Assembly (NCBI RefSeq): GCF_003336245.1
Contig: NZ_QPHM01000001.1
Location: forward strand, 1,612,001 to 1,676,000
Length of the DNA stretch: 64,000 bases
Origin: Haloplanus salinus
GTDB lineage: Archaea > Halobacteriota > Halobacteria > Halobacteriales > Haloferacaceae
Reading direction: 5' to 3'
The position numbers and the translations under genes were made by a program. The notes beneath the pieces are model-generated. The model searched no databases. It saw only the letters and a program-made list of their open reading frames with translations, and had not been told where the DNA came from. Of the stretch, positions 1 to 64,000 are shown in pieces. Numbering within the stretch: the stretch's first letter is position 1; every line of letters starts with the position of its first letter.

Positions 1-224
1 AGGCGTTCCGCCGTGGTGCCTGCTGGGGGGTGCAGTTCCACCCCGAGTACGACCGGGACAGCGCCGCGCGGGTCACGAAAGGAAAAGCGCTCCGCGAGGC
101 GCGCATCCGGTCGGTTCTCGACGGCATCGACGACGACAACTACGCCGCGGCCTGTCGGACCAAGCGGCTGTTCGACAACTTCACCGACTACGTTCGGGCG
201 CGGCGGGCGCCGCCGGAGGCGTAG
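1..224 (+). CDS. Type 1 glutamine amidotransferase, C-terminal part (5' end outside window)
   Basis: The reading frame is open from the first bases and ends with TAG at 222-224. About 73 residues are visible. The segment W-G-V-Q-F-H-P-E-Y-D carries the His-Pro-Glu signature that supplies the catalytic His and Glu of class I (triad) glutamine amidotransferases, which hydrolyse glutamine to deliver ammonia. The catalytic Cys would lie upstream of the window. The tail after the motif is longer than in a bare GATase domain of GMP synthase, as in free-standing haloarchaeal type 1 amidotransferases. The acceptor substrate cannot be told from this fragment. Confidence 0.75.
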   Translation, partial: AFRRGACWGVQFHPEYDRDSAARVTKGKALREARIRSVLDGIDDDNYAAACRTKRLFDNFTDYVRARRAPPEA

Positions 225-300
225 CCCTCCCGACCGCCGGGGTCGGCGAGTCGACCCCCCGTCCACGATAGTTTTTGACTCTCGCCCTCGGAGTGGGCGT

Positions 301-1092
301 ATGGACCACGACCTGACCATCGACGAGAAGCGCGTCTACGCCGACCGGACGGGGGCCGACGAGGTGCTGGTCGCCGCCGACCAGGGCGTCGTCGTCGCGT
401 CGCTCTCCGGCGACCGAGTGGGGGAGTTCGGGCTCGACCACCGGGCGGCCGTCCGCGACGTAGCCGCGGACGGCGACCGACGTGCCGTCGCCACCGACGC
501 GGACGTACTGGTCGGGGACTACGCTCCGACCGACTTCGGCCCCGCCGTCGCCGTCGGCTTCGACGGCGATGCCCTCCTCGCGGCCGGGGCGGACGGTCGG
601 ATCGCCCGCCTCGACGACGACTGGACGACGCTGGGCGAGGTGGAGACGCCCCGCGCCGTCGACGGTGGGATGGTCGCCGCCCAGAGCGGCGTCCACCAGG
701 TCGTCGGCGACGGCCTCCGACGCGTCGGCCTCGACGGCGTCCACGACGTTCACGGGCGGGGGATGCCACTCGCGGCCACCGACGACGGCCTGTACCGACT
801 TGGCAACGGGTGGATGGACGAACTCGACGGCGCGTTCGGCGTCGTGAGCGCGGATTCGGCCGACGAGCGAGCCCACGCCGCCGGCGACGGGGGACTGTTC
901 GCCCGCGAGGCGGTGGGGGACTGGGCGGCCGTCGACGTGCCGACTGGCGACCGCGTCGTCGACGTAGCCTACACCGACGCGGCGACGGTGGCGGTGACGG
1001 CGACGGGAACGTTGCTGGCCGACGCGGGCGACGGCTGGCGGATCCGGGAACTGGGCGTGACCGGCGTCCGGCGGCTGGCGGTACAGGAGTAA
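301..1092 (+). CDS. Beta-propeller-like haloarchaeal protein (HVO_0234-type)
   Basis: The 263-residue acidic protein starts with ATG shortly after an AT-rich promoter patch near 269-277. It consists of repeated short strands of the type 'G..VVAA..G..R', each 35-45 residues long, with recurring Gly-Asp turns and no catalytic motif, signal peptide or membrane segment. This is the pattern of a WD-like or PQQ-like propeller. I recall the family as the HVO_0234-type beta-propeller proteins of haloarchaea, from memory. It lies 37 nt upstream of prs on the same strand, so co-transcription is likely. The molecular function is unknown. Confidence 0.7.
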   Translation: MDHDLTIDEKRVYADRTGADEVLVAADQGVVVASLSGDRVGEFGLDHRAAVRDVAADGDRRAVATDADVLVGDYAPTDFGPAVAVGFDGDALLAAGADGRIARLDDDWTTLGEVETPRAVDGGMVAAQSGVHQVVGDGLRRVGLDGVHDVHGRGMPLAATDDGLYRLGNGWMDELDGAFGVVSADSADERAHAAGDGGLFAREAVGDWAAVDVPTGDRVVDVAYTDAATVAVTATGTLLADAGDGWRIRELGVTGVRRLAVQE

Positions 1093-1129
1093 GGAAACGG
1101 TTTTCGGGGCGGCCGTCGACCGACTCCAC

Positions 1130-1981
1130 ATGATCGTACCCGGGACAGCCTCACAGGCCCTCGGCGCGGCCCTCGCCGCCGAGACGGGTGAAGAACTCGC
1201 CGCCGTGGACTACGATCGGTTCCCCGACGGCGAACGCATGGCGTCGGTGACCGTCGGTGGCGACCCCGACCGGGTGGTCATCGTCGCGTCGACGACCACC
1301 GACGCGGCCTACGTCGAACTCCTGCAGCTACAGGACGCCGTCCACGAGGCCGGCGTCGACCGGGTGGTGACCGTCCTGCCGTATATGCGCTACGGCCGCC
1401 AGGAGCGCGCCTTCGAGGCGGGCCAGCCCGTCTCGGCGCGGGCCGTCGCCCGCGCCGTCTCGACGGGAACGGATCGCGTGGTCCTCGTCGACCCGCACGA
1501 GGCGTCGGTCGCGGACTTCTTCGACGTGCCCTGCGACGTGGTCGGGGCCGCGGCGCGGCTGGCCGACCCGCTTCCAACCGACCTGACCGACCCGCTCTTT
1601 CTCTCGCCCGACGCCGGCGCCATCGACCTCGCCGAATCGGCGCGCGACGCCTACGGCCGCGGGAGCATCGACTACTTCGAGAAGGTCCGCCACTCCGGGA
1701 CGGACGTTGAGATCACGCCCAGCGACGCCGCCGTCGAGAGCCGGGACGTGGTCGTCGTCGACGACATCGTCGCCACCGGGTCGACGATGAGCGAGTCCAT
1801 CGCCGTCCTCAACGACCGTTCGGCCGCCGACGTGTACGTCACCTGCATCCACCCGCTGTTCGCCCGGAACGCGCGCACCAAACTCGAACGCGCCGGCGTG
1901 ACCGCCATCTACGCCACCGACACCATCGAGCGGGACGTGACCGCCACGTCCGTCGCGCCCGTCGTCGCCGACGCGCTGTGA
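1130..1981 (+). CDS. prs: Ribose-phosphate pyrophosphokinase (PRPP synthetase)
   Basis: The enzyme transfers pyrophosphate from ATP to ribose 5-phosphate, making PRPP for nucleotide, His and Trp synthesis in the cytoplasm. The 283-residue length fits archaeal (class III-like) PRPP synthases, shorter than the bacterial 310-320. Visible landmarks are the N-terminal F-P-D-G-E segment, the Arg/Gln-rich flexible loop (Y-G-R-Q-E-R), the catalytic lysine segment E-K-V-R, and the PRPP-binding loop V-V-V-D-D-I-V-A-T-G-S-T near residues 203-216. It follows the propeller gene closely and precedes a HIT protein gene. Confidence 0.95.
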   Translation: MIVPGTASQALGAALAAETGEELAAVDYDRFPDGERMASVTVGGDPDRVVIVASTTTDAAYVELLQLQDAVHEAGVDRVVTVLPYMRYGRQERAFEAGQPVSARAVARAVSTGTDRVVLVDPHEASVADFFDVPCDVVGAAARLADPLPTDLTDPLFLSPDAGAIDLAESARDAYGRGSIDYFEKVRHSGTDVEITPSDAAVESRDVVVVDDIVATGSTMSESIAVLNDRSAADVYVTCIHPLFARNARTKLERAGVTAIYATDTIERDVTATSVAPVVADAL

Positions 1982-1983
1982 GG

Positions 1984-2115
1984 ATGCCGCCCGACCCGTC
2001 GCCCGGCGTCACCGCGATTCCCCTCCCGCATCCCTCCGACGCCGACGTGTGGCGCGCGACCCGGTTCCGACACGAGGCGCTGGCGGCGCTGCGGTCTTGC
2101 GACGTCGACCCGTAG
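1984..2115 (+). CDS. Possible small protein of 43 residues
   Basis: An ATG two bases after the prs stop opens a 44-codon frame ending in TAG. The product is Pro-rich at the start and has an Arg/Ala-rich helix-like second half; I recognise no family. It could be translated by coupling to prs, or it could be chance coding in a high-GC spacer. An AT patch (gacgttttt near 2131) following it looks like the promoter of the HIT gene, which would make this the last frame of the prs transcript. Confidence 0.3.
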   Translation: MPPDPSPGVTAIPLPHPSDADVWRATRFRHEALAALRSCDVDP

Positions 2116-2165
2116 GCCTCGCCGTCTCCGGGACGTTTTTGGGACCTGCTGTCGACTTCACACGT

Positions 2166-2585
2166 ATGTCCGACTGCGTCTTCTGTTCCATCGTCGACGG
2201 CGAGATTCCCAGTTACACGGTGTACGAGGACGACGACGTGATGGCCTTCCTCGACGCCAACCCGCTGTCACGGGGCCACACGCTCGTCATCCCGAAGGCA
2301 CACCACGAACGCATCAACGACCTACCGGCCGACCTCTCGACGGCGGTGTTCGACGCGGTGCACGACCTGACGCCCCGCATCGAGGCCGCCGTCGACGCCG
2401 AGGCGACGACCGTGGCCGTCAACAACGGGACCGCCGCCGGACAGGAGGTGCCCCACGTGCACGTCCACGTCGTCCCCCGCTCCGAATCGGACGGCGGCCG
2501 GCCGATCCACGCCCTGATCGAACACCCACCCGACGTCGGCGACGGCGAACTCGACGACGTGGCTGCCTCGATCCGTAGCGACTGA
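2166..2585 (+). CDS. HIT family hydrolase
   Basis: The 139-residue protein begins with a CxxC pair (C-V-F-C) and ends its core with the histidine triad H-V-H-V-H-V-V near residue 97, the active site of HIT-family nucleotidyl hydrolases such as Hint-type AMP-lysine or dinucleoside polyphosphate hydrolases. The central His forms the nucleotidyl intermediate. The start is ATG at 2166, about 25-30 nt after a T-rich TATA-like stretch, so the transcript is probably nearly leaderless. The longer frame upstream lacks family similarity. The physiological substrate is unknown. Confidence 0.9.
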   Translation: MSDCVFCSIVDGEIPSYTVYEDDDVMAFLDANPLSRGHTLVIPKAHHERINDLPADLSTAVFDAVHDLTPRIEAAVDAEATTVAVNNGTAAGQEVPHVHVHVVPRSESDGGRPIHALIEHPPDVGDGELDDVAASIRSD

Positions 2586-2816
2586 GCGGGGGTATCGGCA
2601 GCCGGCAGCGACGTCCCCCGCGACGGCCCGACACGGACCGCCGGACGAGTACGACCGTCCCTACGAGCGGTCGTCGCTCGCCCGCGACGGCTCCTCCGAC
2701 GAAATTGGGCTTTTGCCGGGCACAGAACTATGATCGGACGGGAATATGGTAAAACACCTTTAGGACTTCTGCCTCAAAGCATATATACTACTATCACGTC
2801 CACTTCGGTGAACGAG

Positions 2817-2948
2817 GTGATCGAGGCACGAGCACACCAGACGACGACCGATCCATCGGTCCTCAACCCAGCACCGTCGCCCAGCCACAGCCGGTCAGTC
2901 TCCCGGGGATGGCTCCCCGAACATGCTACCTTATTCATCCGTGGTTGA
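2817..2948 (+). CDS. Possible 43-residue Ser/Pro-rich ORF behind a TATA box
   Basis: The 460-base gap between the HIT gene and the HTH gene contains a good TATA-like element (catatatact, 2779-2788) and, about 30 nt downstream, a GTG-started frame of 44 codons. The product is rich in Ser, Pro and His and matches nothing I recognise. The element could equally drive a short non-coding RNA. After 2950 there is a GC-rich hairpin-forming stretch (cgcccgccc ... ggcgggggcg, about 2950-2974) that might end such a transcript. Nothing else is seen in the gap. Confidence 0.25.
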   Translation: MIEARAHQTTTDPSVLNPAPSPSHSRSVSRGWLPEHATLFIRG

Positions 2949-3047
2949 CGCGCCCGCCCACTCCCGGCGGGGGCGTCAGCTGAGTTTCACGACGCCTCGC
3001 CAGTTCGGTGAGCCGTAACGCGTTCCCCGAACGGGGCGGCGCTCGCG

Positions 3048-3293
3048 CTACGACGCCCTCGGCACGTACGTCGATCCGTCGCGGGTGACGACGCCCCGTT
3101 CGGTCAGCGTCCGGAGAACCGGAAAGAGGGAGATTTTGCCCATGTCGAGGGCCGCGTCGAGTTCCTCGACGGTCGCTCCGTCGGAGGCGGCGAGGAACAC
3201 GTAGACGAGTTTCGATTCGGCGGCGGTCAGTCCCTCCGGCACGTCGATGGCGATGCGGTCGGTCTCGGTCGCGTCGAACGTCGTGGCACCCAT
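3048..3293 (-). CDS. Small winged-HTH transcriptional regulator (TrmB/MarR-like)
   Basis: The 81-residue protein is almost entirely a winged helix-turn-helix: helix 'L-T-A-A-E-S-K-L-V-Y-V-F-L', a turn with 'G-A-T-V-E-E-L', a recognition helix 'K-I-S-L-F-P-V-L-R-T-L', then a wing 'G-V-V-T-R-D'. It has no ligand domain. A TATA-like gtttatcc on the minus strand (about 3321-3328) lies 25-30 nt upstream, placing the transcription start just before ATG 3293 and arguing against the in-frame ATG at 3305. The regulated genes are unknown. Confidence 0.75.
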   Translation of the reverse strand: MGATTFDATETDRIAIDVPEGLTAAESKLVYVFLAASDGATVEELDAALDMGKISLFPVLRTLTERGVVTRDGSTYVPRAS

Positions 3294-3570
3294 TACGATT
3301 AGCATGTCAATCGCCAAACGGATAAACGTTTCTGTGAATTGATATGTAGTGGTCGATCGGGAAGGACTATCTCGTCGTCGACGACGATCGACCGAGAAAC
3401 TCGATGAAACGCTCCGAAACCGCCGCCACCGCGATTGTAGCACCGGGGAGCCGAACGCCGACGGCCCGCGGCCGTGGAGCGCGACGACGAACACGTACTA
3501 CAATCGTGATAGTTCGCGGGTGGGCGACACGTATCGTCAGGCCAAAGCGGGAGGCGTCCGTACGCCGACC

Positions 3571-4041
3571 ATGCCGTCACACTCGCTTCTCGCATCGCTC
3601 GCGGTTCCGCTGGAGTTCCTGATCGGCGTCGGCGCCGCCGTCGTCGCGACGTTCGGCATGGATCTCGTGATGGCCCGGCTACCCGAGGGCGGGACGCCGC
3701 CGTTCGTCGCGTCCGGGGTGTTGACCGACCGCCCCCCGGCCGACGCCCCGGAACGGCTCGCCACCGTCGTCCACTATCTCGCCGGGGGCTTGACCGGGCC
3801 GCTGTTCGTCTGGTTCACGTTCGTGACCGCCGCCTTCGTCGAGGGAGCGGTCGCGACGGCAGTGGTCTCCGGCGTCGTCCTCTACGTCCTGATGGTCGGC
3901 TTCTTCGCCGTCGTCGTGGTGCCACGCTCACTGGTGTCGGCGGCGCGTGTCGGGGCCATCCGGCGCGACTGGGCGGTGTCGGCCGCCGCCTACCTTCTGG
4001 TCCTCGTCCCGGTCGTCACGGTCGCCACGGCCGCGGTCTGA
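3571..4041 (+). CDS. Four-helix integral membrane protein, function unknown
   Basis: The 156-residue protein has four hydrophobic segments, at roughly residues 5-30, 65-90, 95-120 and 130-155. The loop after the first contains a Pro/Gly-rich stretch with 'L-P-E-G-G-T-P-P-F'. No transport or catalytic motif is recognised. The start is ATG at 3571; the frame runs open further upstream but that part is not hydrophobic and is Arg-rich, as expected of shadow translation. It precedes the ParA-like gene by 37 nt. Confidence 0.65.
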   Translation: MPSHSLLASLAVPLEFLIGVGAAVVATFGMDLVMARLPEGGTPPFVASGVLTDRPPADAPERLATVVHYLAGGLTGPLFVWFTFVTAAFVEGAVATAVVSGVVLYVLMVGFFAVVVVPRSLVSAARVGAIRRDWAVSAAAYLLVLVPVVTVATAAV

Positions 4042-4078
4042 CCGGACGTTTTTATTCGGGGCCGCGCGAAGTCGACGT

Positions 4079-4813
4079 ATGAGCGACGCCACCGCGGCCC
4101 TCGTCGGCGCGACGGGCGGCGCGGGGACGACGCGGTTGACCGTCGAACTCGGGACGCTCCTCGCGAGCGACGGGCGCGACGTCGTCGTCCTCGACGCCGC
4201 GTTCGCGACACAGGGACTGTCCGACTACCTCCCCGGCCGCATCGACCCCGACCTGACCGCCCTGCTCACCGACGCTCGTGACGCGCCGCTCTCGGACGGG
4301 CTGGTCGAGGCTCCCCTCGACGACGTACCGGGACGACTGGCGTGTTGCCCCGCCGTTGCCCCTTTCGAGCGCCTCGCCCGCGCGAAGTCGCCGGACGCCG
4401 CGCAGGCGTTCGAGTCCCGGATCGCCGCCGCGGCGGACGCGTTCGATCACGTCCTCGTCGACACGCCGCCCGTGGCGGCCAACCAGTCCGTCGCCGCGGC
4501 GACCGCCACGGCCCGAACCGCCGTCGTCGCCCCCGCGTCGACCCGCGGCCGCGATGCCGTCCAGCGCACGACCGGCCGCCTCGACGATATCGGCGTCGGC
4601 GTCGACGCCGTCGTCACGACCCGTGGGGAACTGTCCGTCGCCGACGTGGCGGTGCCCGAGACGGACGCCGACGTGACGGCGCCGACGTGTCTCTCGAACC
4701 GATCGACTGCCGTCGCCGTCGCCGCCGTCGCGAACGCCGTTTTCGACGCCGAGCCGTCGACCGGCGACGACGCCGGCCTCCTCGACTCGGTCGGCGAGTT
4801 CGTCTCGCGGTAG
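4079..4813 (+). CDS. MinD/ParA-superfamily protein lacking the Walker A lysines
   Basis: The 244-residue protein has the fold signatures of the deviant-Walker (MinD/ParA/Mrp) family: an N-terminal beta strand and P-loop-like G-A-T-G-G-A-G-T-T-R (residues 10-19), switch region 'V-V-V-L-D-A-A-F' and Walker B-like 'H-V-L-V-D-T-P-P'. Canonical members read K-G-G-x-G-K-T in the loop; here both lysines are absent (T-G-G-A-G-T-T), so normal ATP hydrolysis is doubtful. Similar lysine-less haloarchaeal sequences exist as far as I recall, which argues against a recent mutation. A T-rich promoter (tttttattcgg, 4049-4059) lies about 25 nt upstream of ATG 4079. Confidence 0.8.
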   Translation: MSDATAALVGATGGAGTTRLTVELGTLLASDGRDVVVLDAAFATQGLSDYLPGRIDPDLTALLTDARDAPLSDGLVEAPLDDVPGRLACCPAVAPFERLARAKSPDAAQAFESRIAAAADAFDHVLVDTPPVAANQSVAAATATARTAVVAPASTRGRDAVQRTTGRLDDIGVGVDAVVTTRGELSVADVAVPETDADVTAPTCLSNRSTAVAVAAVANAVFDAEPSTGDDAGLLDSVGEFVSR

Positions 4814-4848
4814 CGCCGGTCGGCGTGTGGATCGCTACCGCGTCTTGA

Positions 4849-4862
4849 ACAATTATTAATAT
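4849..4862 (+). promoter_or_regulatory. Strong TATA-like element far upstream of the next gene
   Basis: The sequence aacaattattaata is the most AT-rich point of this area. It predicts a transcription start near 4884, but the next clear start codon is at 4997. Just after the predicted start, ATG at 4888 opens a frame of only seven codons ending in TGA. The leader of the downstream membrane protein may therefore be about 110 nt and contain a mini-ORF. Confidence 0.4.
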
Positions 4863-4996
4863 CTTCCGGACGGTTCGTGTGAACGCGATGACCCTCCGTA
4901 ACCACGACTGAGCGCGAGCCCAGTCGAGAGACGCCCTCCGGCGGGGCTCCCCGACTCCGACGCACGGTTTCCGACCGCCCATCTCCCCCGCCATCG

Positions 4997-5251
4997 ATGT
5001 TCGATCGTTCACGACAGCGTAGCGAGACGTCTCGTCCCCGCCCACACGCGTGCAGCGTAACCGGCAGCGTCCTCCTGGCCGCCGCCGTTCCCGCGCTGTG
5101 CTGGGCCGTCAGCTATCCCCTCGCGGCGGCGCTGTTCGCCGTCGCTCTCGCCGCCCTCGCGGCCGTCGGCCGCGCGCTCCGTGGCCGCGTCACCGGCCGG
5201 TCGGCGTCCGGCCCGCCGGTCGATCCGGCCGACCCGGCCGAACACCCGTAA
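4997..5251 (+). CDS. Small membrane protein, function unknown
   Basis: The 84-residue product has a basic, polar N-terminus (about 20 residues), one long or two closely spaced Ala/Leu-rich hydrophobic helices (about residues 22-58), and a Pro/Asp-rich tail. Positive residues flank the helices on both sides. I recognise no family. The start ATG at 4997 is the first in frame; internal in-frame starts are possible. It converges with the peroxiredoxin gene 12 nt away. Confidence 0.5.
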   Translation: MFDRSRQRSETSRPRPHACSVTGSVLLAAAVPALCWAVSYPLAAALFAVALAALAAVGRALRGRVTGRSASGPPVDPADPAEHP

Positions 5252-5263
5252 CTCGCCGCCCGC

Positions 5264-5713
5264 TCACTCGCCGCCGAACTCGCTTCGAGCGTCGTCGAGC
5301 ACCTCGCGGGCGTGTCCCGCCGGGTCGGCGAGCGCCGGATCGTACGTCGCGACGACGTCGCCGTCGCCGACGAGGAACGTCAGGCGATCGGTGTAGCCCT
5401 CGTCGGTCGGGACGCCGAACGCCGACGCCACCGTCCCGTCCGGATCGGCCAGCAGGTCGAACGGGACCCCCTCCGCGTCGGCGAAGTCGGCGTGGCTCTC
5501 CACGTCGTCCATCGAGACGCCGTAGACGGCGACGCCGAGCTCCTCGAATTCGGGGTAGGCGTCCCCGAAGTCGTTCGCTTCGATGGTACAGCCGCCGGTG
5601 AAGTCCTTCGGATAGAAGTACACCACGGTCGGGTCCGCGAAGTCGAGGGTGACCGACTCGCCGTGTTGGTTCCGCGCCGTTACCTCGGGAGCCGGATCGC
5701 CGGATTCGAGCAT
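5264..5713 (-). CDS. bcp: Peroxiredoxin, BCP/PrxQ type
   Basis: The 149-residue thioredoxin-fold enzyme reduces hydroperoxides in the cytoplasm. The active-site segment reads Y-F-Y-P-K-D-F-T-G-G-C-T-I-E with the peroxidatic Cys near residue 40. The resolving Cys found five residues later in many PrxQ proteins is replaced (E-A-N-D-F), so this looks like a 1-Cys variant or uses a distant or external thiol. The start at 5713 (M-L-E-S-G) gives the usual length; the upstream in-frame extension is Pro-rich and non-homologous. It is convergent with the small membrane protein gene. Confidence 0.9.
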   Translation of the reverse strand: MLESGDPAPEVTARNQHGESVTLDFADPTVVYFYPKDFTGGCTIEANDFGDAYPEFEELGVAVYGVSMDDVESHADFADAEGVPFDLLADPDGTVASAFGVPTDEGYTDRLTFLVGDGDVVATYDPALADPAGHAREVLDDARSEFGGE

Positions 5714-5810
5714 CGACCGTCGTTGGGGCGGGGGCGGGTTAACGGGTTCGGCGTGATCCGCCCCTCCCGTCGGCGTCGTCACCGACGCCCCGGCTCCCGT
5801 CGCGCCCGAT

Positions 5811-6734
5811 TCACAGCGCGTCGATAACCTCGGTCGCGAACGTCGTCATCGCTCGCTCCGGGTCCTCGGCCTGGAGGCTCACGACCACGTGGTCAAGGCC
5901 GTAATCCTCCACCCGTCGGAAGTAGTCCCGGAACCACTCGACGCCGGCGCGGTAGCCGAGATGGAGCTGTTCGGGGTCGGCCGTCGGGTCGTCCGCGAGC
6001 GCGACGCGAACCGCGATCACGAACGGCTTGTCGCCGGCGTGGTCGCGCCACTCCGCGACGTAGCTCCGCAGCGTCCCGTCGGGGAGGTGATAGAACAGCC
6101 AGCCGTCGCCGTGGTCGGCGAGCCACTCCATGGACTGGCGTGCGTAGCCGGTGGGAAGCAAAGGGAGCGTCTCCGTCGTCGGCTTCGGGAGTACGTCCAC
6201 CTCCCCGTCGAGACGCCCCCACGAGCCGTCGAGGGTCGGATACCGCTCCCGCCACAGCGTCCGGAGCGCGTCGACGCCCTCGCGAACCAGCTGCCCCCGG
6301 TCGTCCGGCGCCACGCCGAACGCCGGATACTCCGGGTCGCGGTCGCCCGAGGCGACGCCCAATACGAGTCGGCCCCCGGAGAGGCGGTCGACGCTCGCCG
6401 CGGCCGTCGCGACGTGGATCGGGTGGCGCAAGGGGAGGACGACGCTCGACGTGCCGAGCGCGATCTCCTCCGTCGTCGCCGCCGCGTGCGAGAGCAGCGT
6501 CCACGGGTCGAACGCGCCGCCGGCGTCGCCGAATTTCGGCCAGTACGTCGGCACGTCCCGCGCCCAGAGCGCGTCGAACCCCACCGACTCCGCGTGGCCC
6601 GCGAGCCGACTCTCGTCGATCGGATCCGGCGTCGACTCCCGCACACCCGTGAGCGGGAATCCGATCCCGAACGAGAGGCCGTCGGACTCGAACAGGCGTC
6701 GATACCCGGCGTTCGCATGCGGGGACTCGGTCAT
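5811..6734 (-). CDS. LLM class flavin-dependent oxidoreductase
   Basis: The 307-residue protein has the luciferase-like monooxygenase TIM barrel: the N-terminal strand 'L-S-F-G-I-G-F-P-L', 'G-F-D-A-L-W-A-R-D', the conserved 'H-P-I-H-V-A-T-A-A-A-S-V-D-R-L-S-G-G-R' block and 'L-V-L-G-V-A-S-G-D'. Such enzymes use FMN or F420. The visible pattern resembles the small-subunit-like LLM subfamily TIGR03571 as I recall it. Start 6734 (M-T-E-S) was chosen; an ATG at 6761 is the main alternative. The substrate is unknown. Downstream is the peroxiredoxin gene on the same strand. Confidence 0.85.
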   Translation of the reverse strand: MTESPHANAGYRRLFESDGLSFGIGFPLTGVRESTPDPIDESRLAGHAESVGFDALWARDVPTYWPKFGDAGGAFDPWTLLSHAAATTEEIALGTSSVVLPLRHPIHVATAAASVDRLSGGRLVLGVASGDRDPEYPAFGVAPDDRGQLVREGVDALRTLWRERYPTLDGSWGRLDGEVDVLPKPTTETLPLLPTGYARQSMEWLADHGDGWLFYHLPDGTLRSYVAEWRDHAGDKPFVIAVRVALADDPTADPEQLHLGYRAGVEWFRDYFRRVEDYGLDHVVVSLQAEDPERAMTTFATEVIDAL

Positions 6735-6840
6735 CGGCCTCCCTTGTGGGTCGGGGTACATCTGCCCTCGGATCGGGAACGACGAACTCGACGCGTGGGC
6801 GCGGCGCCAGGGGATACACGAGCGGCCGCGGACGCCCCCC

Positions 6841-7185
6841 TCACCCCGCGTCGAGGGCCACCTCGACCGGCCACCGGGGCGTGCGTTCGGGCGTCTCGGC
6901 CGCGTAGCCGAGTCGAAAGAGATGCTGTGGCGTCGCCCCGTCACAGTCGAGCGCCGACGCCAGCCGCCGCTTGAGCGCAGGGCGCTCCAGAATCTGACTC
7001 ATCGGGTGGACGGCCACGCCCGCGGCGCTCGCGCGGAGGGCGACGCGCTCGAACGCCCGGCCCGTCTCGACGCGAGCGGCCGCGTCGTCGGACTCCGTCG
7101 TCACCACGCCGAGCACCGGGGCGCCCTCGACGAGCGCCGAGTTCTTCGCGGCCTCCCGGTCGCCGACGTCGAGGTGGCTTCCTCC
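6841..7185 (-). pseudogene. Nitroreductase-family remnant, C-terminal part with frameshift
   Basis: In one minus frame, residues from 'L-D-V-G-D-R-E-A-A-K-N-S-A-L-V' to 'R-L-G-Y-A-A-E-T-P-E-R-T-P-R' match the C-terminal half of haloarchaeal FMN nitroreductase-like proteins (G-V-A-V-H-P-M-S-Q and the final R-L-G-Y block). Just upstream the same frame meets a stop, and the likely continuation ('A-V-R-E-P-F-V-R-A-E-G') is in another frame near 7180-7200. The N-terminal 150-200 residues of the family are missing. This is a truncated, frameshifted relic; no good start codon exists. Confidence 0.6.
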
Positions 7186-7204
7186 CCCTCGGCGCGTACG
7201 AACG

Positions 7205-7391
7205 GCTCACGAACGGCATCGCCCTCTTCGGGACGCCACGGCGGGACCGACCCGTCGCGTTCTACAGACGAGCAAGGCGAGTGCCTCGGGGCTTGACCCC
7301 GAGGCGGTTGACCAGTTCTTCCTCACCGATCCGGACGGGCGGACGGTCGCGGTCCAGACGTTTCCCCACGACCTCCCTGCCGACCCGTGAT
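7205..7391 (+). pseudogene. Short gene remnant, possibly the end of a VOC-like protein
   Basis: A plus-strand frame ending in TGA at 7389-7391 encodes 'F-F-L-T-D-P-D-G-R-T-V-A-V-Q-T-F', which resembles the C-terminal 'D-P-D-G' strand of glyoxalase/VOC-fold proteins. No start codon or further conserved domain is seen upstream, and the region borders the nitroreductase relic, so I read it as debris. The similarity is short and could be coincidental. Confidence 0.25.
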
Positions 7392-7461
7392 CGTCCCGTG
7401 ACCATCCCGTACCACGCCGGACTCGCGCCACATTCATCCACCCACGAGCCTGCGATCCGGT

Positions 7462-7764
7462 ATGTCGAGTGATCGGGTTCCGATAGCGCGACTCGAAGCG
7501 GCGCTCCCGGCGCCGCCCGGGGCGTGGGAACGCCACGACGACGGCAGCGCCATCCAGTACCGGCTGCCCGGCGCGGACGGGCCGTGGGTCGCCGCCAAAC
7601 TGACCGTCCGCCCGGACCGCCTCGGCGATGCCGCCGTCCGCATCGACCGCATCGCCGGCTGTCGGCAAACGGGAACGACCCGCCACGAGGACGCTGCCGA
7701 CGCCGTCGACGCGCTCACGGCCGAACTGCACGCGGTGCTGGCCGCGGCCGACCGGGAATCCTGA
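7462..7764 (+). CDS. Small haloarchaeal protein, function unknown
   Basis: The 100-residue acidic protein begins with ATG at 7462. It has a predicted alpha/beta pattern: an N-terminal amphipathic helix, strands around 'I-Q-Y-R-L-P-G' and 'W-V-A-A-K-L-T-V-R-P', and a C-terminal Ala-rich helix. There are no cysteines in a metal pattern (only one Cys), no signal peptide and no membrane segment. Codon use and acidity match the neighbours, so it is probably a real gene. I recognise no family. Confidence 0.55.
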   Translation: MSSDRVPIARLEAALPAPPGAWERHDDGSAIQYRLPGADGPWVAAKLTVRPDRLGDAAVRIDRIAGCRQTGTTRHEDAADAVDALTAELHAVLAAADRES

Positions 7765-7978
7765 TCGGCCACGGCGGTCGAATCGGGATCGTCTCTGCAC
7801 GGGAGGGCCGGCGACGTCCCTCCCACCCGTCCGGCGGACCGAAACGGGGCGCTCCGACCCCGAACGGGTCGAGTCGACACAGAGTGGGCGGAGGCCGATC
7901 ACGTACGGTCGACGCGGTACGCATTCGCTCGTCCCGCTCGTCCACGATGACGGGCGGCGACGCGGCGCCCTCGGTGGC

Positions 7979-8494
7979 TCAGCGCAGATCGCCGACCGAA
8001 CTCATCGTCTCCGCCAGCGCGTCCCGCTTTTCGATCGTCGCGTTCGCGCCCGGTTCGAGGACGCCCGCCACCGCGTCGGCGAGTTCGGGCACGGCGTCGT
8101 GCGTCTCGACGTACGTCGCCAGCGCCACGTCCGCCTCGTCGGCGCCGACGAGTTCGATCGCCTCGCTTCGGGAGAGGGCGCCGTCGAGCCAGTCGCGGAG
8201 GATGTCTCGAGCCGTGGGACCGAGCGGCGACAGCCCCGCGACGCCACAACGATGCAAGAGCTTGGCAGCCGTCATCGGTGCGATGCCCGCTTCGTGTGCA
8301 CAATCTCCTACGCTCGTTCCGGCAGCGTACGACTTCAAGACGCTCGCCGCCGCCTCCGGCGTACACGGCAGCGCATCCTCGTGGGTCTCGAGTCGGGCGG
8401 ACAGGCTGTCGCTCGTTACGTCCACCGTCGGGACGCCCCGATCGTTCTGGCGCTCGTGTACCTCGATTCCCGCGGCGATGTCCGACAGTCCCAT
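7979..8494 (-). CDS. Haloarchaeal protein of unknown function with HTH-like segment
   Basis: The 171-residue protein begins 'M-G-L-S-D-I-A-A-G-I-E-V'. Its middle part ('S-V-G-D-C-A-H-E-A-G-I-A-P-M-T-A-A-K-L-L-H') reads like a helix-turn-helix, and an Ala/Glu-rich helical C-terminal half follows. It is conserved next to TFB in haloarchaea as far as I remember (possibly DUF7858). ATG 8494 is preferred over GTG 8500; a TATA-like cttttaca (minus, about 8519-8526) supports a near-leaderless start. It is transcribed divergently from the TFB gene, which suggests but does not prove a regulatory link. Confidence 0.65.
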   Translation of the reverse strand: MGLSDIAAGIEVHERQNDRGVPTVDVTSDSLSARLETHEDALPCTPEAAASVLKSYAAGTSVGDCAHEAGIAPMTAAKLLHRCGVAGLSPLGPTARDILRDWLDGALSRSEAIELVGADEADVALATYVETHDAVPELADAVAGVLEPGANATIEKRDALAETMSSVGDLR

Positions 8495-8620
8495 CGCCAC
8501 TAACTCGCGAGCCGATCAGTGTAAAAGCTAGCCCCCGATCGGGGGTGGCCGGCCATAGCGTACCGGTCAACGGTACGTTTGTGACGGCTCACGACGTCGA
8601 TTCGGGCCGCCGTCGGCCGT

Positions 8621-8630
8621 GTTTAAATAC
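8621..8630 (+). promoter_or_regulatory. TATA box of the TFB gene
   Basis: The sequence gtttaaatac lies about 27-36 nt upstream of the TFB start (ATG 8657, or GTG 8654 directly before it). That fits the usual archaeal spacing and predicts a nearly leaderless transcript. Confidence 0.65.
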
Positions 8631-8656
8631 TCTATCGGGCACAAGTTTCGATTGTG

Positions 8657-9517
8657 ATGAGCCAGGCACGAATGGAGTGTCCGGAGTGCAGCGGCCGATT
8701 GAACACTGAGGGAACCGAGACGGTCTGTGACCGGTGTGGCCTCGTCGTCGACGAGTACCGAATCGACCACGGCCCCGAGTGGCGGTCCTTCGCAGACGAC
8801 GATACGAACCCGGAGCGGACGGGCGCACCGCTCGTCCAGTCGCGTCACGACCGCGGCCTCTCGACCGACATCGGACGATCGACGCGGGTGAAAGGCCGGA
8901 AACGGCGACGACTCTCCCGTATGCGGACCCAGCACAATCGGGCACAGATTTCCACGAAACGCGAGCGGAATCAGGTGTACGCGTTCACCGAGATTCGGCG
9001 GCTCGTCGGCGCACTATCGCTTCCGACACACGTCCGGGAGTCGGCGTGTTCGCTCTTTCGCTCGGCACAGGAGGCCGACCTGCTCCGCGGTCGGTCGCTG
9101 GAGGGCTTCGCCTCCGCGACGGTGTACGCCACCTGCCGGGTGTGTTCGGTCTCACGCACCGTCGAGGAAGTCGTCGACGCCGCGAAGGCCACTGAGGACG
9201 AACACCGGGCGGCCTACCGCGCGCTGAACCGCGAACTCGACGTCGCAACCGGCCCGATCCACCCCACCGAGTACGTCCCGCGGTACGCGAGCGAACTCGA
9301 CGTGAGCGACTCCGTGCGCCGGCGGGCCGAGGAGCACGCCCGCCGACTCCGCGAGTCGGGCGACGCCGCCGGTCGGAACCCGAGCGGCGTCGCTGCCGCC
9401 TGCCTCTACACCGCCGCTCGTGAGACCGGCGCGTCGCTCACGCAACAGGCCGCCGCCGACGTGGCCGACGTGACGCCCGTCACCGTCCGCAACACCTACC
9501 GACTCCTGCAGAACTGA
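8657..9517 (+). CDS. tfb: Transcription initiation factor TFB (TFIIB homologue)
   Basis: TFB bridges TBP-DNA and RNA polymerase during initiation. The 286-residue protein has an N-terminal zinc ribbon (Cys 8, 11, 24, 27), then the B-reader-like segment 'G-P-E-W-R-S-F' with 'L-S-T-D-I-G', and two cyclin-like repeats (roughly residues 95-190 and 195-286). The C-terminal repeat ends with the HTH that reads the BRE ('Q-Q-A-A-A-D-V-A-D-V-T-P-V-T-V-R-N'). It is somewhat shorter than the usual ~300-330 and the linker after the ribbon is basic. Haloarchaea encode several TFBs; which paralogue this is cannot be judged here. It converges with the minD-like gene. Confidence 0.92.
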   Translation: MSQARMECPECSGRLNTEGTETVCDRCGLVVDEYRIDHGPEWRSFADDDTNPERTGAPLVQSRHDRGLSTDIGRSTRVKGRKRRRLSRMRTQHNRAQISTKRERNQVYAFTEIRRLVGALSLPTHVRESACSLFRSAQEADLLRGRSLEGFASATVYATCRVCSVSRTVEEVVDAAKATEDEHRAAYRALNRELDVATGPIHPTEYVPRYASELDVSDSVRRRAEEHARRLRESGDAAGRNPSGVAAACLYTAARETGASLTQQAAADVADVTPVTVRNTYRLLQN

Positions 9518-9536
9518 CGCGCTTTCACCCCTGTTC

Positions 9537-10211
9537 TCAACGCCGCGTCCGCCGACACTCACGCACCGACGCCGCGAGCGACCGGACCGCCGCCGCCGCG
9601 ACCGACTCCGACGCTGCCGTTCCGACCGGCCGCTCTGCCTCGACCGACCGGCCTACGCGCGGATCGGCCGGCACCGTCGAAACCGGAGCCCCGAGCACCC
9701 GCCGAAACACGCCGGTCGGCGGGTCGTCGGCGTCGGTCGTCCGGTTGAGCGCGACCCCGGCCACCCCCGCGTCGAGTTCGCGCGCCAGCTCGCGCGTCCG
9801 AACCGCGTCAGCTAGGGCGAACCGGCGCGGCGAGACGACGAGGACGCAGGCGTCCGCGACGGCGAGCGGGACGCCAACGTCCGCACGCAGACCGGCCGGA
9901 CAGTCGACTACCACGTCACTCCACTCGCTCTCGACCCGCCGGAGCACCGCGGCGAGTTCGCGAACGTCCGCCGCGCGGGCGCCGGCGAGCGACCGTCCAC
10001 ACGGCAAGAGCGACACGGGGCCGCCGCGAACTGCCTCGGAAACGTCGGCTTGCCCCGCGAGCACGTCGTGGAGGTCCGGCCCCCGGCCCCGGGGTAGATC
10101 CGCCATCCCCAGGTCGGCGTCGACGACGACGGCGTCGAGCGCGGCACCGAGGTTGTAGGCGACCGTCGTCTTTCCGACGCCGCCTTTGCCACCCGCGACG
10201 GCGACGATCAC
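9537..10211 (-). CDS. MinD/ParA-like ATPase, last gene of the mcm run
   Basis: The 224-residue protein carries an intact deviant Walker A (G-G-K-G-G-V-G-K-T-T, residues 7-16), switch I 'V-V-V-D-A-D-L-G-M-A-D' and Walker B-like 'D-V-V-V-D-C-P-A-G'. MinD/ParA ATPases act as dimeric positioning switches. No clear C-terminal amphipathic membrane helix is visible; the tail is basic (R-E-C-R-R-T-R-R). The start is GTG, overlapping the stop of the preceding gene as GTGA. Its place in the helicase gene run hints at a role in replication or segregation rather than division; that is inference. Confidence 0.88.
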   Translation of the reverse strand: MIVAVAGGKGGVGKTTVAYNLGAALDAVVVDADLGMADLPRGRGPDLHDVLAGQADVSEAVRGGPVSLLPCGRSLAGARAADVRELAAVLRRVESEWSDVVVDCPAGLRADVGVPLAVADACVLVVSPRRFALADAVRTRELARELDAGVAGVALNRTTDADDPPTGVFRRVLGAPVSTVPADPRVGRSVEAERPVGTAASESVAAAAVRSLAASVRECRRTRR

Positions 10212-10882
10212 GGCAGCCTCCGGAGCGCCTCTATCGGGACGTCTACCGTCGACGCCCGTTCCGCGAGCGCCGCCGCCCGTTGTGCAACCGCTCCGAGCGC
10301 GGCGGCGTCCGCCGACACCTGCTCGGTCAGTTCGGACACGTCACTCGTCTCGCCGAGCGTCGTCGTCGCCGACTCGACCGACGCGTCCGTCAGCCGTTCC
10401 CCGCGCTCGATCCGCGTCTCGACCGTCGTCAGCCACGATTCGACCGCGGGCGGAACCTCCGCCTCGGAGGCCGTCGCGGCCGGCGGCCCGTCCTCAGTCC
10501 CGTCGCTCTCGTCCTCCCCGACGTCCGGTATCGCGTCGCTGGGCGGCCGCGGATCGCCCAGTTCCCGGACTGCAGTCGCCGTCGCGTCGGCGTCCTCCCC
10601 GCTCGCCCGTCCATCGTCGACGATGGACACCGGCGGCCGTCTCGCCGGCGCCGGGCAGGCGTAGCCGAGCGTGCGCCGCCCCGTCGCCGACACGACGCCC
10701 GTGAATCCGTCCTCTGTCCATCCGGACTCGGGGACTCCGGCACGTTTCGGCGGGAGCACGGGGCCGTCGAGGTGGTTCGAGACGCGAACGCGTCGGTCGA
10801 CCGGCGACGGGTTTCGCAGGTCGACCGTCACGAGCGTCACGTCGTGGCCGTCGAGCGACGTGACAGACCAGTCGAAGTCCAT
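10208..10882 (-). CDS. Uncharacterised haloarchaeal protein in the mcm run
   Basis: The 224-residue protein has an N-terminal beta-rich part (about residues 1-75) with 'D-L-R-N-P-S-P-V-D-R-R-V-R-V-S-N' that resembles Ig-like or CARDB-like strands, a low-complexity acidic linker (about 85-135), and a helical C-terminal part with heptad-like Ala/Glu spacing. I recall a DUF7857-type name but cannot verify it. ATG 10882 was chosen; GTG 10903, which overlaps the upstream stop as GTGA, is a serious alternative. It overlaps the minD start by four bases, so translation is probably coupled. Confidence 0.7.
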   Translation of the reverse strand: MDFDWSVTSLDGHDVTLVTVDLRNPSPVDRRVRVSNHLDGPVLPPKRAGVPESGWTEDGFTGVVSATGRRTLGYACPAPARRPPVSIVDDGRASGEDADATATAVRELGDPRPPSDAIPDVGEDESDGTEDGPPAATASEAEVPPAVESWLTTVETRIERGERLTDASVESATTTLGETSDVSELTEQVSADAAALGAVAQRAAALAERASTVDVPIEALRRLP

Positions 10883-10899
10883 GCCTCGCAGTGGCCGCG

Positions 10900-11730
10900 T
10901 CACCCGATATAAATGACCGGCGTCTTCAGAACCGACGCGGCCGCGTCGGCGCCGTCGATCCGGTCGAGGCCGTCGACGACGACCGGTGCGTCGAGCGGGG
11001 CGAGGCGGGCCACCGCGAGCGCGGCCGTCACGCGGTCACCCTCGTACGTCCCCGGCGTCGACCCGGCCGTCGCCGTTCCGGGGACGGACCGCAGCGCCGC
11101 CCGGAACCGGTCCCACACCGCGGCCGCAAGGTCCCGCCGGACCTCACGTTCGCGGTTCGCCACGCGGTCCTCGAGTTCGAGGCGACGCTCGCGGCGATCA
11201 CGCGCGTCGCGGGCCACCGTCTCCGCCCGTTCAAGCGCCTGCTCGGCCGCGATTCGTTCGGTCTCGGCCTCCGCCAACTGGGTCGTCGCCTCGTTCAACT
11301 GCGCTTCGACCGCAGTCGTGTCCGCGTCGACTTCCCGACGGGCCTGCAGTCGCCCCCGAAGCTCGGCGACGCGCTCGCGGAGCCGTTCCTCCTTTTCACC
11401 CGTCTCGGCAACCCGCCGCCGCGCCGCGCCCACGTTGACCGGCGGCGCCGATAGCTCGGCCAGTTGGGACCGGGCGTCGTCGAGCGCCGACTGCGCTGGC
11501 GACGTGTGCCCGAGCGCCCGCGCCGCCGTGGCGAGTGCCGCCCGCCGGTCGAACGTCTCCGGCGGAAGTCGTCGCACGTGTTCGTGAGCGTCTCCCGGTA
11601 CAGGGCAGTCGACGTGAATCGGTGGATCCGCGGCGCCAACCGATTCCACGACGGCCGCCGCCGACACGCCCGCTCCCGTCAGATCGATCGTCCGTCCTTC
11701 GTACGCCCGTCCGTCGACGATCACCCGCAC
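10900..11730 (-). CDS. Coiled-coil protein in the mcm run, function unknown
   Basis: The 276-residue protein has a small N-terminal alpha/beta part ('I-V-D-G-R-A-Y-E-G-R-T-I-D-L'), a long central coiled coil of about 100 residues (about 95-195) rich in Glu, Arg, Ala and Leu, and a C-terminal domain ending in 'A-P-V-V-V-D-G-L-D-R-I-D-G-A-D-A-A' with Walker B-like strands. It lacks a P-loop, so it is not an SMC or Rad50 ATPase, although the layout of a coil with small end domains is reminiscent. The start is GTG at 11730. It lies 15 nt after the preceding gene. Confidence 0.7.
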   Translation of the reverse strand: MRVIVDGRAYEGRTIDLTGAGVSAAAVVESVGAADPPIHVDCPVPGDAHEHVRRLPPETFDRRAALATAARALGHTSPAQSALDDARSQLAELSAPPVNVGAARRRVAETGEKEERLRERVAELRGRLQARREVDADTTAVEAQLNEATTQLAEAETERIAAEQALERAETVARDARDRRERRLELEDRVANREREVRRDLAAAVWDRFRAALRSVPGTATAGSTPGTYEGDRVTAALAVARLAPLDAPVVVDGLDRIDGADAAASVLKTPVIYIG

Positions 11731-11745
11731 GTTCGACCCTCCGCG

Positions 11746-12084
11746 CTACAGCTCCGTCCCCCGCATCGCGTCCGGATCGGGGTGGTCCGTCCCCGCGGCG
11801 AACTTGTCGTATGGCGTGCTCGCTGCGTCCCGCTTCTCGTACGCCTCGGCGGCGTCCCGCACCGCCTCCGGTACGGCGGCGAATTCGTTGAACGGCCGCG
11901 TCCGCTCGATCTGTACGTCGTCGCCGTGTTTCGCCCGAAGACGGAGCGCCAGAAAGGCCCCCAGCTCCGTCTCCTCGAACAGTGCCGCTCGGCCGAACTC
12001 CCGGACAACCGCCGACCCGTGCGTTCGACGGACGTTTCTGAGCGTCGTTCGGGCACTCCGCGAGTACGTGACGACGAGTAGCAA
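11746..12084 (-). CDS. Uncharacterised 112-residue protein in the mcm run
   Basis: The protein begins 'L-L-V-V-T-Y-S-R-S-A-R' and holds the conserved-looking blocks 'F-L-A-L-R-L-R-A-K-H-G' and 'R-T-R-P-F-N-E-F-A-A-V-P-E-A-V-R'. The only start that gives the expected N-terminus is TTG at 12084. The frame remains open upstream to beyond the previous gene's end, and the nearby ATG is in another frame. Family members recalled from other haloarchaea begin at the same residue. The basic N-terminal helix could bind nucleic acid, but there is no direct evidence. Confidence 0.65.
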   Translation of the reverse strand: MLLVVTYSRSARTTLRNVRRTHGSAVVREFGRAALFEETELGAFLALRLRAKHGDDVQIERTRPFNEFAAVPEAVRDAAEAYEKRDAASTPYDKFAAGTDHPDPDAMRGTEL

Positions 12085-12133
12085 CGCCTCGCCATCTTCG
12101 TAGCGATCACCTAACCTTGTCGGTATCGGCAGC

Positions 12134-12415
12134 CTACTCCACTCGCTCGATCGTAAACGCCTCCGGGACGTCTGTCGCGTGTTCGGCGATCCGATCCCTG
12201 GCCTCGGCGCGCGACGACGCCACCACGACGACGTCTTCGACGGCCCCGTCGCCGCGGCCGACGTACGCCGCTAATCCCGTTTCGTCACTAAATTCGGTCG
12301 CGTACGTCCGCAGCGCCGCTAGGACGCGCTCCTCGGTCGCTGCGAGGTCGGCCTCGCCCGCCTCGAACTCACGGAGCGCCTGTTCGACGTTTCGGATCGC
12401 GGAGATGCGGTCCAT
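12134..12415 (-). CDS. Uncharacterised 93-residue protein directly after mcm
   Basis: The product has an N-terminal helix ('I-S-A-I-R-N-V-E-Q-A-L-R-E-F-E'), a second helix ending 'L-R-T-Y-A-T-E-F', and strands around 'V-V-V-V-A-S-S-R-A-E-A-R'. The ATG at 12413-12415 shares one base with the MCM stop codon (TGATG), so it is almost certainly translated by termination-reinitiation after the helicase. An upstream GTG at 12418 is less likely. The function is unknown; the arrangement suggests a partner produced with MCM. Confidence 0.7.
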   Translation of the reverse strand: MDRISAIRNVEQALREFEAGEADLAATEERVLAALRTYATEFSDETGLAAYVGRGDGAVEDVVVVASSRAEARDRIAEHATDVPEAFTIERVE

Positions 12416-15400
12416 CACACCACCTTGTACTGATCCGTCTTCGGGCTGTACAGGTCGCCTTTCCGCCGCAGCTGCTCGATCTGATCCATCACTTTCGACT
12501 CCTCGATGCCCTCCGCCTCGGCGCGTTCGACGATGGCCTCCAGCGGCGCGCCCGCCTCCTTCTCGTACTCGGCGTCGACCGTCTCGATCACGTCTTTGAT
12601 GCTCTTGATGCGGTCGCGCTGGCTCTTCGAGGTGCCCGTCTCGATCACGTCGGCGTCGAACTCGCCGGTTTCGGGGTCGACGCCGATATCCTGGAGGCAG
12701 GAACGGACGATCTCGATGACCCGGTCGGCGTCCGCGCGCTCGACGGTGTCGGAGAGGCGTACCCGCGCGCTCGCCTCCGCCAGCCGCACCAGCGCCTCTA
12801 GCTTTCGTGCCGTCACCGGCACCGGCGCGTCCTCGTCGGCCCCTTTCGCGCGCAAATCGACGTAGAAGTCCCGAATCGCCGCCTTCGCTTCGTCGGTCAT
12901 CGTCGGGAAACAGGTGCGCTTGGCGTAGGCGATGTACTTCCGCAGGAGGTCGGGGTCGATTTCGGGGTCGACCGTGTCGGTGACCGAGGCCACTTCCTCG
13001 GCGGTGTGATTCGGGTTCGCCACCTTCGTCCGCTGGGTTTCGAGTTCGCCGGCGTAGTTGGTCCGCAGGATGTGCTCCGCGAGGGCGGCGTCCTTGTCCG
13101 GGTCAGGTTGGTCCGTCACGGTAAAGATCAGGTCGAACCGCGAGATCAAGGCCGGTTCGAGATCGATCTGTTCGCCGATGGGTTCGTACTGGTCGAAGCG
13201 GCCGTACTTCGGGTTGGCGGCGCCCAGCAGGGAACAGCGGGATTTGAGGGTGGCGTTTATTCCAGCCTTACTTATACTAATACTTTGTTGTTCCAATGCT
13301 TGGTGCATTGCCGAACGGTCTTCGGAATTATGCACGACCATCCCGTTGGCGACGAAGTTGTGGGTGCCGTCGACGGTGAGGTCGTACACGTGAGGCGGTT
13401 TCTTTCGCTCGCCGACCTCTTGGATGATATTCCGTAATTCCTGTTTCACATCCCCGATTTTATCGAGCGTCACAGCTCGTACGTCGTCGAATCGAGCCGT
13501 GTTGACGACGTTTCGAGTCCAGCGCGAGAGGGTCGATGCGTCGACATCGAGGCCGTCGGCAATCGTATCCAACGAGACGTCGTACCGTTCCGCGAGCTCT
13601 CGAATCTCGTTCCAAGTCTCCGGGTCGGGCTCGTCGGTGAGGAGTTGGCGGGTGCGTTCGACCGCCTCCGTCTCGTCGCACCCGAGTCTGTCGGCCAGTT
13701 CGTGTTCGAGTTGCTCGACCCGGTCGTCGTCCGCGTCCGCGACTGTGGACCTCACGTCCGAGACGCGGCGCCACTTCACGTCGCCGCTAACAAGTTCGCG
13801 AAGCGGGGAGAGATCGGTCTGCGCAACATCGGTTAAGATGGCCCGCAGATTGGTGGAGATCGTCGATCGGAGCGATGAATCTTGCCCCCAGTTGCGGGAG
13901 ATTTCCTGCTGAGTAACCCCGTTCTCCATCGAGGCCAGTTCCGTCTGAGAGACATGGTACCGTTCCCGCAGTTCTTCGAGTGTCTCCCAACCTGTTGCTG
14001 GAGTCAGTTCGGCCAGATCGGCCGAGGCCATCTCTCGGCGCTGTTCGAAGGCATCGAAGATCTCCCGACCCAGCCGTAGCGACACGTTCGCATCGCCGTT
14101 CTCGAAGTTGCAGTACGTCGTGTCTCCAATCCCGCACTCGCTCTGATACAGCCGGAGGGCTTCGCGTAGTTCCGCGAGTAAATCGCCACACTCCGGGATC
14201 ACGTCCAGTATTGTCCGGTCACCGCTGACGTTCTCTCGGACCGTCTCCAGTGACGATGCCTTCCTGTCGAGAACGAACCCGATGTGTTGCTCGAACGCAC
14301 GGATCGAGTCGGCGGAGGTGATGGCAAGGACGTGGAGATTACGACGGCCATCGCGTTCCCGTGTCTGCAGTTGACTCGAAATTCCGAACTCCAACAGGAG
14401 ATGTTTCGTTCCGAGGAGGAGTTCGTAACTCGCAGAGGCTATCCGTACGTTCCCTGTCTGCGTATCGACGGTCCCTTCGCTGTCAGCCAGTGCCCGAACG
14501 AACGCCGCCTTGGCAGTTTTCGACGCGTTCGAGAGCCCCTCTGGGAATGATTTTTGATCGTACGTTCGCAGGTTCATCCCCGCTTCGAGAACGGCGTCAG
14601 CGTAGTCCCGTCCGGACAACCGGACGGTTTCGACACCGTCGGCACGCTGTTCGCTGGGTGCCCTGATCGGCTCCGCATCGAACGCCTTTCGACACGCTCG
14701 CTCGAAATCGGCCAGTAGTTCCTCCTCGGCGTTCGTGAATCTGATTCCGTAGCTTCCGTGTTCGCGGTCGTAGAACACGTTTCCGTCGCCCGAAAGGTAG
14801 CCCAATATCGAACTGAAGCCAGGGGACAGTCCATCGCCCTCCCCGTCCGTCGGCGCCGTCTGGGGGCCTCCGGGCTCGACGGCCATGCTCCCACCGTCCG
14901 TCGCCGACTGTGGCACCGCTCGCGGCACGTACACCCAATCGCCCGACGACAGGTCACTGGCCGCTCGCTCCACCCGCTCCCCGTCTTCGAAGACAAAAAA
15001 TGGGTGATCGTCGGTGGCCGTGAGTCGCTCGCCAGTCTCCAGTCGGACGTCGGTGAGGTCCGTCGGCGCCTCGTACTCGTGCACTGCCGTCACGGGCCGT
15101 GAGACGATCCGACCGTCGTCGGTCATCGTCCATGCGTCGACGTCGGCGTCTCTAATCGTCCGCCCGTTGTCGAGTTCTTCGACCGTTCCCGTTTCCGCGG
15201 CGTCGCGTGCGAGTTCCTCGATTCGACGGATCGATCCGTCGGCGAGGTGGACGATCGTATCGCCGGTCACACATCGCATCTTGTCGAGTTCGTCCACCGC
15301 CGCAATGCCCTGATCGGCCAGCACGAGCGCCCCGGCTTCCAGACTCCACTGCTGTCCTTCGCCGAAATCGTCGCGAACGGCGGCGGCCGTGTTGTGCGTA

Positions 15401-18400
15401 ACGATGCCATTGCCGATGAAGTTGTTCGTCTCGGGGACAGTGAGATCGAACAGCTCTTTCTCTCCCGTATCGACAGCGCTGACGACTTCGTCCCACACGA
15501 GACTCGCGTCGACGGCCTCACGGACAGCCGACTCGACGGGTCCGAGGTCACGCTCCTTGAGCATCGCGCGTGCCCGTTTTCGGCTCGGATTGTCGCCACG
15601 ATAGATATTCTGGTAGTATGCGCCGGCCGGTCCGGTGGTGGCCGCAAGCGCTCCCCCAACCGGCAGCCGTTCACCTCGTCGGGTTGCGTCGCCAACGATG
15701 CCGTCGAGGGCCGCGCTCTTTGCCGTCGATTCGAAGCCGATCCGTTCGGCGAAGATATCGATATTTTGCCCGTACATCGCCATATGCGTCTGTACGGCCT
15801 TCGATTCGATTTCGTAGCCACCCTCCAGTTCGTACGTTCCACGTCGATCGCGCTCGCGACGACGCGCTCGAATGCCGTACGTCTCCAGCATCAACTGGAC
15901 CTGGCGAGCGAACTCGTCGCTGATCGTCGAGAACTGAATACTCGATCCGCCATCGTCGCGGGCGGAGACCGATCCATCCGCGTCGAACAGGCCACGGAGG
16001 AATGCGTCGGCGTGTTCGGCCGTCGTCAGCCGCGGATCGAGACTGAGGCCGTCTTTCGGGCTTTCCATCCCGAGATACTGGAAGAAGCGAGCGATTGTCG
16101 CGCTGTGAATACGAATACAGGGAACACGTTCGTCCTGTCGCTCGACTTCGACCGATTTGTCGAACGTCTTCTCGACGATCGATGCGGCTTTCCGAAGTAG
16201 CTTCTCATCGCTGTTGGAGAGGCGAACGTGCCCACGATTTTCGCCACGACGAGATAGCATGATGTCCCCGTCGCCGAAAACGAGACCGATGAGATACATG
16301 AGATCTTCATCGAACGACTCTGGAATGGTGATACTATTCCCGTGACCAAGCATCGACCGCGCTACGCCGACATCCGAACGGTCGACGTCGATAGCGTCGA
16401 GTATGCGATCGAGCCGTGAGAGCGGCAGGTGTCGGTTCGACAGCGAATCGTAGATGAAATCTTCGGTGAGGTCCAGTTCTGCGGCCGCGTTCCGAAGGGT
16501 ACCGAACTGCTCACGCAGGCGCCGTCGAAGGACGGTGATCGATTCCTCATCTGGCTTCAGTTTCTCCGCCGAGAACTCGAAGAACGCCCGTGGTGACGGC
16601 GTCGAGCGTTCAGGATCTTCGTATTTCGGGACGGCCACGAAATCGCCGGCCTCGATTTCCGATATTTCGCGCCACTCGATGCCATCGTCGCCACAGACTA
16701 AGACCGGCGTATTCGTCGACGTTTCCAGTTCCTTCCCGTGAGCTGTCTCGACCCGTCGACACTCTTTTTTCGGCATTCGCCAGACGTAGGAACTGGTCTG
16801 TTGGGTCATCTCACCGCTCGTCCGGTCGAACGTGTAAAGATCGTATTCGGCTGGTTCGGACGTTTCCGTAGTAACTGATTCGGAGAGGTGTGGCTTGACT
16901 AGTTCACGAACCGGTTCGAACCCGCTTGCCGTATGGATTAGCGTATCGCCCGTCACACAGAGCCCGGCAGACGACGATCCCTTCCCCGACGTGTAGACGG
17001 ATCGGGGAGCGATATTGCGAATGTAAGACAAGAGCTGGGAGTTGTGTGAAACGACGCCGTTGCCGAGGTACGTGTGCGTACCGGCGACTTCGAGGTCGTA
17101 CACCCAGTCGTAGTCGGGAGTGGTGGTTTCGATCGACTCGATACGGTCCCAGCGGATGCCGCCGTGCCCACCCGCTCCGTCGACAGTCGTCGATCCACCG
17201 TCCGGAACGACGGAAGTCGGCATTGTCGATTCCCCCGCTCCGCCGTTGGTCACACCACCTGCACGAGTTGCGATCCGATCACCGACTGCGAGTTCGTCGG
17301 CTCTGGTCGCATCCATGTACCCGCTATCCTGAACGAACAGCGGGTGTGAGGGCGTTACTTCCACCTCTCGACCGGATTCGGTGCGAACCCGGTACATCCG
17401 ATCGGGCGCGTCCCGCTTCCACACCTTCGTCGCTTGTCCGACGGTGATGCTCCCGTCGGCGGTAACCGTCTGGACGGGGAAACCGACCGGCTGATACACC
17501 CCGTCGTCGACTGCCACAGGATTTTCCAGCCGAGATTCGACGAGTTCGCCGAGCATTCGCTCCGTCCCGTCTCCGAGGACGACTTTGGTATCAAATTTTT
17601 GGCATTTACCGGTACCCGGATCCCCGATCAACAGCATGTGCAGATCCCCCCGAATCCGCGACCCGTCGGGCAGATGCTTGGTCACACCTGAGAACAACTG
17701 GAGAATCATCGCGAGTTTCTCCTCGTCGTAGCCGTAGATGGAGGGGGCGACGGAGGCGACCATCTCGTCGTAGATGTCGGGGTGGTTGGAGAGTTCGATG
17801 ATCTCGCGTTTGTCCGCCTCGTCGATCTCCATGTCCTCGAACTGTTCGTCCTCGATTTCGACGCTCACGCCGTCCATGTAGAGGTCGAACAGTTGGGATT
17901 TCTCGTTGCCCTCGGTCACCTGATCGATGTGGAGGACGCCCGTGACGGTGACGTGGTCGCCGGCGGTCACCTTGCCGGTGATGTCGTCCTCGATGTCGAT
18001 GTCGATGCTCTGGGGCGTCTCGCCGCCGCGTAGTCCCTCCGGCGACTCCTGGACCCGGAGCTTCTGGGAGTCGACGAACTCGCTCTGGTCGTAGTTGACG
18101 CGGAACGGTCCCTGTCGCTCACAGCCCTGACACTCGTGGGGTTCCTGAAAGCTCCCGTCGGACTGGGGGATATACGTCATGGTGCCACAGCGCTGGCATT
18201 CGAAGGCCGCCTCGGTGATCTTCGGGCGTACGTCGGTGGCCTTGCGGACGATGCCCGAGACGGCGATCATCCGCCCCACGTGATTGTCGTGGACGCGGAT
18301 CGACCGGATGTCGACGGTGTCGGGCAGGTTCCGCAGGCGGACGTGGGCCTGCCCGAGCGACACGTCGGCGGGCAGGTCGTACATCCGGAGGGCTTCCTCC

Positions 18401-18606
18401 GCGAAGTCGCTGATCTGATCGGGCTGGGAGAGATAGTCGTCCGCGAGATCCTGATCGAACCGATAGAGGTCGTCGTAATCGACGTGGAGGGAGCGTTGCT
18501 CGTTGGGGTACCGCTGTGCGAGTCGGCTGATCGCGTCGCGGTAGTAGTTCCGGTAGAACCGGACGAACCGATCGACCAGTTCCTGATTCGGCGACGACTG
18601 CGCCAT
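12415..18606 (-). CDS. mcm: Replicative MCM DNA helicase with three inteins
   Basis: The 2063-residue precursor contains a normal-sized haloarchaeal MCM (703 residues after splicing) interrupted by three inteins at residues 335-522, 550-1072 and 1112-1760. The N-terminal domain has a zinc-binding C-x2-C ... C-x2-C set ('C-Q-R-C-G-T-M-T-Y', 'C-Q-G-C'). Walker A is G-D-P-G-T-G-K (328-334), immediately followed by intein 1. Walker B (A-V-D-E) sits in the 39-residue extein before intein 3, and the arginine finger S-R-F-D follows intein 3. MCM unwinds DNA as a hexamer at the fork. No functional helicase exists until all three inteins are removed. The gene starts with ATG at 18606. Confidence 0.97.
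13327..15273 (-). mobile_element. MCM intein 3 with endonuclease and extra HTH region (649 residues)
   Basis: Begins Cys1 (C-V-T-G-D-T-I-V-H) after D-E-L-D-K-M-R in the Walker B area and ends G-M-V-V-H-N before extein Ser. Block B is T-D-D-H-P-F-F. The first dodecapeptide I-L-G-Y-L-S-G-D-G keeps its Asp; the second, [10 protein letters not shown], ends with Ser-Glu-Gly. Between the endonuclease and block F lie about 200 residues with two or three HTH-like segments ('[13 protein letters not shown]' and '[12 protein letters not shown]'), far longer than a standard intein. Confidence 0.92.
15391..16959 (-). mobile_element. MCM intein 2 with LAGLIDADG endonuclease (523 residues)
   Basis: Begins Cys1 (C-V-T-G-D-T-L-I-H) after S-S-S-A-G-L and ends G-I-V-T-H-N before extein Thr. 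Block B is the unusual 'T-S-T-N-T-P-V-L-V' (Thr-Pro in place of His-Pro). The dodecapeptides [10 protein letters not shown] and [10 protein letters not shown] retain both acidic residues, so the homing endonuclease may be active. An HTH-like stretch precedes them. Base composition is visibly more AT-rich than the exteins, a sign of lateral origin. Confidence 0.93.
17041..17604 (-). mobile_element. MCM intein 1 (mini-intein, 188 residues)
   Basis: Inserted directly after the Walker A lysine. It begins with Cys1 (C-Q-K-F-D-T-K-V), has block B T-P-S-H-P-L-F, block F 'Y-D-W-V-Y-D-L-E-V' and ends G-V-V-S-H-N before extein Ser. No LAGLIDADG motif is present; a Gly/Ser/Thr-rich linker replaces the endonuclease. 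It should splice but not home by itself. The splice junction codons are unambiguous on both sides. Confidence 0.93.
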
Positions 18607-18730
18607 TGAGCCTCCCTTACGCGGGATGCCCTAAGAGTCTTCGCTACCGTGGCCCGCCCGGAGTCGACGGGTCGGCGTCGACGCTTTTGCCCGCGTTCGG
18701 GGGGCGACCGGCTTCACCCGCCCGGCGCCG

Positions 18731-19237
18731 CTACAGCGACACGTTCGTCTCGATGTCCTCCGTCGCCTCCCGCAGACCGTCCTCCCGGGAGTCGCTGGCG
18801 AGGCGGCCGGACAGGTCGGCGTCCGTCAGCAGTTCGGCGAAGGCGTCGCGGAAGCGGTCGTTGGCGCGGACGGCTCGCTTCCGACTCGCCTCGACGGCCG
18901 GCGTGTCGTCGTCGTCCTCGCGGACGAGGTGGCAGTCGAGGCGTGCCCGCAGCACTGTCTCCCGGTCGACGCCGACCGCCTCGGCCAGCGCGTCGTCGTC
19001 GTCGCCCGCGTAGAACCCCCGGATCAACCGGACGTACCCCGCCGGTTCGAGGGCCGTCTCGAAGTCGTAGCGCTCGCGCATGGTCACGACCAGGTCGTGT
19101 AGCCGCCCGTCGACTACCTCGGGGTCGTCGACGTCGACCAGTGAGCCGCGGCGCTCGGCCTGTCGTTCCGTCACCGTCCCCTCGCCGTCCGTCGCGTCGA
19201 GGAAAATGTCGCGTAGCTCCGCGGTCTTGTCGTCCAT
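18731..19237 (-). CDS. Haloarchaeal Cmi4-like protein (conditioned medium-induced protein 4 type)
   Basis: The 168-residue, very acidic protein is helical. It starts 'M-D-D-K-T-A-E-L-R-D-I-F' and includes 'T-V-T-E-R-Q' and a C-terminal repeat of helices with 'R-F-R-D-A-F-A-E-L-L-T-D-A-D'. I recall this N-terminus from haloarchaeal proteins named conditioned medium-induced protein 4; the biochemical function is unknown. A segment 'A-L-A-E-A-V-G-V-D-R-E-T-V-L-R-A-R' is HTH-like, so it may bind DNA. It is 124 nt upstream of mcm on the same strand and could be the first gene of that transcript. Confidence 0.65.
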   Translation of the reverse strand: MDDKTAELRDIFLDATDGEGTVTERQAERRGSLVDVDDPEVVDGRLHDLVVTMRERYDFETALEPAGYVRLIRGFYAGDDDDALAEAVGVDRETVLRARLDCHLVREDDDDTPAVEASRKRAVRANDRFRDAFAELLTDADLSGRLASDSREDGLREATEDIETNVSL

Positions 19238-19315
19238 ACTACGTGTAGACAGTCCGTTCCCGGGGAAAAACCCATCGGCGACGGGACCCGAGCCGGCCCT
19301 TCGTCAACCAATATG

Positions 19316-19327
19316 AACTAAGTAGTT
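19316..19327. promoter_or_regulatory. Dyad (AACTA-AG-TAGTT) over the bioY promoter
   Basis: A perfect 5-bp inverted repeat with a 2-bp spacer lies 20-31 nt before the bioY start, at the position expected for the TATA box (the element continues as gtttac). Its place makes it a candidate operator, for example for a biotin-responsive repressor. This is inference from position only. Confidence 0.35.
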
Positions 19328-19346
19328 TACGACACTGCCCCTCGGT

Positions 19347-19931
19347 ATGTCGACGCCAACCGACTCCGTCGAACTGGTCGGCGACGAGGTGACGGGTAAC
19401 GTCGCCCGCGCGGTGCTGTTCGCGGCGGCGACCAGCGCCACGGCTCCCGTGGACGTGGTCCACCCCCTCGCGCCGAACGTCCCGATCACGCTCCAGACGC
19501 TCTGGGTCTACCTCGCCGGCCTCGTCCTCGGACCCCTGTGGGCGGGCGTCGCGTTCACGCTCTACCTGCTCGCCGGCCTGATCGGGCTCCCGGTCTTCGC
19601 CGGCGGCAACGCCGGCCTCGGCGTCATCCTCGGCCCGACCGGCGGCTTCCTGATCGGCTTCCCCCTCGGTGCCATGGCCATCGGCGCCGTCGCGCACGGT
19701 CCCGACGGGCTGACCGCGCCGGGCGAGATTCCGGTCCCCCGCGTCGTGGCCGCGCTGATCGCGGGGTCGGCCGTCGTCTACGCCGCCGGCGCCGTCGGCT
19801 ACGCCGTCGTCCAGGCCATCGGCCTCGTCGCCGCCGTCACCGCCGTCGTCCTCCCGTTCCTGCCGGTCGCCGGCCTGAAAGTCGCCGCGACGGTCGCCAT
19901 CGTCCGGAGCGAGGGCTTGGTCGCCCGATGA
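19347..19931 (+). CDS. bioY: Biotin transporter BioY (ECF S component)
   Basis: The 194-residue membrane protein binds biotin and delivers it through the energy-coupling factor module. It has five or six hydrophobic helices and the BioY hallmarks 'V-P-I-T-L-Q-T-L-W-V-Y-L-A-G', 'Y-L-L-A-G-L-I-G-L-P-V-F-A-G-G' and 'G-P-T-G-G-F-L-I-G-F'. The start at 19347 lies about 20 nt after a TATA-like gtttac. Its stop overlaps the ATG of the ATPase gene (ATGA), and the permease gene follows in the same way, giving a complete three-gene transporter operon. Confidence 0.93.
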   Translation: MSTPTDSVELVGDEVTGNVARAVLFAAATSATAPVDVVHPLAPNVPITLQTLWVYLAGLVLGPLWAGVAFTLYLLAGLIGLPVFAGGNAGLGVILGPTGGFLIGFPLGAMAIGAVAHGPDGLTAPGEIPVPRVVAALIAGSAVVYAAGAVGYAVVQAIGLVAAVTAVVLPFLPVAGLKVAATVAIVRSEGLVAR

Positions 19932-20626
19932 CGATCACGGTCGACGACTACACGTACCGCTACGGCGAGGAACCCGCCGTCGACCGTGTGTCCCTCACCG
20001 TCGCCGACGGCGAGTTCCTCGTCCTCGCCGGCCCCAACGGGAGCGGGAAGACGACGCTCGTCCGCGGGTTCAACGGCCTCCTGACGCCCGACGAGGGCGC
20101 CGTTCGCGTGAACGGCCGCCCCGTCGCCGACGACCCCGTCGCCGCCCGTGCCGGCGTCGGCATGGTGTTTCAGGACCCTCGCGACGGCTTCGTCGCGGCG
20201 ACGGTCGGTGCTGACGTGGCGTTCGGCCCCGAGAACCTCGGACTGGCCCGGGACGAAATCGACCGTCGCGTCGACGACGCCCTCGACGCCGTGCGGATGA
20301 GTGACCGAGGGGGGGAGCGTATCGACGAACTCTCCGGCGGCGAACGCGAACGCGTCGCCATCGCGGGCGCGCTGGCGATGGAACCCGATCACCTCGTCCT
20401 CGACGAGCCGTTCACCGGCCTCGACCTGCGCGCCCGGGAGTCGGTGCTGGATCGGTTGGCGGCCCTAGACGCCGACGGCGTCAGCGTCGTCGTCGTCACC
20501 CACGACCTCCGTGATCTGCACCCGCTCGCGGACCGGACGGTCGTCCTCTCGGACGGGTCGGTCGCCCTGGACGCCGCCGACCCGTCGCCCGCGGCGCTCC
20601 GCGAACTCGGCGTCCGCCCCCCATGA
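19928..20626 (+). CDS. bioM: Energy-coupling factor ATPase (BioM-like)
   Basis: The 232-residue ABC ATPase powers biotin uptake. It has Walker A G-P-N-G-S-G-K-T (residues 35-42), a Q-loop 'M-V-F-Q-D-P', signature L-S-G-G-E-R-E-R-V-A-I-A, Walker B 'H-L-V-L-D-E-P' and the H-loop 'V-T-H-D'. The length is that of a single-domain ECF ATPase. ATG 19928 overlaps the bioY stop by four bases and its own stop overlaps the next ATG, so the three proteins are probably translationally coupled. Confidence 0.92.
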   Translation: MTITVDDYTYRYGEEPAVDRVSLTVADGEFLVLAGPNGSGKTTLVRGFNGLLTPDEGAVRVNGRPVADDPVAARAGVGMVFQDPRDGFVAATVGADVAFGPENLGLARDEIDRRVDDALDAVRMSDRGGERIDELSGGERERVAIAGALAMEPDHLVLDEPFTGLDLRARESVLDRLAALDADGVSVVVVTHDLRDLHPLADRTVVLSDGSVALDAADPSPAALRELGVRPP

Positions 20627-21327
20627 TCACCTACGCCCCGGGCGATACGCCACTCCACCGCCTCGACCCCCGAACCAAACTGTTCGTTCAGGCCGCCGTC
20701 GCCGTCGCGGCCTTCGCGCACACGACGCCCCGGGGACTGCTCCTGCTCACCGCGTTCGTGTTCTGTGTCTGCTGGCTGGCGGCGACGCCCGTCCTCGCCA
20801 GCCTGCGCACCTACCGCGCCTTCCTCCCCTTCCTCGTCGCCGCTCCGGCCGTCGAGGGGGCGACCCTCGGCGCGCCGTGGTTCGTCCCCGCCGACGCCGT
20901 TACGCCCGCGTTGGCGAGCTATCGGGTGCTTCTCCTCTTGTTGGTCTCGACGGCGTACATCCGCACCACCCGAGTCCGCGAGTCGCGGGCGGCGATCCAG
21001 TGGCTCCTCCCCGGCCGCGCGGGCGTCGTCCTCGGCGCCGGCGTCGGGTTCGTCCTCCGCTTCCTTCCCCTCCTGCGCGACGACCTTGCCTCCATCCGGT
21101 CGGCGATGGACGCCCGCCTCGGGTCGGCACGGCCGCTCCGGGAACGCGTTCGCCTGATCGGTCTCACCGGCCTCCGGCGCGTGTTCGCCCGCGCCGACCG
21201 CTTCGCGCTCGCCCTCCAGGCCCGCTGTTTCGCGTGGAACCCGACGCTCCCACCGCTGACGGCGACGTGGCGGGACGCGCCGGCGACGCTGGTGGGTGTG
21301 GCGCTCGTGGCGTGGGCCGTGGCGTGA
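20623..21327 (+). CDS. bioN: Energy-coupling factor transmembrane protein (BioN/EcfT-like)
   Basis: The 234-residue T component couples ATPase and BioY. It opens with the typical 'P-L-H-R-L-D-P-R-T-K-L' start, has four to five hydrophobic helices and contains a cytoplasmic coupling segment with 'A-M-D-A-R-L-G' near residue 165, corresponding to the A-x-x-x-R-(G/A) motifs of EcfT proteins. ATG 20623 overlaps the ATPase stop. The operon then ends; the next gene begins 36 nt later with its own function. Confidence 0.9.
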   Translation: MITYAPGDTPLHRLDPRTKLFVQAAVAVAAFAHTTPRGLLLLTAFVFCVCWLAATPVLASLRTYRAFLPFLVAAPAVEGATLGAPWFVPADAVTPALASYRVLLLLLVSTAYIRTTRVRESRAAIQWLLPGRAGVVLGAGVGFVLRFLPLLRDDLASIRSAMDARLGSARPLRERVRLIGLTGLRRVFARADRFALALQARCFAWNPTLPPLTATWRDAPATLVGVALVAWAVA

Positions 21328-21362
21328 CAACACTTAACCCCCATCTACGCTGCCCACTACGT

Positions 21363-23480
21363 ATGCCCCTCCTCCAAACGGTCACGCGGGAGACGTTCTG
21401 GACCATCGGCCCCGTCGGCGAAGCCGCCTTCTACTACCTGGCGGCCGTCGCCATCCTCGTCTTCGGCTACGGCGTCTACGCCCGCATCACGGCGTACGCG
21501 TCGGCGCCGGCCGACCCGTTCGACCGCCTCGACGACCTGCCCGGCCGCGTCGCTCGCGCCATCCGCCTCCTGCTCTCCAACGAGGCGCAGTTCGACCGCG
21601 ACGTCTACGCCGGCGTCATGCACACCTTCATCGTCTGGGGCTTTCTCACCCTCCTGATCGGGACGACGATCCTCGCGGTCGACATGGACATCTGGACCAA
21701 GCTGCTGGGTCGGGACTCGTTTTTCGTCGGCGACTTCTACCTCTCGTACTCGCTGGTGATGGACGCGATGGGGCTGCTGTTCGTCGTCGGCGTCGGCATG
21801 GCCATCTGGCGGCGCTACGGCGTCCGCGACCCGCGACTGTGGGGGAAACACACGGATCTGGAAGACGACGCCTTCGTCCTCACGCTCTTCGCCCTCGGCG
21901 TCGGCGGCTACGTCGTCGAGGGCGTGCGTATCCTCGGCACCGGCTTCCCCGACTTCGAGACGGTGAGTTTCGTCGGCTACGCGCTGGCGCTCGCCGGGCG
22001 GACCGCGGGCATCTCGCCCGCCACGGCCGAGGCGGCGTACGCCGCCGTCTGGTGGAGTCACGCCCTCCTCGCGCTCGGGTTCGTCGCCCTCCTCCCCTAC
22101 GCCAAACCCGTCCACATGCTCACGTCGATGGCGAACATCGTCACCCGCGACGAGAAGGCGGGCAAGCGACTCCCCGGCGTCCCCGCCGACCTGCCGCCGG
22201 CCGAGATCGGCACCGGCTCCGCCGACGATTTCACGTGGCGCGAACGCCTCGATCAGGACGCCTGCACCACCTGCGGTCGGTGTTCCTCCGTCTGTCCCGC
22301 CAACGAGGTGGGTCGCAATCTCGATCCGCGGAACGTGATCCTCGACCTGAAGGCCTACCGCGAGGCACGGACGGCCGGCGAGGCCGACGAGGTGCCCATC
22401 GTCGCCGACGGCGGCGAGAGCGTCATCGACGCCGAGTCGATGCACGCCTGTCTCTCCTGTATGGCCTGTATGGACGCCTGTCCGGTGGATATCGAACACG
22501 TCAAGCAGTTCACGGGGATGAACCGCCGGCTCACCGAGTCGGGCGGGATGGACCCTCACGTCCAGGACGCGATGATGAACGCCTTCCAGCAGGGCAACGT
22601 CTTCGGCGACCCCGCGCGCAAGCGCCCCGAGTGGACCGAGGCGCTCGACTTCGCGGTGCCCGACGCCCGGGACGAACCAGTGGATCTGCTCTGGTACGTC
22701 GGCGACTACCCCTCCTACGACGACCGGAACAAACGGGTCGCGCAGTCGCTCGCGCGCCTCTTCGAGGCCGCGGGCGTCTCCTACGGCATCCTCTACGAGG
22801 ACGAACAGCACGACGGCAACGACGTGCGCCGCGTCGGCGAGGAGGGACTCTACGAGATGCTCGTCGAGGACAACGCCGCCGCCTTCGCCGACGCGCAGTT
22901 CGACGAGATCGTCTGCACCGACCCGCACAGCTACAACACGTTCACCCACGAGTACCCCGAGATGGCCGACGACTTCGACTACCCCGTCTCTCACTACACG
23001 GAGGTGGTCGAACGCCTCGTGCGCGAGGGTCGCCTCGACGTACCCGCCACCCTCGACCGGACCGTCACGTACCACGACCCCTGTCATCTCGGGCGTATGA
23101 ACGACGTCTACGAGGCGCCGCGCGAACTCGTGCGCGCGACGGGGGCGACGCTCGCGGAGATGCCGCGCAACCGCAACGACTCCTTCTGCTGTGGCGGGGG
23201 CGGGGGCGGTGTCTGGACCGAAGTCGAAGAGGAAATGAAGCCGAGCGAGGAGCGTCTCCGCGAGGCCGTCGAGGACACCGACGGCGACGTGGAGCAGTTC
23301 GTCGTCGCCTGCCCGATGTGTACGACGATGTTCGAGGACGGGCGGAAAACGGGCGGGTTCGAGGACGACGTGGAGATCGTCGACCTGACCGAACTGCTGG
23401 TGGACGCGGTAGCCGCGGCGGCTGGGGTCGCCGACCCGGGAGCACGGGCGGACGGCCGATCGGAGACCGCAGCGGACTGA
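21363..23480 (+). CDS. Membrane-bound Fe-S oxidoreductase, heterodisulfide-reductase (HdrD/DsrK)-related
   Basis: The 705-residue protein fuses a NarI-like membrane part (about five helices within residues 15-270, with His residues that could bind haem) to a cytoplasmic redox part. That part has two 4Fe-4S motifs (C-T-T-C-G-R-C-S-S-V-C-P and C-L-S-C-M-A-C-M-D-A-C-P) and a CCG domain with 'H-D-P-C-H-L-G-R', 'C-C-G-G-G' and 'C-P-M-C'. Such proteins pass electrons between a soluble donor and the quinone pool. In haloarchaea the partner is often suspected to be an electron-transfer flavoprotein or acyl-CoA oxidation; that is inference. ATG 21363 gives a full N-terminal helix. Confidence 0.87.
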   Translation: MPLLQTVTRETFWTIGPVGEAAFYYLAAVAILVFGYGVYARITAYASAPADPFDRLDDLPGRVARAIRLLLSNEAQFDRDVYAGVMHTFIVWGFLTLLIGTTILAVDMDIWTKLLGRDSFFVGDFYLSYSLVMDAMGLLFVVGVGMAIWRRYGVRDPRLWGKHTDLEDDAFVLTLFALGVGGYVVEGVRILGTGFPDFETVSFVGYALALAGRTAGISPATAEAAYAAVWWSHALLALGFVALLPYAKPVHMLTSMANIVTRDEKAGKRLPGVPADLPPAEIGTGSADDFTWRERLDQDACTTCGRCSSVCPANEVGRNLDPRNVILDLKAYREARTAGEADEVPIVADGGESVIDAESMHACLSCMACMDACPVDIEHVKQFTGMNRRLTESGGMDPHVQDAMMNAFQQGNVFGDPARKRPEWTEALDFAVPDARDEPVDLLWYVGDYPSYDDRNKRVAQSLARLFEAAGVSYGILYEDEQHDGNDVRRVGEEGLYEMLVEDNAAAFADAQFDEIVCTDPHSYNTFTHEYPEMADDFDYPVSHYTEVVERLVREGRLDVPATLDRTVTYHDPCHLGRMNDVYEAPRELVRATGATLAEMPRNRNDSFCCGGGGGGVWTEVEEEMKPSEERLREAVEDTDGDVEQFVVACPMCTTMFEDGRKTGGFEDDVEIVDLTELLVDAVAAAAGVADPGARADGRSETAAD

Positions 23481-23508
23481 TCCCGAGCGGCCGGCCTCAC
23501 AGCCCGAT

Positions 23509-24020
23509 TCAAGACGGAACCGGCCAGTCCGCGAAGCTCCCGTCGACGAACGTCTCCCGCTGGTTGGCGGGATGCGTGCGCTGTGTCTTATGGATCGCCT
23601 CGGCGAGCGGTCGATCCCCGTTCAGCCGCGTGACGACCAGCGACCGCTTCCACGCCGCCGGCGTCCGCCGCCGCAGTCGGTCCCGCAGCGGCTCGACCAG
23701 CGCCGTGGCTCGCTTCCGTGCCAGGTCACACCGTGTCAGCCCGTCCAGCGCCGTCCCGAGGACGTCGTCGAGGCACCGGTCGAGGTCGTTCGTCGTCCGC
23801 CCGTCCGCGGTAGTCCACGTGACGTCGCCGTCGAGGCCGTCTCTCGCGGCCGCGTAGAAGTTCTCCCGAGCCCGCTCCCACGACAGATCGGCGACGGGGT
23901 GATCGGTGGCGGGAAGGGCCGTCATCGCCCCGGCGAAGGCGGCGAGAAACGCCACGGTGTCTCGGAGGGTCGGCTGGGCCGGTAGCGGTCTGAACTCGAT
24001 CCGTGCGTTGGCCGTCGGCC
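23509..24020 (-). pseudogene. C-terminal remnant of a glutamate-cysteine-ligase-like protein
   Basis: About 170 residues from 'N-A-R-I-E-F-R-P-L-P-A-Q-P-T' to the stop at 23509 have the look of the C-terminal part of a carboxylate-amine ligase (GCS2-like) protein, with 'E-F-R-P' being the diagnostic strand. Upstream of about 24020 this frame becomes Arg-rich nonsense, because the DNA there encodes the MFS transporter in another frame. The 5' two-thirds of the gene is missing. A deletion or rearrangement that joined the two genes is the simplest reading. The family assignment is moderate. Confidence 0.5.
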
Positions 24021-25205
24021 CCGACCGCCGAGACGTGCGCCGACGAGTGCGACGGCCGCGAACGCGAGCATCGCGGCGAGCAGCCCGATCCCCGCGGTCC
24101 AGCCGGCGGCGTCGGCCAGCGTGCCGACGACGACGGGACCGAGCGCCGCGACGAGGATGTACGCCGTTCGCACCGCGCCGAACCCGACGCCGCACTCGGC
24201 GTCGGCGAGGGCGTCGACCGCGCGCGACTGGACGGGCGGTCCACACGCCATCGCGACGCCGACGAGCGCCACGGCGGGCAGGGCAGCCGCGCGGGTCGTA
24301 CCGAGAGCGAGCGCCGCGTAGCCGACGGCGCCGACGGCGAACAGTGCGCCGGTGACCGCGTCGCGGCCGAGGCGGTCGGAGAGCCAGCCGCTCACGGGCT
24401 GGAGCGCCGTGACCACGACGAAGTAGGCGCCGAAGAGCGCGCCCGCCGTCGACAGCGGGAGGCCGTGGGCTTCGACCAGGACCGTCGGGAGGAAAGACAG
24501 CGTCGCGAGCGCGGCGAACTCCCCGACGGTCGCCAACGCGGCCGCGGCGGCGACCGGCGGCCGGCTGAGGACGGCGGCGACTTGACGCGGGCGTACGGCC
24601 GTCCCGCCGTCGGTTCGCGCCACGGCGCGTGGCGCGGATGGTCCCCGACGGAGGAGGACACCGAGCAGGAGGGTCGTGACCACGGCGCCGCTCCCGAGGA
24701 CGACCCGCCAGCCGAACCGAGCGCCGAGCAGCGTCGCCAGCGCGGGGGCGACGAGTCCCGCCGCCTGACTACCGACGCGGTGGATACCGATGACCCGTCC
24801 CACGTCCTCGAACCGCGCCGCGAGCAGCGCCGTCGCCGGGGTGTAGTAGAGACCGGCCCCCATCCCGAGCAGGAGCGCAACGGCGCCGAAGGCGAGAAGC
24901 GACGGCGCCGCGGCGAGCGCGAGCGCCGCGACGGCCGTACCGCCGAGCGCGGCGAGGACGACCCGCCGTTGACCGTACCGGTCGCCGGCGGCGCCGCTCG
25001 GCAGTTGCACACAGGCGTACACCAGCCACATCCCGGTGAGTATCGTCCCGACGGCACCCCGGGAGGCGCCGAACGCCCCACGGAGCGACGGCACGACGGG
25101 GCTGACGAGTAACTGCGCGAGCCGGACCGCGAAGTACGACCCCACACAGACCGACAGCGCGGCGTGGCGCTCGCTCCACCGCGCCGTCGAAATACGTGAC
25201 ATCAT
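23922..25205 (-). CDS. MFS transporter with aberrant C-terminal tail
   Basis: The 427-residue frame encodes twelve hydrophobic segments and an MFS loop 2-3 motif (G-A-A-G-D-R-Y-G-Q-R-R), typical of drug/proton or small-molecule antiporters. The last membrane helix ends about 'A-L-V-G-A-R-L-G-G-R'. The following ~30 residues are hydrophilic and come from out-of-frame reading of the adjoining remnant, so the native stop was lost. The start at 25205 (M-M-S-R-I-S) fits the TATA palindrome 25 nt upstream; ATG 25214 is possible. The substrate is unknown. Confidence 0.8.
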   Translation of the reverse strand: MMSRISTARWSERHAALSVCVGSYFAVRLAQLLVSPVVPSLRGAFGASRGAVGTILTGMWLVYACVQLPSGAAGDRYGQRRVVLAALGGTAVAALALAAAPSLLAFGAVALLLGMGAGLYYTPATALLAARFEDVGRVIGIHRVGSQAAGLVAPALATLLGARFGWRVVLGSGAVVTTLLLGVLLRRGPSAPRAVARTDGGTAVRPRQVAAVLSRPPVAAAAALATVGEFAALATLSFLPTVLVEAHGLPLSTAGALFGAYFVVVTALQPVSGWLSDRLGRDAVTGALFAVGAVGYAALALGTTRAAALPAVALVGVAMACGPPVQSRAVDALADAECGVGFGAVRTAYILVAALGPVVVGTLADAAGWTAGIGLLAAMLAFAAVALVGARLGGRGRRPTHGSSSDRYRPSRPSETPWRFSPPSPGR

Positions 25206-25228
25206 TTGACGCATATAGCACTCAATAG

Positions 25229-25240
25229 TAATATATATTA
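25229..25240. promoter_or_regulatory. Palindromic TATA element shared by MFS and cupin genes
   Basis: TAATATATATTA is a perfect 12-bp palindrome in the divergent spacer. Leftwards it lies about 30 nt from ATG 25205 and rightwards about 44 nt from ATG 25278. TBP could bind in either orientation, so one element may serve both genes. Confidence 0.6.
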
Positions 25241-25277
25241 GGGGGATCGGACGCCAACCCCTAACCGACCGGGTGCC

Positions 25278-25757
25278 ATGCGCGTCAACGACGCCGACGT
25301 GGACTGGACGACGACCGAACGCGGCGAGACGACGTTCCGGCGGAAGAAACTCGCGGCCGCGGCGGGCGGCGAGCGCCTCGGCTGTTCGCTGTACGAACGT
25401 CCGCCGGCGAAGAAGGCGTGGCCCTTCCACTACCACACCGGTAACGAGGAGGCGATTTACGTCCTCGCGGGGACGGGACGCCTCCGCACCCCGGACGGTG
25501 CCGATCCGCTTCACCCGGGCGACTACGCCGTCTTTCCGGTCGGCGAAGACGGCGGCCACCGCGTGAGCAACGACGGCGACGAGCCGCTTCGCTACGTGGC
25601 GCTGTCGACGATGGACGAGCCGGACGTGACGGTTTATCCCGACTCGGACAAGGTCGGCATCTACGCGGGGTCGGCGCCGGGGAGCGACGACGAACGGGTC
25701 GTGGAGGGCTACTACCGCCGCGACGACGACGTGGACTACTGGCTCGACGAGGCCTGA
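25278..25757 (+). CDS. Cupin domain protein
   Basis: The 159-residue protein has cupin motif 1 as 'W-P-F-H-Y-H-T-G-N-E-E-A-I-Y-V-L-A-G-T-G', with two His and a Glu in metal-binding positions, and motif 2 'L-H-P-G-D-Y-A-V-F-P ... G-G-H-R-V'. The final part 'K-V-G-I-Y-A-G' recalls cupins related to sugar-phosphate or small-molecule binding. The metal and substrate are unknown. It is transcribed divergently from the MFS gene through a shared AT palindrome and overlaps the end of the convergent gene by 22 nt. Confidence 0.85.
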   Translation: MRVNDADVDWTTTERGETTFRRKKLAAAAGGERLGCSLYERPPAKKAWPFHYHTGNEEAIYVLAGTGRLRTPDGADPLHPGDYAVFPVGEDGGHRVSNDGDEPLRYVALSTMDEPDVTVYPDSDKVGIYAGSAPGSDDERVVEGYYRRDDDVDYWLDEA

Positions 25758-26029
25758 CGGGCCGAGAGGGCGGCCCGAATCGCCTCGACCGACGTCCGGT
25801 CGCGCTCGGGGGCGTCGTACGTCGAGAGCGCCTCGCGCACCAGGTCGCGGTCGGTCGCGCCGAGGGCGGTACACGACTCGATCCGATCGAGGACGGTCAG
25901 GGCGCGGTCCGGCGTCTCACCGGCCGCGACGACCCGTTCGACGTGATCGAGTACCGCGGCGTGCAGCACCCACGCTTCCTCGCGGGACAGGTCGACGCCG
26001 CTCGGGCCGTGACAGGTGGTCGGGGACAT
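25736..26029 (-). CDS. Small haloarchaeal helical protein, function unknown
   Basis: The 97-residue protein begins M-S-P-T-T-C-H and is almost all helical: 'L-S-R-E-E-A-W-V-L-H-A-A-V-L-D-H-V', then 'A-L-T-V-L-D-R-I-E-S', then 'V-E-A-I-R-A-A-L'. The first helix pattern is common among small haloarchaeal proteins that I cannot name. ATG 26029 is the first start compatible with the conserved part; the frame upstream is basic and likely untranslated. It is convergent with the cupin gene. Confidence 0.6.
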   Translation of the reverse strand: MSPTTCHGPSGVDLSREEAWVLHAAVLDHVERVVAAGETPDRALTVLDRIESCTALGATDRDLVREALSTYDAPERDRTSVEAIRAALSARQASSSQ

Positions 26030-26112
26030 GGCTGTTGGCTTCGGTCGTGTGTACGGGTACGAGACGTTTGTGGCTGTGCCCGCAGGGTGCCGCCCGCGCA
26101 CGACCGCGTCAC

Positions 26113-27272
26113 CTACTCCAACGCCGACAGCCCCGTCAGATCCTCGCCGAGGATCAGCGAGTGGATGTCGTGGGTCCCCTCGTAGGTGTACACCGTCTCC
26201 ATGTTGGCGAGATGCCGCATCGGCGGATAGTCGGCCGTGATACCGTTCCTGCCCAGGAGTTCGCGGGCCACCCGCGACCCCTCGCGGGCCATCCGGACGT
26301 TGTTGCGCTTGGCCATCGACACCTGTTGGGGGCGCAGTTCACCCCGCTCTTTCAGGCCCGCGAGGCGGTGGGCTAGCAGCTGTGCCGTCGTCACCCGCGT
26401 CGCCAGCTCCGCGAGCTTCTCCTGTTGCAGCTGGAAGCCGCCGATGGGCTTGCCGAACTGCTCCCGCTCCGTCGCGTACTCCCGGGCCGTCTCGAAACAG
26501 TCGCGTGCGGCGCCGACGGCGCCCCACGCGATGCCGTAACGCGCCTGCGTGAGGCAGGAGAGCGGGCCCTTCATCCCCCGTACGTCGTGGACGTTCCCCG
26601 CGGGCACCCACGCGTCCGAGAGGCTGATCTCGCCCGTGATGGAGGCGCGGAGGGAGAGCTTCTCGTCGATTTTCTGCGTCCGCACGCCGTCGCGCCCCGT
26701 CTCGACGAGGAAGCCCCGTACCGGGTCGTGGGGTCGCTCCGGTCCCGCGCCCACACCACCGCCACGTCCGCGATGGGTGCGTTCGTGATCCACGTTTTCG
26801 ACCCCGTGAGCCGGTAGCCGTCGCCGTCCCGCTCCGCACGCGTCGCCATCGACGACGGGTCCGAGCCGTGTTCGGGCTCCGTGAGACCGAAACAGCCCAC
26901 TGCCGACCCCGTCGCCAACTCGGGGAGCCACCGCTCACGCTGGTCTTCGGTGCCGAACCGGTGGATGGGGTACATCACCAGCGCCCCCTGGACGCTCGCC
27001 ATCGACCGCACCCCCGAGTCGCCCGCTTCGAGTTCCTGGATCAGGAGGCCGTACGCCCGCTCGCTCACGTTCGGCAGGCCGTAGCCGTCGAGGCTGGGAC
27101 CGTAGAAGCCCAACTCGCCCATCTCCGGGATCAGGTCGGTGGGGAAGGTGCCGTCGAGGAAATGCTCGCCGATGTCCGGCCGCACCTGTTCGCCGACGAA
27201 CCGACTGGCGGTGTCGCGGATCAGCCGCGCCTCCTCGCCGAGGTCGGCCCCCAGGCCGACGTAACCGAGCAT
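26113..27272 (-). pseudogene. Acyl-CoA dehydrogenase (glutaryl-CoA dehydrogenase-like), frameshifted
   Basis: Two overlapping minus frames together give a full ~386-residue acyl-CoA dehydrogenase. The first runs from M-L-G-Y-V-G-L (27272) through 'F-G-L-T-E-P-E-H-G-S-D' and 'T-G-S-K-T-W-I-T-N-A'. The second runs from 'D-P-V-R-G-F-L-V-E-T' through 'R-E-Q-F-G-K-P-I' to 'T-Y-E-G-T-H-D-I-H-S-L-I-L-G', which carries the catalytic Glu in the glutaryl-CoA dehydrogenase-type context. The frame changes near 26735-26745 in a C-rich stretch; a one-base loss explains it. Both halves are otherwise intact, so this is either a very recent mutation or a sequencing error. Confidence 0.85.
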
Positions 27273-27313
27273 GGCCGGAATCGGGGCGGGTCGGCCACAT
27301 GCCCTCGCTCCCG

Positions 27314-27661
27314 TCAGATGAACTCCCGCACCTCGGAGTACCACATGTCGTGGTGGTCGACGGCGCCGATCCGCTCGGCGATGTCGACGGCGAGGGCGTG
27401 CCAGCACCGCTGGGTCGGATCGGCGGGATCGAGGTTGTACTCGGCGTCCTTGCAGGGACAGCCGCCGTTCTCGATGATGTACTCCTCGTCGTGGCCGACG
27501 ACGACGGTAAAGTCGCGGTACTCCTTCACCCGCTCCTCGGAGACGGCCTCGATGGCCCGACTCCCGCGGTCGCCGTGGGTCGCGAGGATGGCGTCGACGA
27601 TGGGACCTGATAGCTCTCCGGCCGCCGAGAGCGCTTCGCGCCAGTCCTCGACCTCGCTCAC
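27314..27661 (-). CDS. SWIM zinc finger protein
   Basis: The 115-residue protein contains the SWIM pattern C-x-C-x(n)-C-x-H as 'G-C-P-C-K-D-A-E-Y' followed by 'Q-R-C-W-H-A-L-A-V'. SWIM domains bind zinc and mediate DNA or protein contacts; archaeal examples are linked to RadA-paralogue partners or left uncharacterised. The N-terminal half is helical. The start is GTG at 27661. It sits 42 nt downstream of the acyl-CoA dehydrogenase start on the same strand, so it may lead that transcript. Confidence 0.85.
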
Positions 27662-27784
27662 GACGCGAACCGTTGGGCTTCGCCGTCTAAAGCGGTTCGG
27701 TCGGTCGGACGGTCGTGCGACGCGTGTCCGTCGTCCGTCACGCCGAACCGCGGCGCTTTTCGGCGCTCATCGTCCACTCCACCC

Positions 27785-28900
27785 ATGCGCGTCACCGAGG
27801 GGGGGATCGAGTTCGCAGTCGAGGACGCTCGCGACGGCGCGAGCCAGGGCCGCGGCGAGGGCGTCTTCTACAACCCAACACAGGAACTGAACCGGGACGT
27901 AACCGTCGCCGTCCTCCGTGCCTATCGCGGGCGCGAACCCCGCGCCGAGACGTATCTGGACGCGATGACCGCGAGCGGCGTCCGCGCCTGCCGCGCCGCG
28001 AACGAGGGTTGGAACGTGACCGCGCTCGACACCGATCCCGACGCCGTCGCCCTCGCCCGCGAGAACGCCGACCGCAACGGATTCGCCGTCGACGTGATCG
28101 AACGCGACGCCAACGTCCACATGCACGACTCGACGGCGGACGTGATCGACCTCGACCCCTTCGGGACACCGATCCCCTTCGCCGACGCCGCGCTCTCGAA
28201 CGCCCGCGACTTGGTCTGTGTCACCGCCACCGACACCGCGCCGCTCTGTGGCGCCCACTTCGAGAGCGGCGTCCGCTCCTACGGCACGGTGCCCCGGAAC
28301 ACCGACTACCACCCCGAGATGGGGCTTCGGGTCTTGCTCTCCGCCCTCGTCCGCACCGCCGCCCGCTACGACACCGCGGCCCGACCCGTCTGCTCGCACG
28401 TCTCCCGACACTACGCCCGCACCTACCTCGAACTCGACGGCCGGGCGACGAAGGCCGACGAGTGCATCGACGAACTCGGCTACGTCCACCACTGCGAGGA
28501 CTGCCTGACCCGCGACCACGAGTTCGGCCTGATCGCCCACCCGCCCGACGACTGCCCGGCCTGCGGCGGGAATCGCGTCGTCACCGCTGGCCCCCTCTGG
28601 CTGGGCGCGGTCCGTGACCGCGAGTTCGTCGCCGCCGTCCGCGAGAGCGTCGACGACGGGATGGGGGAGGCGGCCCGCGCTCGCCGGACCCTGGATCGGC
28701 TGGAGGCGGAACTCGACGAACCCACCCACTACGATCAGCATCGCCTCTGCAAGGAGTGGACTCGGTCCGCGCCCGCGATGGACGACTTCCTCGCGGACCT
28801 GCGGGCGGCCGGATTCGAGGCCTCGCGCGCCCACTACCACGGGACGGCGTTCAAGACGAACGCGTCGGTGACCGAGATTCGGGACGCAACGGGCGGGTGA
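27785..28900 (+). CDS. trm1: tRNA (guanine26-N2)-dimethyltransferase
   Basis: Trm1 uses SAM to dimethylate G26 of tRNAs. The 371-residue length matches archaeal Trm1. Visible are '[14 protein letters not shown]', SAM-binding '[10 protein letters not shown]', catalytic-site '[10 protein letters not shown]', and in the C-terminal domain a zinc site 'C-E-D-C' ... 'C-P-A-C-G' followed by the Trm1-specific 'G-P-L-W-L-G'. The start is ATG 27785 soon after an AT-poor leader. It converges on the GcvT-family gene across a hairpin-containing spacer. Confidence 0.95.
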
Positions 28901-28974
28901 GACGAGCGCCGGCCGATCTCTCACCGCGGCCCGAAGACGTGGACCGGCTAGTCGCTCCCGTCGCCGGGGGCGAC

Positions 28975-28995
28975 CGATCGGCACGGTGCCGATCG
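28975..28995. terminator. Perfect 10-bp inverted repeat between convergent genes
   Basis: The arms cgatcggcac and gtgccgatcg face each other around a single G, 75 nt after the trm1 stop and 160 nt before the end of the convergent gene. No T-run follows, so an intrinsic-terminator role is uncertain; it might be a protein-binding palindrome. The rest of 28901-29155 shows nothing recognisable. Confidence 0.35.
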
Positions 28996-29155
28996 ACGCG
29001 AGACCGGCTCCGATACGGGTGCTCGTGCCCGGCGTTTCCGCGGTGGCCGCTCCCGGTCCCCTGCGGGCCGAGACCCCGACAGTGCGTATCGTAAGTCACT
29101 ACGGACGCGTTGCCGCCACATCCGGCAACACACCGACGAACAGTTACGACGAACG

Positions 29156-30526
29156 CTACGAGTCGTTCATCTCGTCCCTGGCGTGAATCTTGGCCCGTTC
29201 GCGAGCGCTGGGATTGACCGACTGCTTGAACGGCACCTTCGCGACCGTCGCGTATACGGGCTCGCCGGGTTCCGCGGCGTATTCGTCCGGGAGGTGGACG
29301 TCGAACTCCACGTCGACGTCCGCGTCGTATATCGAGTCGTCGAGCGGCACGTCGGTCGCGGCCTGCAGTTTCTCGGCGGGCACGAATCCGAGGCCGATAT
29401 TGGTGTCGAGTTCCGGATTCCACCACGCCGACGTCAGGTAGCCACACTCGTCGCCGGTCTCCGGATCCGAGACGAGCCAGAAGTCGGGGGCGTAGTCCCG
29501 GATCGGCTCGCCGGCCATCTTTAGGCCGACCAGTTTGTGCGTGAACGGGAACGCACCGTTCTCGATGGCTTCCTGCTGGCGTTCCAGTTCGGCCTTGCCG
29601 ACGTAGTCCGCGTCCTTGTCGTCGGGCACCTGATAGCCGAGGTTGACCTGGAACGGCGACGTCTCGTCGTCCATGTCCTGTCCCAGCGACATGATCCCGG
29701 CAGCGATCCGTCGTTGATGGGATATCGCCGTCGCGGCACCGCCGTGGGCCTCGACCGTTTCGAGCACTGGGTTCCACACTGCCTCGGCGTTCGTCGTCGA
29801 CTCGCGGACGTATATCTCGAAGCCCGCCTCCCCGGAGAAGCCGGTCTGACTCACCAGCACCGGGACGTCGTTGACCGTGGCTTCCAGTAATCCGTAGTAC
29901 GGGATGTCCTCGACCACGTCTCCGACGAGCGACTCGATCACGGCGGGCGAGTTCGGACCCTGGACTTGCATCGGCGAGACGTCGATCTCGTCGATGTCGA
30001 CCTCGAACTCGGCGTCGACCGTGACTCCCCGTAGCCACTGTTTCAGGTCGCCGTCTGCGATGGAGAACCAGAACTCGTCGTCGGCGAGCCGTAACAGGAC
30101 GAAGTCGTTGAGGATACCGCCGTCCTGACCGCAGCAGATGGCGTACTTGCCACGCATCGGCTCGATCTCGGTCGCGTCCCTCGTGATGACGTAGTTGACG
30201 AACGCCTCGGCATCGGGGCCCGCGACACGAATCTGGCGCTCGACCGCGACGTCCATCAGCGTCACCTCGTTGACCAGCAGATCGTACTCGGCGTCCAACC
30301 CGCCCTCGTCGGGGTCGATGTATCCCCGCGGGTGGTACATGTGATTGTAGACCGTCGCCTGCCGACACCCCGCCTCGACGGAGAGGTGCCAGAACGGCGA
30401 CTGCCGAACGCGAGTCGAGATCAGGAGGTCGACGTCCGCGTCGCCCGTCTGACGGAGGTTTCTGGGGACGGTACGATCCGACTGGTCGACGTCGGGGTGG
30501 TTCGGATGGTGGTGATTGCTCGTCAT
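29156..30526 (-). CDS. GcvT/DmdA-family aminomethyltransferase-like protein
   Basis: The 456-residue protein belongs to the folate-binding T-protein fold (COG0404-like): 'Y-N-H-M-Y-H-P-R-G-Y', 'L-M-D-V-A-V-E-R-Q-I', 'G-G-I-L-N-D-F-V-L-L' and 'G-F-S-G-E-A-G-F-E-I-Y-V'. At this length it resembles stand-alone C1-transfer enzymes such as DMSP demethylase-like or aryl O-demethylase-like proteins rather than the glycine cleavage T-protein (about 365 residues). It probably moves a methyl or methylene group to tetrahydrofolate in the cytoplasm. No glycine cleavage partners are nearby. Start 30526 (M-T-S-N-H-H) is eight bases after a possible small ORF. Confidence 0.82.
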   Translation of the reverse strand: MTSNHHHPNHPDVDQSDRTVPRNLRQTGDADVDLLISTRVRQSPFWHLSVEAGCRQATVYNHMYHPRGYIDPDEGGLDAEYDLLVNEVTLMDVAVERQIRVAGPDAEAFVNYVITRDATEIEPMRGKYAICCGQDGGILNDFVLLRLADDEFWFSIADGDLKQWLRGVTVDAEFEVDIDEIDVSPMQVQGPNSPAVIESLVGDVVEDIPYYGLLEATVNDVPVLVSQTGFSGEAGFEIYVRESTTNAEAVWNPVLETVEAHGGAATAISHQRRIAAGIMSLGQDMDDETSPFQVNLGYQVPDDKDADYVGKAELERQQEAIENGAFPFTHKLVGLKMAGEPIRDYAPDFWLVSDPETGDECGYLTSAWWNPELDTNIGLGFVPAEKLQAATDVPLDDSIYDADVDVEFDVHLPDEYAAEPGEPVYATVAKVPFKQSVNPSARERAKIHARDEMNDS

Positions 30527-30533
30527 TGTCGAT

Positions 30534-30683
30534 CTATTTCGGTGGTCCAGCGTGATGGCCGAACAGCGTCGTCCGGATACGCCGCAACCGACTGGCGCCG
30601 GCTGCCACGATGACCTCCGCGGGGAGGGAGACGTGTGACTCGGTGGCTCCGGCCCGGTCGCCGTCATCGTGTTCTCGAATCAT
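30534..30683 (-). CDS. Possible 49-residue protein upstream of the GcvT-family gene
   Basis: ATG 30683 opens a 50-codon frame that stops at 30534, seven bases before the start codon of the GcvT-family gene. It has an acidic N-terminus and a basic helix 'A-S-R-L-R-R-I-R-T-T-L-F-G-H-H'. A TATA-like element at 30722-30738 predicts a transcription start just upstream of it, so it could be the first cistron or a regulatory upstream ORF. I recognise no family. Confidence 0.4.
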   Translation of the reverse strand: MIREHDDGDRAGATESHVSLPAEVIVAAGASRLRRIRTTLFGHHAGPPK

Positions 30684-30721
30684 GCCACTGTATGCCGCAT
30701 CCGTGATCACATCGCTCTGTA

Positions 30722-30738
30722 GCTTATTCCTATAACCC
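30722..30738 (-). promoter_or_regulatory. AT-rich promoter element of the GcvT-family transcript
   Basis: On the minus strand the stretch reads gggttataggaataagc. It is the only AT-rich point upstream of the small ORF and the GcvT-family gene and predicts initiation near 30711, giving a leader of about 185 nt to the main start if the small ORF is not translated. Confidence 0.45.
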
Positions 30739-30744
30739 GTTTAT

Positions 30745-31158
30745 GTAGGGGCGGCAGATCCCGCGTCTCGCTGATCCCGTCCGTCCGTCGCTCAGTCGGG
30801 GTGGTCGGAACGACGAGGGACGGCGAGCGCCGACGACCAACGCCACGGCGAACGCTCGGAGAACGCTCGAGCGTGCGTCCACTCGCGTTCCGAATCGACC
30901 CGTCGCTGGATTCGGCGGTCCGCGCGCCTAGTCGGCCGCGTCCGTCGCCGAGCGGTGCCTCGACGCGCCGTGCTCGACCGCTCCACACCGCTTCCACGCG
31001 TGCTAGGCACCGCCCGACAGCGCTCCAGTCGGCCGCCGTGGGCGTGCTGAATACGGGCACGAATCCGGCACGCCGATGGAATCGCCGATTCTTATCGAGT
31101 GGGAACGGCAACACCCGATTATGTTGCTCTAGTTTCACTTTCTCGTAGGTGAACCCCA
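30745..31158. other. Intergenic stretch without a recognised gene
   Basis: This ~410-base region separates divergent transcripts. Open frames cross it on both strands, but they are Arg/Ser-rich and lack family-like blocks, as expected of shadow frames. A TATA-like gattatg near 31116-31122 fits the promoter of the CBS protein gene (ATG 31159). Otherwise nothing is seen. Confidence 0.5.
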
Positions 31159-31578
31159 ATGCCAATCGAAGACCTCGCCCGAAGCGACGCCGTCACAGCT
31201 CCCCCCGAAACCCCGGTCGCCGACCTCGCGGCGACCATGGACGAGGAGAACGTCGGGAGCGTCGTGATCACGAACGACGAGACGCCCGTCGGGATCGTCA
31301 CTGATCGAGACCTGACCGTTCGCGTCCTCGGTGGTGAGGGCGACTCGACCGGTCGGACCGCCGAGGACGTGATGACTACCGATCTCCGTACAGCCGAGCC
31401 CAGCGCCGGATTCTACGAGGCGGCCAACCTGATGGCAGAACACGGGATTCGGCGGCTCCCTATCTGTGCGGGTGATACCCTCGTCGGAATCATTACCGCC
31501 GACGACCTGACTGAGTTGCTCGCCGACGAACAACGACACCTCGGGGACATCGTCAGGGCCCAGCGGCCGGAGTACTGA
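31159..31578 (+). CDS. CBS-domain pair protein
   Basis: The 139-residue protein is a single Bateman module: two CBS motifs, each ending in a 'V-G-I-V-T-D-R-D' / 'V-G-I-I-T-A-D-D' strand-helix. Such free-standing CBS pairs bind adenosine nucleotides or SAM and act as energy or metabolite sensors. No enzyme domain is attached. The gene faces away from the GcvT-family gene, and an IS-like element follows it. Confidence 0.9.
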   Translation: MPIEDLARSDAVTAPPETPVADLAATMDEENVGSVVITNDETPVGIVTDRDLTVRVLGGEGDSTGRTAEDVMTTDLRTAEPSAGFYEAANLMAEHGIRRLPICAGDTLVGIITADDLTELLADEQRHLGDIVRAQRPEY

Positions 31579-31694
31579 ACACCGACTCCGGAAGGAGTCC
31601 CCTCCACCCCCGAAGCACAGGTCACGAGAACGGCGGCCGCTGGAGCGCTACGCGACGCTGCAGATCGAATCGAATCGGGGGCGTCCAGTTACGT

Positions 31695-32140
<446 letters not shown>

Positions 32141-32374
32141 AAGAGCGATACGAAAGACCGGCGGGTGACTGCTCCGGAGCGCCCTCGATTCGGGGTCGAA
32201 CTCGAACGACCCACGGACTCGGAAACCGGAGAACGACGAGACGAACTCAAGTGGACGAGGTAGCACCCTCGTCGCGCCGACGCCATCCTCCGGACGTCGC
32301 ACGCGGTTTCCGTTACCGCCCGAGGAGTTCACTGGGACCAAACTTCCAAATACACCGACCGCGTTCGGTACGGT

Positions 32375-32896
32375 ATGGTATCACGCACCAGTCGGGTCAC
32401 CCTCGTGCTCCTCGTCACGCTCTCCGTTGCCGCCGCAGGGGTGCCCGCCGCCGCCCAGTCGGGCGCGCAACCGGCGTGGGCCGACGAACTCTTCACGGAT
32501 CTGCAGGACATGCAGCCGCGGTTCAACTCGAACGTCGGCGACGTCGAGATGAACTTCGCCGAACGACAGGTGTACAACCAGCTCACCGGCAACGTCGTCA
32601 ACGTCTACTTCGTCAACACCGACGTCGCCTTCTCGTTCTACATGCGACCGGACGGCACCATCACCGACCTCCGTCAGTCGCGGCGCGACGACGCGAGCCT
32701 GAAGATGCTGATGACTCGCGAGACGGCCGAGAACTTGGTCGCCCTCGACAACCCCGTGCCGCAGTTCGTCGACCACGTCCAGAACGGGCGGCGAACCGGC
32801 GGCACCGTCGAAGGTATCGTCATCAACGGCGAGGACGGCAAACTCGTCAAGCAAGCCACGTGGACCGTCATCAACACGGTCAAGGGGCTGTTCTAA
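32375..32896 (+). CDS. Secreted protein of unknown function
   Basis: The 173-residue protein has a Sec-type signal peptide: Arg-containing N-terminus, hydrophobic core 'V-T-L-V-L-L-V-T-L-S-V-A-A-A-G-V' and likely cleavage after A-A-A near residue 28. The mature part is alpha/beta with 'V-Y-F-V-N-T-D-V-A-F-S-F-Y' and 'V-E-G-I-V-I-N-G-E-D-G'. It has no cysteine and no lipobox. A TATA-like ccaaataca (32347-32355) about 25 nt upstream supports ATG 32375. It is flanked on both sides by IS-like sequences. Confidence 0.7.
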   Translation: MVSRTSRVTLVLLVTLSVAAAGVPAAAQSGAQPAWADELFTDLQDMQPRFNSNVGDVEMNFAERQVYNQLTGNVVNVYFVNTDVAFSFYMRPDGTITDLRQSRRDDASLKMLMTRETAENLVALDNPVPQFVDHVQNGRRTGGTVEGIVINGEDGKLVKQATWTVINTVKGLF

Positions 32897-32899
32897 CGC

Positions 32900-32930
32900 G
32901 CCCTGACATCCTCCCCCGGCTAAAGCGTGG
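32900..32930 (+). mobile_element. Short IS200/IS605-type end remnant
   Basis: The sequence cctgacatcctcccccggct followed by aaagcgtggg resembles the left end of haloarchaeal IS200/IS605 elements (target-like TGAC, then a CCTCCCCGGCTAAAGC hairpin arm). No element body follows; a truncated permease gene begins 60 bases later, so this is a relic. Confidence 0.4.
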
Positions 32931-32985
32931 GCTCTCGCCTCGCTACCGCTGTAACGACCCACAATTGTTGCCGACCGCGGGGCAG

Positions 32986-33180
32986 ATGGCGGTGATGGTC
33001 GAGCACAGGCGCACACTGGATTTCAAGATCGCCTTCGTGATCGGGTTGGGCACGATGATCGCGGCGGGGATCTTCTCGCTGTCCGGCACTGCCGTCGCCG
33101 CCATCGGTCGTAGCGCGGTCGTCGCCTTCGTCCTCGCGGCGGTCGTCGCCGGTCTCACCGCCGCCTCTTACCTCCGCTCC
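32986..33180 (+). pseudogene. N-terminal remnant of an APC-family amino acid permease
   Basis: The first ~65 residues ('L-D-F-K-I-A-F-V-I-G-L-G-T-M-I-A-A-G-I-F-S-L-S-G') are the first two membrane helices of a haloarchaeal amino acid permease with its G-T-M-I-x-A-G-I-F motif. After about 33180 the frame continues as Arg/Pro-rich nonsense to 33309 and the other ten helices are missing. The IS-like relic just upstream suggests a transposition-related deletion. Confidence 0.7.
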
Positions 33181-33334
33181 GGATCACCACGCTGCCGACC
33201 CGCGTCGGACGGGACGCTCACCGAACCGCCACGTACCGCCGTCGGCTGCGTCGACGGCTGCCACGACCGTCGCCTGCCCGGGGCGGTGTGGGGTTCCAGT
33301 AGCGATTAGTGGCCCCGCCCCCTCGCCATCCACA

Positions 33335-34015
33335 ATGAGCGTACAAGCCGAGTTCGACCGGTGGGCGAGCGAGGGGAAAGACCGGGGGATGGAGGAGCGA
33401 CACTGGCACACGGCCAAACACGCCCTCGCCCGGATGCCGGTCGAAGCCGGCGAGACGGTGCTCGATCTGGGGACCGGCTCCGGCTACGCCCTGCGAGCGC
33501 TCCGGGAGACGCGAGACGTGGGCCGGAGCGTCGGGCTCGACGCCTCCGGCGCGATGGTGCGGAACGCACGGAGCTACACCGACGACGGTCTGCTCGATTT
33601 CCTCCGTGGTGATTTCGAGCATCTCCCTTTCCGTGACGGGAGCGTCGACCACGTCTGGTCGATGGAGGCCTTCTACTACGCCGAAAAGCCCGACGCCGTC
33701 CTTCGGGAACTCCGACGCATCCTCCGTCCCGGCGGCACGTTCTTCTGTGCGGTCAACTTCTTCGCGGAGAGCGCCCACACCCACGAATGGCAGGAGAACG
33801 TTGGAATCGAGATGCGGTTGTGGGACCGCGAGCGGTACCGCGCGGCGTTCCGGGACGCCGGCTTCCACGTCGCCGAGCAGGACACCATCCCGGACCGCGA
33901 GGTCGACATCCCGCCCGCCGACGCGTTCCCGACCGAGGACTGGGACTCCCGCGAGGAGATGGTGGACCGCTACCGGACGTGGGGGACGCTCCTGACCGTC
34001 GGCGTCGCGCCGTAA
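33335..34015 (+). CDS. Class I SAM-dependent methyltransferase
   Basis: The 226-residue protein has motif I 'V-L-D-L-G-T-G-S-G-Y-A-L', motif II 'V-G-L-D-A-S-G-A-M', motif 'G-D-F-E-H-L-P-F-R-D-G-S-V-D-H-V' and post-motif 'L-R-P-G-G-T-F-F'. That is the methyltransferase 11 pattern seen in small-molecule C- or O-methyltransferases of the UbiE type. The substrate cannot be predicted. ATG 33335 lies near the family start. The C-terminus ends 'L-L-T-V-G-V-A-P'. Confidence 0.88.
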   Translation: MSVQAEFDRWASEGKDRGMEERHWHTAKHALARMPVEAGETVLDLGTGSGYALRALRETRDVGRSVGLDASGAMVRNARSYTDDGLLDFLRGDFEHLPFRDGSVDHVWSMEAFYYAEKPDAVLRELRRILRPGGTFFCAVNFFAESAHTHEWQENVGIEMRLWDRERYRAAFRDAGFHVAEQDTIPDREVDIPPADAFPTEDWDSREEMVDRYRTWGTLLTVGVAP

Positions 34016-34043
34016 CCGACGATGCGGCTCATCGCACCCCGTC

Positions 34044-35141
34044 TCACCCCGCGAACGCGATGGGGATCGGCGTGAAACAGAGGACGCCGAGGACGAGCGT
34101 CAGGACGCCGACCGCCCGCCGTTTCGGGTCCACCGGCGTCTCGTCCATGGGCGTCGCGCTCCCGGCGCGGGCGAACAGGAGCGCCAACACGCCCCAGATC
34201 GCCCAGATCTGTGCGCCCCGGCCGCCCTCGACCAGCACGAGGTAGCCCGCGAGCCCGAACAGCGCGAGAGGCACCGCCCGCTGGATCGAATCGAGGCGCT
34301 CACCCACCAGCGCCCGCGTCACGTGCGCGCCGTCGAGTTGTCCGACGGGAAGCAGATTGAGGAACGTCACGAACCCGCCGACCCAGCCGCCGACGACCAC
34401 CGGGTTGACGGTCCGGCCGGCTCCGTAGGTCAGCGGCTCTCCCAGGAGCGCGGCGATGCCCTGCACCAGGAGCGGGTAGCCCAGTTGTAGGTCGGCGACG
34501 AGCGTCGACTCCGACGCGACGGGGGGCAGCGACACGCCGACCGCGGTGACGACGACGGTGGCACCCAGCCCGGCGAGGGGGCCGGCGACGCCGATGTCGA
34601 ACAGGGCGCGGCGGCTCGGAATGGTGTCGTTCATGCGGATCACCGCCCCGAGCGTGCCGAGGACGCTCGGAATCGGAATGAAGTAGGGGAGCGACGCCTC
34701 CACCTCGTGGTGTCGGCTGAGGGCGTAGTGGCCGAGTTCGTGGACCGCGAGGACGCCCATGACCGACAGGGCAAACGGCCACGCCCCGACGACGGCGAGC
34801 GGATCGGCGCCCAAGTCGATGCCGTACCACTGCGACCCGGCGTAGAGGGTCGTCAGGAGCGTCGCCCCGAACAAGGCGACGTTGGTCCAGGGCACGCCGT
34901 CGATGCCGGTCGACCGTTCCGTCGCGACGAGGACGTACTCACCCATCTCGCGGGTGAGGGTCACGCGATACCCCCGCTCCCGAAACGCCGGGGCGAGCGT
35001 CCGCAGAACCGACTCCCTCGCGTCGGTGAGTTCGCCGTAGTATCGAACCCCCTCCTCGGCCTCCTCCACCTCGTACACGAGAAACGCCTCCGTGAGCGAC
35101 CCCGGGTTGGGGAGGTCGCCCGGAACCGTGGGTTCGTTCAT
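34044..35141 (-). CDS. Site-2 protease family (M50) metallopeptidase
   Basis: The 365-residue membrane protein has an N-terminal soluble domain (about 1-85), then six to seven hydrophobic helices. The zinc site is H-E-L-G-H at residues 134-138, and the third ligand is the Asp in 'N-L-L-P-V-G-Q-L-D-G' (262-271), as in intramembrane site-2 proteases, which cleave membrane-bound regulators. No PDZ domain is visible. The substrate is unknown. The next plus-strand gene upstream is a zinc-ribbon protein read divergently. Confidence 0.92.
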   Translation of the reverse strand: MNEPTVPGDLPNPGSLTEAFLVYEVEEAEEGVRYYGELTDARESVLRTLAPAFRERGYRVTLTREMGEYVLVATERSTGIDGVPWTNVALFGATLLTTLYAGSQWYGIDLGADPLAVVGAWPFALSVMGVLAVHELGHYALSRHHEVEASLPYFIPIPSVLGTLGAVIRMNDTIPSRRALFDIGVAGPLAGLGATVVVTAVGVSLPPVASESTLVADLQLGYPLLVQGIAALLGEPLTYGAGRTVNPVVVGGWVGGFVTFLNLLPVGQLDGAHVTRALVGERLDSIQRAVPLALFGLAGYLVLVEGGRGAQIWAIWGVLALLFARAGSATPMDETPVDPKRRAVGVLTLVLGVLCFTPIPIAFAG

Positions 35142-35274
35142 CGCCGTCCGTAAGGACCACAGCCACTAGTATTTCGTGGCCACGGCGGCCGGGACCGGCG
35201 CCCGTGGACCGCAACACGCTCGAACCGGTCGATTTCGGCGTGTCGCTTATCTCCTCGCGTCCCGAACGACGGTC

Positions 35275-35448
35275 GTGCTCGGGCTCCGATTTTTCGCCTG
35301 TGAGGCGTGTGGGACGGTTTACGCCGCCCCCGAGGAACCGACCGACTGCGACCGGTGTTCGGACGGGCGGCTCGCCGAACTCGCCGCCGCGGCGCGCGAT
35401 GGCGCCGCGGCGTACTTCGCGCCCGCCGATCGAGACGGGTCGTCGTAA
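35275..35448 (+). CDS. Small zinc-ribbon protein (57 residues)
   Basis: The frame contains F-F-A-C-E-A-C-G-T-V-Y-A and C-D-R-C, a four-cysteine zinc ribbon, followed by an Ala-rich helix. I chose GTG at 35275 because the residues before it look like shadow translation and a TATA-like cgcttat (35244-35250) lies about 28 nt upstream. A GTG at 35176 would give 90 residues. Such minimal zinc fingers are common in haloarchaea and mostly uncharacterised. Confidence 0.55.
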   Translation: MLGLRFFACEACGTVYAAPEEPTDCDRCSDGRLAELAAAARDGAAAYFAPADRDGSS

Positions 35449-35535
35449 CCGTCCACCGCACCGTCCCGGCGACGACTCGCGGCGGACCGTCCGAGCGGGC
35501 ACGGGCTTTTGTCGCCACCGCGCGAACCCGGCGGC

Positions 35536-36777
35536 GTGTCCGCTCGATCACGGCTCGGCCGCGCCCGAACCGTCGTCCGCGAGGCTCGGGCGCGGGACGC
35601 CACCCTTCTGGCCGCCAGCATCGCCTACTACGCTTTCGTCTCCCTGTTACCCCTCCTCGTTCTGACGGCCGTCGTCGCCACGACGCTGGGCGGGGCGGAG
35701 CTTCGAACCGCCGCCCTCGCCCTCGCCGGACGGTATCTCCTCCCCGTCGGACAGGCCCTCGTCGGCGAGGCGCTGGCGAACACCACGGGGCGGGGCGGCG
35801 TCACGGTCGTCGGCTTCGCACTCCTGCTCTGGAGTTCGCTCAAGCTCTTCCGGGGCATCGACACCGCCTTCGCCCGCATCTACGGCACCCCGGCCCGCGA
35901 CTTCCTCGGGAGCCTCCGCGTCGGCGTGACGGTCCTCGTCGCCGTCGGCGTCGGCGCCCTCGGCGGTGTCGCCCTCGTCGGGGTCGTCGCCCTCCTCCGG
36001 GCGTCCACCGCCCTCCTCGCCCCGCTGACGTTTTTCGTCGTCCTCGTCGCCGCGCTCTTTCCGGTCTACTACCTGACGCCCGCGGCCGACGTGGCACCGC
36101 GCGAGGCGCTCCCCGGGACGCTGTTCTGTGCCGGCGGGTGGACGGTTTTCGGGACTGCCTTCGCGCTCTACGCGGCCGTCGCGACGACGAGCGGCCGGTT
36201 CGCGCTCTACGGCGCCCTCGGCGCTATCCTGCTGCTCGTGACTTGGTTCTACCTCGCCGGCCTCGTGCTCCTCGTCGGCGCGACGGTCAACGCCGTCGGC
36301 ACCGATCGGATCGCCGACGTGGATCGGCAGGTACAACACTTGCCGGGCCGAGACCACGTGACGACGGCAATGACCGGCGACGACACGCGAACGGAGCCCT
36401 CTCCGGCACCGGACATCGAGGACCTCGCCGACCGACTCGACGAGGTGCGCGAGGATCTAGACGCCTTCGAGGCCGACGTGGAGGAGCGGACGGTCGATCG
36501 GCCGACCCTGGAGTCGGAACTGAAGGCGTACGTCCGCCGGCGGATGCGTCGCGGCCACGCCCGCGGCTGGGGTCCCTACCTCGTCCTCCTCTACGGGACG
36601 GTCATGACCCTCGGCGCGTTCTATCTCCTCTCCGACCTGATCGCGCTCGTCGCCATGATCGTGATCTTCCTCTCGACGCTCGGGCTGTACGTCCTCTTCG
36701 TCCTCTTCGGGGCGGGACTCTCCCTGCTCGGCAAACCGGGACAGGCCCTCGACGCACTCCGACGGTTCCGGCGCTGA
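35536..36777 (+). CDS. YihY/BrkB-family inner membrane protein
   Basis: The 413-residue protein has the family's six-helix core (about residues 25-265), starting with 'A-A-S-I-A-Y-Y-A-F-V-S-L-L-P-L-L' and containing 'L-W-S-S-L-K-L-F-R-G-I-D-T-A-F'. An acidic cytoplasmic coil (about 290-345) and two further hydrophobic segments at the end form an extension not found in short bacterial members. The family's role is unclear (once misnamed RNase BN). The start codon is GTG 35536; TTG 35509 is less likely. Confidence 0.82.
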   Translation: MSARSRLGRARTVVREARARDATLLAASIAYYAFVSLLPLLVLTAVVATTLGGAELRTAALALAGRYLLPVGQALVGEALANTTGRGGVTVVGFALLLWSSLKLFRGIDTAFARIYGTPARDFLGSLRVGVTVLVAVGVGALGGVALVGVVALLRASTALLAPLTFFVVLVAALFPVYYLTPAADVAPREALPGTLFCAGGWTVFGTAFALYAAVATTSGRFALYGALGAILLLVTWFYLAGLVLLVGATVNAVGTDRIADVDRQVQHLPGRDHVTTAMTGDDTRTEPSPAPDIEDLADRLDEVREDLDAFEADVEERTVDRPTLESELKAYVRRRMRRGHARGWGPYLVLLYGTVMTLGAFYLLSDLIALVAMIVIFLSTLGLYVLFVLFGAGLSLLGKPGQALDALRRFRR

Positions 36778-36819
36778 CCGGCCCGAGAGTATAACCCGAT
36801 CCGCTCTCATCGACCACCC

Positions 36820-37695
36820 ATGCTCCGCGTCGCCCGTCCGGTCGCCGACCGCAGCGTCGGCGAAACGGCCGTCGTCGAGGCGCTTCCGGACGCCGTCGTC
36901 GGTCTCTTTCACCTGCTCACCTACCTCGGCGACCCGGTGACACTCCTGTCACTCGTGGCCGTCGGCTATCTCCTCGCTGCCCACCTCGGCCTTCGGCCGA
37001 CGCGGGTGGCGACCGTCATCGGCCTCGCTCTCGGGGGGCTCGCGCTGACGCTCGCGCTCAAGTACGGCTTCGCGCTCCCGCGTCCGCCGGGCGCCGGCGC
37101 GGACGGCTTCGGCTTCCCCAGCGGCCACGCCGTCGGTGCGACGGTTGTCTACGGCGGCGCCGCCGGACTGGTGTTCCCCGACGACCGGCGCGTGACGGGT
37201 GTCGCCGTCGCCATCGTCGCCGTCGTCGCCGCCTCACGCGTGATCGTCGGCGTCCACTACCTCGTCGACGCCGTCGTCGGCGTCGCCGTCGGCGTCGGCT
37301 ACCTCGCCGTCGCCGTCCGACTCGGTCCCGGCCGGGCCGCGGACGAGGTGTCACCCGCCGGCGCTGCCCGGACGTTCGCCCTCGCCGCCGGCCTCGGTCT
37401 CGCTGCCGTGAGCGTCACGGTCGTCGTGGACACCGTCGCCGCTCTCGCTGCGGCCGTGGGCGGCTGGCTCGGCTGGCGGTTCGCCGGGGAGCGCGTCGCC
37501 GACGCGGCCGGCACGACCCGGCGACTCGTCGCGTCCGTGGCCGTCCTCCCGGCCGTCGGCCTCGCCGCCAGCCACGTCGCGACTGGCGACCCCTCGCTCC
37601 CCGTCGCCGCCGTCCTGACCGGGAGTGTCGTCGCGCTGGTCGTCGCCGTCCCCGGTCTGTCGGTGCTCGGTGCGCGGGACCGCCCGTCGTCGTGA
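36820..37695 (+). CDS. PAP2-family membrane phosphatase
   Basis: The 291-residue membrane protein carries the acid-phosphatase signature in three parts: 'K-Y-G-F-A-L-P-R-P-P' (K-x6-R-P), 'F-P-S-G-H-A' (P-S-G-H) and 'S-R-V-I-V-G-V-H-Y-L-V-D' (S-R-x5-H-x3-D), all near residues 85-150. It probably dephosphorylates isoprenoid or lipid pyrophosphates at the membrane. Four more hydrophobic helices follow, so it is longer than minimal PAP2 proteins. It starts 42 nt after the BrkB-like gene, likely in one operon. Confidence 0.9.
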   Translation: MLRVARPVADRSVGETAVVEALPDAVVGLFHLLTYLGDPVTLLSLVAVGYLLAAHLGLRPTRVATVIGLALGGLALTLALKYGFALPRPPGAGADGFGFPSGHAVGATVVYGGAAGLVFPDDRRVTGVAVAIVAVVAASRVIVGVHYLVDAVVGVAVGVGYLAVAVRLGPGRAADEVSPAGAARTFALAAGLGLAAVSVTVVVDTVAALAAAVGGWLGWRFAGERVADAAGTTRRLVASVAVLPAVGLAASHVATGDPSLPVAAVLTGSVVALVVAVPGLSVLGARDRPSS

Positions 37696-37722
37696 GCGGC
37701 GTCGCTCGTCGCCGTCGTGTGC

Positions 37723-37733
37723 AAAAAAAAAAA
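37723..37733 (-). terminator. T-run terminator downstream of glnA
   Basis: Eleven consecutive A on the plus strand are an 11-T run on the minus strand, 17 nt after the glnA stop. Oligo-T tracts terminate archaeal RNA polymerase without a hairpin. Such a run is very rare in this GC-rich DNA. Confidence 0.7.
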
Positions 37734-37749
37734 CCGTGATCGTGGCGGC

Positions 37750-39129
37750 TTAGAACTTCTCGAGGTAGCGGTCGATCTCCCAGTCGGAGACTTCGACGAT
37801 GTACTCGCCGAACTCCTGTGATTTGGCCTCGACGAACTTCTCGCTGACGTGCTCGCCCATCGCGCTCTTGATGACCTCGTCCTCCTCGAAGGCCTCGACG
37901 GCCTCGCCGAGGTTCGACGGCAGGGTCGTGATGCCGTACTCCTCGCGTTTTGCCTCGTCGAACTCGTAGATGTTCTCGCGGACCGGGTCGGGGCAGTCGA
38001 GGTCGCGCTCGATGCCGTCGAGACCCGCGTGGATCATGGCCGCGAAGGCGAGATAGGGGTTACACGACGGGTCGGGCGAACGGAGTTCGATCCGGGAGGC
38101 CGCGGGGACGCGCGCGGCGGGCTTGCGGATGAGCGCCGAGCGGTTACGGTCGGACCAGGCGACGTAGACGGGCGCCTCGTAGCCCGGCACCAGCCGCTTG
38201 TAGCTGTTGACGGTCGGGTCCGCGATGGCCGTGATGGCCGGCGCGTGGTCGAGGATGCCCGCGAGGTAGCTCTTGGCCGTGTCGCTCAGGTTGAACTCGT
38301 CGTCCTCGTCGTGGAACGCGTTCTCGCCGTCCTCGGTGAACAGCGACATGTGGGTGTGCATCCCCGAGCCGTTGATCCGGGCGATGGGCTTGGGCATGAA
38401 CGTCGCGTGCAGGTCGTGTTCGGCCGCGATGGCGCGCACGACCGAACGGAAGGTGGCGACGTTGTCCGCCGTCGAGAGGGCGTCGTCGTACGTGAAGTTG
38501 ATCTCGTGTTGGCCCTGGGCGACCTCGTGGTGGGAGGCCTCGATATCGAAGCCCATGCTCTCCAGCCCGTAGATGATGTCACGGCGCACGTCGGAGGCCA
38601 GATCCTTCGGCGCGAGGTCGAAGTAGCCGCCGGCGTCGTTCGTCTTCGTCGTCGCGCGGCCGTCCTCGTCCTCCTCGAACAGGAAGAACTCCGGCTCGGG
38701 CGCCATGTTGACGCTGTAGCCCATCTCCTCGGCGCGCTCGATGGCGCTTTTGAGGACGCCACGCGGGTCGCCCGAGAACGGCTCGCCGGTCGACGTATCG
38801 ACGACGTCACAGATGAGCCGTGCCGCCGCGCCGCCGTCGGAGCCGCCGTTCCGCCACGGGAGGACGGCGAACGTCTCCGGGTCGGGGTCGAGTCGCATGT
38901 CCGATTCCTGAATCCGCACGAAGCCGTCGATGGAGGAGCCGTCGAAGTAGATGCCCTCGGTGAACGCCTTCTCCGCCTGCGTCGCCGGTACCGAGACGTT
39001 CTTGACCGTCCCGAGGATGTCGGTGAACTGAAGTCGAAGGAAATCGACGTTTTTCTCGTCAATCTCGTCGATCACGTCTTGTTCCGTAGCCGTCAAACCG
39101 CCGTCAGTCGTCGCGTTTTCGTCCGTCAT
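37750..39129 (-). CDS. glnA: Glutamine synthetase type I
   Basis: GlnA condenses glutamate and ammonia with ATP. The 459-residue length and motifs fit GSI: 'F-D-G-S-S-I-D-G-F', 'P-E-P-E-F-F-L-F', '[12 protein letters not shown]', 'R-K-P-A-A-R-V-P' and '[15 protein letters not shown]'. The adenylylation-site loop of GSI-beta (N-L-Y-D-L-P) is absent, so it is of the alpha-like, feedback-controlled kind. A TATA box about 30 nt upstream and a T-run terminator frame the gene as a monocistron. It is divergent from an Lrp/AsnC regulator, the usual haloarchaeal arrangement. Confidence 0.97.
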
Positions 39130-39157
39130 GTTCTGGACAGGGTTAATCTATACTCCT

Positions 39158-39167
39158 AGTATTAAGC
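39158..39167 (-). promoter_or_regulatory. TATA element of glnA
   Basis: On the minus strand gcttaatact lies 29-38 nt upstream of the glnA ATG (39129), predicting a leader of only a few bases. Confidence 0.6.
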
Positions 39168-39223
39168 CCTTTTTGTTGTCTGCAATTTCCTCTCGGTGTC
39201 GAACGGAATTGGATATTCGTAAA

Positions 39224-39233
39224 CTTCTATACC
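39224..39233 (+). promoter_or_regulatory. TATA element of the Lrp/AsnC gene
   Basis: The sequence cttctatacc lies 23-32 nt upstream of ATG 39256, giving a leaderless transcript. The two promoters of this divergent pair are about 60 bp apart, leaving room for a shared Lrp-type operator. Confidence 0.6.
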
Positions 39234-39255
39234 CCCCGTACCGTGCGTAACTGCC

Positions 39256-39717
39256 ATGACGTACGAAAATCTCGACGCCAAGCTGATCAACGCACTCCTC
39301 GGCGACGGGCGCGCCAGCCTCCGGAGTCTGGCCGAAGAACTCGACGTCTCCGTCACCACCGTCTCGAACCACCTGCGCGACTTGGAAGAAGAGGGCGTCA
39401 TCGAGGGGTACACCCCGCGTGTCAACTACGGCGCCCTCGGCTACGACGTGACCGCCATCCTCCAGATGAAAGTCGAGGGGAGCGCCCTGCCCGACATCAC
39501 CGACCGCCTCCAGGAACAGAAACAGATGGTCAGCGTCTACGAAGTCACCGGCGACTACGACGTCATCGCAGTCGGCAAGTTCGAAGATACCGACGGCATG
39601 AACGAGCAGATCAAGACCCTGCTGACCGACGCCGACATCCGCGAGTCAAACACGAGCGTCGTCCTCAACGCCGTCGTCGAGAACAAACAGTTCGAACTCG
39701 ACGTCGACGACGAGTAA
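39256..39717 (+). CDS. lrp: Lrp/AsnC-family transcriptional regulator
   Basis: The 153-residue protein has an N-terminal HTH ('[19 protein letters not shown]') and a C-terminal RAM domain ('[16 protein letters not shown]'), the amino-acid-sensing oligomerisation domain. It is read divergently from glnA from a compact promoter region, so control of glnA by amino acid or glutamine supply is likely, as inferred for haloarchaeal orthologues. Confidence 0.93.
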
Positions 39718-39865
39718 GCCCCGCGAGCAGCCGCGGCGGTCCGGTCCGGTCCGGTCGCCCGTCGCCCGTCGCCGAGTGGCGACGCCGTTTTCCGACGTCT
39801 CCAGCCCCACCCCTATCACGTTCGATCCCCGCGTCGGCCGCGGCAACGAGCCGTCGCGGCCCCCG

Positions 39866-40954
39866 TTATTCGAACCCCTCTTCGAACACGAACGTCCCGT
39901 TCCGCTGGACGACTTCGCCGTCCACCTCGATCACCGAGTCCTCGGACATGTCGACGATCATGTCGACGTGTTCGGCGCTCTCGTTACGCTCGTTGTCCTC
40001 GCCGACGGTGTCGGCGTAGGCGTTCCCCACCGCCATGTGGACGGTGTCGCCCATCTTCTCGTCGAACAGCATGTTGTACGTGAACCGGTCGATCGAGCGG
40101 TTCATCCCGATGCCGAGTTCGCCGAGGTAGCGCGCACCCTCGTCCGTCTCCAGAATGCCGGTCAGCACGTCCTCGTTGCGTTCGGCGCTGTGCCCGACCA
40201 CCGTCCCGTTCTCGAACCGGAGGCGGGCGCCCTCGATTTCCTTGCCCTTGCGGTACAGCGGCACGTCGAAGTGGACGTCCCCCTCGACCGACTCCTTGAC
40301 CGGTGCGGTGAACACCTCGCCGCCGGGGAGGTTGTGTTCGCCGTAGTCGTTGATCGTGTGGTTCCCCGCGACGGACATCGTCACGTCCGTCTCGTCGCCG
40401 CTTTCGATCCGCACCTCGTCGGCCCCATCTAGGAGTTCGACCATCTGAGCCTGGTGGTCACGCTGCTCGTCCCAGTCCAGGGTCACCGCGTCCCAGACGA
40501 AGTTCTCGTAGGCCTCGCTGCTCATCCCCGCGAGCTGGGCGTGACCGGAAGAGGGGAACTGCGTGAGACACCAGCGCTTACCCAGCCGCTCGTCGAGGAC
40601 GGGTCGCATCGCCCGCCGGTAGGCCGCGTTCGTCTCCGGGGTCACGTCGCTCTGCTCGGAGACGTTCTCGCCGCCGCGGGCGATGACGAACGCGTCCGCC
40701 TCCTCGAAGAGCGCGAGCTGGTGGCTCGGCGTCTCGAACGCCTCCGCGTCGTTCGCGCGGAGATACGCCCGTGCCGCGCGCTCGGAGTTGTTCAGGTAGA
40801 CGGGGGTGGCGCCCCGGTCACCCAGCACCTCGTGGAGCGCGACGGCGAGGTCCTCCGCCGCCGCCGGCATGCTGATGACTACGTTGTCGCCCGACTCGAT
40901 GCGCGTCGAGTGATCGACGATGACCTCCGCGTGCGTGCGAATGCGCGGGTCCAT
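39866..40954 (-). CDS. Aminopeptidase, M29-like (thermophilic aminopeptidase family)
   Basis: The 362-residue protein matches M29 metallopeptidases, which remove N-terminal amino acids with a two-metal site. Visible blocks are 'N-N-S-E-R-A', 'N-L-P-G-G-E-V-F-T-A-P' (P-G-G-E-V), 'Y-L-G-E-L-G-I-G-M-N' and 'V-H-M-A-V-G-N-A-Y' followed by 'E-S-A-E-H-V-D-M-I-V-D', which supply Glu, His and Asp ligands. The start at 40954 (M-D-P-R-I-R) gives normal family length. It converges with the Lrp gene across 148 nt. Confidence 0.88.
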   Translation of the reverse strand: MDPRIRTHAEVIVDHSTRIESGDNVVISMPAAAEDLAVALHEVLGDRGATPVYLNNSERAARAYLRANDAEAFETPSHQLALFEEADAFVIARGGENVSEQSDVTPETNAAYRRAMRPVLDERLGKRWCLTQFPSSGHAQLAGMSSEAYENFVWDAVTLDWDEQRDHQAQMVELLDGADEVRIESGDETDVTMSVAGNHTINDYGEHNLPGGEVFTAPVKESVEGDVHFDVPLYRKGKEIEGARLRFENGTVVGHSAERNEDVLTGILETDEGARYLGELGIGMNRSIDRFTYNMLFDEKMGDTVHMAVGNAYADTVGEDNERNESAEHVDMIVDMSEDSVIEVDGEVVQRNGTFVFEEGFE

Positions 40955-41062
40955 ACCGTCGTTTTCCGGGGCGGTCGGCAAAGCCTTTCGGAGTCGGGCG
41001 CAAACTCTTTCACCTCAGCTGACAAATTTGGAATGGTCGTCGACACCGACGGCCGAGCCAGC

Positions 41063-41356
41063 ATGGAGACGTACATTAGCCTCGTAAGCTACACCGGCGA
41101 GGGCGTACAGCACATGGACGAGAGCCCGGACCGACTCGACGACGCCCGCGACGTCGCCGAGTCGATGGGGGGTGAACTGGCCGAGTTCTTCCTGACGATG
41201 GGGCGGTACGACGCCGTCGTAATCATGGAGATGCCGGACGCGGAGACGGCGACGCGGGCCGGGATCACCATCGCGGGCGCCGGTGCGGTCCGGACCGAGA
41301 CGCTGCGGGCGTTCCCGGAGGACGAGTACCGCGAGTTGATCGACGGGCTGCCGTAG
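41063..41356 (+). CDS. GYD-domain protein
   Basis: The 97-residue alpha/beta-barrel-like protein shows the family core 'T-Y-I-S-L-V-S-Y-T-G-E-G' and 'F-L-T-M-G-R-Y-D-A-V-V-I-M-E-M-P-D' (the G-x-Y-D block that names the family). It is related to dimeric ferredoxin-like domains; no reaction is established. ATG 41063 gives the family N-terminus; the upstream in-frame ATG would add ten unrelated residues. Confidence 0.87.
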   Translation: METYISLVSYTGEGVQHMDESPDRLDDARDVAESMGGELAEFFLTMGRYDAVVIMEMPDAETATRAGITIAGAGAVRTETLRAFPEDEYRELIDGLP

Positions 41357-41385
41357 CGTCGGGGCCGCGCGTCGTCGCACACCCA

Positions 41386-41420
41386 CACACCCGACCACAG
41401 AACGACGTGTGTCGGGTGTG
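41386..41420. terminator. Inverted repeat between GYD and threonine aldolase genes
   Basis: The arms cacacccgac (41386-41395) and gtcgggtgtg (41411-41420) are perfectly complementary around a 15-nt loop, 30 nt after the GYD stop. It may terminate or stabilise that transcript, or act as an operator 66 nt before the next start. Confidence 0.35.
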
Positions 41421-41485
41421 CATAGCTTCGAACGCGACGCTACCACGACCTACCTCTTTTTCTCGTGGCCGACCCGAAATCCGGT

Positions 41486-42517
41486 ATGTTCGACATCGAC
41501 CTCCGATCCGACACCGTCACCCGCCCCTCCGACGCCATGCGCGACGCCGCTCGCGACGCCGACGTTGGCGACGACGTGTACCGCGACGACCCGACGATGA
41601 ACGACCTCGAACGTCGCGCGGCTGCCCTCGTCGGCTGCGAGGACGCCCTCTTCGTCCCGACGGGGACGATGGGTAACCAGATCGCGGCGGGGGTTCACGC
41701 CGACCCCGGCAGCGAAGTCGTCGCCGACGCCGAGGCCCACGTCGTCCGCTGGGAACTCGGCGGTCTCGCCCGCAACGCCGGCCTTCAGACCCGCACCCTC
41801 GACGCCGAGAGCGGGGTCCTGACGCCCGAGCAGCTCCACACGGTCTGTCACGACGCGGATCTCCACCGCCCCGGCACCGGCCTCGTCTGTCTGGAGAACA
41901 CGCACAACGCCCGCGGCGGCCTCGCGATTCCGGTCGACCGGATCCGGGCCGCCGCCGACGCGGCTCACGAGAGCGACGTGCCCGTCCACCTCGACGGCGC
42001 CCGCCTGTTCAACGCCTGCGTCGCCCTCGACGTCGACCCCGCCGAGATGGTCGCGCCCGTCGACTCCGTGTTGTTCTGTCTCTCGAAGGGTCTGGGCGCC
42101 CCCGTCGGCTCGGTCCTCGCCGGGAGCGAGGCGTTCGTCGACGAGGCCCGTCGGCTGCGGAAACTCCACGGCGGCGGGATGCGGCAGGTCGGTATCGTCG
42201 CCGCCCCCGGCCTCCTCGCCCTGGAGAACCGGACCCGACTGGCCGAGGATCACGAACACGCCGCCCGCCTCGCCGCGGGCTTGGATGCCCTCGACGGCCT
42301 GTCGGTTCCGACGCCGGAGACGAACATCGTCGTCGCCGACGTCTCGGACGCCCCGTTCGACGCGCCGGCGTTCGTCGACGCCTGCGCCGACCGCGGCGTC
42401 GGCTGTGGCGCCATCGACGACGCGTGCGTCCGGTTCTGTACCCACCTCGACGTGGACCGCGCGGCCGTCGAGACGGCGCTGGATCGGATCGAAACGATCT
42501 GCACGGGGTCGACGTAG
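41486..42517 (+). CDS. Low-specificity L-threonine aldolase-like PLP enzyme
   Basis: The 343-residue fold-type I PLP enzyme splits threonine or allo-threonine to glycine and acetaldehyde. It starts with the family signature 'D-L-R-S-D-T-V-T-R-P'. Further blocks are 'F-V-P-T-G-T-M-G-N', 'E-N-T-H-N-A-R-G-G', 'H-L-D-G-A-R-L-F-N-A' and the PLP lysine in 'L-S-K-G-L-G-A-P-V-G-S'. All catalytic landmarks are intact. The start ATG 41486 gives the usual N-terminus. Confidence 0.93.
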   Translation: MFDIDLRSDTVTRPSDAMRDAARDADVGDDVYRDDPTMNDLERRAAALVGCEDALFVPTGTMGNQIAAGVHADPGSEVVADAEAHVVRWELGGLARNAGLQTRTLDAESGVLTPEQLHTVCHDADLHRPGTGLVCLENTHNARGGLAIPVDRIRAAADAAHESDVPVHLDGARLFNACVALDVDPAEMVAPVDSVLFCLSKGLGAPVGSVLAGSEAFVDEARRLRKLHGGGMRQVGIVAAPGLLALENRTRLAEDHEHAARLAAGLDALDGLSVPTPETNIVVADVSDAPFDAPAFVDACADRGVGCGAIDDACVRFCTHLDVDRAAVETALDRIETICTGST

Positions 42518-42629
42518 ACGAACCGCACCCGGTCGTCACGCGCCCGCAGTGTCTCCTCGCTCCGGCCGATGTCGGCGTCGATGTCGTCGGAACGCGACTG
42601 CGTTCTGACTGCTACCCAGCAATCTCCGA

Positions 42630-42970
42630 TTTCTGGTGATGTCGTCGGTCACGGGTTCGGGAGCGAAGCTCACGTCGGCGGCGACGAGGAGGCCTTCGGC
42701 CCGACGAACATCGTCCGGACCCGGTCGACGTGGGACACGCCGGGGTGGTCCCGCACATCGACCGGAAGTCGGCTTCCAGCGCCTTCGGTGCGCCCTCGCC
42801 GAGCAAGAGCCGCTTGTCCCCCCACGCCAGCGCGAGCGCGACGCTCATCAGGAGGCGGCCGATGAGCGCCGCGGAGACGGCGTCGTAGACGTAGTTCCCC
42901 GTCGCCGGCGCTCGTCGTTCGCCTTCACGAACGCGATGGCGCCGTTCGCGACGAGGGCGGCCAGCACCAC
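42630..42970 (-). pseudogene. Decayed cation diffusion facilitator (CDF) gene
   Basis: Pieces of a CDF metal-efflux protein appear in order in different minus frames. The first is the helix-1 segment 'A-L-V-A-N-G-A-I-A-F-V-K' (about 42970-42935). Next is 'Y-D-A-V-S-A-A-L-I-G-R-L-L-M-S-V-A-L-A-L-A-W' joined to 'D-K-R-L-L-L-G-E', then 'V-R-D-H-P-G-V-S-H-V-D-R-V-R-T-M-F-V-G-P', then 'L-L-V-A-A-D-V-S-F'. Most membrane helices are deleted and at least two further frameshifts separate the blocks. The mapping comes from hand translation. Confidence 0.65.
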
Positions 42971-43062
42971 CGATTGCTACCTGCCACGGTCGGCCCGTCG
43001 GCTGGCCGCCGATTCAACCTTCCGACCGAAACGGAGTTGCGGGTGGGCCGACATCTCCCGCC

Positions 43063-43617
43063 ATGCTCGCCGTCTGCTCCGACACGCACGGCACCGACGA
43101 CGCCCGCCTGACCGGCCGCACTCGCGAGGCCGTCGACGCCGCGGACCTCGTAATCCACGCCGGCGACTTCACGACGCCGGCCGTGCTCGACGACTTCCGG
43201 GACCGCGCCGACCGGCTCGTCGCGGTCCACGGCAACGCCGACACCGCCGCAGTCCGGGAGCGCCTGCCCCCGGCCGCGACGACGACGTACGCGGGCGTCC
43301 GGATCGCCGTCACCCACACCGAACGCGGCGGGACGACGGCGCTCTCGCTGTTCGGGCGCCAACGGGGGGCCCCCCTCGTCGTCTCCGGCCACACCCACCG
43401 GCCGACGGTCGACGCGCCCGAGGCGGGGCCGGCCCTTCTCAATCCGGGGAGTCACGCCGATCCGCGGGGGAATCGCCCGGGGCACGCCGAACTGTGGCCG
43501 GCGGGTAGCGACGACGCGCCCCGGGAGGCCGACGCCGACGTGGAGACGGGTCTCGTCGGCGTCGTTCGCACTCCGGACGGCGGGGTGATCCATCGGTTTC
43601 GCGTGCCGCCGGTCTGA
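43063..43617 (+). CDS. YfcE-type metallophosphoesterase
   Basis: The 184-residue calcineurin-like phosphoesterase contains the ordered metal-binding motifs D-T-H (residues 7-9), H-A-G-D-F, H-G-N-A-D, and 'V-S-G-H-T-H-R-P'. YfcE/MJ0936-type enzymes hydrolyse phosphodiesters with two metal ions. The length is normal. An acidic linker follows the last motif. The gene stands alone between the CDF relic and a small membrane protein gene. Confidence 0.9.
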   Translation: MLAVCSDTHGTDDARLTGRTREAVDAADLVIHAGDFTTPAVLDDFRDRADRLVAVHGNADTAAVRERLPPAATTTYAGVRIAVTHTERGGTTALSLFGRQRGAPLVVSGHTHRPTVDAPEAGPALLNPGSHADPRGNRPGHAELWPAGSDDAPREADADVETGLVGVVRTPDGGVIHRFRVPPV

Positions 43618-43675
43618 CGAGAAGTGGAGGGCCGAAGCGAGGTCGGGGGACCACGCGCTCTCGTCTACAGCGGTG

Positions 43676-43711
43676 AGGATATTATAAACGGCGTAGGCTC
43701 AAAGCGCCGTT
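43676..43711 (+). promoter_or_regulatory. TATA element overlapped by an inverted repeat
   Basis: The sequence aggatattataaac is a strong TATA-like element. Its end forms the left arm (aacggcg, 43687-43693) of a perfect 7-bp inverted repeat with cgccgtt (43705-43711). The predicted transcription start is near 43708, giving a leader of about 70 nt to ATG 43781. A repressor bound to the repeat would cover the promoter. Confidence 0.4.
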
Positions 43712-43780
43712 GTAGCTTTCCCCACCCGCCGGCGCCTCGACCCCGAAACGGCTTTGTGCGCGCCGGGCTACCTCCCGACC

Positions 43781-43936
43781 ATGCAGGCGTTCGTCCTCCA
43801 GTTCTCCGGCCTCCTCGAAGACCCCGTCTTCCTCGGGTTGGTGGCGGTGATGCTCCTGCTCGTCTTCTTCGGCTACCTCCTCGTCCGCCGAACGCTCCTC
43901 TCGCTCCGCGAGGGGTACGACGAGGGGTATCGCTGA
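43781..43936 (+). CDS. Single-pass small membrane protein (51 residues)
   Basis: The protein has a short amphipathic start, one long hydrophobic helix (about residues 14-36, 'G-L-V-A-V-M-L-L-L-V-F-F-G-Y-L') and a charged tail 'L-R-E-G-Y-D-E-G-Y-R'. Small proteins of this shape next to PiT transporters are familiar in haloarchaea, but no function is known to me. ATG 43781 is preferred to the upstream in-frame start, whose residues are not hydrophobic. Confidence 0.6.
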   Translation: MQAFVLQFSGLLEDPVFLGLVAVMLLLVFFGYLLVRRTLLSLREGYDEGYR

Positions 43937-44007
43937 TCGCCCCCCCCGGCTCGCCGGCCGCGCCCGACATCCATTAGTACCCCCCTCGCACAGACGGATA
44001 CGCTTCG

Positions 44008-45180
44008 ATGGTTGCCACCGGTACGCTACTGACGTTCGTCGTCGCCGCCCTCGCCAGTCTCTTTATGGCGTGGGCCATCGGCGCCGGCTCCTCGGGATCG
44101 ACACCGTTCGCCGCCGCCGTCGGCGCCAACGCAATCTCCGTGATGCGTGCCGGCTTCGTCGTCGGCTTGCTCGGCTTCGCCGGCGCGGTGTTACAGGGGG
44201 CGAACGTCACCGAGGCGGTCGGCACCCAGCTCATCGGCGGCGTCTCGCTCACCGCCACCGCCGCCATCGTCGGCCTGCTCACCGCCGCAGGTCTCGTCGC
44301 CGTCGGCGTCTTCACCGGCTACCCCATCGCCACGGCCTTCACCGTCACCGGCGCCGTCGTCGGCGTCGGCCTCGCGCTCGGCGGCGACCCCGCGTGGCCG
44401 AAATACCGACAGATAGCGACGCTGTGGATACTGACTCCCTTCGTCGGCGGCGGCGCCGCGTACGCCACGGCGCGGCTCCTCCGGGCGCCGCGCGTCCCCG
44501 AACGCTACGCCATCTCGATTCTCGGCGCCCTCGTCGGCCTCCTCGTCGCCACCATCGAGTTCAGCCTCCTCGGACCGGCCGGCGAATCGGCGTCCATCGC
44601 CGCGACCATCGGCGCCGACCTCCCGGTCGGGGGGCGGTTCGTCGCGACCGCCTGTGCGCTCCTCGTCGCCGCCGTCCTCTACTACGGGCTCGTCACCGAT
44701 CCCGAGGCCGCCCAGCGCCGCTTTCTCCTGTCGCTCGGCGGCCTCGTCGCTTTCTCGGCCGGCGGGAGCCAGGTCGGCCTCGCCATCGGCCCGCTCGTGC
44801 CGCTCCTCGACGACGTCGCGGTCCCGCTGCCTGCCGTGCTCGCGGGCGGCGGGTTCGGACTCCTCCTCGGCTCCTGGACCGGCGCTCCGCGCATGATCAA
44901 GGCGCTCGCACAGGATTACTCCTCGCTCGGCCCCCGCCGCTCCATCGCGGCGCTCATCCCCTCCTTCGCCATCGCGCAGGCCGCCGTCGCCTTCGGCATC
45001 CCCGTCTCGTTCAACGAAATCGTCGTCTCCGCGATCATCGGGTCGGGGTACGCCGCCGGTGGCGGCGGCGTCAGCCGTCGGAAGCTGCTCTACACCGTCT
45101 TCGCCTGGATCGGCTCGTTGCTCCTCGCGCTCGGGGTCGGCTACGCCGTCTTCACCGCCTTCGACGCGCTGTTCGCGTGA
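44008..45180 (+). CDS. pit: PiT-family inorganic phosphate transporter
   Basis: The 390-residue protein has about ten membrane helices and two inverted PiT signatures: 'G-A-N-A-I-S-V-M' in the N-terminal half (G-A-N-D in classical members) and 'V-S-F-N-E-I-V-V-S-A-I-I-G-S-G' in the C-terminal half. PiT proteins import phosphate with a cation. Other PiT blocks, such as 'F-T-G-Y-P-I-A-T-A-F-T-V-T-G-A', are present. It starts 71 nt after the small membrane protein gene. Confidence 0.9.
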   Translation: MVATGTLLTFVVAALASLFMAWAIGAGSSGSTPFAAAVGANAISVMRAGFVVGLLGFAGAVLQGANVTEAVGTQLIGGVSLTATAAIVGLLTAAGLVAVGVFTGYPIATAFTVTGAVVGVGLALGGDPAWPKYRQIATLWILTPFVGGGAAYATARLLRAPRVPERYAISILGALVGLLVATIEFSLLGPAGESASIAATIGADLPVGGRFVATACALLVAAVLYYGLVTDPEAAQRRFLLSLGGLVAFSAGGSQVGLAIGPLVPLLDDVAVPLPAVLAGGGFGLLLGSWTGAPRMIKALAQDYSSLGPRRSIAALIPSFAIAQAAVAFGIPVSFNEIVVSAIIGSGYAAGGGGVSRRKLLYTVFAWIGSLLLALGVGYAVFTAFDALFA

Positions 45181-45183
45181 CGG

Positions 45184-46563
45184 TCACTCCTCGGGTTTCG
45201 GTTCGTCGACCGGCTCCGCCGCCGCGTCGTCGCCCCGGTCGTGGATCGTGAGTCGCGCCTTCATGATTCGGGTGTTGTCCACCTGCTCGATCCGAATGGT
45301 GATGCTGTCGTACTCGATCGTCTCGCCTTCCTCGACGAGGCGGCCGGCGCGGTTGAAGATGAACCCGGCGAGCGTCTCGAACTCCTCGCCCTCCGGCAGA
45401 TCGAGATCGAGGGTCTCGTTCACTTCGTCGATGTTGACCTCGCCGCGGACGATCACCACGTCGTCCTCGACGAACTCGAACGGCTCCTCCTCGTCGCCCT
45501 CGAGGATGTCCCCGACGATCTCCTCGACCATGTCCTCCAGCGTGATCAACCCCTCCGTGGTGCCGAACTCGTCGATGACGATGACCATGCGCATCCGGTT
45601 GTCCTGAATCTCCTCCAGCAGCTCGTCGACGTTCTTCGACTCGGGAACGTGGAGGGTCGGCTGGACCACGTCCGTTAGGTCGCTCGCCCCCTCGCCGTAA
45701 TCCTTCTCGCGGATGAGGTCCCGAAGGGTGACGATGCCGATGATGTTGTCGAGGTTGCCCTCGTAGACGGGGATGCGCTCGTGATCGCTCTGGACGCAGG
45801 TCTCGATGGCTTCGTCGAGGGTTGCGTCTTTGGGGACGGCCGTCATGTCGAGCCGCGGCGTCATCACCTCCTTGGCGATGGTGCGGTTGAACCGGAAGAT
45901 GCGCTGGAACATCTCGCGTTCCTCCTCCTCGATCACCCCCTCGCGCTCCCCGGTCTGGATCATGTTCTGGATCTCGTCCCGGGTGACGTACGTCGTCTCG
46001 ATGGCCGAGCGCCCGCCGGTGACGCGGTTGACGATGCGGGTGAGGTAGTCGAAGACGACAACCAGCGGCAGCAACGCCAGCTCCGAATACTTGAGCGGGC
46101 TCGCGATCCGAAGCGCCCACGACTCCGTGTTCTCGACCGCGTAGGACTTGGGCGCGCTCTCCCCGAACAGGAGCACGAGCGTGGTGATCCCGAACGTCGC
46201 CGCGAGGACGGCCTGCCCCTGCGAGAGGTAGATGGCGAAGAGGCCGGTGGCGATGGAGGACATCGCGATGTTGACGATGTTGTTGCCGACGAGAATCGTG
46301 ATCAGGAGCCGGTGCGGGTCGGATTTCAGTTCCTGAACCACCGCGGCTCCGGGGACACCGTCCTCGACGAGCGACTCGACCCGGTGGCGAGCCAGCGAAA
46401 ACATCGCGATCTCCGAGGAGGAGAAAAACGCCGACAGCGCGATCAACACTAAAATTGCCAGCGATCCGGCAATGGTGACGGTCGTGTCGGTCAGTGGCAC
46501 GAATTCGGAGAGCTGCGCCACGCTCCCGACTCCGGCGGCGCTCGCTGTCGACGACAAACCCAT
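45184..46563 (-). CDS. CNNM/HlyC/CorC-type membrane protein with CBS pair
   Basis: The 459-residue protein has a DUF21 (CNNM) transmembrane domain with three to four helices and the hallmark 'A-F-F-S-S-S-E-I-A', a CBS pair (about 205-330, 'R-L-D-M-T-A-V', 'R-I-P-V-Y-E-G', 'G-T-T-E-G-L-I-T-L-E-D') and a C-terminal CorC-HlyC domain. These proteins are implicated in magnesium or other divalent-metal export. Start 46563 was chosen because a TATA-like cttaattc (minus, near 46593-46600) predicts initiation a few bases upstream; GTG 46584 is too close to it. Confidence 0.9.
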   Translation of the reverse strand: MGLSSTASAAGVGSVAQLSEFVPLTDTTVTIAGSLAILVLIALSAFFSSSEIAMFSLARHRVESLVEDGVPGAAVVQELKSDPHRLLITILVGNNIVNIAMSSIATGLFAIYLSQGQAVLAATFGITTLVLLFGESAPKSYAVENTESWALRIASPLKYSELALLPLVVVFDYLTRIVNRVTGGRSAIETTYVTRDEIQNMIQTGEREGVIEEEEREMFQRIFRFNRTIAKEVMTPRLDMTAVPKDATLDEAIETCVQSDHERIPVYEGNLDNIIGIVTLRDLIREKDYGEGASDLTDVVQPTLHVPESKNVDELLEEIQDNRMRMVIVIDEFGTTEGLITLEDMVEEIVGDILEGDEEEPFEFVEDDVVIVRGEVNIDEVNETLDLDLPEGEEFETLAGFIFNRAGRLVEEGETIEYDSITIRIEQVDNTRIMKARLTIHDRGDDAAAEPVDEPKPEE

Positions 46564-46665
46564 GGAAGTACTGATGCTTGTCACGGCCCTGAATTAAGCG
46601 TTGCCCTACGAGGCCCGTATCAGCCGAACGAAGGGCTTAGGCCCGCGGCTGTCGTACGGGGTCAC

Positions 46666-46947
46666 ATGTCAGCGAGCGATCCGTCGATCACCCTGTATCG
46701 GCTGCAGGCCTGCCCGTACTGCGAGCGCGTCGTTCGGGTGCTTGAGGACCTCGACCTCGATTACACCTCGCGGTTCGTCGAACCCATGCACTCCGAGCGG
46801 AACGTGGTCAAACGGGTCGCCGGCTCCCGTCCCGTCCCCGCCATCGTCGACGAACGTACCGGCGTCACCATGTCCGAGTCGGCGAACGTCGTCGAGTATC
46901 TCGAATCCACGTATGGCTCCGGCCTCGTCGACGGGGGTGCCGACTGA
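46666..46947 (+). CDS. Glutaredoxin/GST N-terminal-domain protein
   Basis: The 93-residue thioredoxin-fold protein has the active-site C-P-Y-C (Cys 16 and 19) and the cis-Pro block 'G-S-R-P-V-P-A-I-V-D'. It ends after 'N-V-V-E-Y-L-E-S', so the helical GST domain is absent. It probably works as a glutaredoxin-like disulfide reductase; haloarchaea use gamma-glutamylcysteine rather than glutathione. Its stop overlaps the ATG of the redoxin gene (TGATG), implying joint translation. Confidence 0.88.
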   Translation: MSASDPSITLYRLQACPYCERVVRVLEDLDLDYTSRFVEPMHSERNVVKRVAGSRPVPAIVDERTGVTMSESANVVEYLESTYGSGLVDGGAD

Positions 46948-47459
46948 TGGTCGAGTTCGACGTCGTGTCCCTCCCCGAGGCCGACCACGTCGCCGAGGGC
47001 GACACCGCCCCCGAGTTCACCCGCCCGCTCGTCAACGACGAGTTCTGGACGGACACCGCCCTCTCCGAGTTGACCGACGACGGCCCCGTCTGTCTCGTCT
47101 TCTACCCCATGGACGGCGCCTTCCCCGCGACGTACATCTGGAACGAACTCCGTGACCGCGCGTTCGACGACCTGCTCACGGTCGTCGGCGTCTCCATCTC
47201 GACGCCGTACGCCCACAAGCGGCTCATCGCGGACCGGGGCATGAACTACGACCTCTTCGCCGACCCCGCGAACGGCGTCGCCGAACGGTACGGCATCGCC
47301 CACGACCTGGACGGCATGGCCGGCGTCTCCGAACCCCGCCCCGCCACCTTCCTGCTCGACGGGGACCGCACCGTCCAGTACGCGTGGGTCGCCGAGGAGT
47401 GGCCCGACTTCCCACCGTACGACGACCTCGAACGCGAAATCCGGGCACTCGTCGACTGA
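46947..47459 (+). CDS. Peroxiredoxin-fold protein lacking the catalytic cysteine
   Basis: The 170-residue AhpC/TSA-like protein follows the peroxiredoxin layout ('A-P-E-F-T-R-P-L-V', 'V-C-L-V-F-Y-P-M-D', 'L-T-V-V-G-V-S-I-S', 'F-A-D-P'). At the place of the peroxidatic Cys in F-x-P-x-C-T it reads P-M-D-G-A-F-P-A-T. The only cysteine, in V-C-L-V, lies in a buried strand. It is therefore unlikely to be a normal peroxidase and may serve as a binding or chaperone partner of the overlapping C-P-Y-C protein. Confidence 0.8.
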   Translation: MVEFDVVSLPEADHVAEGDTAPEFTRPLVNDEFWTDTALSELTDDGPVCLVFYPMDGAFPATYIWNELRDRAFDDLLTVVGVSISTPYAHKRLIADRGMNYDLFADPANGVAERYGIAHDLDGMAGVSEPRPATFLLDGDRTVQYAWVAEEWPDFPPYDDLEREIRALVD

Positions 47460-48038
47460 ATGAGCGTCGACGACGCCGCCACCGCCGTCCGCGAGGGCCA
47501 CGCCGTCGTCTACCCGACCGAGACGGTGTACGGCCTCGGCGCCGACGCCACCGACCCCGACGCCGTCGAGCGCGTCTTCGAGTTGAAGGGCCGGTCACGA
47601 GGGAAGCCGCTCTCGCTCGGCGTGCCCTCCGTCGACGCCGCCCTCGAGTACACCCGGCCGACGGAGCGGGAAGAGCGGTTCATGCGCCGGTTTCTCCCCG
47701 GTCCCGTGACCGTCGTCGTCGACCGCCGTCCCTCGCTCCCCGACGCCCTCACTGCCGGCCGGGACCGGGTCGGCGTCCGCGTCCCCGACCACGAGACGGC
47801 GCTCGAACTGCTCGAACGGGCGCCGCCGCTCACCGCCACCAGCGCCAACCGCTCCGGAGCGCCGAGTGTCACCCGCGTCGCCGACCTCGACGACCGCATC
47901 CGCGAGGGCGTCGCCGTCGTCGTCGACGGCGGCGAGGCGCCGGGCACCGAGAGCACCGTCGTCGACCCCGGCGAGGGCACCATCCACCGCCGCGGCGCGA
48001 TGAGCGACGAGATCGAGGCGTGGCTACAGGCCCAGTAA
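47460..48038 (+). CDS. tsaC: L-threonylcarbamoyladenylate synthase (TsaC/Sua5)
   Basis: The enzyme makes threonylcarbamoyl-AMP from Thr, bicarbonate and ATP for t6A37 of ANN-decoding tRNAs. The 192-residue length is that of the TsaC domain without the Sua5 C-terminal domain. Key blocks are 'Y-P-T-E-T-V-Y-G-L-G', 'K-G-R-S-R-G-K-P-L-S-L', 'P-G-P-V-T-V-V-V' and 'T-S-A-N-R-S-G'. ATG directly follows the previous stop (TGAATG). It overlaps the convergent Cas4-like gene by 15 nt. Confidence 0.94.
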   Translation: MSVDDAATAVREGHAVVYPTETVYGLGADATDPDAVERVFELKGRSRGKPLSLGVPSVDAALEYTRPTEREERFMRRFLPGPVTVVVDRRPSLPDALTAGRDRVGVRVPDHETALELLERAPPLTATSANRSGAPSVTRVADLDDRIREGVAVVVDGGEAPGTESTVVDPGEGTIHRRGAMSDEIEAWLQAQ

Positions 48039-48677
48039 CGACCGGAGCGACCGCGTCCGCACCCCACACTCCTCGCGGTAGTCGCAGGCGTCGCACTTCG
48101 CCTCGTCGTCGATCCGCGGCGGCGGGCCGTCGAGGTCCCCGAGCGTCCGCACCGTCTCCCGGTAGGCCGCCCGGTTCCGCGTCGTCAGCCGAACCTCCCG
48201 GACGACGCCATGGGCCGGGTACTCCACCAGCGCCGCCGGAACCTCGCGCCCACGCTCCCAGGCCAGCGCCTTCGCCATCGCCACCGCCCGCACCCGCTGT
48301 GGGCGCCACACACCCCGCGCCGGTGGTTCGCCCGGCGAGACGAACGTCGGTATCGGCGGGTCGCCGGCCAGAACCTTGTGTGCGATCCCCCGGCACTCCC
48401 GACCCGTAAGCAGAACCTCCCGATCCGTCGGGTCGGTCAACCCGTCCCAGTCCGCCCGGTCGGCGAGTCGGTCGAGGGCCGTTCGGTACGCATCGGGCGA
48501 GCGTTCGATGGGTTCGTCCGCCAGTTCGGCGTCGCTCGCCCGCCGGAGCGCAGGGTAGCGAAAGGCCAGATCACGGCGGGCACGGACCCCGGGCGGTGGC
48601 TCGTCGTCCCCCTTCCGGGCGTAGTAGTACTGTCGCGGGCAGTAGGCGGCTCGGGCGAGCGATCCGAAGGTCAGCAC
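48024..48677 (-). CDS. Stand-alone Cas4-like (PD-(D/E)XK) nuclease
   Basis: The 217-residue protein shows the Cas4/RecB-nuclease cysteine pattern: one Cys in 'A-A-Y-C-P-R-Q-Y-Y-Y' near the N-terminus and a C-terminal cluster 'C-D-A-C-D-Y-R-E-E-C-G', together a likely 4Fe-4S site. The nuclease core would include 'A-L-V-E-Y-P-A-H-G'. The E-x-K type lysine is not obvious, so activity is uncertain. No CRISPR array or other cas gene is in the window. GTG 48677 was chosen because the promoter-like aaattat (minus, 48738-48744) lies downstream of the longer ATG start. Confidence 0.75.
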   Translation of the reverse strand: MLTFGSLARAAYCPRQYYYARKGDDEPPPGVRARRDLAFRYPALRRASDAELADEPIERSPDAYRTALDRLADRADWDGLTDPTDREVLLTGRECRGIAHKVLAGDPPIPTFVSPGEPPARGVWRPQRVRAVAMAKALAWERGREVPAALVEYPAHGVVREVRLTTRNRAAYRETVRTLGDLDGPPPRIDDEAKCDACDYREECGVRTRSLRSLLGL

Positions 48678-48818
48678 GGGCGTCGATGGCTCCGGCTTCG
48701 CGTTTGAATCCTCGGCTCTCCGCGACTCTCTCGGTTGATAATTTGATGCTAGCACTTACCACGCTGCGCGCTGGATCGCCGGTCGGAGGACCCCGGGGTA
48801 ATCCCGATCCGAGCACGT

Positions 48819-48980
48819 ATGAACACGGATTCCAGCGATCCAAACAACCAATCGGTCGGCGGCTGGCACCGATACGACGAGTTGACCATCGGCACGGGCG
48901 AATGCATCATCTACGACCGCGAGAACCACCGGGCGTGGATTCAGTCGACGGTGGCGGCGCCGATCACGGAGTGTGACTGA
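48819..48980 (+). CDS. Small haloarchaeal protein (53 residues, DUF7331-like)
   Basis: ATG 48819 opens a short frame with 'W-H-R-Y-D-E-L', 'E-C-I-I-Y-D-R-E-N-H-R-A-W-I-Q-S'. This strand-turn-strand pattern with D-R-x-x-x-A-W-I is found in many small haloarchaeal proteins that I recall under DUF7331 (unverified). It is too short to carry an enzyme fold. The gene ends where the hydantoinase relic begins and faces away from the Cas4-like gene. Confidence 0.6.
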   Translation: MNTDSSDPNNQSVGGWHRYDELTIGTGECIIYDRENHRAWIQSTVAAPITECD

Positions 48981-48984
48981 GACG

Positions 48985-49718
48985 GACTCCGTCGCGGACC
49001 ACGGCCGGCAGCGACTGCCGACAGTCCACCGAACTGCCGGCGGCGAGTTGGCCGTCGTAGAAGGCGACGTCGTTACGAACGGACAGCGGCGCATCGGTCC
49101 TCTCGGGACCGAACGGGTGCCGCCACTCGCCGACGACGAATCCCGTGGATTCCGCGAGTCCTCACAAGATGCGCTCGAGGACTGGGATCTCAGCGTCGCC
49201 GAGGGGGTCCCGAACCTCGTGTCAACGGTGCACTCCGGCACGGCGATACTCAATCGACTCGTCGAACGCGAGAGCGAAGTCGACGTCGGGATCCTCATCA
49301 CTTGCGGGATGGAGGCGACGCTCCGCATGGGGCGTGGCCGACAGTCGTACACCGGCTACTCCCCCTCGGACCGTCTTCACGTCAACACGCACAAGCACCC
49401 GGAACCGCTCACCCCGCGCAACCGGATTCGTGGCGTTCGAGAGCGTATCGACGTCGAAGGGAACCCCTCGTTCCGCTCTACGAGGACGACGTCCGCGAGG
49501 GCGTCAACGACCTCCTCGATCAGGGGGTCGACCACGTCGTCGTCACGTATCTCCACTCACACAAGAACGGGGAGCACGAACACCGGACCGAGGAGATCGC
49601 CACGGAGATCATCGAGACACGAGGCGTGGAGACGTCGGTCATGCTCTCCAGCGAGTACTACCCGACGCTGAAGCAGTCGGAGCGACTGAACACTACGGAG
49701 CGCGTCACCGATCGATGA
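48985..49718 (+). pseudogene. Decayed hydantoinase/oxoprolinase (HyuA-like) gene
   Basis: The first frame carries 'V-D-V-G-I-L-I-T-C-G-M-E-A-T-L-R-M-G' and 'R-L-H-V-N-T-H-K-H-P-E'. After about 49465 the homologous continuation, 'L-V-P-L-Y-E-D-D-V-R-E-G-V-N-D-L' and 'V-V-V-T-Y-L-H-S-H-K-N', is in the next frame. Homology ends near 49700, leaving about 230 residues of a protein normally of about 650-700. Frameshift plus 3' truncation make it a pseudogene. The truncation falls just before the tRNA-Met repeat region. Confidence 0.7.
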
Positions 49719-50009
49719 TCTTGCTGGCTCGACACCACGATCGGCGACAAATTGCCACACGTCCGCCGGTCAGTCGTCATCGAAGGGACGACGGCCCAGA
49801 CCCGCATCCACAGTATGATCGAACTCCAAACTGCTCGGAATCCTCGCCCGCCGCGGTCAACGTGTAAATATGCGTTTTGGAGAGTCACACGACCGAACGC
49901 ACTACCGTAGCCTTTGTAAGTCATCGCACACCCGATCGCACGCAGTCTGGCGATCAGGTGTGCAAACAGTTCCAAACGGGACTATCGCTCGGGATCGTCC
50001 AGCGTATGG
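49719..50009. other. Region between hydantoinase relic and tRNA-Met repeats, no recognised gene
   Basis: No frame here shows family-like blocks. A TATA-like gtgtaaatatgcg (49860-49872) stands out in an otherwise GC-rich setting. Frames running from here through the repeats are translations of tRNA 3'-end copies and are not genes. Confidence 0.45.
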
Positions 50010-50032
50010 ATGGGCCCTGCCGGATTCGAACC
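50010..50032 (-). repeat. Copy 1 of the tRNA-Met 3' end
   Basis: The 23 bases atgggccctgccggattcga + acc are identical to the last 22 bases of the tRNA-Met gene at 50229-50250 plus one flanking base. The rest of the tRNA is missing. It has the form of an attachment-site duplication. Confidence 0.75.
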
Positions 50033-50114
50033 GCGCGGACGTCGCTTCGCTCGTCCGCTGGGCTCGAACCGGCAGAACGGACGATTCCCTGCTCAGTTCG
50101 TTCGCAGAAAATCG

Positions 50115-50137
50115 ATGGGCCCTGCCGGATTCGAACC
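50115..50137 (-). repeat. Copy 2 of the tRNA-Met 3' end
   Basis: A second exact 23-base copy, 105 bases from copy 1 and 113 bases from the tRNA's own 3' end. Between the copies lie GC-rich palindromic stretches of the cgcttcgctcg type and imperfect T-loop-like pieces (ggctcgaaccggcag, gattcgaatccgcag). Confidence 0.75.
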
Positions 50138-50228
50138 TCGGTCGTTCCGCTCGCTCCGCTCGCTCCACTCCCTGATTCGAATCCGCAGGGGGACTCGAAC
50201 ACGCCTCGCTGACGCTCGGCGGTTCTCA

Positions 50229-50334
50229 TGGGCCCTGCCGGATTCGAACCAGCGATCACCCGGTGTCCCATGCCCGCGACACGTATCGCGCCCAGTATGA
50301 GCCGGGGGCTTTAACCAGACTAAGCTAAGGGCCC
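50229..50334 (-). tRNA. tRNA-Met(CAT), elongator type, with 31-nt intron
   Basis: Read on the minus strand the gene has acceptor stem GGGCCCT/AGGGCCC, D arm GCTT...AAGC, anticodon stem CCCGG/CCGGG with loop CTCATA-A and T arm GCTGG-TTCGAAT-CCGGC, discriminator A. The anticodon CAT with this elongator-type body indicates Met; a C34-modified Ile tRNA is excluded only by overall resemblance. A 31-nt intron (50265-50295) sits after position 37, where archaeal introns with a bulge-helix-bulge are found. CCA is not encoded; the cca gene is at 52641. Confidence 0.88.
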
Positions 50335-50491
50335 TCGGGCCGATATCAACGCCCCGCCGTCTTGAACGTGCCGGACCATCGGACGCCGACCAAAAGGTTG
50401 AGTAGTCCGATTCCCATATAAGGGAGACGACAGCGGCCGTCGACGGCGTCGGGGTACGTCCAGTCGACGGCCGCACCGTCGCTCACCTGCC

Positions 50492-51922
50492 ATGACAGAC
50501 TCCCCCGTCTCCAACGCCGTTCTCGTCACCGTCGACTCTCTCCGCACCGACGCCATCGAACCGTACGGCGACGAGTACGACACGCCCACGCTCTCGGCGC
50601 TCGCTGAGCGGGGCACCGTCTTCGAGAACGCTTTCGCTCACGGCAACTGGACGCCGCTGTCGTTTCCCTCGATCCTCGCCTCGCGTCCGGCCTTCGCAGA
50701 CACGGGGCGCATCGGCGTCGACGGCGAGGGAGTGACCACCCTCGCCGAACGACTCCAGTCGGCGGGTGTCGCCACCGGCGGGTTCAACGCCGCCAACGGC
50801 TTCCTCACCGAGCACTGGGGGTACGACGACGGCTTCGACGACTTCGACGCGTTCGTCGGCGGGGGGACCGACGGCCGCGCCGGCGAGTTCGTCGCCGCCC
50901 ACCCGACGTGGGGGGCGTGGCTCCAGTTACTCACCTCGCCCGTTCGCCGCGTCGGGAACTTCCTCCGCGGCGGCGCGGACGACCAGCCCTTCACCGACGC
51001 CTCGCGGATGCTCGACACCGAACGGGCGGCCGCCTCGTTCGTGTCCGAGACGGACGAACCGTTCTTCCTCTGGATCCACTACATGGACGCCCACACGCCG
51101 TACGTTCCCGCGCCGCGATACCTCCGTGGCACCGACCGCCGCGTCGGGAAGGTCCGCATGCTGGTCGCCCACGTTCGCACGGGATTGGGATGGTCGGTCG
51201 GCGACCGAACCCTCGCGGACCTCCGCACGCTGTATCAGGGCGCGGTGCGACAGGTCGACGCCAGTCTGGGCCGACTGCTCACCGCCCTCGACGACGCGGG
51301 CGTCGCCGACGACACCGCCGTCCTCCTCGCCGGCGACCACGGCGAGGAGTTCATGGACCACGGCCACCTCGCCCACTACCCCAAACTCTACGAGGAACTC
51401 GTCCACGTCCCACTGATCGTCGACGTGCCGGGGATGGAGTCACGGCGGGTGTCGGAACACGTCGGTCTCGACGCCATCGCCCCGACGGTCTGTGACTTAC
51501 TCGGCGTCGCCCCGGCCGACGAGTGGGTCGGCGAGAGCCTGCTCTCGACGATACGGGACGGCGTCGCGCCGCTCGACACCCCGGTGGTGACCGTCACCGT
51601 CCGCGGCGACGACGTGACCCAACAGCCCATTCCACGGTCGCTCGACGAGGGCGACCTGCTGGTGAGCGCCCGCGACGCGGACTGGACGTACATCCTGAAC
51701 GCGGAGACGGGGGCCGAGGAGCTGTACGACCGACGGGCGGACCCGACCGAGCAGTCCGACCGGTCGGACGACGACGATTCGACCGCCGTGGCGGCGCGCG
51801 AGCACCTCCGGACGGTCGTCGAGGACCACGCCTCGATGCTGGGGTCGGTCGATCACGACGCGGGCGGGGACGGCGTCGACGAGGACATCGAAACGAGACT
51901 GGAAGCCCTCGGGTATCGGTAG
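50492..51922 (+). CDS. Sulfatase-fold (alkaline phosphatase superfamily) hydrolase
   Basis: The 476-residue protein has metal-binding 'V-T-V-D-S-L-R-T-D-A', the nucleophile region 'W-T-P-L-S-F-P-S-I-L', 'H-Y-M-D-A-H-T-P-Y' and 'L-L-A-G-D-H-G-E-E-F'. True sulfatases have C/S-x-P-x-R; here the Cys is replaced by Ser/Thr and the Arg is absent, so it may act on phosphate esters or polysaccharide-linked groups instead. It lacks a signal peptide, as do many haloarchaeal members of glycosylation loci. The adjacent gtrA-like gene supports a cell-surface glycan role. Confidence 0.85.
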   Translation: MTDSPVSNAVLVTVDSLRTDAIEPYGDEYDTPTLSALAERGTVFENAFAHGNWTPLSFPSILASRPAFADTGRIGVDGEGVTTLAERLQSAGVATGGFNAANGFLTEHWGYDDGFDDFDAFVGGGTDGRAGEFVAAHPTWGAWLQLLTSPVRRVGNFLRGGADDQPFTDASRMLDTERAAASFVSETDEPFFLWIHYMDAHTPYVPAPRYLRGTDRRVGKVRMLVAHVRTGLGWSVGDRTLADLRTLYQGAVRQVDASLGRLLTALDDAGVADDTAVLLAGDHGEEFMDHGHLAHYPKLYEELVHVPLIVDVPGMESRRVSEHVGLDAIAPTVCDLLGVAPADEWVGESLLSTIRDGVAPLDTPVVTVTVRGDDVTQQPIPRSLDEGDLLVSARDADWTYILNAETGAEELYDRRADPTEQSDRSDDDDSTAVAAREHLRTVVEDHASMLGSVDHDAGGDGVDEDIETRLEALGYR

Positions 51923-51930
51923 CTCCACGG

Positions 51931-52353
51931 ATGCTTCGGCGACTGCTGCGGGCAGTACTGGTCGGTCCCGAGGCACCGCAACTCCGACGGTTCTTCCTCG
52001 TGGGGGCGCTGGCCGCCGGCTTCCAGACGGCGCTGCTCGGCACGCTCGTCGAGTGGGGGCGCATCCAGTATCTGCTGGCCGCCGTCGTCTCCATCGAAAT
52101 CACGATCATCCTCCAGTACGGCGTCAACAACCACTGGACGTTCCACGCTTCGCGCCACCACGGGTGGCGCGAGTACGCCCGAGGACTCCTGCGGACGAAC
52201 GTCGTCCGCGGGACGGCCATCCCCATCCAAGTCGGCGTCCTGTACGCGCTCGTCTCGACGGCGGCCATCCCCTACCTGATCGCCAACGGCGTTGGTATCG
52301 TCGTCAGCGGGATCTATCGGTACGTCCTCGACTCGCGGTGGACGTGGCAGTAA
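51931..52353 (+). CDS. GtrA-family membrane protein
   Basis: The 140-residue protein has four membrane helices and the GtrA features 'R-R-F-F-L-V-G-A-L-A-A', 'N-N-H-W-T-F' and the terminal 'Y-R-Y-V-L-D-S-R-W-T-W'. GtrA-like proteins are thought to help flip or present polyprenyl-linked sugars. It starts eight bases after the sulfatase-like gene, so the two form an operon. Confidence 0.9.
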   Translation: MLRRLLRAVLVGPEAPQLRRFFLVGALAAGFQTALLGTLVEWGRIQYLLAAVVSIEITIILQYGVNNHWTFHASRHHGWREYARGLLRTNVVRGTAIPIQVGVLYALVSTAAIPYLIANGVGIVVSGIYRYVLDSRWTWQ

Positions 52354-52439
52354 CCTCCCAGCCGAATCGTCGCCCCGCCGAACGACCCCATTCCGAGCGC
52401 GAACAGGACGGCCCTCGTGGGGTCGGAGTGACTGAAAAG

Positions 52440-52512
52440 CGCCGTCGCCAGGGCTCGAACCTGGGACCACCTCGTTAACAGCGAGGTGCTCTACCATCTG
52501 AGCTACGACGGC
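52440..52512 (-). tRNA. tRNA-Asn(GTT)
   Basis: The minus strand folds as acceptor GCCGTCG/CGACGGC, D arm with GTAGCTCAGATGGTAGAGC, anticodon loop CTGTTAA in a CCTCG/CGAGG stem and T arm CCAGG-TTCGAGC-CCTGG, discriminator G. It has 73 nt, no intron and no encoded CCA. It lies between the gtrA-like gene and cca on the opposite strand. Confidence 0.95.
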
Positions 52513-52640
52513 TCGGGTGGTGATAGTCGAACTCGGATGAAAGGGCTTTCGTTTTCACCCGCTCCCCGTCGGCCGGTCGCACGCCTCCGCGCCGGCGAGG
52601 GCCGGAACTGACTTACAACAGTCCGCCGGAGTGGTCGCTC

Positions 52641-53990
52641 ATGAGCGACTTCGAGGCCGTCGCCGCGCGCGTGGCCGACCGCGTGACCCCGAGCGCCGCC
52701 GAGCGCGAACGACTCCGGGCGGCCGTCGACGCCCTGACCGCCCGGGTCCACGACGCCATCGCCGACCTTCCAGTCGATGCCGACGTCGTCCAGGTCGGCT
52801 CGACGGCCCGCGGCACGTGGCTCGCCGACGACCGCGATATCGACCTCTTCGTCCGGTTCCCGGCCACTCTCGACCGCGCCGACTTGGAGCGCTACGGACT
52901 CGCCGTCGGCCGCGCCGTCCTCCCCGACGGCCACGAGGAGTACGCGGAACACCCCTACGTCACCGGCGAGAGTCGCGGGTTCGACGTCGACCTCGTCCCC
53001 TGTTACGACGTGGCCGACGCGACGGCCATCCAGTCGGCGGTCGACCGCACTCCCTTCCACGACGCCTACCTGCAGGATCGACTCGACGACGCCCTCGCCC
53101 GCGACGTGCGCCTGTTCAAGGCCTTCCTCACCGGCATCGGCGCCTACGGGAGCGACCTCCGCACTCGGGGGTTCTCCGGCTATCTCTCCGAACTCCTCGT
53201 GCTCGAGTACGGTGGCTTCGAACCGCTCCTCCGCGCCGCCGCGGACTGGCACCCGCCGGTCCGCTTCGACCCCGAAGGTCACGGGACGGGGACGTTCGAC
53301 GACCCGCTCGTCGTCGTCGACCCGACCGACCCCGAGCGCAACGTCGCCGCCGTCTGCTCGCCCGCGAACGTCGCCCGCCTCCAGCACTACGCCCGCGACC
53401 TGCTCGCCGACCCCCGCGAGGACCGCTTCGTCGCGAGCGATCCCGCCCCCGTCGACGCCGACGCCGTCCGGACGCATCTCGACCGCCGGGGAACGACGCC
53501 CGTCGCCGTCGTCTTCGAGACCCCCGACATCGTCGACGATCAGCTCTACCCCCAGCTCCGCAAGTCGCTCCACGGGGTCGCGGACGAACTCGACCGCCGG
53601 GGCTTCGAGCCGCTTCGCTCGGCGACCTTTGCCGCCGACCGCGCCGTCCTTCTCGTCGAACTCGCCGTCGGCGAACTCGCGAGCGTGGAGCGTCATGCCG
53701 GCCCACCGGTCCACGTCCGCGAGCACGCGATCGGTTTCTACGACGCCTACGCCGACCGCGACGTGTACGGCCCCTTCCTCGACGGCGATCGCTACGTCGT
53801 CGAACGGGAGCGCGAGTTCACGACGCCGGCCGGGGTCCTCGAGAGCGACGCCCTCTTCGACGTGGCCCTCGGCGCCCACGTCGAGACGGCGCTCGACGAC
53901 GGCTACGACCTGCTGGTCGGCGACGAGATAGCGGCTCTCGCCGACGACTTCGGCGTCCCACTCGCTCGGTACTTCGAGCCGACGCCTTAG
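52641..53990 (+). CDS. cca: CCA tRNA nucleotidyltransferase, archaeal class I
   Basis: The enzyme adds or repairs the 3' CCA of tRNAs, needed here because none of the tRNA genes encodes it. The 449-residue length is typical. The nucleotidyltransferase signature G-S-T-A-R-G-T-W (53-60) is followed by D-I-D (Asp 66 and 68) and a third carboxylate in 'F-D-V-D-L-V-P'. Further class I blocks include 'D-V-R-L-F-K-A-F-L-T-G-I-G-A-Y-G' and 'G-F-S-G-Y-L-S-E-L-L'. The stop overlaps the convergent HDAC gene by four bases. Confidence 0.95.
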   Translation: MSDFEAVAARVADRVTPSAAERERLRAAVDALTARVHDAIADLPVDADVVQVGSTARGTWLADDRDIDLFVRFPATLDRADLERYGLAVGRAVLPDGHEEYAEHPYVTGESRGFDVDLVPCYDVADATAIQSAVDRTPFHDAYLQDRLDDALARDVRLFKAFLTGIGAYGSDLRTRGFSGYLSELLVLEYGGFEPLLRAAADWHPPVRFDPEGHGTGTFDDPLVVVDPTDPERNVAAVCSPANVARLQHYARDLLADPREDRFVASDPAPVDADAVRTHLDRRGTTPVAVVFETPDIVDDQLYPQLRKSLHGVADELDRRGFEPLRSATFAADRAVLLVELAVGELASVERHAGPPVHVREHAIGFYDAYADRDVYGPFLDGDRYVVEREREFTTPAGVLESDALFDVALGAHVETALDDGYDLLVGDEIAALADDFGVPLARYFEPTP

Positions 53991-54994
53991 TCCAGCCCGT
54001 GGATCGCCCGCACTTCGTCGAGTAGTTCCGCCGTCTCGTCGGTCGGGTCGCCGTCGTCCTCGACCGGCGCCCGACCGTCGAACGTCTCGTGGATCGTCGC
54101 GATGCTCTCGGAGAGCGTGTCGAGACCGTAGCCACCTTCGAGGACGAACCCGAGGCCCGCGCCGACGTCGTCGGTCGTCCCCCGGACCCGATCGGTGAGG
54201 AGGGCGTACCCCTCGGTCGAGACGCGCATCCGCGAGATGGGGTCGTGACGGTGGGCGTCGAAGCCGGCGCTCACGAGCAGCAAGTCGGGATCGAAGCGGT
54301 CGAGGACGGGGCCGACCGCCCGCTCGTACACCCGCAGGTAGTCCGCGTCCCCCGCCCCGGCACGGAGCGGGACGTTGAGGGTCGTCCCCGAACCCGACCC
54401 GTCCCCCGTCTCCTCGACATCGCCGGTCCCCGGGTACAGCCCCTGTTCGTGGACCGACAGGTAACACACGTCGTCGCGGTCGTAGAAGAGGTCCTGCGTG
54501 CCGTTGCCGTGGTGGACGTCCCAGTCGAAAATCGCCACACGGTCGGCGTCGCCGGCGTCGATGACCGACTGGGCCGCGACGGCCGCGTTGTTGAAGAAAC
54601 AGAAGCCCATCGCGTCGGCTTCGACGGCGTGGTGGCCCGGGGGCCGTCCGAGCGCGAACGGGGTTTCGCGCCCCTCGTCGCCCGCGAGGGCGCGCTCGGC
54701 CGTCCACTGGGCCAGCCCGGCGCTGGTGAGGGCAGCGTCCCACGTCCCCTCGGAGGCGACGGTGTCGGGGTCCCAGTCGCCGCCGCCGTCGGCACAGAAC
54801 TCGCGGAGGTCGTCGACGTAGTCGGCGTCGTGAACGGCGGTGACGGCGTCGACCGTCGCCGGCGCGGCGTCGACGTACTCGACGCCGTGTCGACGGGCGA
54901 GCTGTTGGCGGATCGCCCGCAGGCGGTCGGCCGTCTCCGGGTGCCGAGCACCGGTGTCGTGATCGAGACAGGTTTCGCTGTAGCCGAACTGCAT
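53987..54994 (-). CDS. Histone deacetylase-family (HDAC/AcuC-like) hydrolase
   Basis: The 335-residue arginase-fold zinc enzyme retains the complete active site: 'R-P-P-G-H-H-A' (His 121-122), zinc ligands in 'F-D-W-D-V-H-H-G-N-G-T' (Asp 159, His 161) and 'V-S-A-G-F-D-A-H', and 'E-G-G-Y' near the end. It should remove acyl groups from lysine or a small amide. The ATG directly abuts the TAG of the histone gene, so both are made from one mRNA. This makes the neighbouring histone a natural candidate substrate, though acetoin- or polyamine-type substrates remain possible. Confidence 0.93.
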   Translation of the reverse strand: MQFGYSETCLDHDTGARHPETADRLRAIRQQLARRHGVEYVDAAPATVDAVTAVHDADYVDDLREFCADGGGDWDPDTVASEGTWDAALTSAGLAQWTAERALAGDEGRETPFALGRPPGHHAVEADAMGFCFFNNAAVAAQSVIDAGDADRVAIFDWDVHHGNGTQDLFYDRDDVCYLSVHEQGLYPGTGDVEETGDGSGSGTTLNVPLRAGAGDADYLRVYERAVGPVLDRFDPDLLLVSAGFDAHRHDPISRMRVSTEGYALLTDRVRGTTDDVGAGLGFVLEGGYGLDTLSESIATIHETFDGRAPVEDDGDPTDETAELLDEVRAIHGLD

Positions 54995-55426
54995 CTATTC
55001 GAAGAGCGCGAAGTACGTCTCGATGTCCTCTGCCTGGATGGTTCGCCGGTCGGCGTGGTTGGCGAGGGTCGTCGCCGCGGCGGCGACGTTGTCGGCGTAA
55101 TCCTCCAGGATGTCGGCGAGCGCGATCCGCGCGTCCATCGAGACGCGGTAGTGCCCGTCGATTTCGAGGCGAGCGATCCGATCGACCGGCGCCACTGGGA
55201 GTTCGAGGCCGTCCCGGTCGACCACCTGCTCGACGCCGAAGTCGGCGGCCATCAGCGTCTTCCGCCCGTCCGCCGTCGCCCGCTCGGCGGCGCCGACGGC
55301 GAGGTCCGCCCCGTGGCGCTGGATGCGGCGGGCGAGTTCCTCCGCCGCACCCGCGCTTACCCGCAGGTCACCCGCGTTCCGACGGATGATCGTGTCTACC
55401 GGGGCGAACGGTAACTCGACACTCAT
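54995..55426 (-). CDS. hstA: Archaeal histone, fused doublet
   Basis: The 143-residue protein contains two tandem histone folds (about 1-70 and 75-143), each starting with a P-(F/V)-A-P-V-D-x-I motif and ending in a D-x-x-T-L/I-x-A-x-D helix ('R-K-T-L-M-A-A-D-F' and 'R-R-T-I-Q-A-E-D-I'). It is the haloarchaeal end-to-end doublet that mimics a histone dimer. It is acidic, with few lysines, and has no eukaryote-like basic tail. The start ATG 55426 lies about 25 nt from the TATA box. It is followed without a gap by the HDAC gene. Confidence 0.96.
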   Translation of the reverse strand: MSVELPFAPVDTIIRRNAGDLRVSAGAAEELARRIQRHGADLAVGAAERATADGRKTLMAADFGVEQVVDRDGLELPVAPVDRIARLEIDGHYRVSMDARIALADILEDYADNVAAAATTLANHADRRTIQAEDIETYFALFE

Positions 55427-55449
55427 ACTCCGCTAGGCGTCCGTGTCGC

Positions 55450-55459
55450 GTATAATCCT
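55450..55459 (-). promoter_or_regulatory. TATA element of the histone-HDAC operon
   Basis: On the minus strand aggattatac lies 24-33 nt upstream of the histone ATG, predicting a leaderless transcript. Confidence 0.65.
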
Positions 55460-55539
55460 TTCCGTCGGTGCGGCGACGCACGCTCGCTCGGCGCCCTCGT
55501 CCCGCTCCATCGAACGTCCCGACCCCGGTTTACCGCCGA

Positions 55540-55552
55540 TAACCAGTGGTTA
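55540..55552. promoter_or_regulatory. Palindrome TAACCA-G-TGGTTA in a divergent spacer
   Basis: A perfect 6-bp inverted repeat around one G, extended imperfectly on both sides (accgccga ... gtcggt), lies about 90 nt upstream of the histone TATA box and 130 nt upstream of the secreted vWA protein gene. It could be an operator for either gene. A weaker TATA-like gctatagg (55594-55601) may serve the plus-strand gene. Confidence 0.4.
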
Positions 55553-55682
55553 GTCGGTTAAATCCAGCGTTAATGGCTCCAAAGTGGTGATTAGCTATAG
55601 GTGTTGGTGTTAGTTCAATACCCAGTCTGGTCGGGTCGCCCGGTGGTCGACGAGCCCGGTGACTCGGCCAGGAGTGATACAT

Positions 55683-57284
55683 ATGACAGACGACTTCGAA
55701 CTCTCGCGGCGGAAGGCACTCGCCGCGCTCGGCACCATCGGCGTCGCCTCGGCTGGCGCCGGTCTCGGCACGAGCGCGTACTTCAGCGATCAGGAAACGT
55801 TCGAGAACAACTCGCTCACGGCCGGCGAACTGGATATGCACATCGGCTGGGAGTCACACTACTCCGACTGGTCGCCCGACGAGGACGACGGTCTCGAAGG
55901 CGACGTCACCATGGGCAACGATCAGCCGGTCGGGCTTCCGACGCAGAACTCGTCGCTGATCAGCGTCGCCAACACCTCCGACGCCCAGCAGTTCCTGAAC
56001 AACACCGAGGTCGATCAGTTCCCCAACGGGACGACCACGTTCGACGACGCGGCGGAGATGAACGGCTGTGACGTACTCGCGGACGGCGCCGACGAGAGTC
56101 CGGCCGTCATCGACCTCGACGACGTCAAACCGGGCGACTTCGGTGAAGTGACGTTCAGCTTCGCGCTGTGTGACAATCCGGGGTTCGTCTGGATGAACGG
56201 TGGGCTCGTCGAGGCCCGCGAGAACGGCCTCACCGAGCCCGAGGCCGACGACCCCGACGAGGAGGGACCGGAAGACGAGGTTTCGGACGACGTGGAGACC
56301 AGCCAGGTCGAACTCCTCGACGAGGTTCGGACTGCACTCTGGTACGACGACGGCGACAACCTGCAGGAAGGGGACGGCACCGTGACTGGCGGTGCTGCGG
56401 ACGTCGTCATCGTCGCCGACGGTTCCGGTTCCGTGACGAATGACTCGACCAAGTTCCAAGCGCTTCAGGACGGTGCGGAAGCGCTCGTCGACGCCGTCGG
56501 TAGCAACGTCAATGTCGGGTTCGTCCCGTTCTCAAACAGTGCCAACGTCGTCTCGTCACTCACGGACAGCAAGAGTACCACGAAAACGGAAATCCAAGAC
56601 GACAGTAATTACCCCGGTGGTGGGACGGACATCGGTGACGGAATCGATACGGGACAGAACCACCTCACCGGCCCAGCGGGTCGCTCCGGTGTCGACAAGG
56701 TGCTCGTCGTGCTGACCAATGGCGTATCCTCCAGCGGTCGGTCGGAGTCGACGGCCGCCAAGGACGCCGGCACGACCATCTACGGCATCGCGTACGGTGA
56801 CGGGGCGGATCAGAACCTGATCGAAGACATCTCCAGCCCGCCGAAAACCGACGATGGTTCGATCGACGATCAGGACGAGTTCGCCTTTATCGCCGACCAG
56901 ACCGACATCAGCTCCGTGTTCAGCGGCATCGGCGGGCAGATTTCGGTCGGCGGCGAAACGGTGTTCTTCGAGGGCTCGCTCCGCGAGGCGCTCATCGAAC
57001 TCGATCCCGACACGGCGGCCGATCGGAATCAGGGCATCCCACTCGCAGGAGACATCTCGGCGGAGGCCGGTGGCGGCACCGGCCGGAACTGTTTCAGTGG
57101 CGGTGGGCTCGTCCACTCCGTCGGCTTCGCGTGGTGGCTCCCGACCAACCACGCTAACGAGATACAGGGTGACTCCGTCAGCTTCGACCTCGGGTTCTAC
57201 ACGGAGCAGTGCCGGCACAACGACGGCGAAGGGATGAACAACGCGGGCGTCGCGGTCAACCAGACCGACGACGACGCGACGTGA
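55683..57284 (+). CDS. Secreted TasA/SipW-type protein with inserted vWA domain
   Basis: The 533-residue protein starts with a SipW-type signal ('L-S-R-R-K-A-L-A-A-L-G-T-I-G' ... 'S-A-Y-F-S-D-Q-E'), as in TasA/CalY-like surface proteins. The beta-rich TasA-like part covers residues 40-235 and resumes at about 420-533 ('V-F-F-E-G-S-L-R-E-A-L'). Between them a von Willebrand A domain is inserted (about 236-417) with MIDAS D-G-S-G-S and the metal Thr in G-G-G-T-D-I-G. Six or so Cys are present in the TasA part. It is likely exported and may form or bind surface fibres through metal-dependent adhesion; that is inference. Confidence 0.85.
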   Translation: MTDDFELSRRKALAALGTIGVASAGAGLGTSAYFSDQETFENNSLTAGELDMHIGWESHYSDWSPDEDDGLEGDVTMGNDQPVGLPTQNSSLISVANTSDAQQFLNNTEVDQFPNGTTTFDDAAEMNGCDVLADGADESPAVIDLDDVKPGDFGEVTFSFALCDNPGFVWMNGGLVEARENGLTEPEADDPDEEGPEDEVSDDVETSQVELLDEVRTALWYDDGDNLQEGDGTVTGGAADVVIVADGSGSVTNDSTKFQALQDGAEALVDAVGSNVNVGFVPFSNSANVVSSLTDSKSTTKTEIQDDSNYPGGGTDIGDGIDTGQNHLTGPAGRSGVDKVLVVLTNGVSSSGRSESTAAKDAGTTIYGIAYGDGADQNLIEDISSPPKTDDGSIDDQDEFAFIADQTDISSVFSGIGGQISVGGETVFFEGSLREALIELDPDTAADRNQGIPLAGDISAEAGGGTGRNCFSGGGLVHSVGFAWWLPTNHANEIQGDSVSFDLGFYTEQCRHNDGEGMNNAGVAVNQTDDDAT

Positions 57285-57356
57285 TCGGCCGCCATCGCGG
57301 TGTGTCTGCCACCGCTACGTAACGATTCGCGTTCGTCCGGCTCTCTCACGCCGATC

Positions 57357-58790
57357 TCAGTACACCTCGTCCGCGTCGATCCGCCCGTCGTGTATCGGCC
57401 CGCGGACCGTCACTTCCTCACCCAGTCGCAGGTCGGCGTCCGTCTCCACGCTCCGCGTCTTCGTCCCGTCGTCGAGAACGACCGGGTTGCCCGCTTGGAC
57501 GACCGTCCCGGTGAACTGGACGGTGTCACCGTCGATGGGGCCGGTGTCGGCCGTCGCCGTCTCGGTGTCCCCACCGTCGTCGCCGAACGCGTCGAGGCCG
57601 GGACTGCCGCTCCCGCCTCGATCTCCCGAACTCGCCGCCGACGTGGCGGACGCCCCGTCGGTTCCCGCCGCGTCCGCCGGCGGATCGGTCACCGTCACCG
57701 TCGCCCGCCACCCCGCGGAGGCCTCCAGGTCGTCCTGCCATCCCTCCTGAATCTCGGCGTCGGTGACGACGACGTAGTCCGCGAGGTCGATATCGAGGTC
57801 CGCCTTCTCACCCCAGAGCGCCACCCGGATGTCGCCCGTTTCGTCCTTGATCCGGACGTTTCGCACCTGTCCCTCCGAGCCGTCGTCGCGGTCGAACGTC
57901 CGCTTCGGGTCCGTCTCGATGACGCCGCCCGCGATGTCCGCGTCCGTTCCGAGTTCCAGGTCGGTGACGTCGGTCGTCTCGGGGTCGTACGCCACGTCAT
58001 CGTCGACCTCCTCGACCGCGCCCCGGGAGCCGACGTGGAGTTCGAGGTCGCCGTCGCGCTCCCGGACGTAGCCGTCGACGACTTCGACCGACGTGCCGGC
58101 GTCCAGTTCCTCGGCCCGGTCGGCCTTCTCGTCCCACAGCGTCACCCGAACACGCCCCGTCTCGTCGCCGAGGGTCAGGTTGGCGACGCGACCCTCGCTG
58201 CCGTCGTCGCGGTCGAACGTCCGCACCGTATCCGTCGCCAACACCAGCCCCCGTAGATTCACGTCCGAGAGGCCGAGCGAGAGGTCGTCGACGCGGTAGG
58301 TGTCCTGCACCTGGACGTCCACTTCGGCGTCCTCGTCGACTTCCGCCTGATCGACGCTCACCTCGACGCCGCTGTAGCCCTCCTGTGGCCGGCCCTTGAT
58401 CCGGAGGACGTCGCCCACTTCGAGTTCGCCGTCGGCGACGGACTGGGCCATGCGGTCCCAGAAGGAGATGCGGACCTGCCCCGTCTCGTCGGCCACCTCG
58501 ACGTTGATGACGCGTCCCTCGTCCTCGCCGTCGTCGCCGTCGCGTTCGAACGTCCGCAGGTCGCCGACGCCGACCACCTTCGCGAGGAACTTCACCTCGT
58601 CCATCCCGGGGGCGATGTCGGCGACGCCGTTCACCTCCTCGTCTTCGAGTTCGTGGGCGATGAGCATGGCCGCCGTCTCCTCGTCGGCCAGCCCCCCCAT
58701 CTGCTCGACCTTGTCGTGGACGGCGGCCTCGAACTCCTCGAACTCCACGTCCGTGTCGAGGTCCTCGTACACGTCCTCGATTACGCCCAT
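57357..58790 (-). CDS. rpaC: RPA-like single-stranded DNA-binding protein with repeated OB folds (RpaC-like)
   Basis: The 477-residue protein has a short helical N-terminus and then OB folds at about residues 65-150, 175-260 and 283-370. The repeats are very alike ('T-F-x-R-D-D-G-S-E-G-x-V', 'D-E-T-G-x-(V/I)-R-V-x-(L/F)-W'). A Ser/Gly/Asp-rich linker and a further small OB-like domain (about 425-477) follow. This is the haloarchaeal RpaC-type layout; RPA protects ssDNA in replication and repair. There is no zinc finger. ATG 58790 (M-G-V-I-E-D) is the family start. Confidence 0.88.
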   Translation of the reverse strand: MGVIEDVYEDLDTDVEFEEFEAAVHDKVEQMGGLADEETAAMLIAHELEDEEVNGVADIAPGMDEVKFLAKVVGVGDLRTFERDGDDGEDEGRVINVEVADETGQVRISFWDRMAQSVADGELEVGDVLRIKGRPQEGYSGVEVSVDQAEVDEDAEVDVQVQDTYRVDDLSLGLSDVNLRGLVLATDTVRTFDRDDGSEGRVANLTLGDETGRVRVTLWDEKADRAEELDAGTSVEVVDGYVRERDGDLELHVGSRGAVEEVDDDVAYDPETTDVTDLELGTDADIAGGVIETDPKRTFDRDDGSEGQVRNVRIKDETGDIRVALWGEKADLDIDLADYVVVTDAEIQEGWQDDLEASAGWRATVTVTDPPADAAGTDGASATSAASSGDRGGSGSPGLDAFGDDGGDTETATADTGPIDGDTVQFTGTVVQAGNPVVLDDGTKTRSVETDADLRLGEEVTVRGPIHDGRIDADEVY

Positions 58791-58919
58791 AGTACCGTGC
58801 ATCAGGTGAACGCTCCGGTTAAGCGTTGTCCTTGGCGAAACGCTGCGCCGCTGTCGGCCGATTTCGTCCGTCGTCGACGGTCGCTCACACCCAGCGCTGT
58901 GGCGGCTTCGTACATGAAC

Positions 58920-59354
58920 TCACGCCGCCGTGTCGACGACCGTCTCCCGACCGCCCGGCGCGTCGTGGACCACCCGCACCGACGACACCTCGCCGTCGGT
59001 CGTGATCGTCGCGACGTACGCCCGATAGACCAGCGCCTCCGTACACGCTACGTCCGGCGGTGCGTCGCGTTCGGTCGTGACGACTACCTCCAGTACGCCG
59101 TCGCCGACCGCCGCCGAACCGAGCGCGGCAACCGCACACCCGTTCGGCCCGGTGACACAGCCCTCGATCCGCACCTCGCCGTCCGAGTCGTCCGCCGTCG
59201 CCGTCTCCGCGTCCGAGCACTCGCCCGTGTCCTCGAACGATCGACCGGTCACGCGGGGTGAGTCGTCGCCACCGCCGTCGCCGCCACCGCCGGTTCCGAC
59301 ACACCCGCTCAGCGCGAGTAGCGGTGTCGTTCGAAGCATCGTTCGTCGGTTCAT
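58920..59354 (-). CDS. Putative lipoprotein, function unknown
   Basis: The 144-residue protein begins M-N-R-R-T-M-L-R and has a short hydrophobic stretch ending in the lipobox L-S-G-C, so Cys near 17 is the predicted lipid anchor; the Arg pair is compatible with Tat export. A Gly/Asp-rich spacer follows, then a small beta-rich domain with four Cys that could form two disulfides. I recognise no family. Start 59354 gives a proper signal; the upstream frame is basic and non-conserved. Confidence 0.7.
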   Translation of the reverse strand: MNRRTMLRTTPLLALSGCVGTGGGGDGGGDDSPRVTGRSFEDTGECSDAETATADDSDGEVRIEGCVTGPNGCAVAALGSAAVGDGVLEVVVTTERDAPPDVACTEALVYRAYVATITTDGEVSSVRVVHDAPGGRETVVDTAA

Positions 59355-59477
59355 GACCGTTCCGAGGGCCGGCGGGAGCATACTCCTTCGGTACTCTCAA
59401 ACGACCGTTTGACGTTCCGGCCGCCGCCGCCGACGTATCGTAACCGTCTTAAGCGCATCCACGGTATAGATGAATGA

Positions 59478-59550
59478 GTCCTGATAGGGTAGTGGACTAT
59501 CCTCTTGGCTTGCGGAGCCAGGGACCGGAGTTCAAATCTCCGTCAGGACG
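59478..59550 (+). tRNA. tRNA-Arg(GCG)
   Basis: Acceptor GTCCTGA/TCAGGAC, D arm GGGTAGTGGACTATCC, anticodon stem TTGGC/GCCAG with loop TTGCGGA (anticodon GCG) and T arm CGGAG-TTCAAAT-CTCCG, discriminator G; 73 nt without intron or encoded CCA. Its 3' end is repeated downstream. Confidence 0.93.
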
Positions 59551-59635
59551 TTTCTGCCGACACAATGACCACGAGCGGAGCGAGATGCGAACGGCGTAGC
59601 CGTGAGCAAGCGAGTCGTCCGTGTCGGCAGAAACG
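59549..59635. repeat. 15-bp perfect inverted repeat at the tRNA-Arg 3' end
   Basis: cgtttctgccgacac (59549-59563) and gtgtcggcagaaacg (59621-59635) are exactly complementary, separated by 57 bases containing cgagcggagcgag-type palindromes. The left arm begins inside the last two bases of the tRNA gene. Confidence 0.8.
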
Positions 59636-59681
59636 GAGACACGGAGATTTGAGCAGCGAACGAGCGAAGCGAAGTGAGTGC

Positions 59682-59704
59682 GTTCAAATCTCCGTCAGGA
59701 CGTT
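59682..59704 (+). repeat. Direct repeat of the tRNA-Arg 3' end
   Basis: The 23 bases starting gttcaaatctccgtcaggac are identical to 59530-59552 (T arm, acceptor and two flanking T), 152 bases downstream. A 14-base partial copy (ctccgtcaggacgt) follows at 59782-59795. The stretch 59641-59654 forms an inverted match to the same sequence. The rest of 59551-59921 shows no gene. Confidence 0.8.
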
Positions 59705-59921
59705 CACTGCAGTCGTGACCTGCGGTCTCGCACTGTTCACGCCCTGACTTGCCCCCACGCTCGCTGGCGCTCGCGTTGGGACTCCGTCAGGACGTCTCCA
59801 CCGACGAGCGCCGTGAGTACAAGCGGTGTCGCACCGAGTGCGTCGTACAACTCGCCGTTCGTCGCTCCGGTCGGGACTCCGTTCCGCTCGCTCGCGTCCG
59901 CGTCGGCGCGATCCTACATGC

Positions 59922-60044
59922 TCAACTCGCCAACGCCGAACGCGGCGTGCAGTCGGGACAGCCGTGCACGTGGCCGCTGTCGTCGCCGAAGACGCGCACG
60001 AAGTCCTTGCTCACCGCACCGTCGCAGTTTTGACACGTGTACAT
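59922..60044 (-). CDS. Very small zinc-finger protein (40 residues, DUF7563-like)
   Basis: The protein reads M-Y-T-C-Q-N-C near the start and H-G-C-P-D-C near the end: two C-x2-C knuckles about 22 residues apart, with 'D-F-V-R-V-F-G-D' between. It matches my memory of a widespread haloarchaeal family (DUF7563, unverified). A TATA element aatatagt (60069-60076) lies about 25-32 nt upstream of ATG 60044, which supports expression as a leaderless mRNA. The function is unknown. Confidence 0.7.
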   Translation of the reverse strand: MYTCQNCDGAVSKDFVRVFGDDSGHVHGCPDCTPRSALAS

Positions 60045-60147
60045 GATGCGCTCGGATCGACGACGGCCAATATAGTGAGTAGTAGTAGCATACACCGCGA
60101 AAAGCGATTTTAACGACGGCATAGTGCGCCGCAGGCCCGGCCATCCG

Positions 60148-60573
60148 TCACTCGGTTCGCCCCCGCTCCTTCCACGCCGCCTCCTGTCGCCGTTCGGCGA
60201 CGTGGCGGCGCCCGTCGGCCATCTCGTCGTGGACCCGGTCCCCGAACGCCACCACGTCCTCCAGGAACGTCTCCTGAAACTTCTCGAGGACATCGTATGA
60301 CCACCGGCCGGCCCTCGTCTCCTCGCCGTCGCACGGTGGCAACACGCCCCGTGGCAGGTGGTCGTCACGGAGACGGTCCGCGAGTTCCTCGTGGCCGGCC
60401 TCGCGGAGCAACCCCTCCGCGACGGCGAGGTGATCCATCGCACGTCCCGTACTGTGGTGGAAGGAGACGAGGTACCCGTGCGCTCGGTGGAGGTTCTCGA
60501 CGCCCAGTTCCACCTCGTGAAGCGCTTCCCGTTCACGGTCGGTCAGGTCGTCGCTCTCTATGCGTTCGCCCAT
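60148..60573 (-). CDS. Haloarchaeal helical protein, function unknown
   Basis: The 141-residue protein is all helical, with 'G-V-E-N-L-H-R-A-H-G-Y-L-V-S-F-H-H-S-T-G-R-A-M-D-H', a His-rich helix pattern reminiscent of metal-binding four-helix bundles, followed by 'R-D-D-H-L-P-R-G-V-L' and a Trp/Arg-rich C-terminus. It starts M-G-E-R-I-E at 60573. A metal-binding or signalling role is possible, but no family name is known to me. It is divergent from the DUF309 gene. Confidence 0.6.
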   Translation of the reverse strand: MGERIESDDLTDREREALHEVELGVENLHRAHGYLVSFHHSTGRAMDHLAVAEGLLREAGHEELADRLRDDHLPRGVLPPCDGEETRAGRWSYDVLEKFQETFLEDVVAFGDRVHDEMADGRRHVAERRQEAAWKERGRTE

Positions 60574-60648
60574 GGTGTATGATACCGTTTGGCGCAATTT
60601 GTAGGTTGCGACGGCGCGGTTTTTGACCCTCGAGGGCCAACGAGGCGT

Positions 60649-61266
60649 ATGGACGCGTCGCTTCGCGCCGGCGTCGCGGTCTACAACGCCGGCCGATTCC
60701 ACGCCGCCCACGACGCGTGGGAGGACCCGTGGCTCTCGCTCGACGACGGCACCGACGACGAGCGCTTTCTCCACGGATTGATCCAGTTCACGGCGGCCAT
60801 CCACCACGCCCGCACCCGCAACTGGAGCGGGGCGACGGGCCTCGCCGAAAGCGCGGGCGACTACCTATCCGGCCTCCCCTCCCCGTACCGCGGCGTCGCC
60901 CTCGATCCGGTCCGGCGCGCGCTGTCGATGCTCGCCGCCGATCCCGAGGTGATCGAGCGTCGCCGTCCGCCGCCGCTCCGCCACGACGGGGCGGTGCTCA
61001 CGCTCGCCGACCTGCGGTTCGAGGCGGCCGCGGTGGCGGCGCGGGTCCTCGCCGCGGCGGACGGCTACGATCCGGCCCCCATCGACCGCGCCGTCGACTT
61101 CGCCCACGAGGAGGTCGCGGACGGCGAACGGACGCTCTTTACCACCCTCGTGATGGAGTTCGCGACCGCGGACGCGACCCGATCGCTCGTCTATCGCCGA
61201 CTCGCCGACCACGTCGAACGCCGCGAACGGGAGTACGCCGACGTCGACGGTCTCTTCGAGGACTAG
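60649..61266 (+). CDS. DUF309-domain protein
   Basis: The 205-residue protein starts with the DUF309 core: 'F-H-A-A-H-D-A-W-E' (H-x3-H-x2-W-E type), 'L-H-G-L-I-Q-F-T-A-A-I-H-H' and 'G-A-T-G-L-A-E-S-A'. This is a small helical hairpin fold of unknown function. The remaining ~110 residues are an additional helical part not in short bacterial members. ATG 60649 follows a T-rich promoter patch (60620-60624). Its end overlaps the convergent 33-residue gene. Confidence 0.85.
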   Translation: MDASLRAGVAVYNAGRFHAAHDAWEDPWLSLDDGTDDERFLHGLIQFTAAIHHARTRNWSGATGLAESAGDYLSGLPSPYRGVALDPVRRALSMLAADPEVIERRRPPPLRHDGAVLTLADLRFEAAAVAARVLAAADGYDPAPIDRAVDFAHEEVADGERTLFTTLVMEFATADATRSLVYRRLADHVERREREYADVDGLFED

Positions 61267-61364
61267 GAGAGCCGTGGATCGCCTCGGGGCGCCTCCTGAC
61301 AGTCCTCGAGGTGGTCGGGCAGGAGTTCGACGCGGTCCCCACAGAACGGGCAGGTTCGTCGCAT
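61263..61364 (-). CDS. 33-residue zinc-finger microprotein
   Basis: ATG 61364 opens a 34-codon frame with M-R-R-T-C-P-F-C-G-D and then L-P-D-H-L-E-D-C, i.e. a C-x2-C ... H-x3-C zinc knuckle. The spacing and acidity argue for a real microprotein of the kind haloarchaea encode in numbers. It overlaps the DUF309 gene end by four bases on the opposite strand. The function is unknown. Confidence 0.55.
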   Translation of the reverse strand: MRRTCPFCGDRVELLPDHLEDCQEAPRGDPRLS

Positions 61365-61463
61365 GATATCTTCCGACCGGACCTGGTGGCGGGGGCGACT
61401 TAATCGCTTGCTCTCGGTTTTCGACTCCGGGAACGCGGCAGCCCGCCCGCCGAACGCCCCGAC

Positions 61464-61547
61464 TCAGAACAGGGAGACGGCGTACGCGAGCGACGAGAAC
61501 AGCATGAGGGCCGCGAGGACGAGCGCCATCAGTTGCTGTCGATCCAT
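61464..61547 (-). CDS. 27-residue single-helix membrane microprotein
   Basis: ATG 61547 starts M-D-R-Q-Q-L followed by a 19-residue hydrophobic helix ('M-A-L-V-L-A-A-L-M-L-F-S-S-L-A') and TGA. I recall very similar haloarchaeal micro-ORFs starting M-D-R, so it may be conserved. It is 45 nt downstream of azf on the same strand and could be co-transcribed with it. Confidence 0.45.
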   Translation of the reverse strand: MDRQQLMALVLAALMLFSSLAYAVSLF

Positions 61548-61592
61548 ACGGGAATCAGGCACGTCCGACGGGAGTAGCTTTCGCCTCCGCCG

Positions 61593-62381
61593 CTACGACT
61601 CCTCTCTCGGATCGCCCGCCAGCGTGTACTCGGCCGAGTCGTCTTTGGGCTCGTAGCCGAGCGCCTCCTTCGCGCGGTCGATGCTGTAGTACTTCCGCTC
61701 GTTGTCGGAGATGCCGTAGACGATTTCGTACCCGTAGTTGGCGCGGATACAGCGGTCGAAGAGGTGGGCGCAGTCCCGATAGGAGAGCCACATCGCCTGC
61801 CCGCGCTCGTAGTTGCGCGGCGGGTGGTCCTCGGTGAGGTTGCCGATGCGGACACAGACGACGGAGAGACCCGCGGCGTCGTGGTAGTACCGACCGAGCG
61901 TCTCACCCGCGGCCTTGCTGACGCCGTAGAGGTTACCCGGTCGGGGGAGTTCACTCCCGTCGAGGTGGTAGTCGTCGTCGGTGCGGTACATCTCGGGCGT
62001 GCGCGCGTCGGTCTCGTAGGCCGAGACGGCGTGATTCGAGGAGGCGAAGGCCACCTTCTCGACGCCGGCCTCGACGGCCGCCTCGAACACCGTTTGTGTC
62101 CCGTCGATGTTGTTCTCGAGGACGGAGTTCCACGGCGCCTCGGGTCGCGGATCGCCCGCGAGGTGGACGACGGCGCCGACCCCCGCCATCGCCTCGGCCA
62201 TCGCCGCGTCGTCGGTCACGTCCGCGACGACCACGTCACCCTCGTCGAGGCCGACCGGAAGCCGGTCGCTCGACAGCGGTTCCCGGTCGAGCAGTCGCCA
62301 CTCGTGGGCGTCGCCGATTCCGCTCAGGATGGCTTGCCCGACGCGCCCGCCCGCGCCAGTCAATAGCACCGGGTCGTCCAT
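61593..62381 (-). CDS. azf: NAD-dependent glucose-6-phosphate dehydrogenase (Azf-type extended SDR)
   Basis: The 262-residue extended short-chain dehydrogenase matches haloarchaeal Azf, which oxidises glucose 6-phosphate with NAD in the oxidative pentose phosphate pathway. It has the NAD-binding G-A-G-G-R-V-G near residue 9, 'V-H-L-A-G-D-P-R-P-E-A-P-W', catalytic Ser in 'A-S-S-N-H-A' and Y-G-V-S-K. The length and N-terminus agree with my memory of the Haloferax enzyme. Other sugar epimerase or uronate dehydrogenase roles are possible on sequence alone. Confidence 0.88.
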   Translation of the reverse strand: MDDPVLLTGAGGRVGQAILSGIGDAHEWRLLDREPLSSDRLPVGLDEGDVVVADVTDDAAMAEAMAGVGAVVHLAGDPRPEAPWNSVLENNIDGTQTVFEAAVEAGVEKVAFASSNHAVSAYETDARTPEMYRTDDDYHLDGSELPRPGNLYGVSKAAGETLGRYYHDAAGLSVVCVRIGNLTEDHPPRNYERGQAMWLSYRDCAHLFDRCIRANYGYEIVYGISDNERKYYSIDRAKEALGYEPKDDSAEYTLAGDPREES

Positions 62382-62469
62382 TCGGGCGTCAAGAGGACGA
62401 CCGAACTCAAGTAAGGACCGGTTCGGGGTGATGGACAGGGCTTAGCCCCCGCCGGCCCAAGCGGGTGGT

Positions 62470-62805
62470 ATGGTCACCGACCCACAGCAGGCCTGTTTCG
62501 AGGCCGGCATCAAGTTCGGCTCGCTCTACCACCAGTTCGCGGGCACGCCCGTCTCGCCCGACAGCGCCCCCAGCCTCGAACGCGCCATGGCCGAAGCCAT
62601 CGAGAACCAGCCGTTCTGTGCGTCGGTGTCGGTCGATATCGACGCGGACGCCCTCGCCGACGCCGCGGACGACAACGGCTACGTCGAACTCACCGGCCGG
62701 TTCATGCAAGTCGAGATGCGGATCGAGTACGAGAGCGTCGTCGTCCGCACCGCGATGGAGATGGAAGACGGCTACCCGTTGATGCGGCTAGTCGCCGTGG
62801 AATAG
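62470..62805 (+). CDS. mptD: Dihydroneopterin aldolase, MptD family
   Basis: The 111-residue protein shows the archaeal MptD blocks 'C-F-E-A-G-I-K-F-G-S-L-Y-H-Q-F-A-G-T-P-V' and 'L-E-R-A-M-A-E-A-I-E-N-Q-P'. MptD cleaves 7,8-dihydroneopterin to 6-hydroxymethyl-dihydropterin and glycolaldehyde on the way to folate- or methanopterin-type cofactors. It is unrelated to bacterial FolB. ATG 62470 is the only good start. It is read divergently from azf. Confidence 0.9.
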   Translation: MVTDPQQACFEAGIKFGSLYHQFAGTPVSPDSAPSLERAMAEAIENQPFCASVSVDIDADALADAADDNGYVELTGRFMQVEMRIEYESVVVRTAMEMEDGYPLMRLVAVE

Positions 62806-62885
62806 GCGCGTTCGCCGTGTGAGGCCGGCGTTTCACTTTCACTTTCGGGCGTGCGTTTAACTCACACGCCGGCGAACGGTCGGGT

Positions 62886-63296
62886 ATGAGTCAGACGACG
62901 CTCGGCGACGACGAACTCTTCGGCGAGGCGGCGGAAGAGATGCGCGCGGACGTGGAGGCGCATCTGGCACAGGCGCGCGCGGAACTCCCCGCCGCGGCCG
63001 ACGTTTGGGAGACGGAGGCGGACAACGTCCTCGGCGTCCTGAACGGCCTCCGGTCGGCGCTCGACGCCGGCGACGCCGAGGAACACCTCCGGCAAGCGAA
63101 GAAGTGGTACACGATGGGCGAACGCGCCGACGCCTTCGAGGACGCCGCCGACCTCGCGGCCGCCATCGAGGACCTCGAAGCCCTGATCGACGCCATCGGC
63201 GAGGCCCACGCGGACGTGGGCGACCTCACCAACGCGGTTCCGGAGCTTCGTGGGTCGCTTCAGGAGTTCGAAGCGGCCGAGGACGACGAGGGGTGA
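62886..63296 (+). CDS. DUF5790-family haloarchaeal protein
   Basis: The 136-residue acidic, helical protein begins 'T-T-L-G-D-D-E-L-F-G-E-A-A-E-E-M-R', with 'A-L-D-A-G-D-A-E-E-H-L-R-Q-A-K-K-W-Y-T-M-G-E-R-A-D-A-F' as its core, the pattern of the haloarchaeal DUF5790 family. The function is unknown. A TATA-like gtttaact (62855-62862) about 25-30 nt upstream sits inside an inverted repeat (gccggcg 62824-62830 and cgccggc 62867-62873). The stop is followed at once by the end of the convergent gene. Confidence 0.8.
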   Translation: MSQTTLGDDELFGEAAEEMRADVEAHLAQARAELPAAADVWETEADNVLGVLNGLRSALDAGDAEEHLRQAKKWYTMGERADAFEDAADLAAAIEDLEALIDAIGEAHADVGDLTNAVPELRGSLQEFEAAEDDEG

Positions 63297-64000
63297 CTAC
63301 CGCCCCGCCGGCCGCGACACGTCCCGATCAGCCACCGCCGTCAGCAGCCGGTCCAACGCCTCGGCCGCCCGCTCCAGCAACTCGTCGCCGAGTTCGGCGC
63401 CGCCCGTCCCCGGGTCGCCGACGACCCCGTTCTCCGTGAACTCCGCCGAGTCGTGGGCGAGGTTCGTGCTCGACACCCAGTCGCCCCAGCCGTCGCTCGC
63501 CCCAGCCCGCGCCTCGTCGATCCGGTCCTCCCGGACGAGTTCGGGGTGGGTCGCCCGCAACAACGCCGTCTCCAGCGGCCCGCCGTGGCCCATCTCCGAG
63601 CTACGGTCACCCACCGCCTCGAACCACGTGAACGGGACGGCGTACGCGTCGTCGTGACGAGACACCGTCGCCGTCACCTCCCCTAGGGCGGGGACGTTCC
63701 CCCCGTGGCCGTTGACGACGACCACCCGATCCATGCCGTGGTGGGCGAGACTCCCCACCACGTCGCGGACGTAGCGCCGGAACGTATCCGGCGACACCCA
63801 GAGCGTTCCGTCGAAACGCCGGTGTTCCTCGGCGACGCCGACGGGAATCGTCGGGGCGACGGCCACGGTATCGTCGTGACGGTCCGCGCCGGCCTCGGCG
63901 ACCGTCTCGGCGTGGAGCGCGTCGGTACCGAGGGGGGCGTGCGGGCCGTGCTGTTCGGTGCTCCCGACCGGTAACAGGGCGAGGTCGGCGTCGGCGTCGC
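63297..64000 (-). CDS. Creatininase-family amidohydrolase (5' end outside window)
   Basis: At least 230 residues of a creatininase-like enzyme are visible: 'L-P-V-G-S-T-E-Q-H-G-P-H-A-P-L-G-T-D' with metal-binding Glu, His and Asp, 'V-V-V-V-N-G-H-G-G-N', and 'M-G-H-G-G-P-L-E-T-A' with the second metal Glu. In archaea this family includes ArfB, the formamide hydrolase after GTP cyclohydrolase III in flavin/F420 synthesis. The neighbourhood with mptD, another pterin-related enzyme, makes a cofactor role plausible. The start codon lies beyond base 64000. Confidence 0.88.
   Translation of the reverse strand, partial: DADADLALLPVGSTEQHGPHAPLGTDALHAETVAEAGADRHDDTVAVAPTIPVGVAEEHRRFDGTLWVSPDTFRRYVRDVVGSLAHHGMDRVVVVNGHGGNVPALGEVTATVSRHDDAYAVPFTWFEAVGDRSSEMGHGGPLETALLRATHPELVREDRIDEARAGASDGWGDWVSSTNLAHDSAEFTENGVVGDPGTGGAELGDELLERAAEALDRLLTAVADRDVSRPAGR

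Follow-up and report, generated by a model that had tools for sequence, protein, structure and literature searches.

The window, by which we mean the whole stretch of 64,000 nucleotides of Haloplanus salinus DNA that was analysed, carries a gene for an acidic histone followed at once, on the same strand, by a gene for an enzyme of the histone deacetylase (HDAC) family. The features of the locus that enter the discussion are these:

52641..53990, (+) strand: CCA tRNA nucleotidyltransferase gene, convergent with the HDAC gene and overlapping the 3′ end of the latter by 4 nt
53987..54994, (-) strand: HDAC-family gene (PF00850), HdaI-type and zinc-dependent, 335 aa, no lysines
54994-54992, (-) strand: start codon ATG of the HDAC gene
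54992..54997, (-) strand: junction of histone TAG and HDAC ATG, gap exactly 0 nt
54997-54995, (-) strand: stop codon TAG of the histone gene
54995..55426, (-) strand: acidic doublet histone gene, 143 aa, calculated pI 4.7 (4.71), one lysine (K56)
55259..55261, (-) strand: AAG codon of K56, the histone's only lysine, in the R-K-T motif of the first histone fold
55452..55455, (-) strand: TATA-like element, TTAT here, at -29 to -26 from the histone ATG
55459..55463, (-) strand: BRE-like GGAAA, at -37 to -33 from the histone ATG
55683..57284, (+) strand: gene for a VWA-domain protein, between the RPA gene and the histone gene
57357..58802, (-) strand: gene for an RPA-type single-stranded DNA-binding protein

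In a domain search the histone was matched by PF00808 in two stretches (E 4.4e-24) and is thus a doublet. With two folds, 143 aa and a pI of 4.71 it fits the cluster 3 acidic doublets of archaea, for which medians of 143 aa and pI 4.7 are given (PMC13260811). The match of the enzyme to PF00850 is nearly full length (model positions 1-295 of 298; E 1.6e-86; 290.8 bits against a curated cut-off of 27.9). The first-pass annotation had placed the histone TAG directly against the HDAC ATG, and it was right in both coordinates and description. The arrangement itself is already known: in Haloferax volcanii hdaI (Hvo_0522) overlaps the histone gene and is co-transcribed with it, according to a 2010 review (PMC2946573).

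The H. volcanii locus resembles that of the window in several respects. There too a doublet histone and an HDAC are reported to be encoded by overlapping, co-transcribed genes, and serial locus tags are borne by RPA2, histone and HdaI: the essential RPA2 is HVO_0519 (PMC7776575) and the histone HstA is HVO_0520 (PMC10128011). The same RPA-histone-HDAC order is seen in Halobacterium salinarum and in other Haloferax species. The window differs in having the VWA-domain gene between RPA and histone, and its genome in that Sir2 was not found, whereas H. volcanii has one. The 2010 review was the one paper found to name at least two of HVO_0519, HVO_0520, HVO_0522 and hdaI.

More widely in Halobacteria, 96 of 100 six-kb loci have a relative of the RPA gene upstream of the histone and on its strand. 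The RPA-histone match distance is 52 to 310 nt in 85 of these loci and ranges overall from 52 to more than 2000 nt. The CCA gene is matched on the opposite strand in 82 of the 100, the loci being short. The VWA-domain gene of the window occupies a place where the gap is 310 nt or less in 85 of 100 loci; somewhere within the locus, a relative turned up in 2 of these 100. Further along the window there is a tRNA-family match of 106 nt (50229-50334, (-) strand) that ARAGORN did not report and that perhaps contains an intron. Beyond its 3′ end stand two 30-nt copies (50006-50035 and 50111-50140) that are 93% alike, both being 77% alike to a copy at the tRNA's own 3′ end. Such repeats could have been left behind by elements that integrate at tRNA genes.

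How general is the pair? HDAC (PF00850) and histone were each found in all 242 sampled genomes of the class. Of these, 161 were examined at the locus (L002-L161 plus the window, the other 81 being left out); 30 had been chosen for the best HDAC score, 30 for groups not yet covered, and 100 for spread over genera. Histone followed by HDAC on one strand was present in 157 of the 161, a count made up of 156 genomes with the pair in the fetched locus (the duplicate L001 being excluded) and one, G093, with the pair at another locus (L164). The junction was within -8 to +10 nt in 144 of the 156 measured; of the other 12, ten have a spacing of +13 to +40, while L109 has +158 and L035 has +605. These spacings depend on how the HDAC start was set, namely at whichever candidate codon lay closest to the homologous counterpart of the window ATG. 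In a set of 80 named loci, which overlaps in part with the 161 genomes, the HDAC is downstream of the histone in 79, in 77 of those at -4 to +9 nt. On the 156-row HDAC tree the exact spacing has changed at least 43 times, the state (close or loose) only 5 times. Since the spacing has changed so often and yet has stayed close in 144 of 156 loci, it looks maintained rather than frozen. Conservation of the pair, which the first-pass annotation had named as a check, is thus more than would be expected by chance.

Promoter-like elements are conserved as well. At -37 to -33 from the histone ATG the consensus is GGAAA (133, 96, 135, 147, and 145 of 156 loci at successive positions), and at -29 to -26 it is TTAA (133, 143, 138, and 113 of 156). 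Archaeal transcripts usually start at a set distance from the BRE and TATA elements. The fixed distance of the elements from the gene, together with that spacing, would put the transcript start at or beside the histone ATG, which suggests a leaderless two-gene mRNA made from a core promoter just before the histone. In H. volcanii, hstA together with 500 bp of the DNA before it complemented the growth defect of a ΔhstA strain, which was judged not to be polar (PMC10128011), a result consistent with a promoter lying in that interval.

For translation, too, the relevant comparison is with H. volcanii, where a spacing of -8 to +10 nt is reported to be predictive of termination-reinitiation, and where such close pairs encode subunits of a complex in 45.2% of cases, against 5.6% of wider-spaced pairs (PMC10666635). 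The window pair, at 0 nt, lies inside this range. There is good ground for termination-reinitiation at this kind of spacing in H. volcanii; in the window, ribosomes finishing the histone would restart at the touching HDAC ATG, and synthesis of the enzyme would thereby be tied to that of the histone. The operon proposed in the first-pass annotation, with a probable translational coupling, is supported by conservation of the pair, by the fixed promoter, and by the co-transcription reported for H. volcanii.

Turning to the enzyme, the active site was said at first pass to be complete, and so it is: H121/H122, D159, H161, D246, and Y289 are all present and line up with active-site residues of HDAC6 and a lysine deacylase (5zmp). 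They correspond to the His pair, the Asp/His/Asp zinc ligands and the Tyr that have catalytic roles in this family. In the PDB the enzyme is matched best by HDAC6, a lysine deacylase, and the bacterial HDAH, some polyamine deacetylases and amide hydrolases also being matched. The likeness to HDAC6-type deacetylases and HDAH extends across the catalytic domain and the aligned active-site residues; unlike them, the window enzyme is one small single-domain protein, known here from its sequence. The polyamine deacetylases HDAC10 and APAH carry an acidic gatekeeper after a GDP motif, Glu in HDAC10. The window enzyme has I253 at this gate position after the conserved DP, and Ile is found there in all 156 HDACs, in which the other aligned residues are conserved too. 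As is true of HdaI, it is encoded directly after a histone doublet.

In a separate HDAC tree the 31 operonic enzymes form one clade (SH-aLRT 100). Of the 62 rows prepared for this tree, L214 and L224 were left out because the motif filter did not extract them, and the extra copies of genomes with two or three matches were also omitted, except for the two of G093; a quick method was used and some branches are long, so that placement outside the class is weak. Some Halobacteria (L002, L004, L006, L019, and L031) have a second, distinct clade of the family, at loci with no histone match. The H. salinus genome has a single match to PF00850 and none to Sir2 (PF02146), these being the two families searched. 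Sir2 is patchy in Halobacteria: it was found in 134 of 242 genomes of the class (in one case below the curated cut-off) and not found in the remaining 108, which include all five sampled members of the window's genus. With one HDAC and no Sir2 found, the enzyme probably acts broadly, as a protein-lysine deacetylase with substrates beyond the histone.

There are exceptions to the pairing. Four of the examined genomes keep a histone without an adjacent HDAC. In two of them (G001 at L167, G007 at L166) RPA, histone, and CCA gene are retained with no HDAC match between; in the other two (G021 at L168, G217 at L165) the histone is present, and RPA, HDAC, and CCA gene went undetected over about 3.4 kb. 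All four genomes carry a single PF00850 match at another place, in a clade separate from that of the operonic enzymes, and Sir2 was found in none of them. A contig of a Halodesulfurarchaeum MAG (L235) similarly has RPA, histone, and CCA gene in order without the HDAC, the CCA match ending 7 nt after the histone match; the likeness hints that G001 and G007 may be genomes of this kind.

Outside the class, 50 genomes were selected from 163 in other classes of the phylum, and 48 of the 50 have both the HDAC and the CCA gene. In 14 of the 48, from nine families (L209-L222), the two genes face each other, either directly or at a distance of up to about 1.6 kb. Six of the 14 (four families) also have a histone on the HDAC strand, 0.8 to 4.5 kb upstream of the enzyme gene; the other eight have no histone match within 5 kb, so the ancestral role of the enzyme need not involve a histone. 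The neighborhood of HDAC and CCA gene is thus not confined to the class; the tight coupling with the histone seems to have been added in the haloarchaea.

Whether the histone itself is deacetylated is a separate matter. Its one lysine, K56, is invariant in 156 of 156 histones of the class, and the corresponding motif in the second fold is RRT rather than R-K-T, at 97% or more per position in the same 156; 41 of 157 rows (duplicate included) are single-lysine histones. The invariance was considered as evidence of acetylation, and this idea had to be rejected, because K56 is kept where there is no adjacent enzyme and in most other archaeal histones examined: R-K-T is found in loci L164-L168, four of which are without adjacent HDAC, and, among 38 readable outside-class histones, in 36, the other two having R-R-T. 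(This control started from 40 selected loci, several near-identical, of which 38 were readable by script; L207, with R-K-T, was read by eye.) By comparison with HMfB, K56 probably contacts DNA and is incidentally the only possible acetylation site here. Reversible acylation of the histone, as put forward in the first-pass annotation, thus has one lysine available to it; the invariance of this lysine is not diagnostic, and four examined genomes keep both histone and K56 with no HDAC alongside. The histone is a possible substrate of the enzyme.

Published work bears on this point from several sides. The 2010 review considers the histone to be reasonably assumed one substrate of HdaI, and states that a deletion of hdaI was unobtainable and the gene reported essential (PMC2946573). 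The histone of H. volcanii, on the other hand, is dispensable (PMC10128011). If both hold, histone deacetylation is not the sole vital role of HdaI there, unless an acetylated histone is harmful; the dispensability counts against the acylation reading. Some caution over the essentiality is suggested by another claim of this kind, the synthetic lethality of elp3 and pat2, which was not reproduced in 2025 (PMC12323606). Precedent in archaea goes both ways: a search for histone acetylation in M. jannaschii and M. acetivorans found none (PMC2946573), and acetylated histones are reported from Thermococcus gammatolerans, going by the title of a cited work. We found no precedent from a haloarchaeon, and the main text of the SILAC acetylome paper on H. 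volcanii does not name hstA or HVO_0520. Glycerol kinase and a ferredoxin are among the haloarchaeal acetylation targets that have been named (PMC12853182, PMC12607858, PMC2946573). A comparable system is known from Sulfolobus, where Alba is a DNA-bound chromatin protein whose lysine acetylation, governed by Pat and Sir2, alters DNA binding (PMC2946573). It differs from the window pair in the DNA-binding protein and in using an unrelated, NAD-dependent deacetylase. The Alba system is not known to be a coupled gene pair.

In our preferred view, to which we lean somewhat, the pair is expressed from a promoter just before the histone as a coupled, probably leaderless two-gene mRNA, and its product HdaI would be a zinc-dependent deacetylase of protein lysines. 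It would attend to the acetylome at large and have the histone as an associate too, either by deacetylating K56 or by using the histone as a DNA partner. Leaderless start, reinitiation, deacetylase activity, broad substrates, and histone partnership are here inferred. The enzyme might alternatively be a general deacetylase and nothing else, whose substrates are metabolic and other proteins and for which the histone is neither target nor partner, the pairing being a convenience of co-expression. Several observations would suit this: the genome yielded one HDAC and no Sir2, and Sir2 was not found in 108 of the 242 genomes of the class; the haloarchaeal targets named in the literature include glycerol kinase and a ferredoxin; the histone offers one lysine only; and hdaI is reported essential when hstA is not. 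We think it rather unlikely; it leaves unexplained why close spacing to the histone specifically was kept through at least 43 junction changes. A histone that serves as targeting subunit, bringing the enzyme to DNA-bound targets such as RPA or transcription factors as a partner and not as a substrate, has about the same doubtful standing. In its favor are the enrichment of complex subunits among close pairs in H. volcanii (PMC10666635), the RPA gene upstream in 96 of 100 loci, and the single lysine, together with the described scarcity of haloarchaeal histones and the infrequent binding peaks of HpyA (PMC10128011, PMC10626798). A read-through fusion of histone and HDAC was modeled with AlphaFold (alignment A2, 48 similar rows, no control fold), and confident docking of the two is absent from the model; as a weak test, this speaks against the idea, and against the partnership in our preferred view as well. 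The mean pLDDT was 78.9 and pTM 0.67, with the junction at low confidence, scores that we judge to be about those of two separately placed domains.

It is improbable that the pair persists merely because the order of RPA, histone, HDAC, and CCA gene is old. The RPA and CCA neighbors are conserved too, and 6 of the 48 outside-class genomes having HDAC and CCA gene keep these two and a histone no more than several kb apart. However, the RPA-histone distance has been free to vary from 52 to more than 2000 nt when the histone-HDAC junction has stayed within -8 to +10 nt in 144 of 156 loci. Least probable is a small-molecule deacetylase, such as an acetylpolyamine amidohydrolase. Polyamine deacetylases and amide hydrolases do belong to PF00850, and the window enzyme has some of them as PDB matches, but the best matches are HDAC6, a lysine deacylase, and HDAH, and the invariant Ile after DP is unlike the Glu gatekeeper of HDAC10.

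Returning to the view that HdaI is a general deacetylase which also works with the histone, a functional link between the two, as proposed at first pass, is likely. The part that concerns acylation of the histone itself is possible rather than demonstrated. To the published pair the present analysis adds, as judged from a non-exhaustive literature search, the maintained spacing, the fixed promoter elements, the RPA neighbor, the cases of loss, and the single-lysine setting. A more specific scheme, which we consider speculative, is a one-site switch, in which these tail-less acidic histones would be acetylated at the loop lysine K56 and coupled translation would make the eraser along with the histone. 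Each batch of histone would then arrive with its own deacetylase, and genomes of the Halodesulfurarchaeum type, which have lost the eraser and kept the histone, would be a natural experiment. Given a single histone lysine, and a genome in which one HDAC was found and Sir2 was not, much of the question of histone acetylation could be decided with one peptide and one enzyme. At stake is the reversible acetylation of haloarchaeal histones, for which genomes with the same neighborhood and without the HDAC provide a built-in control.
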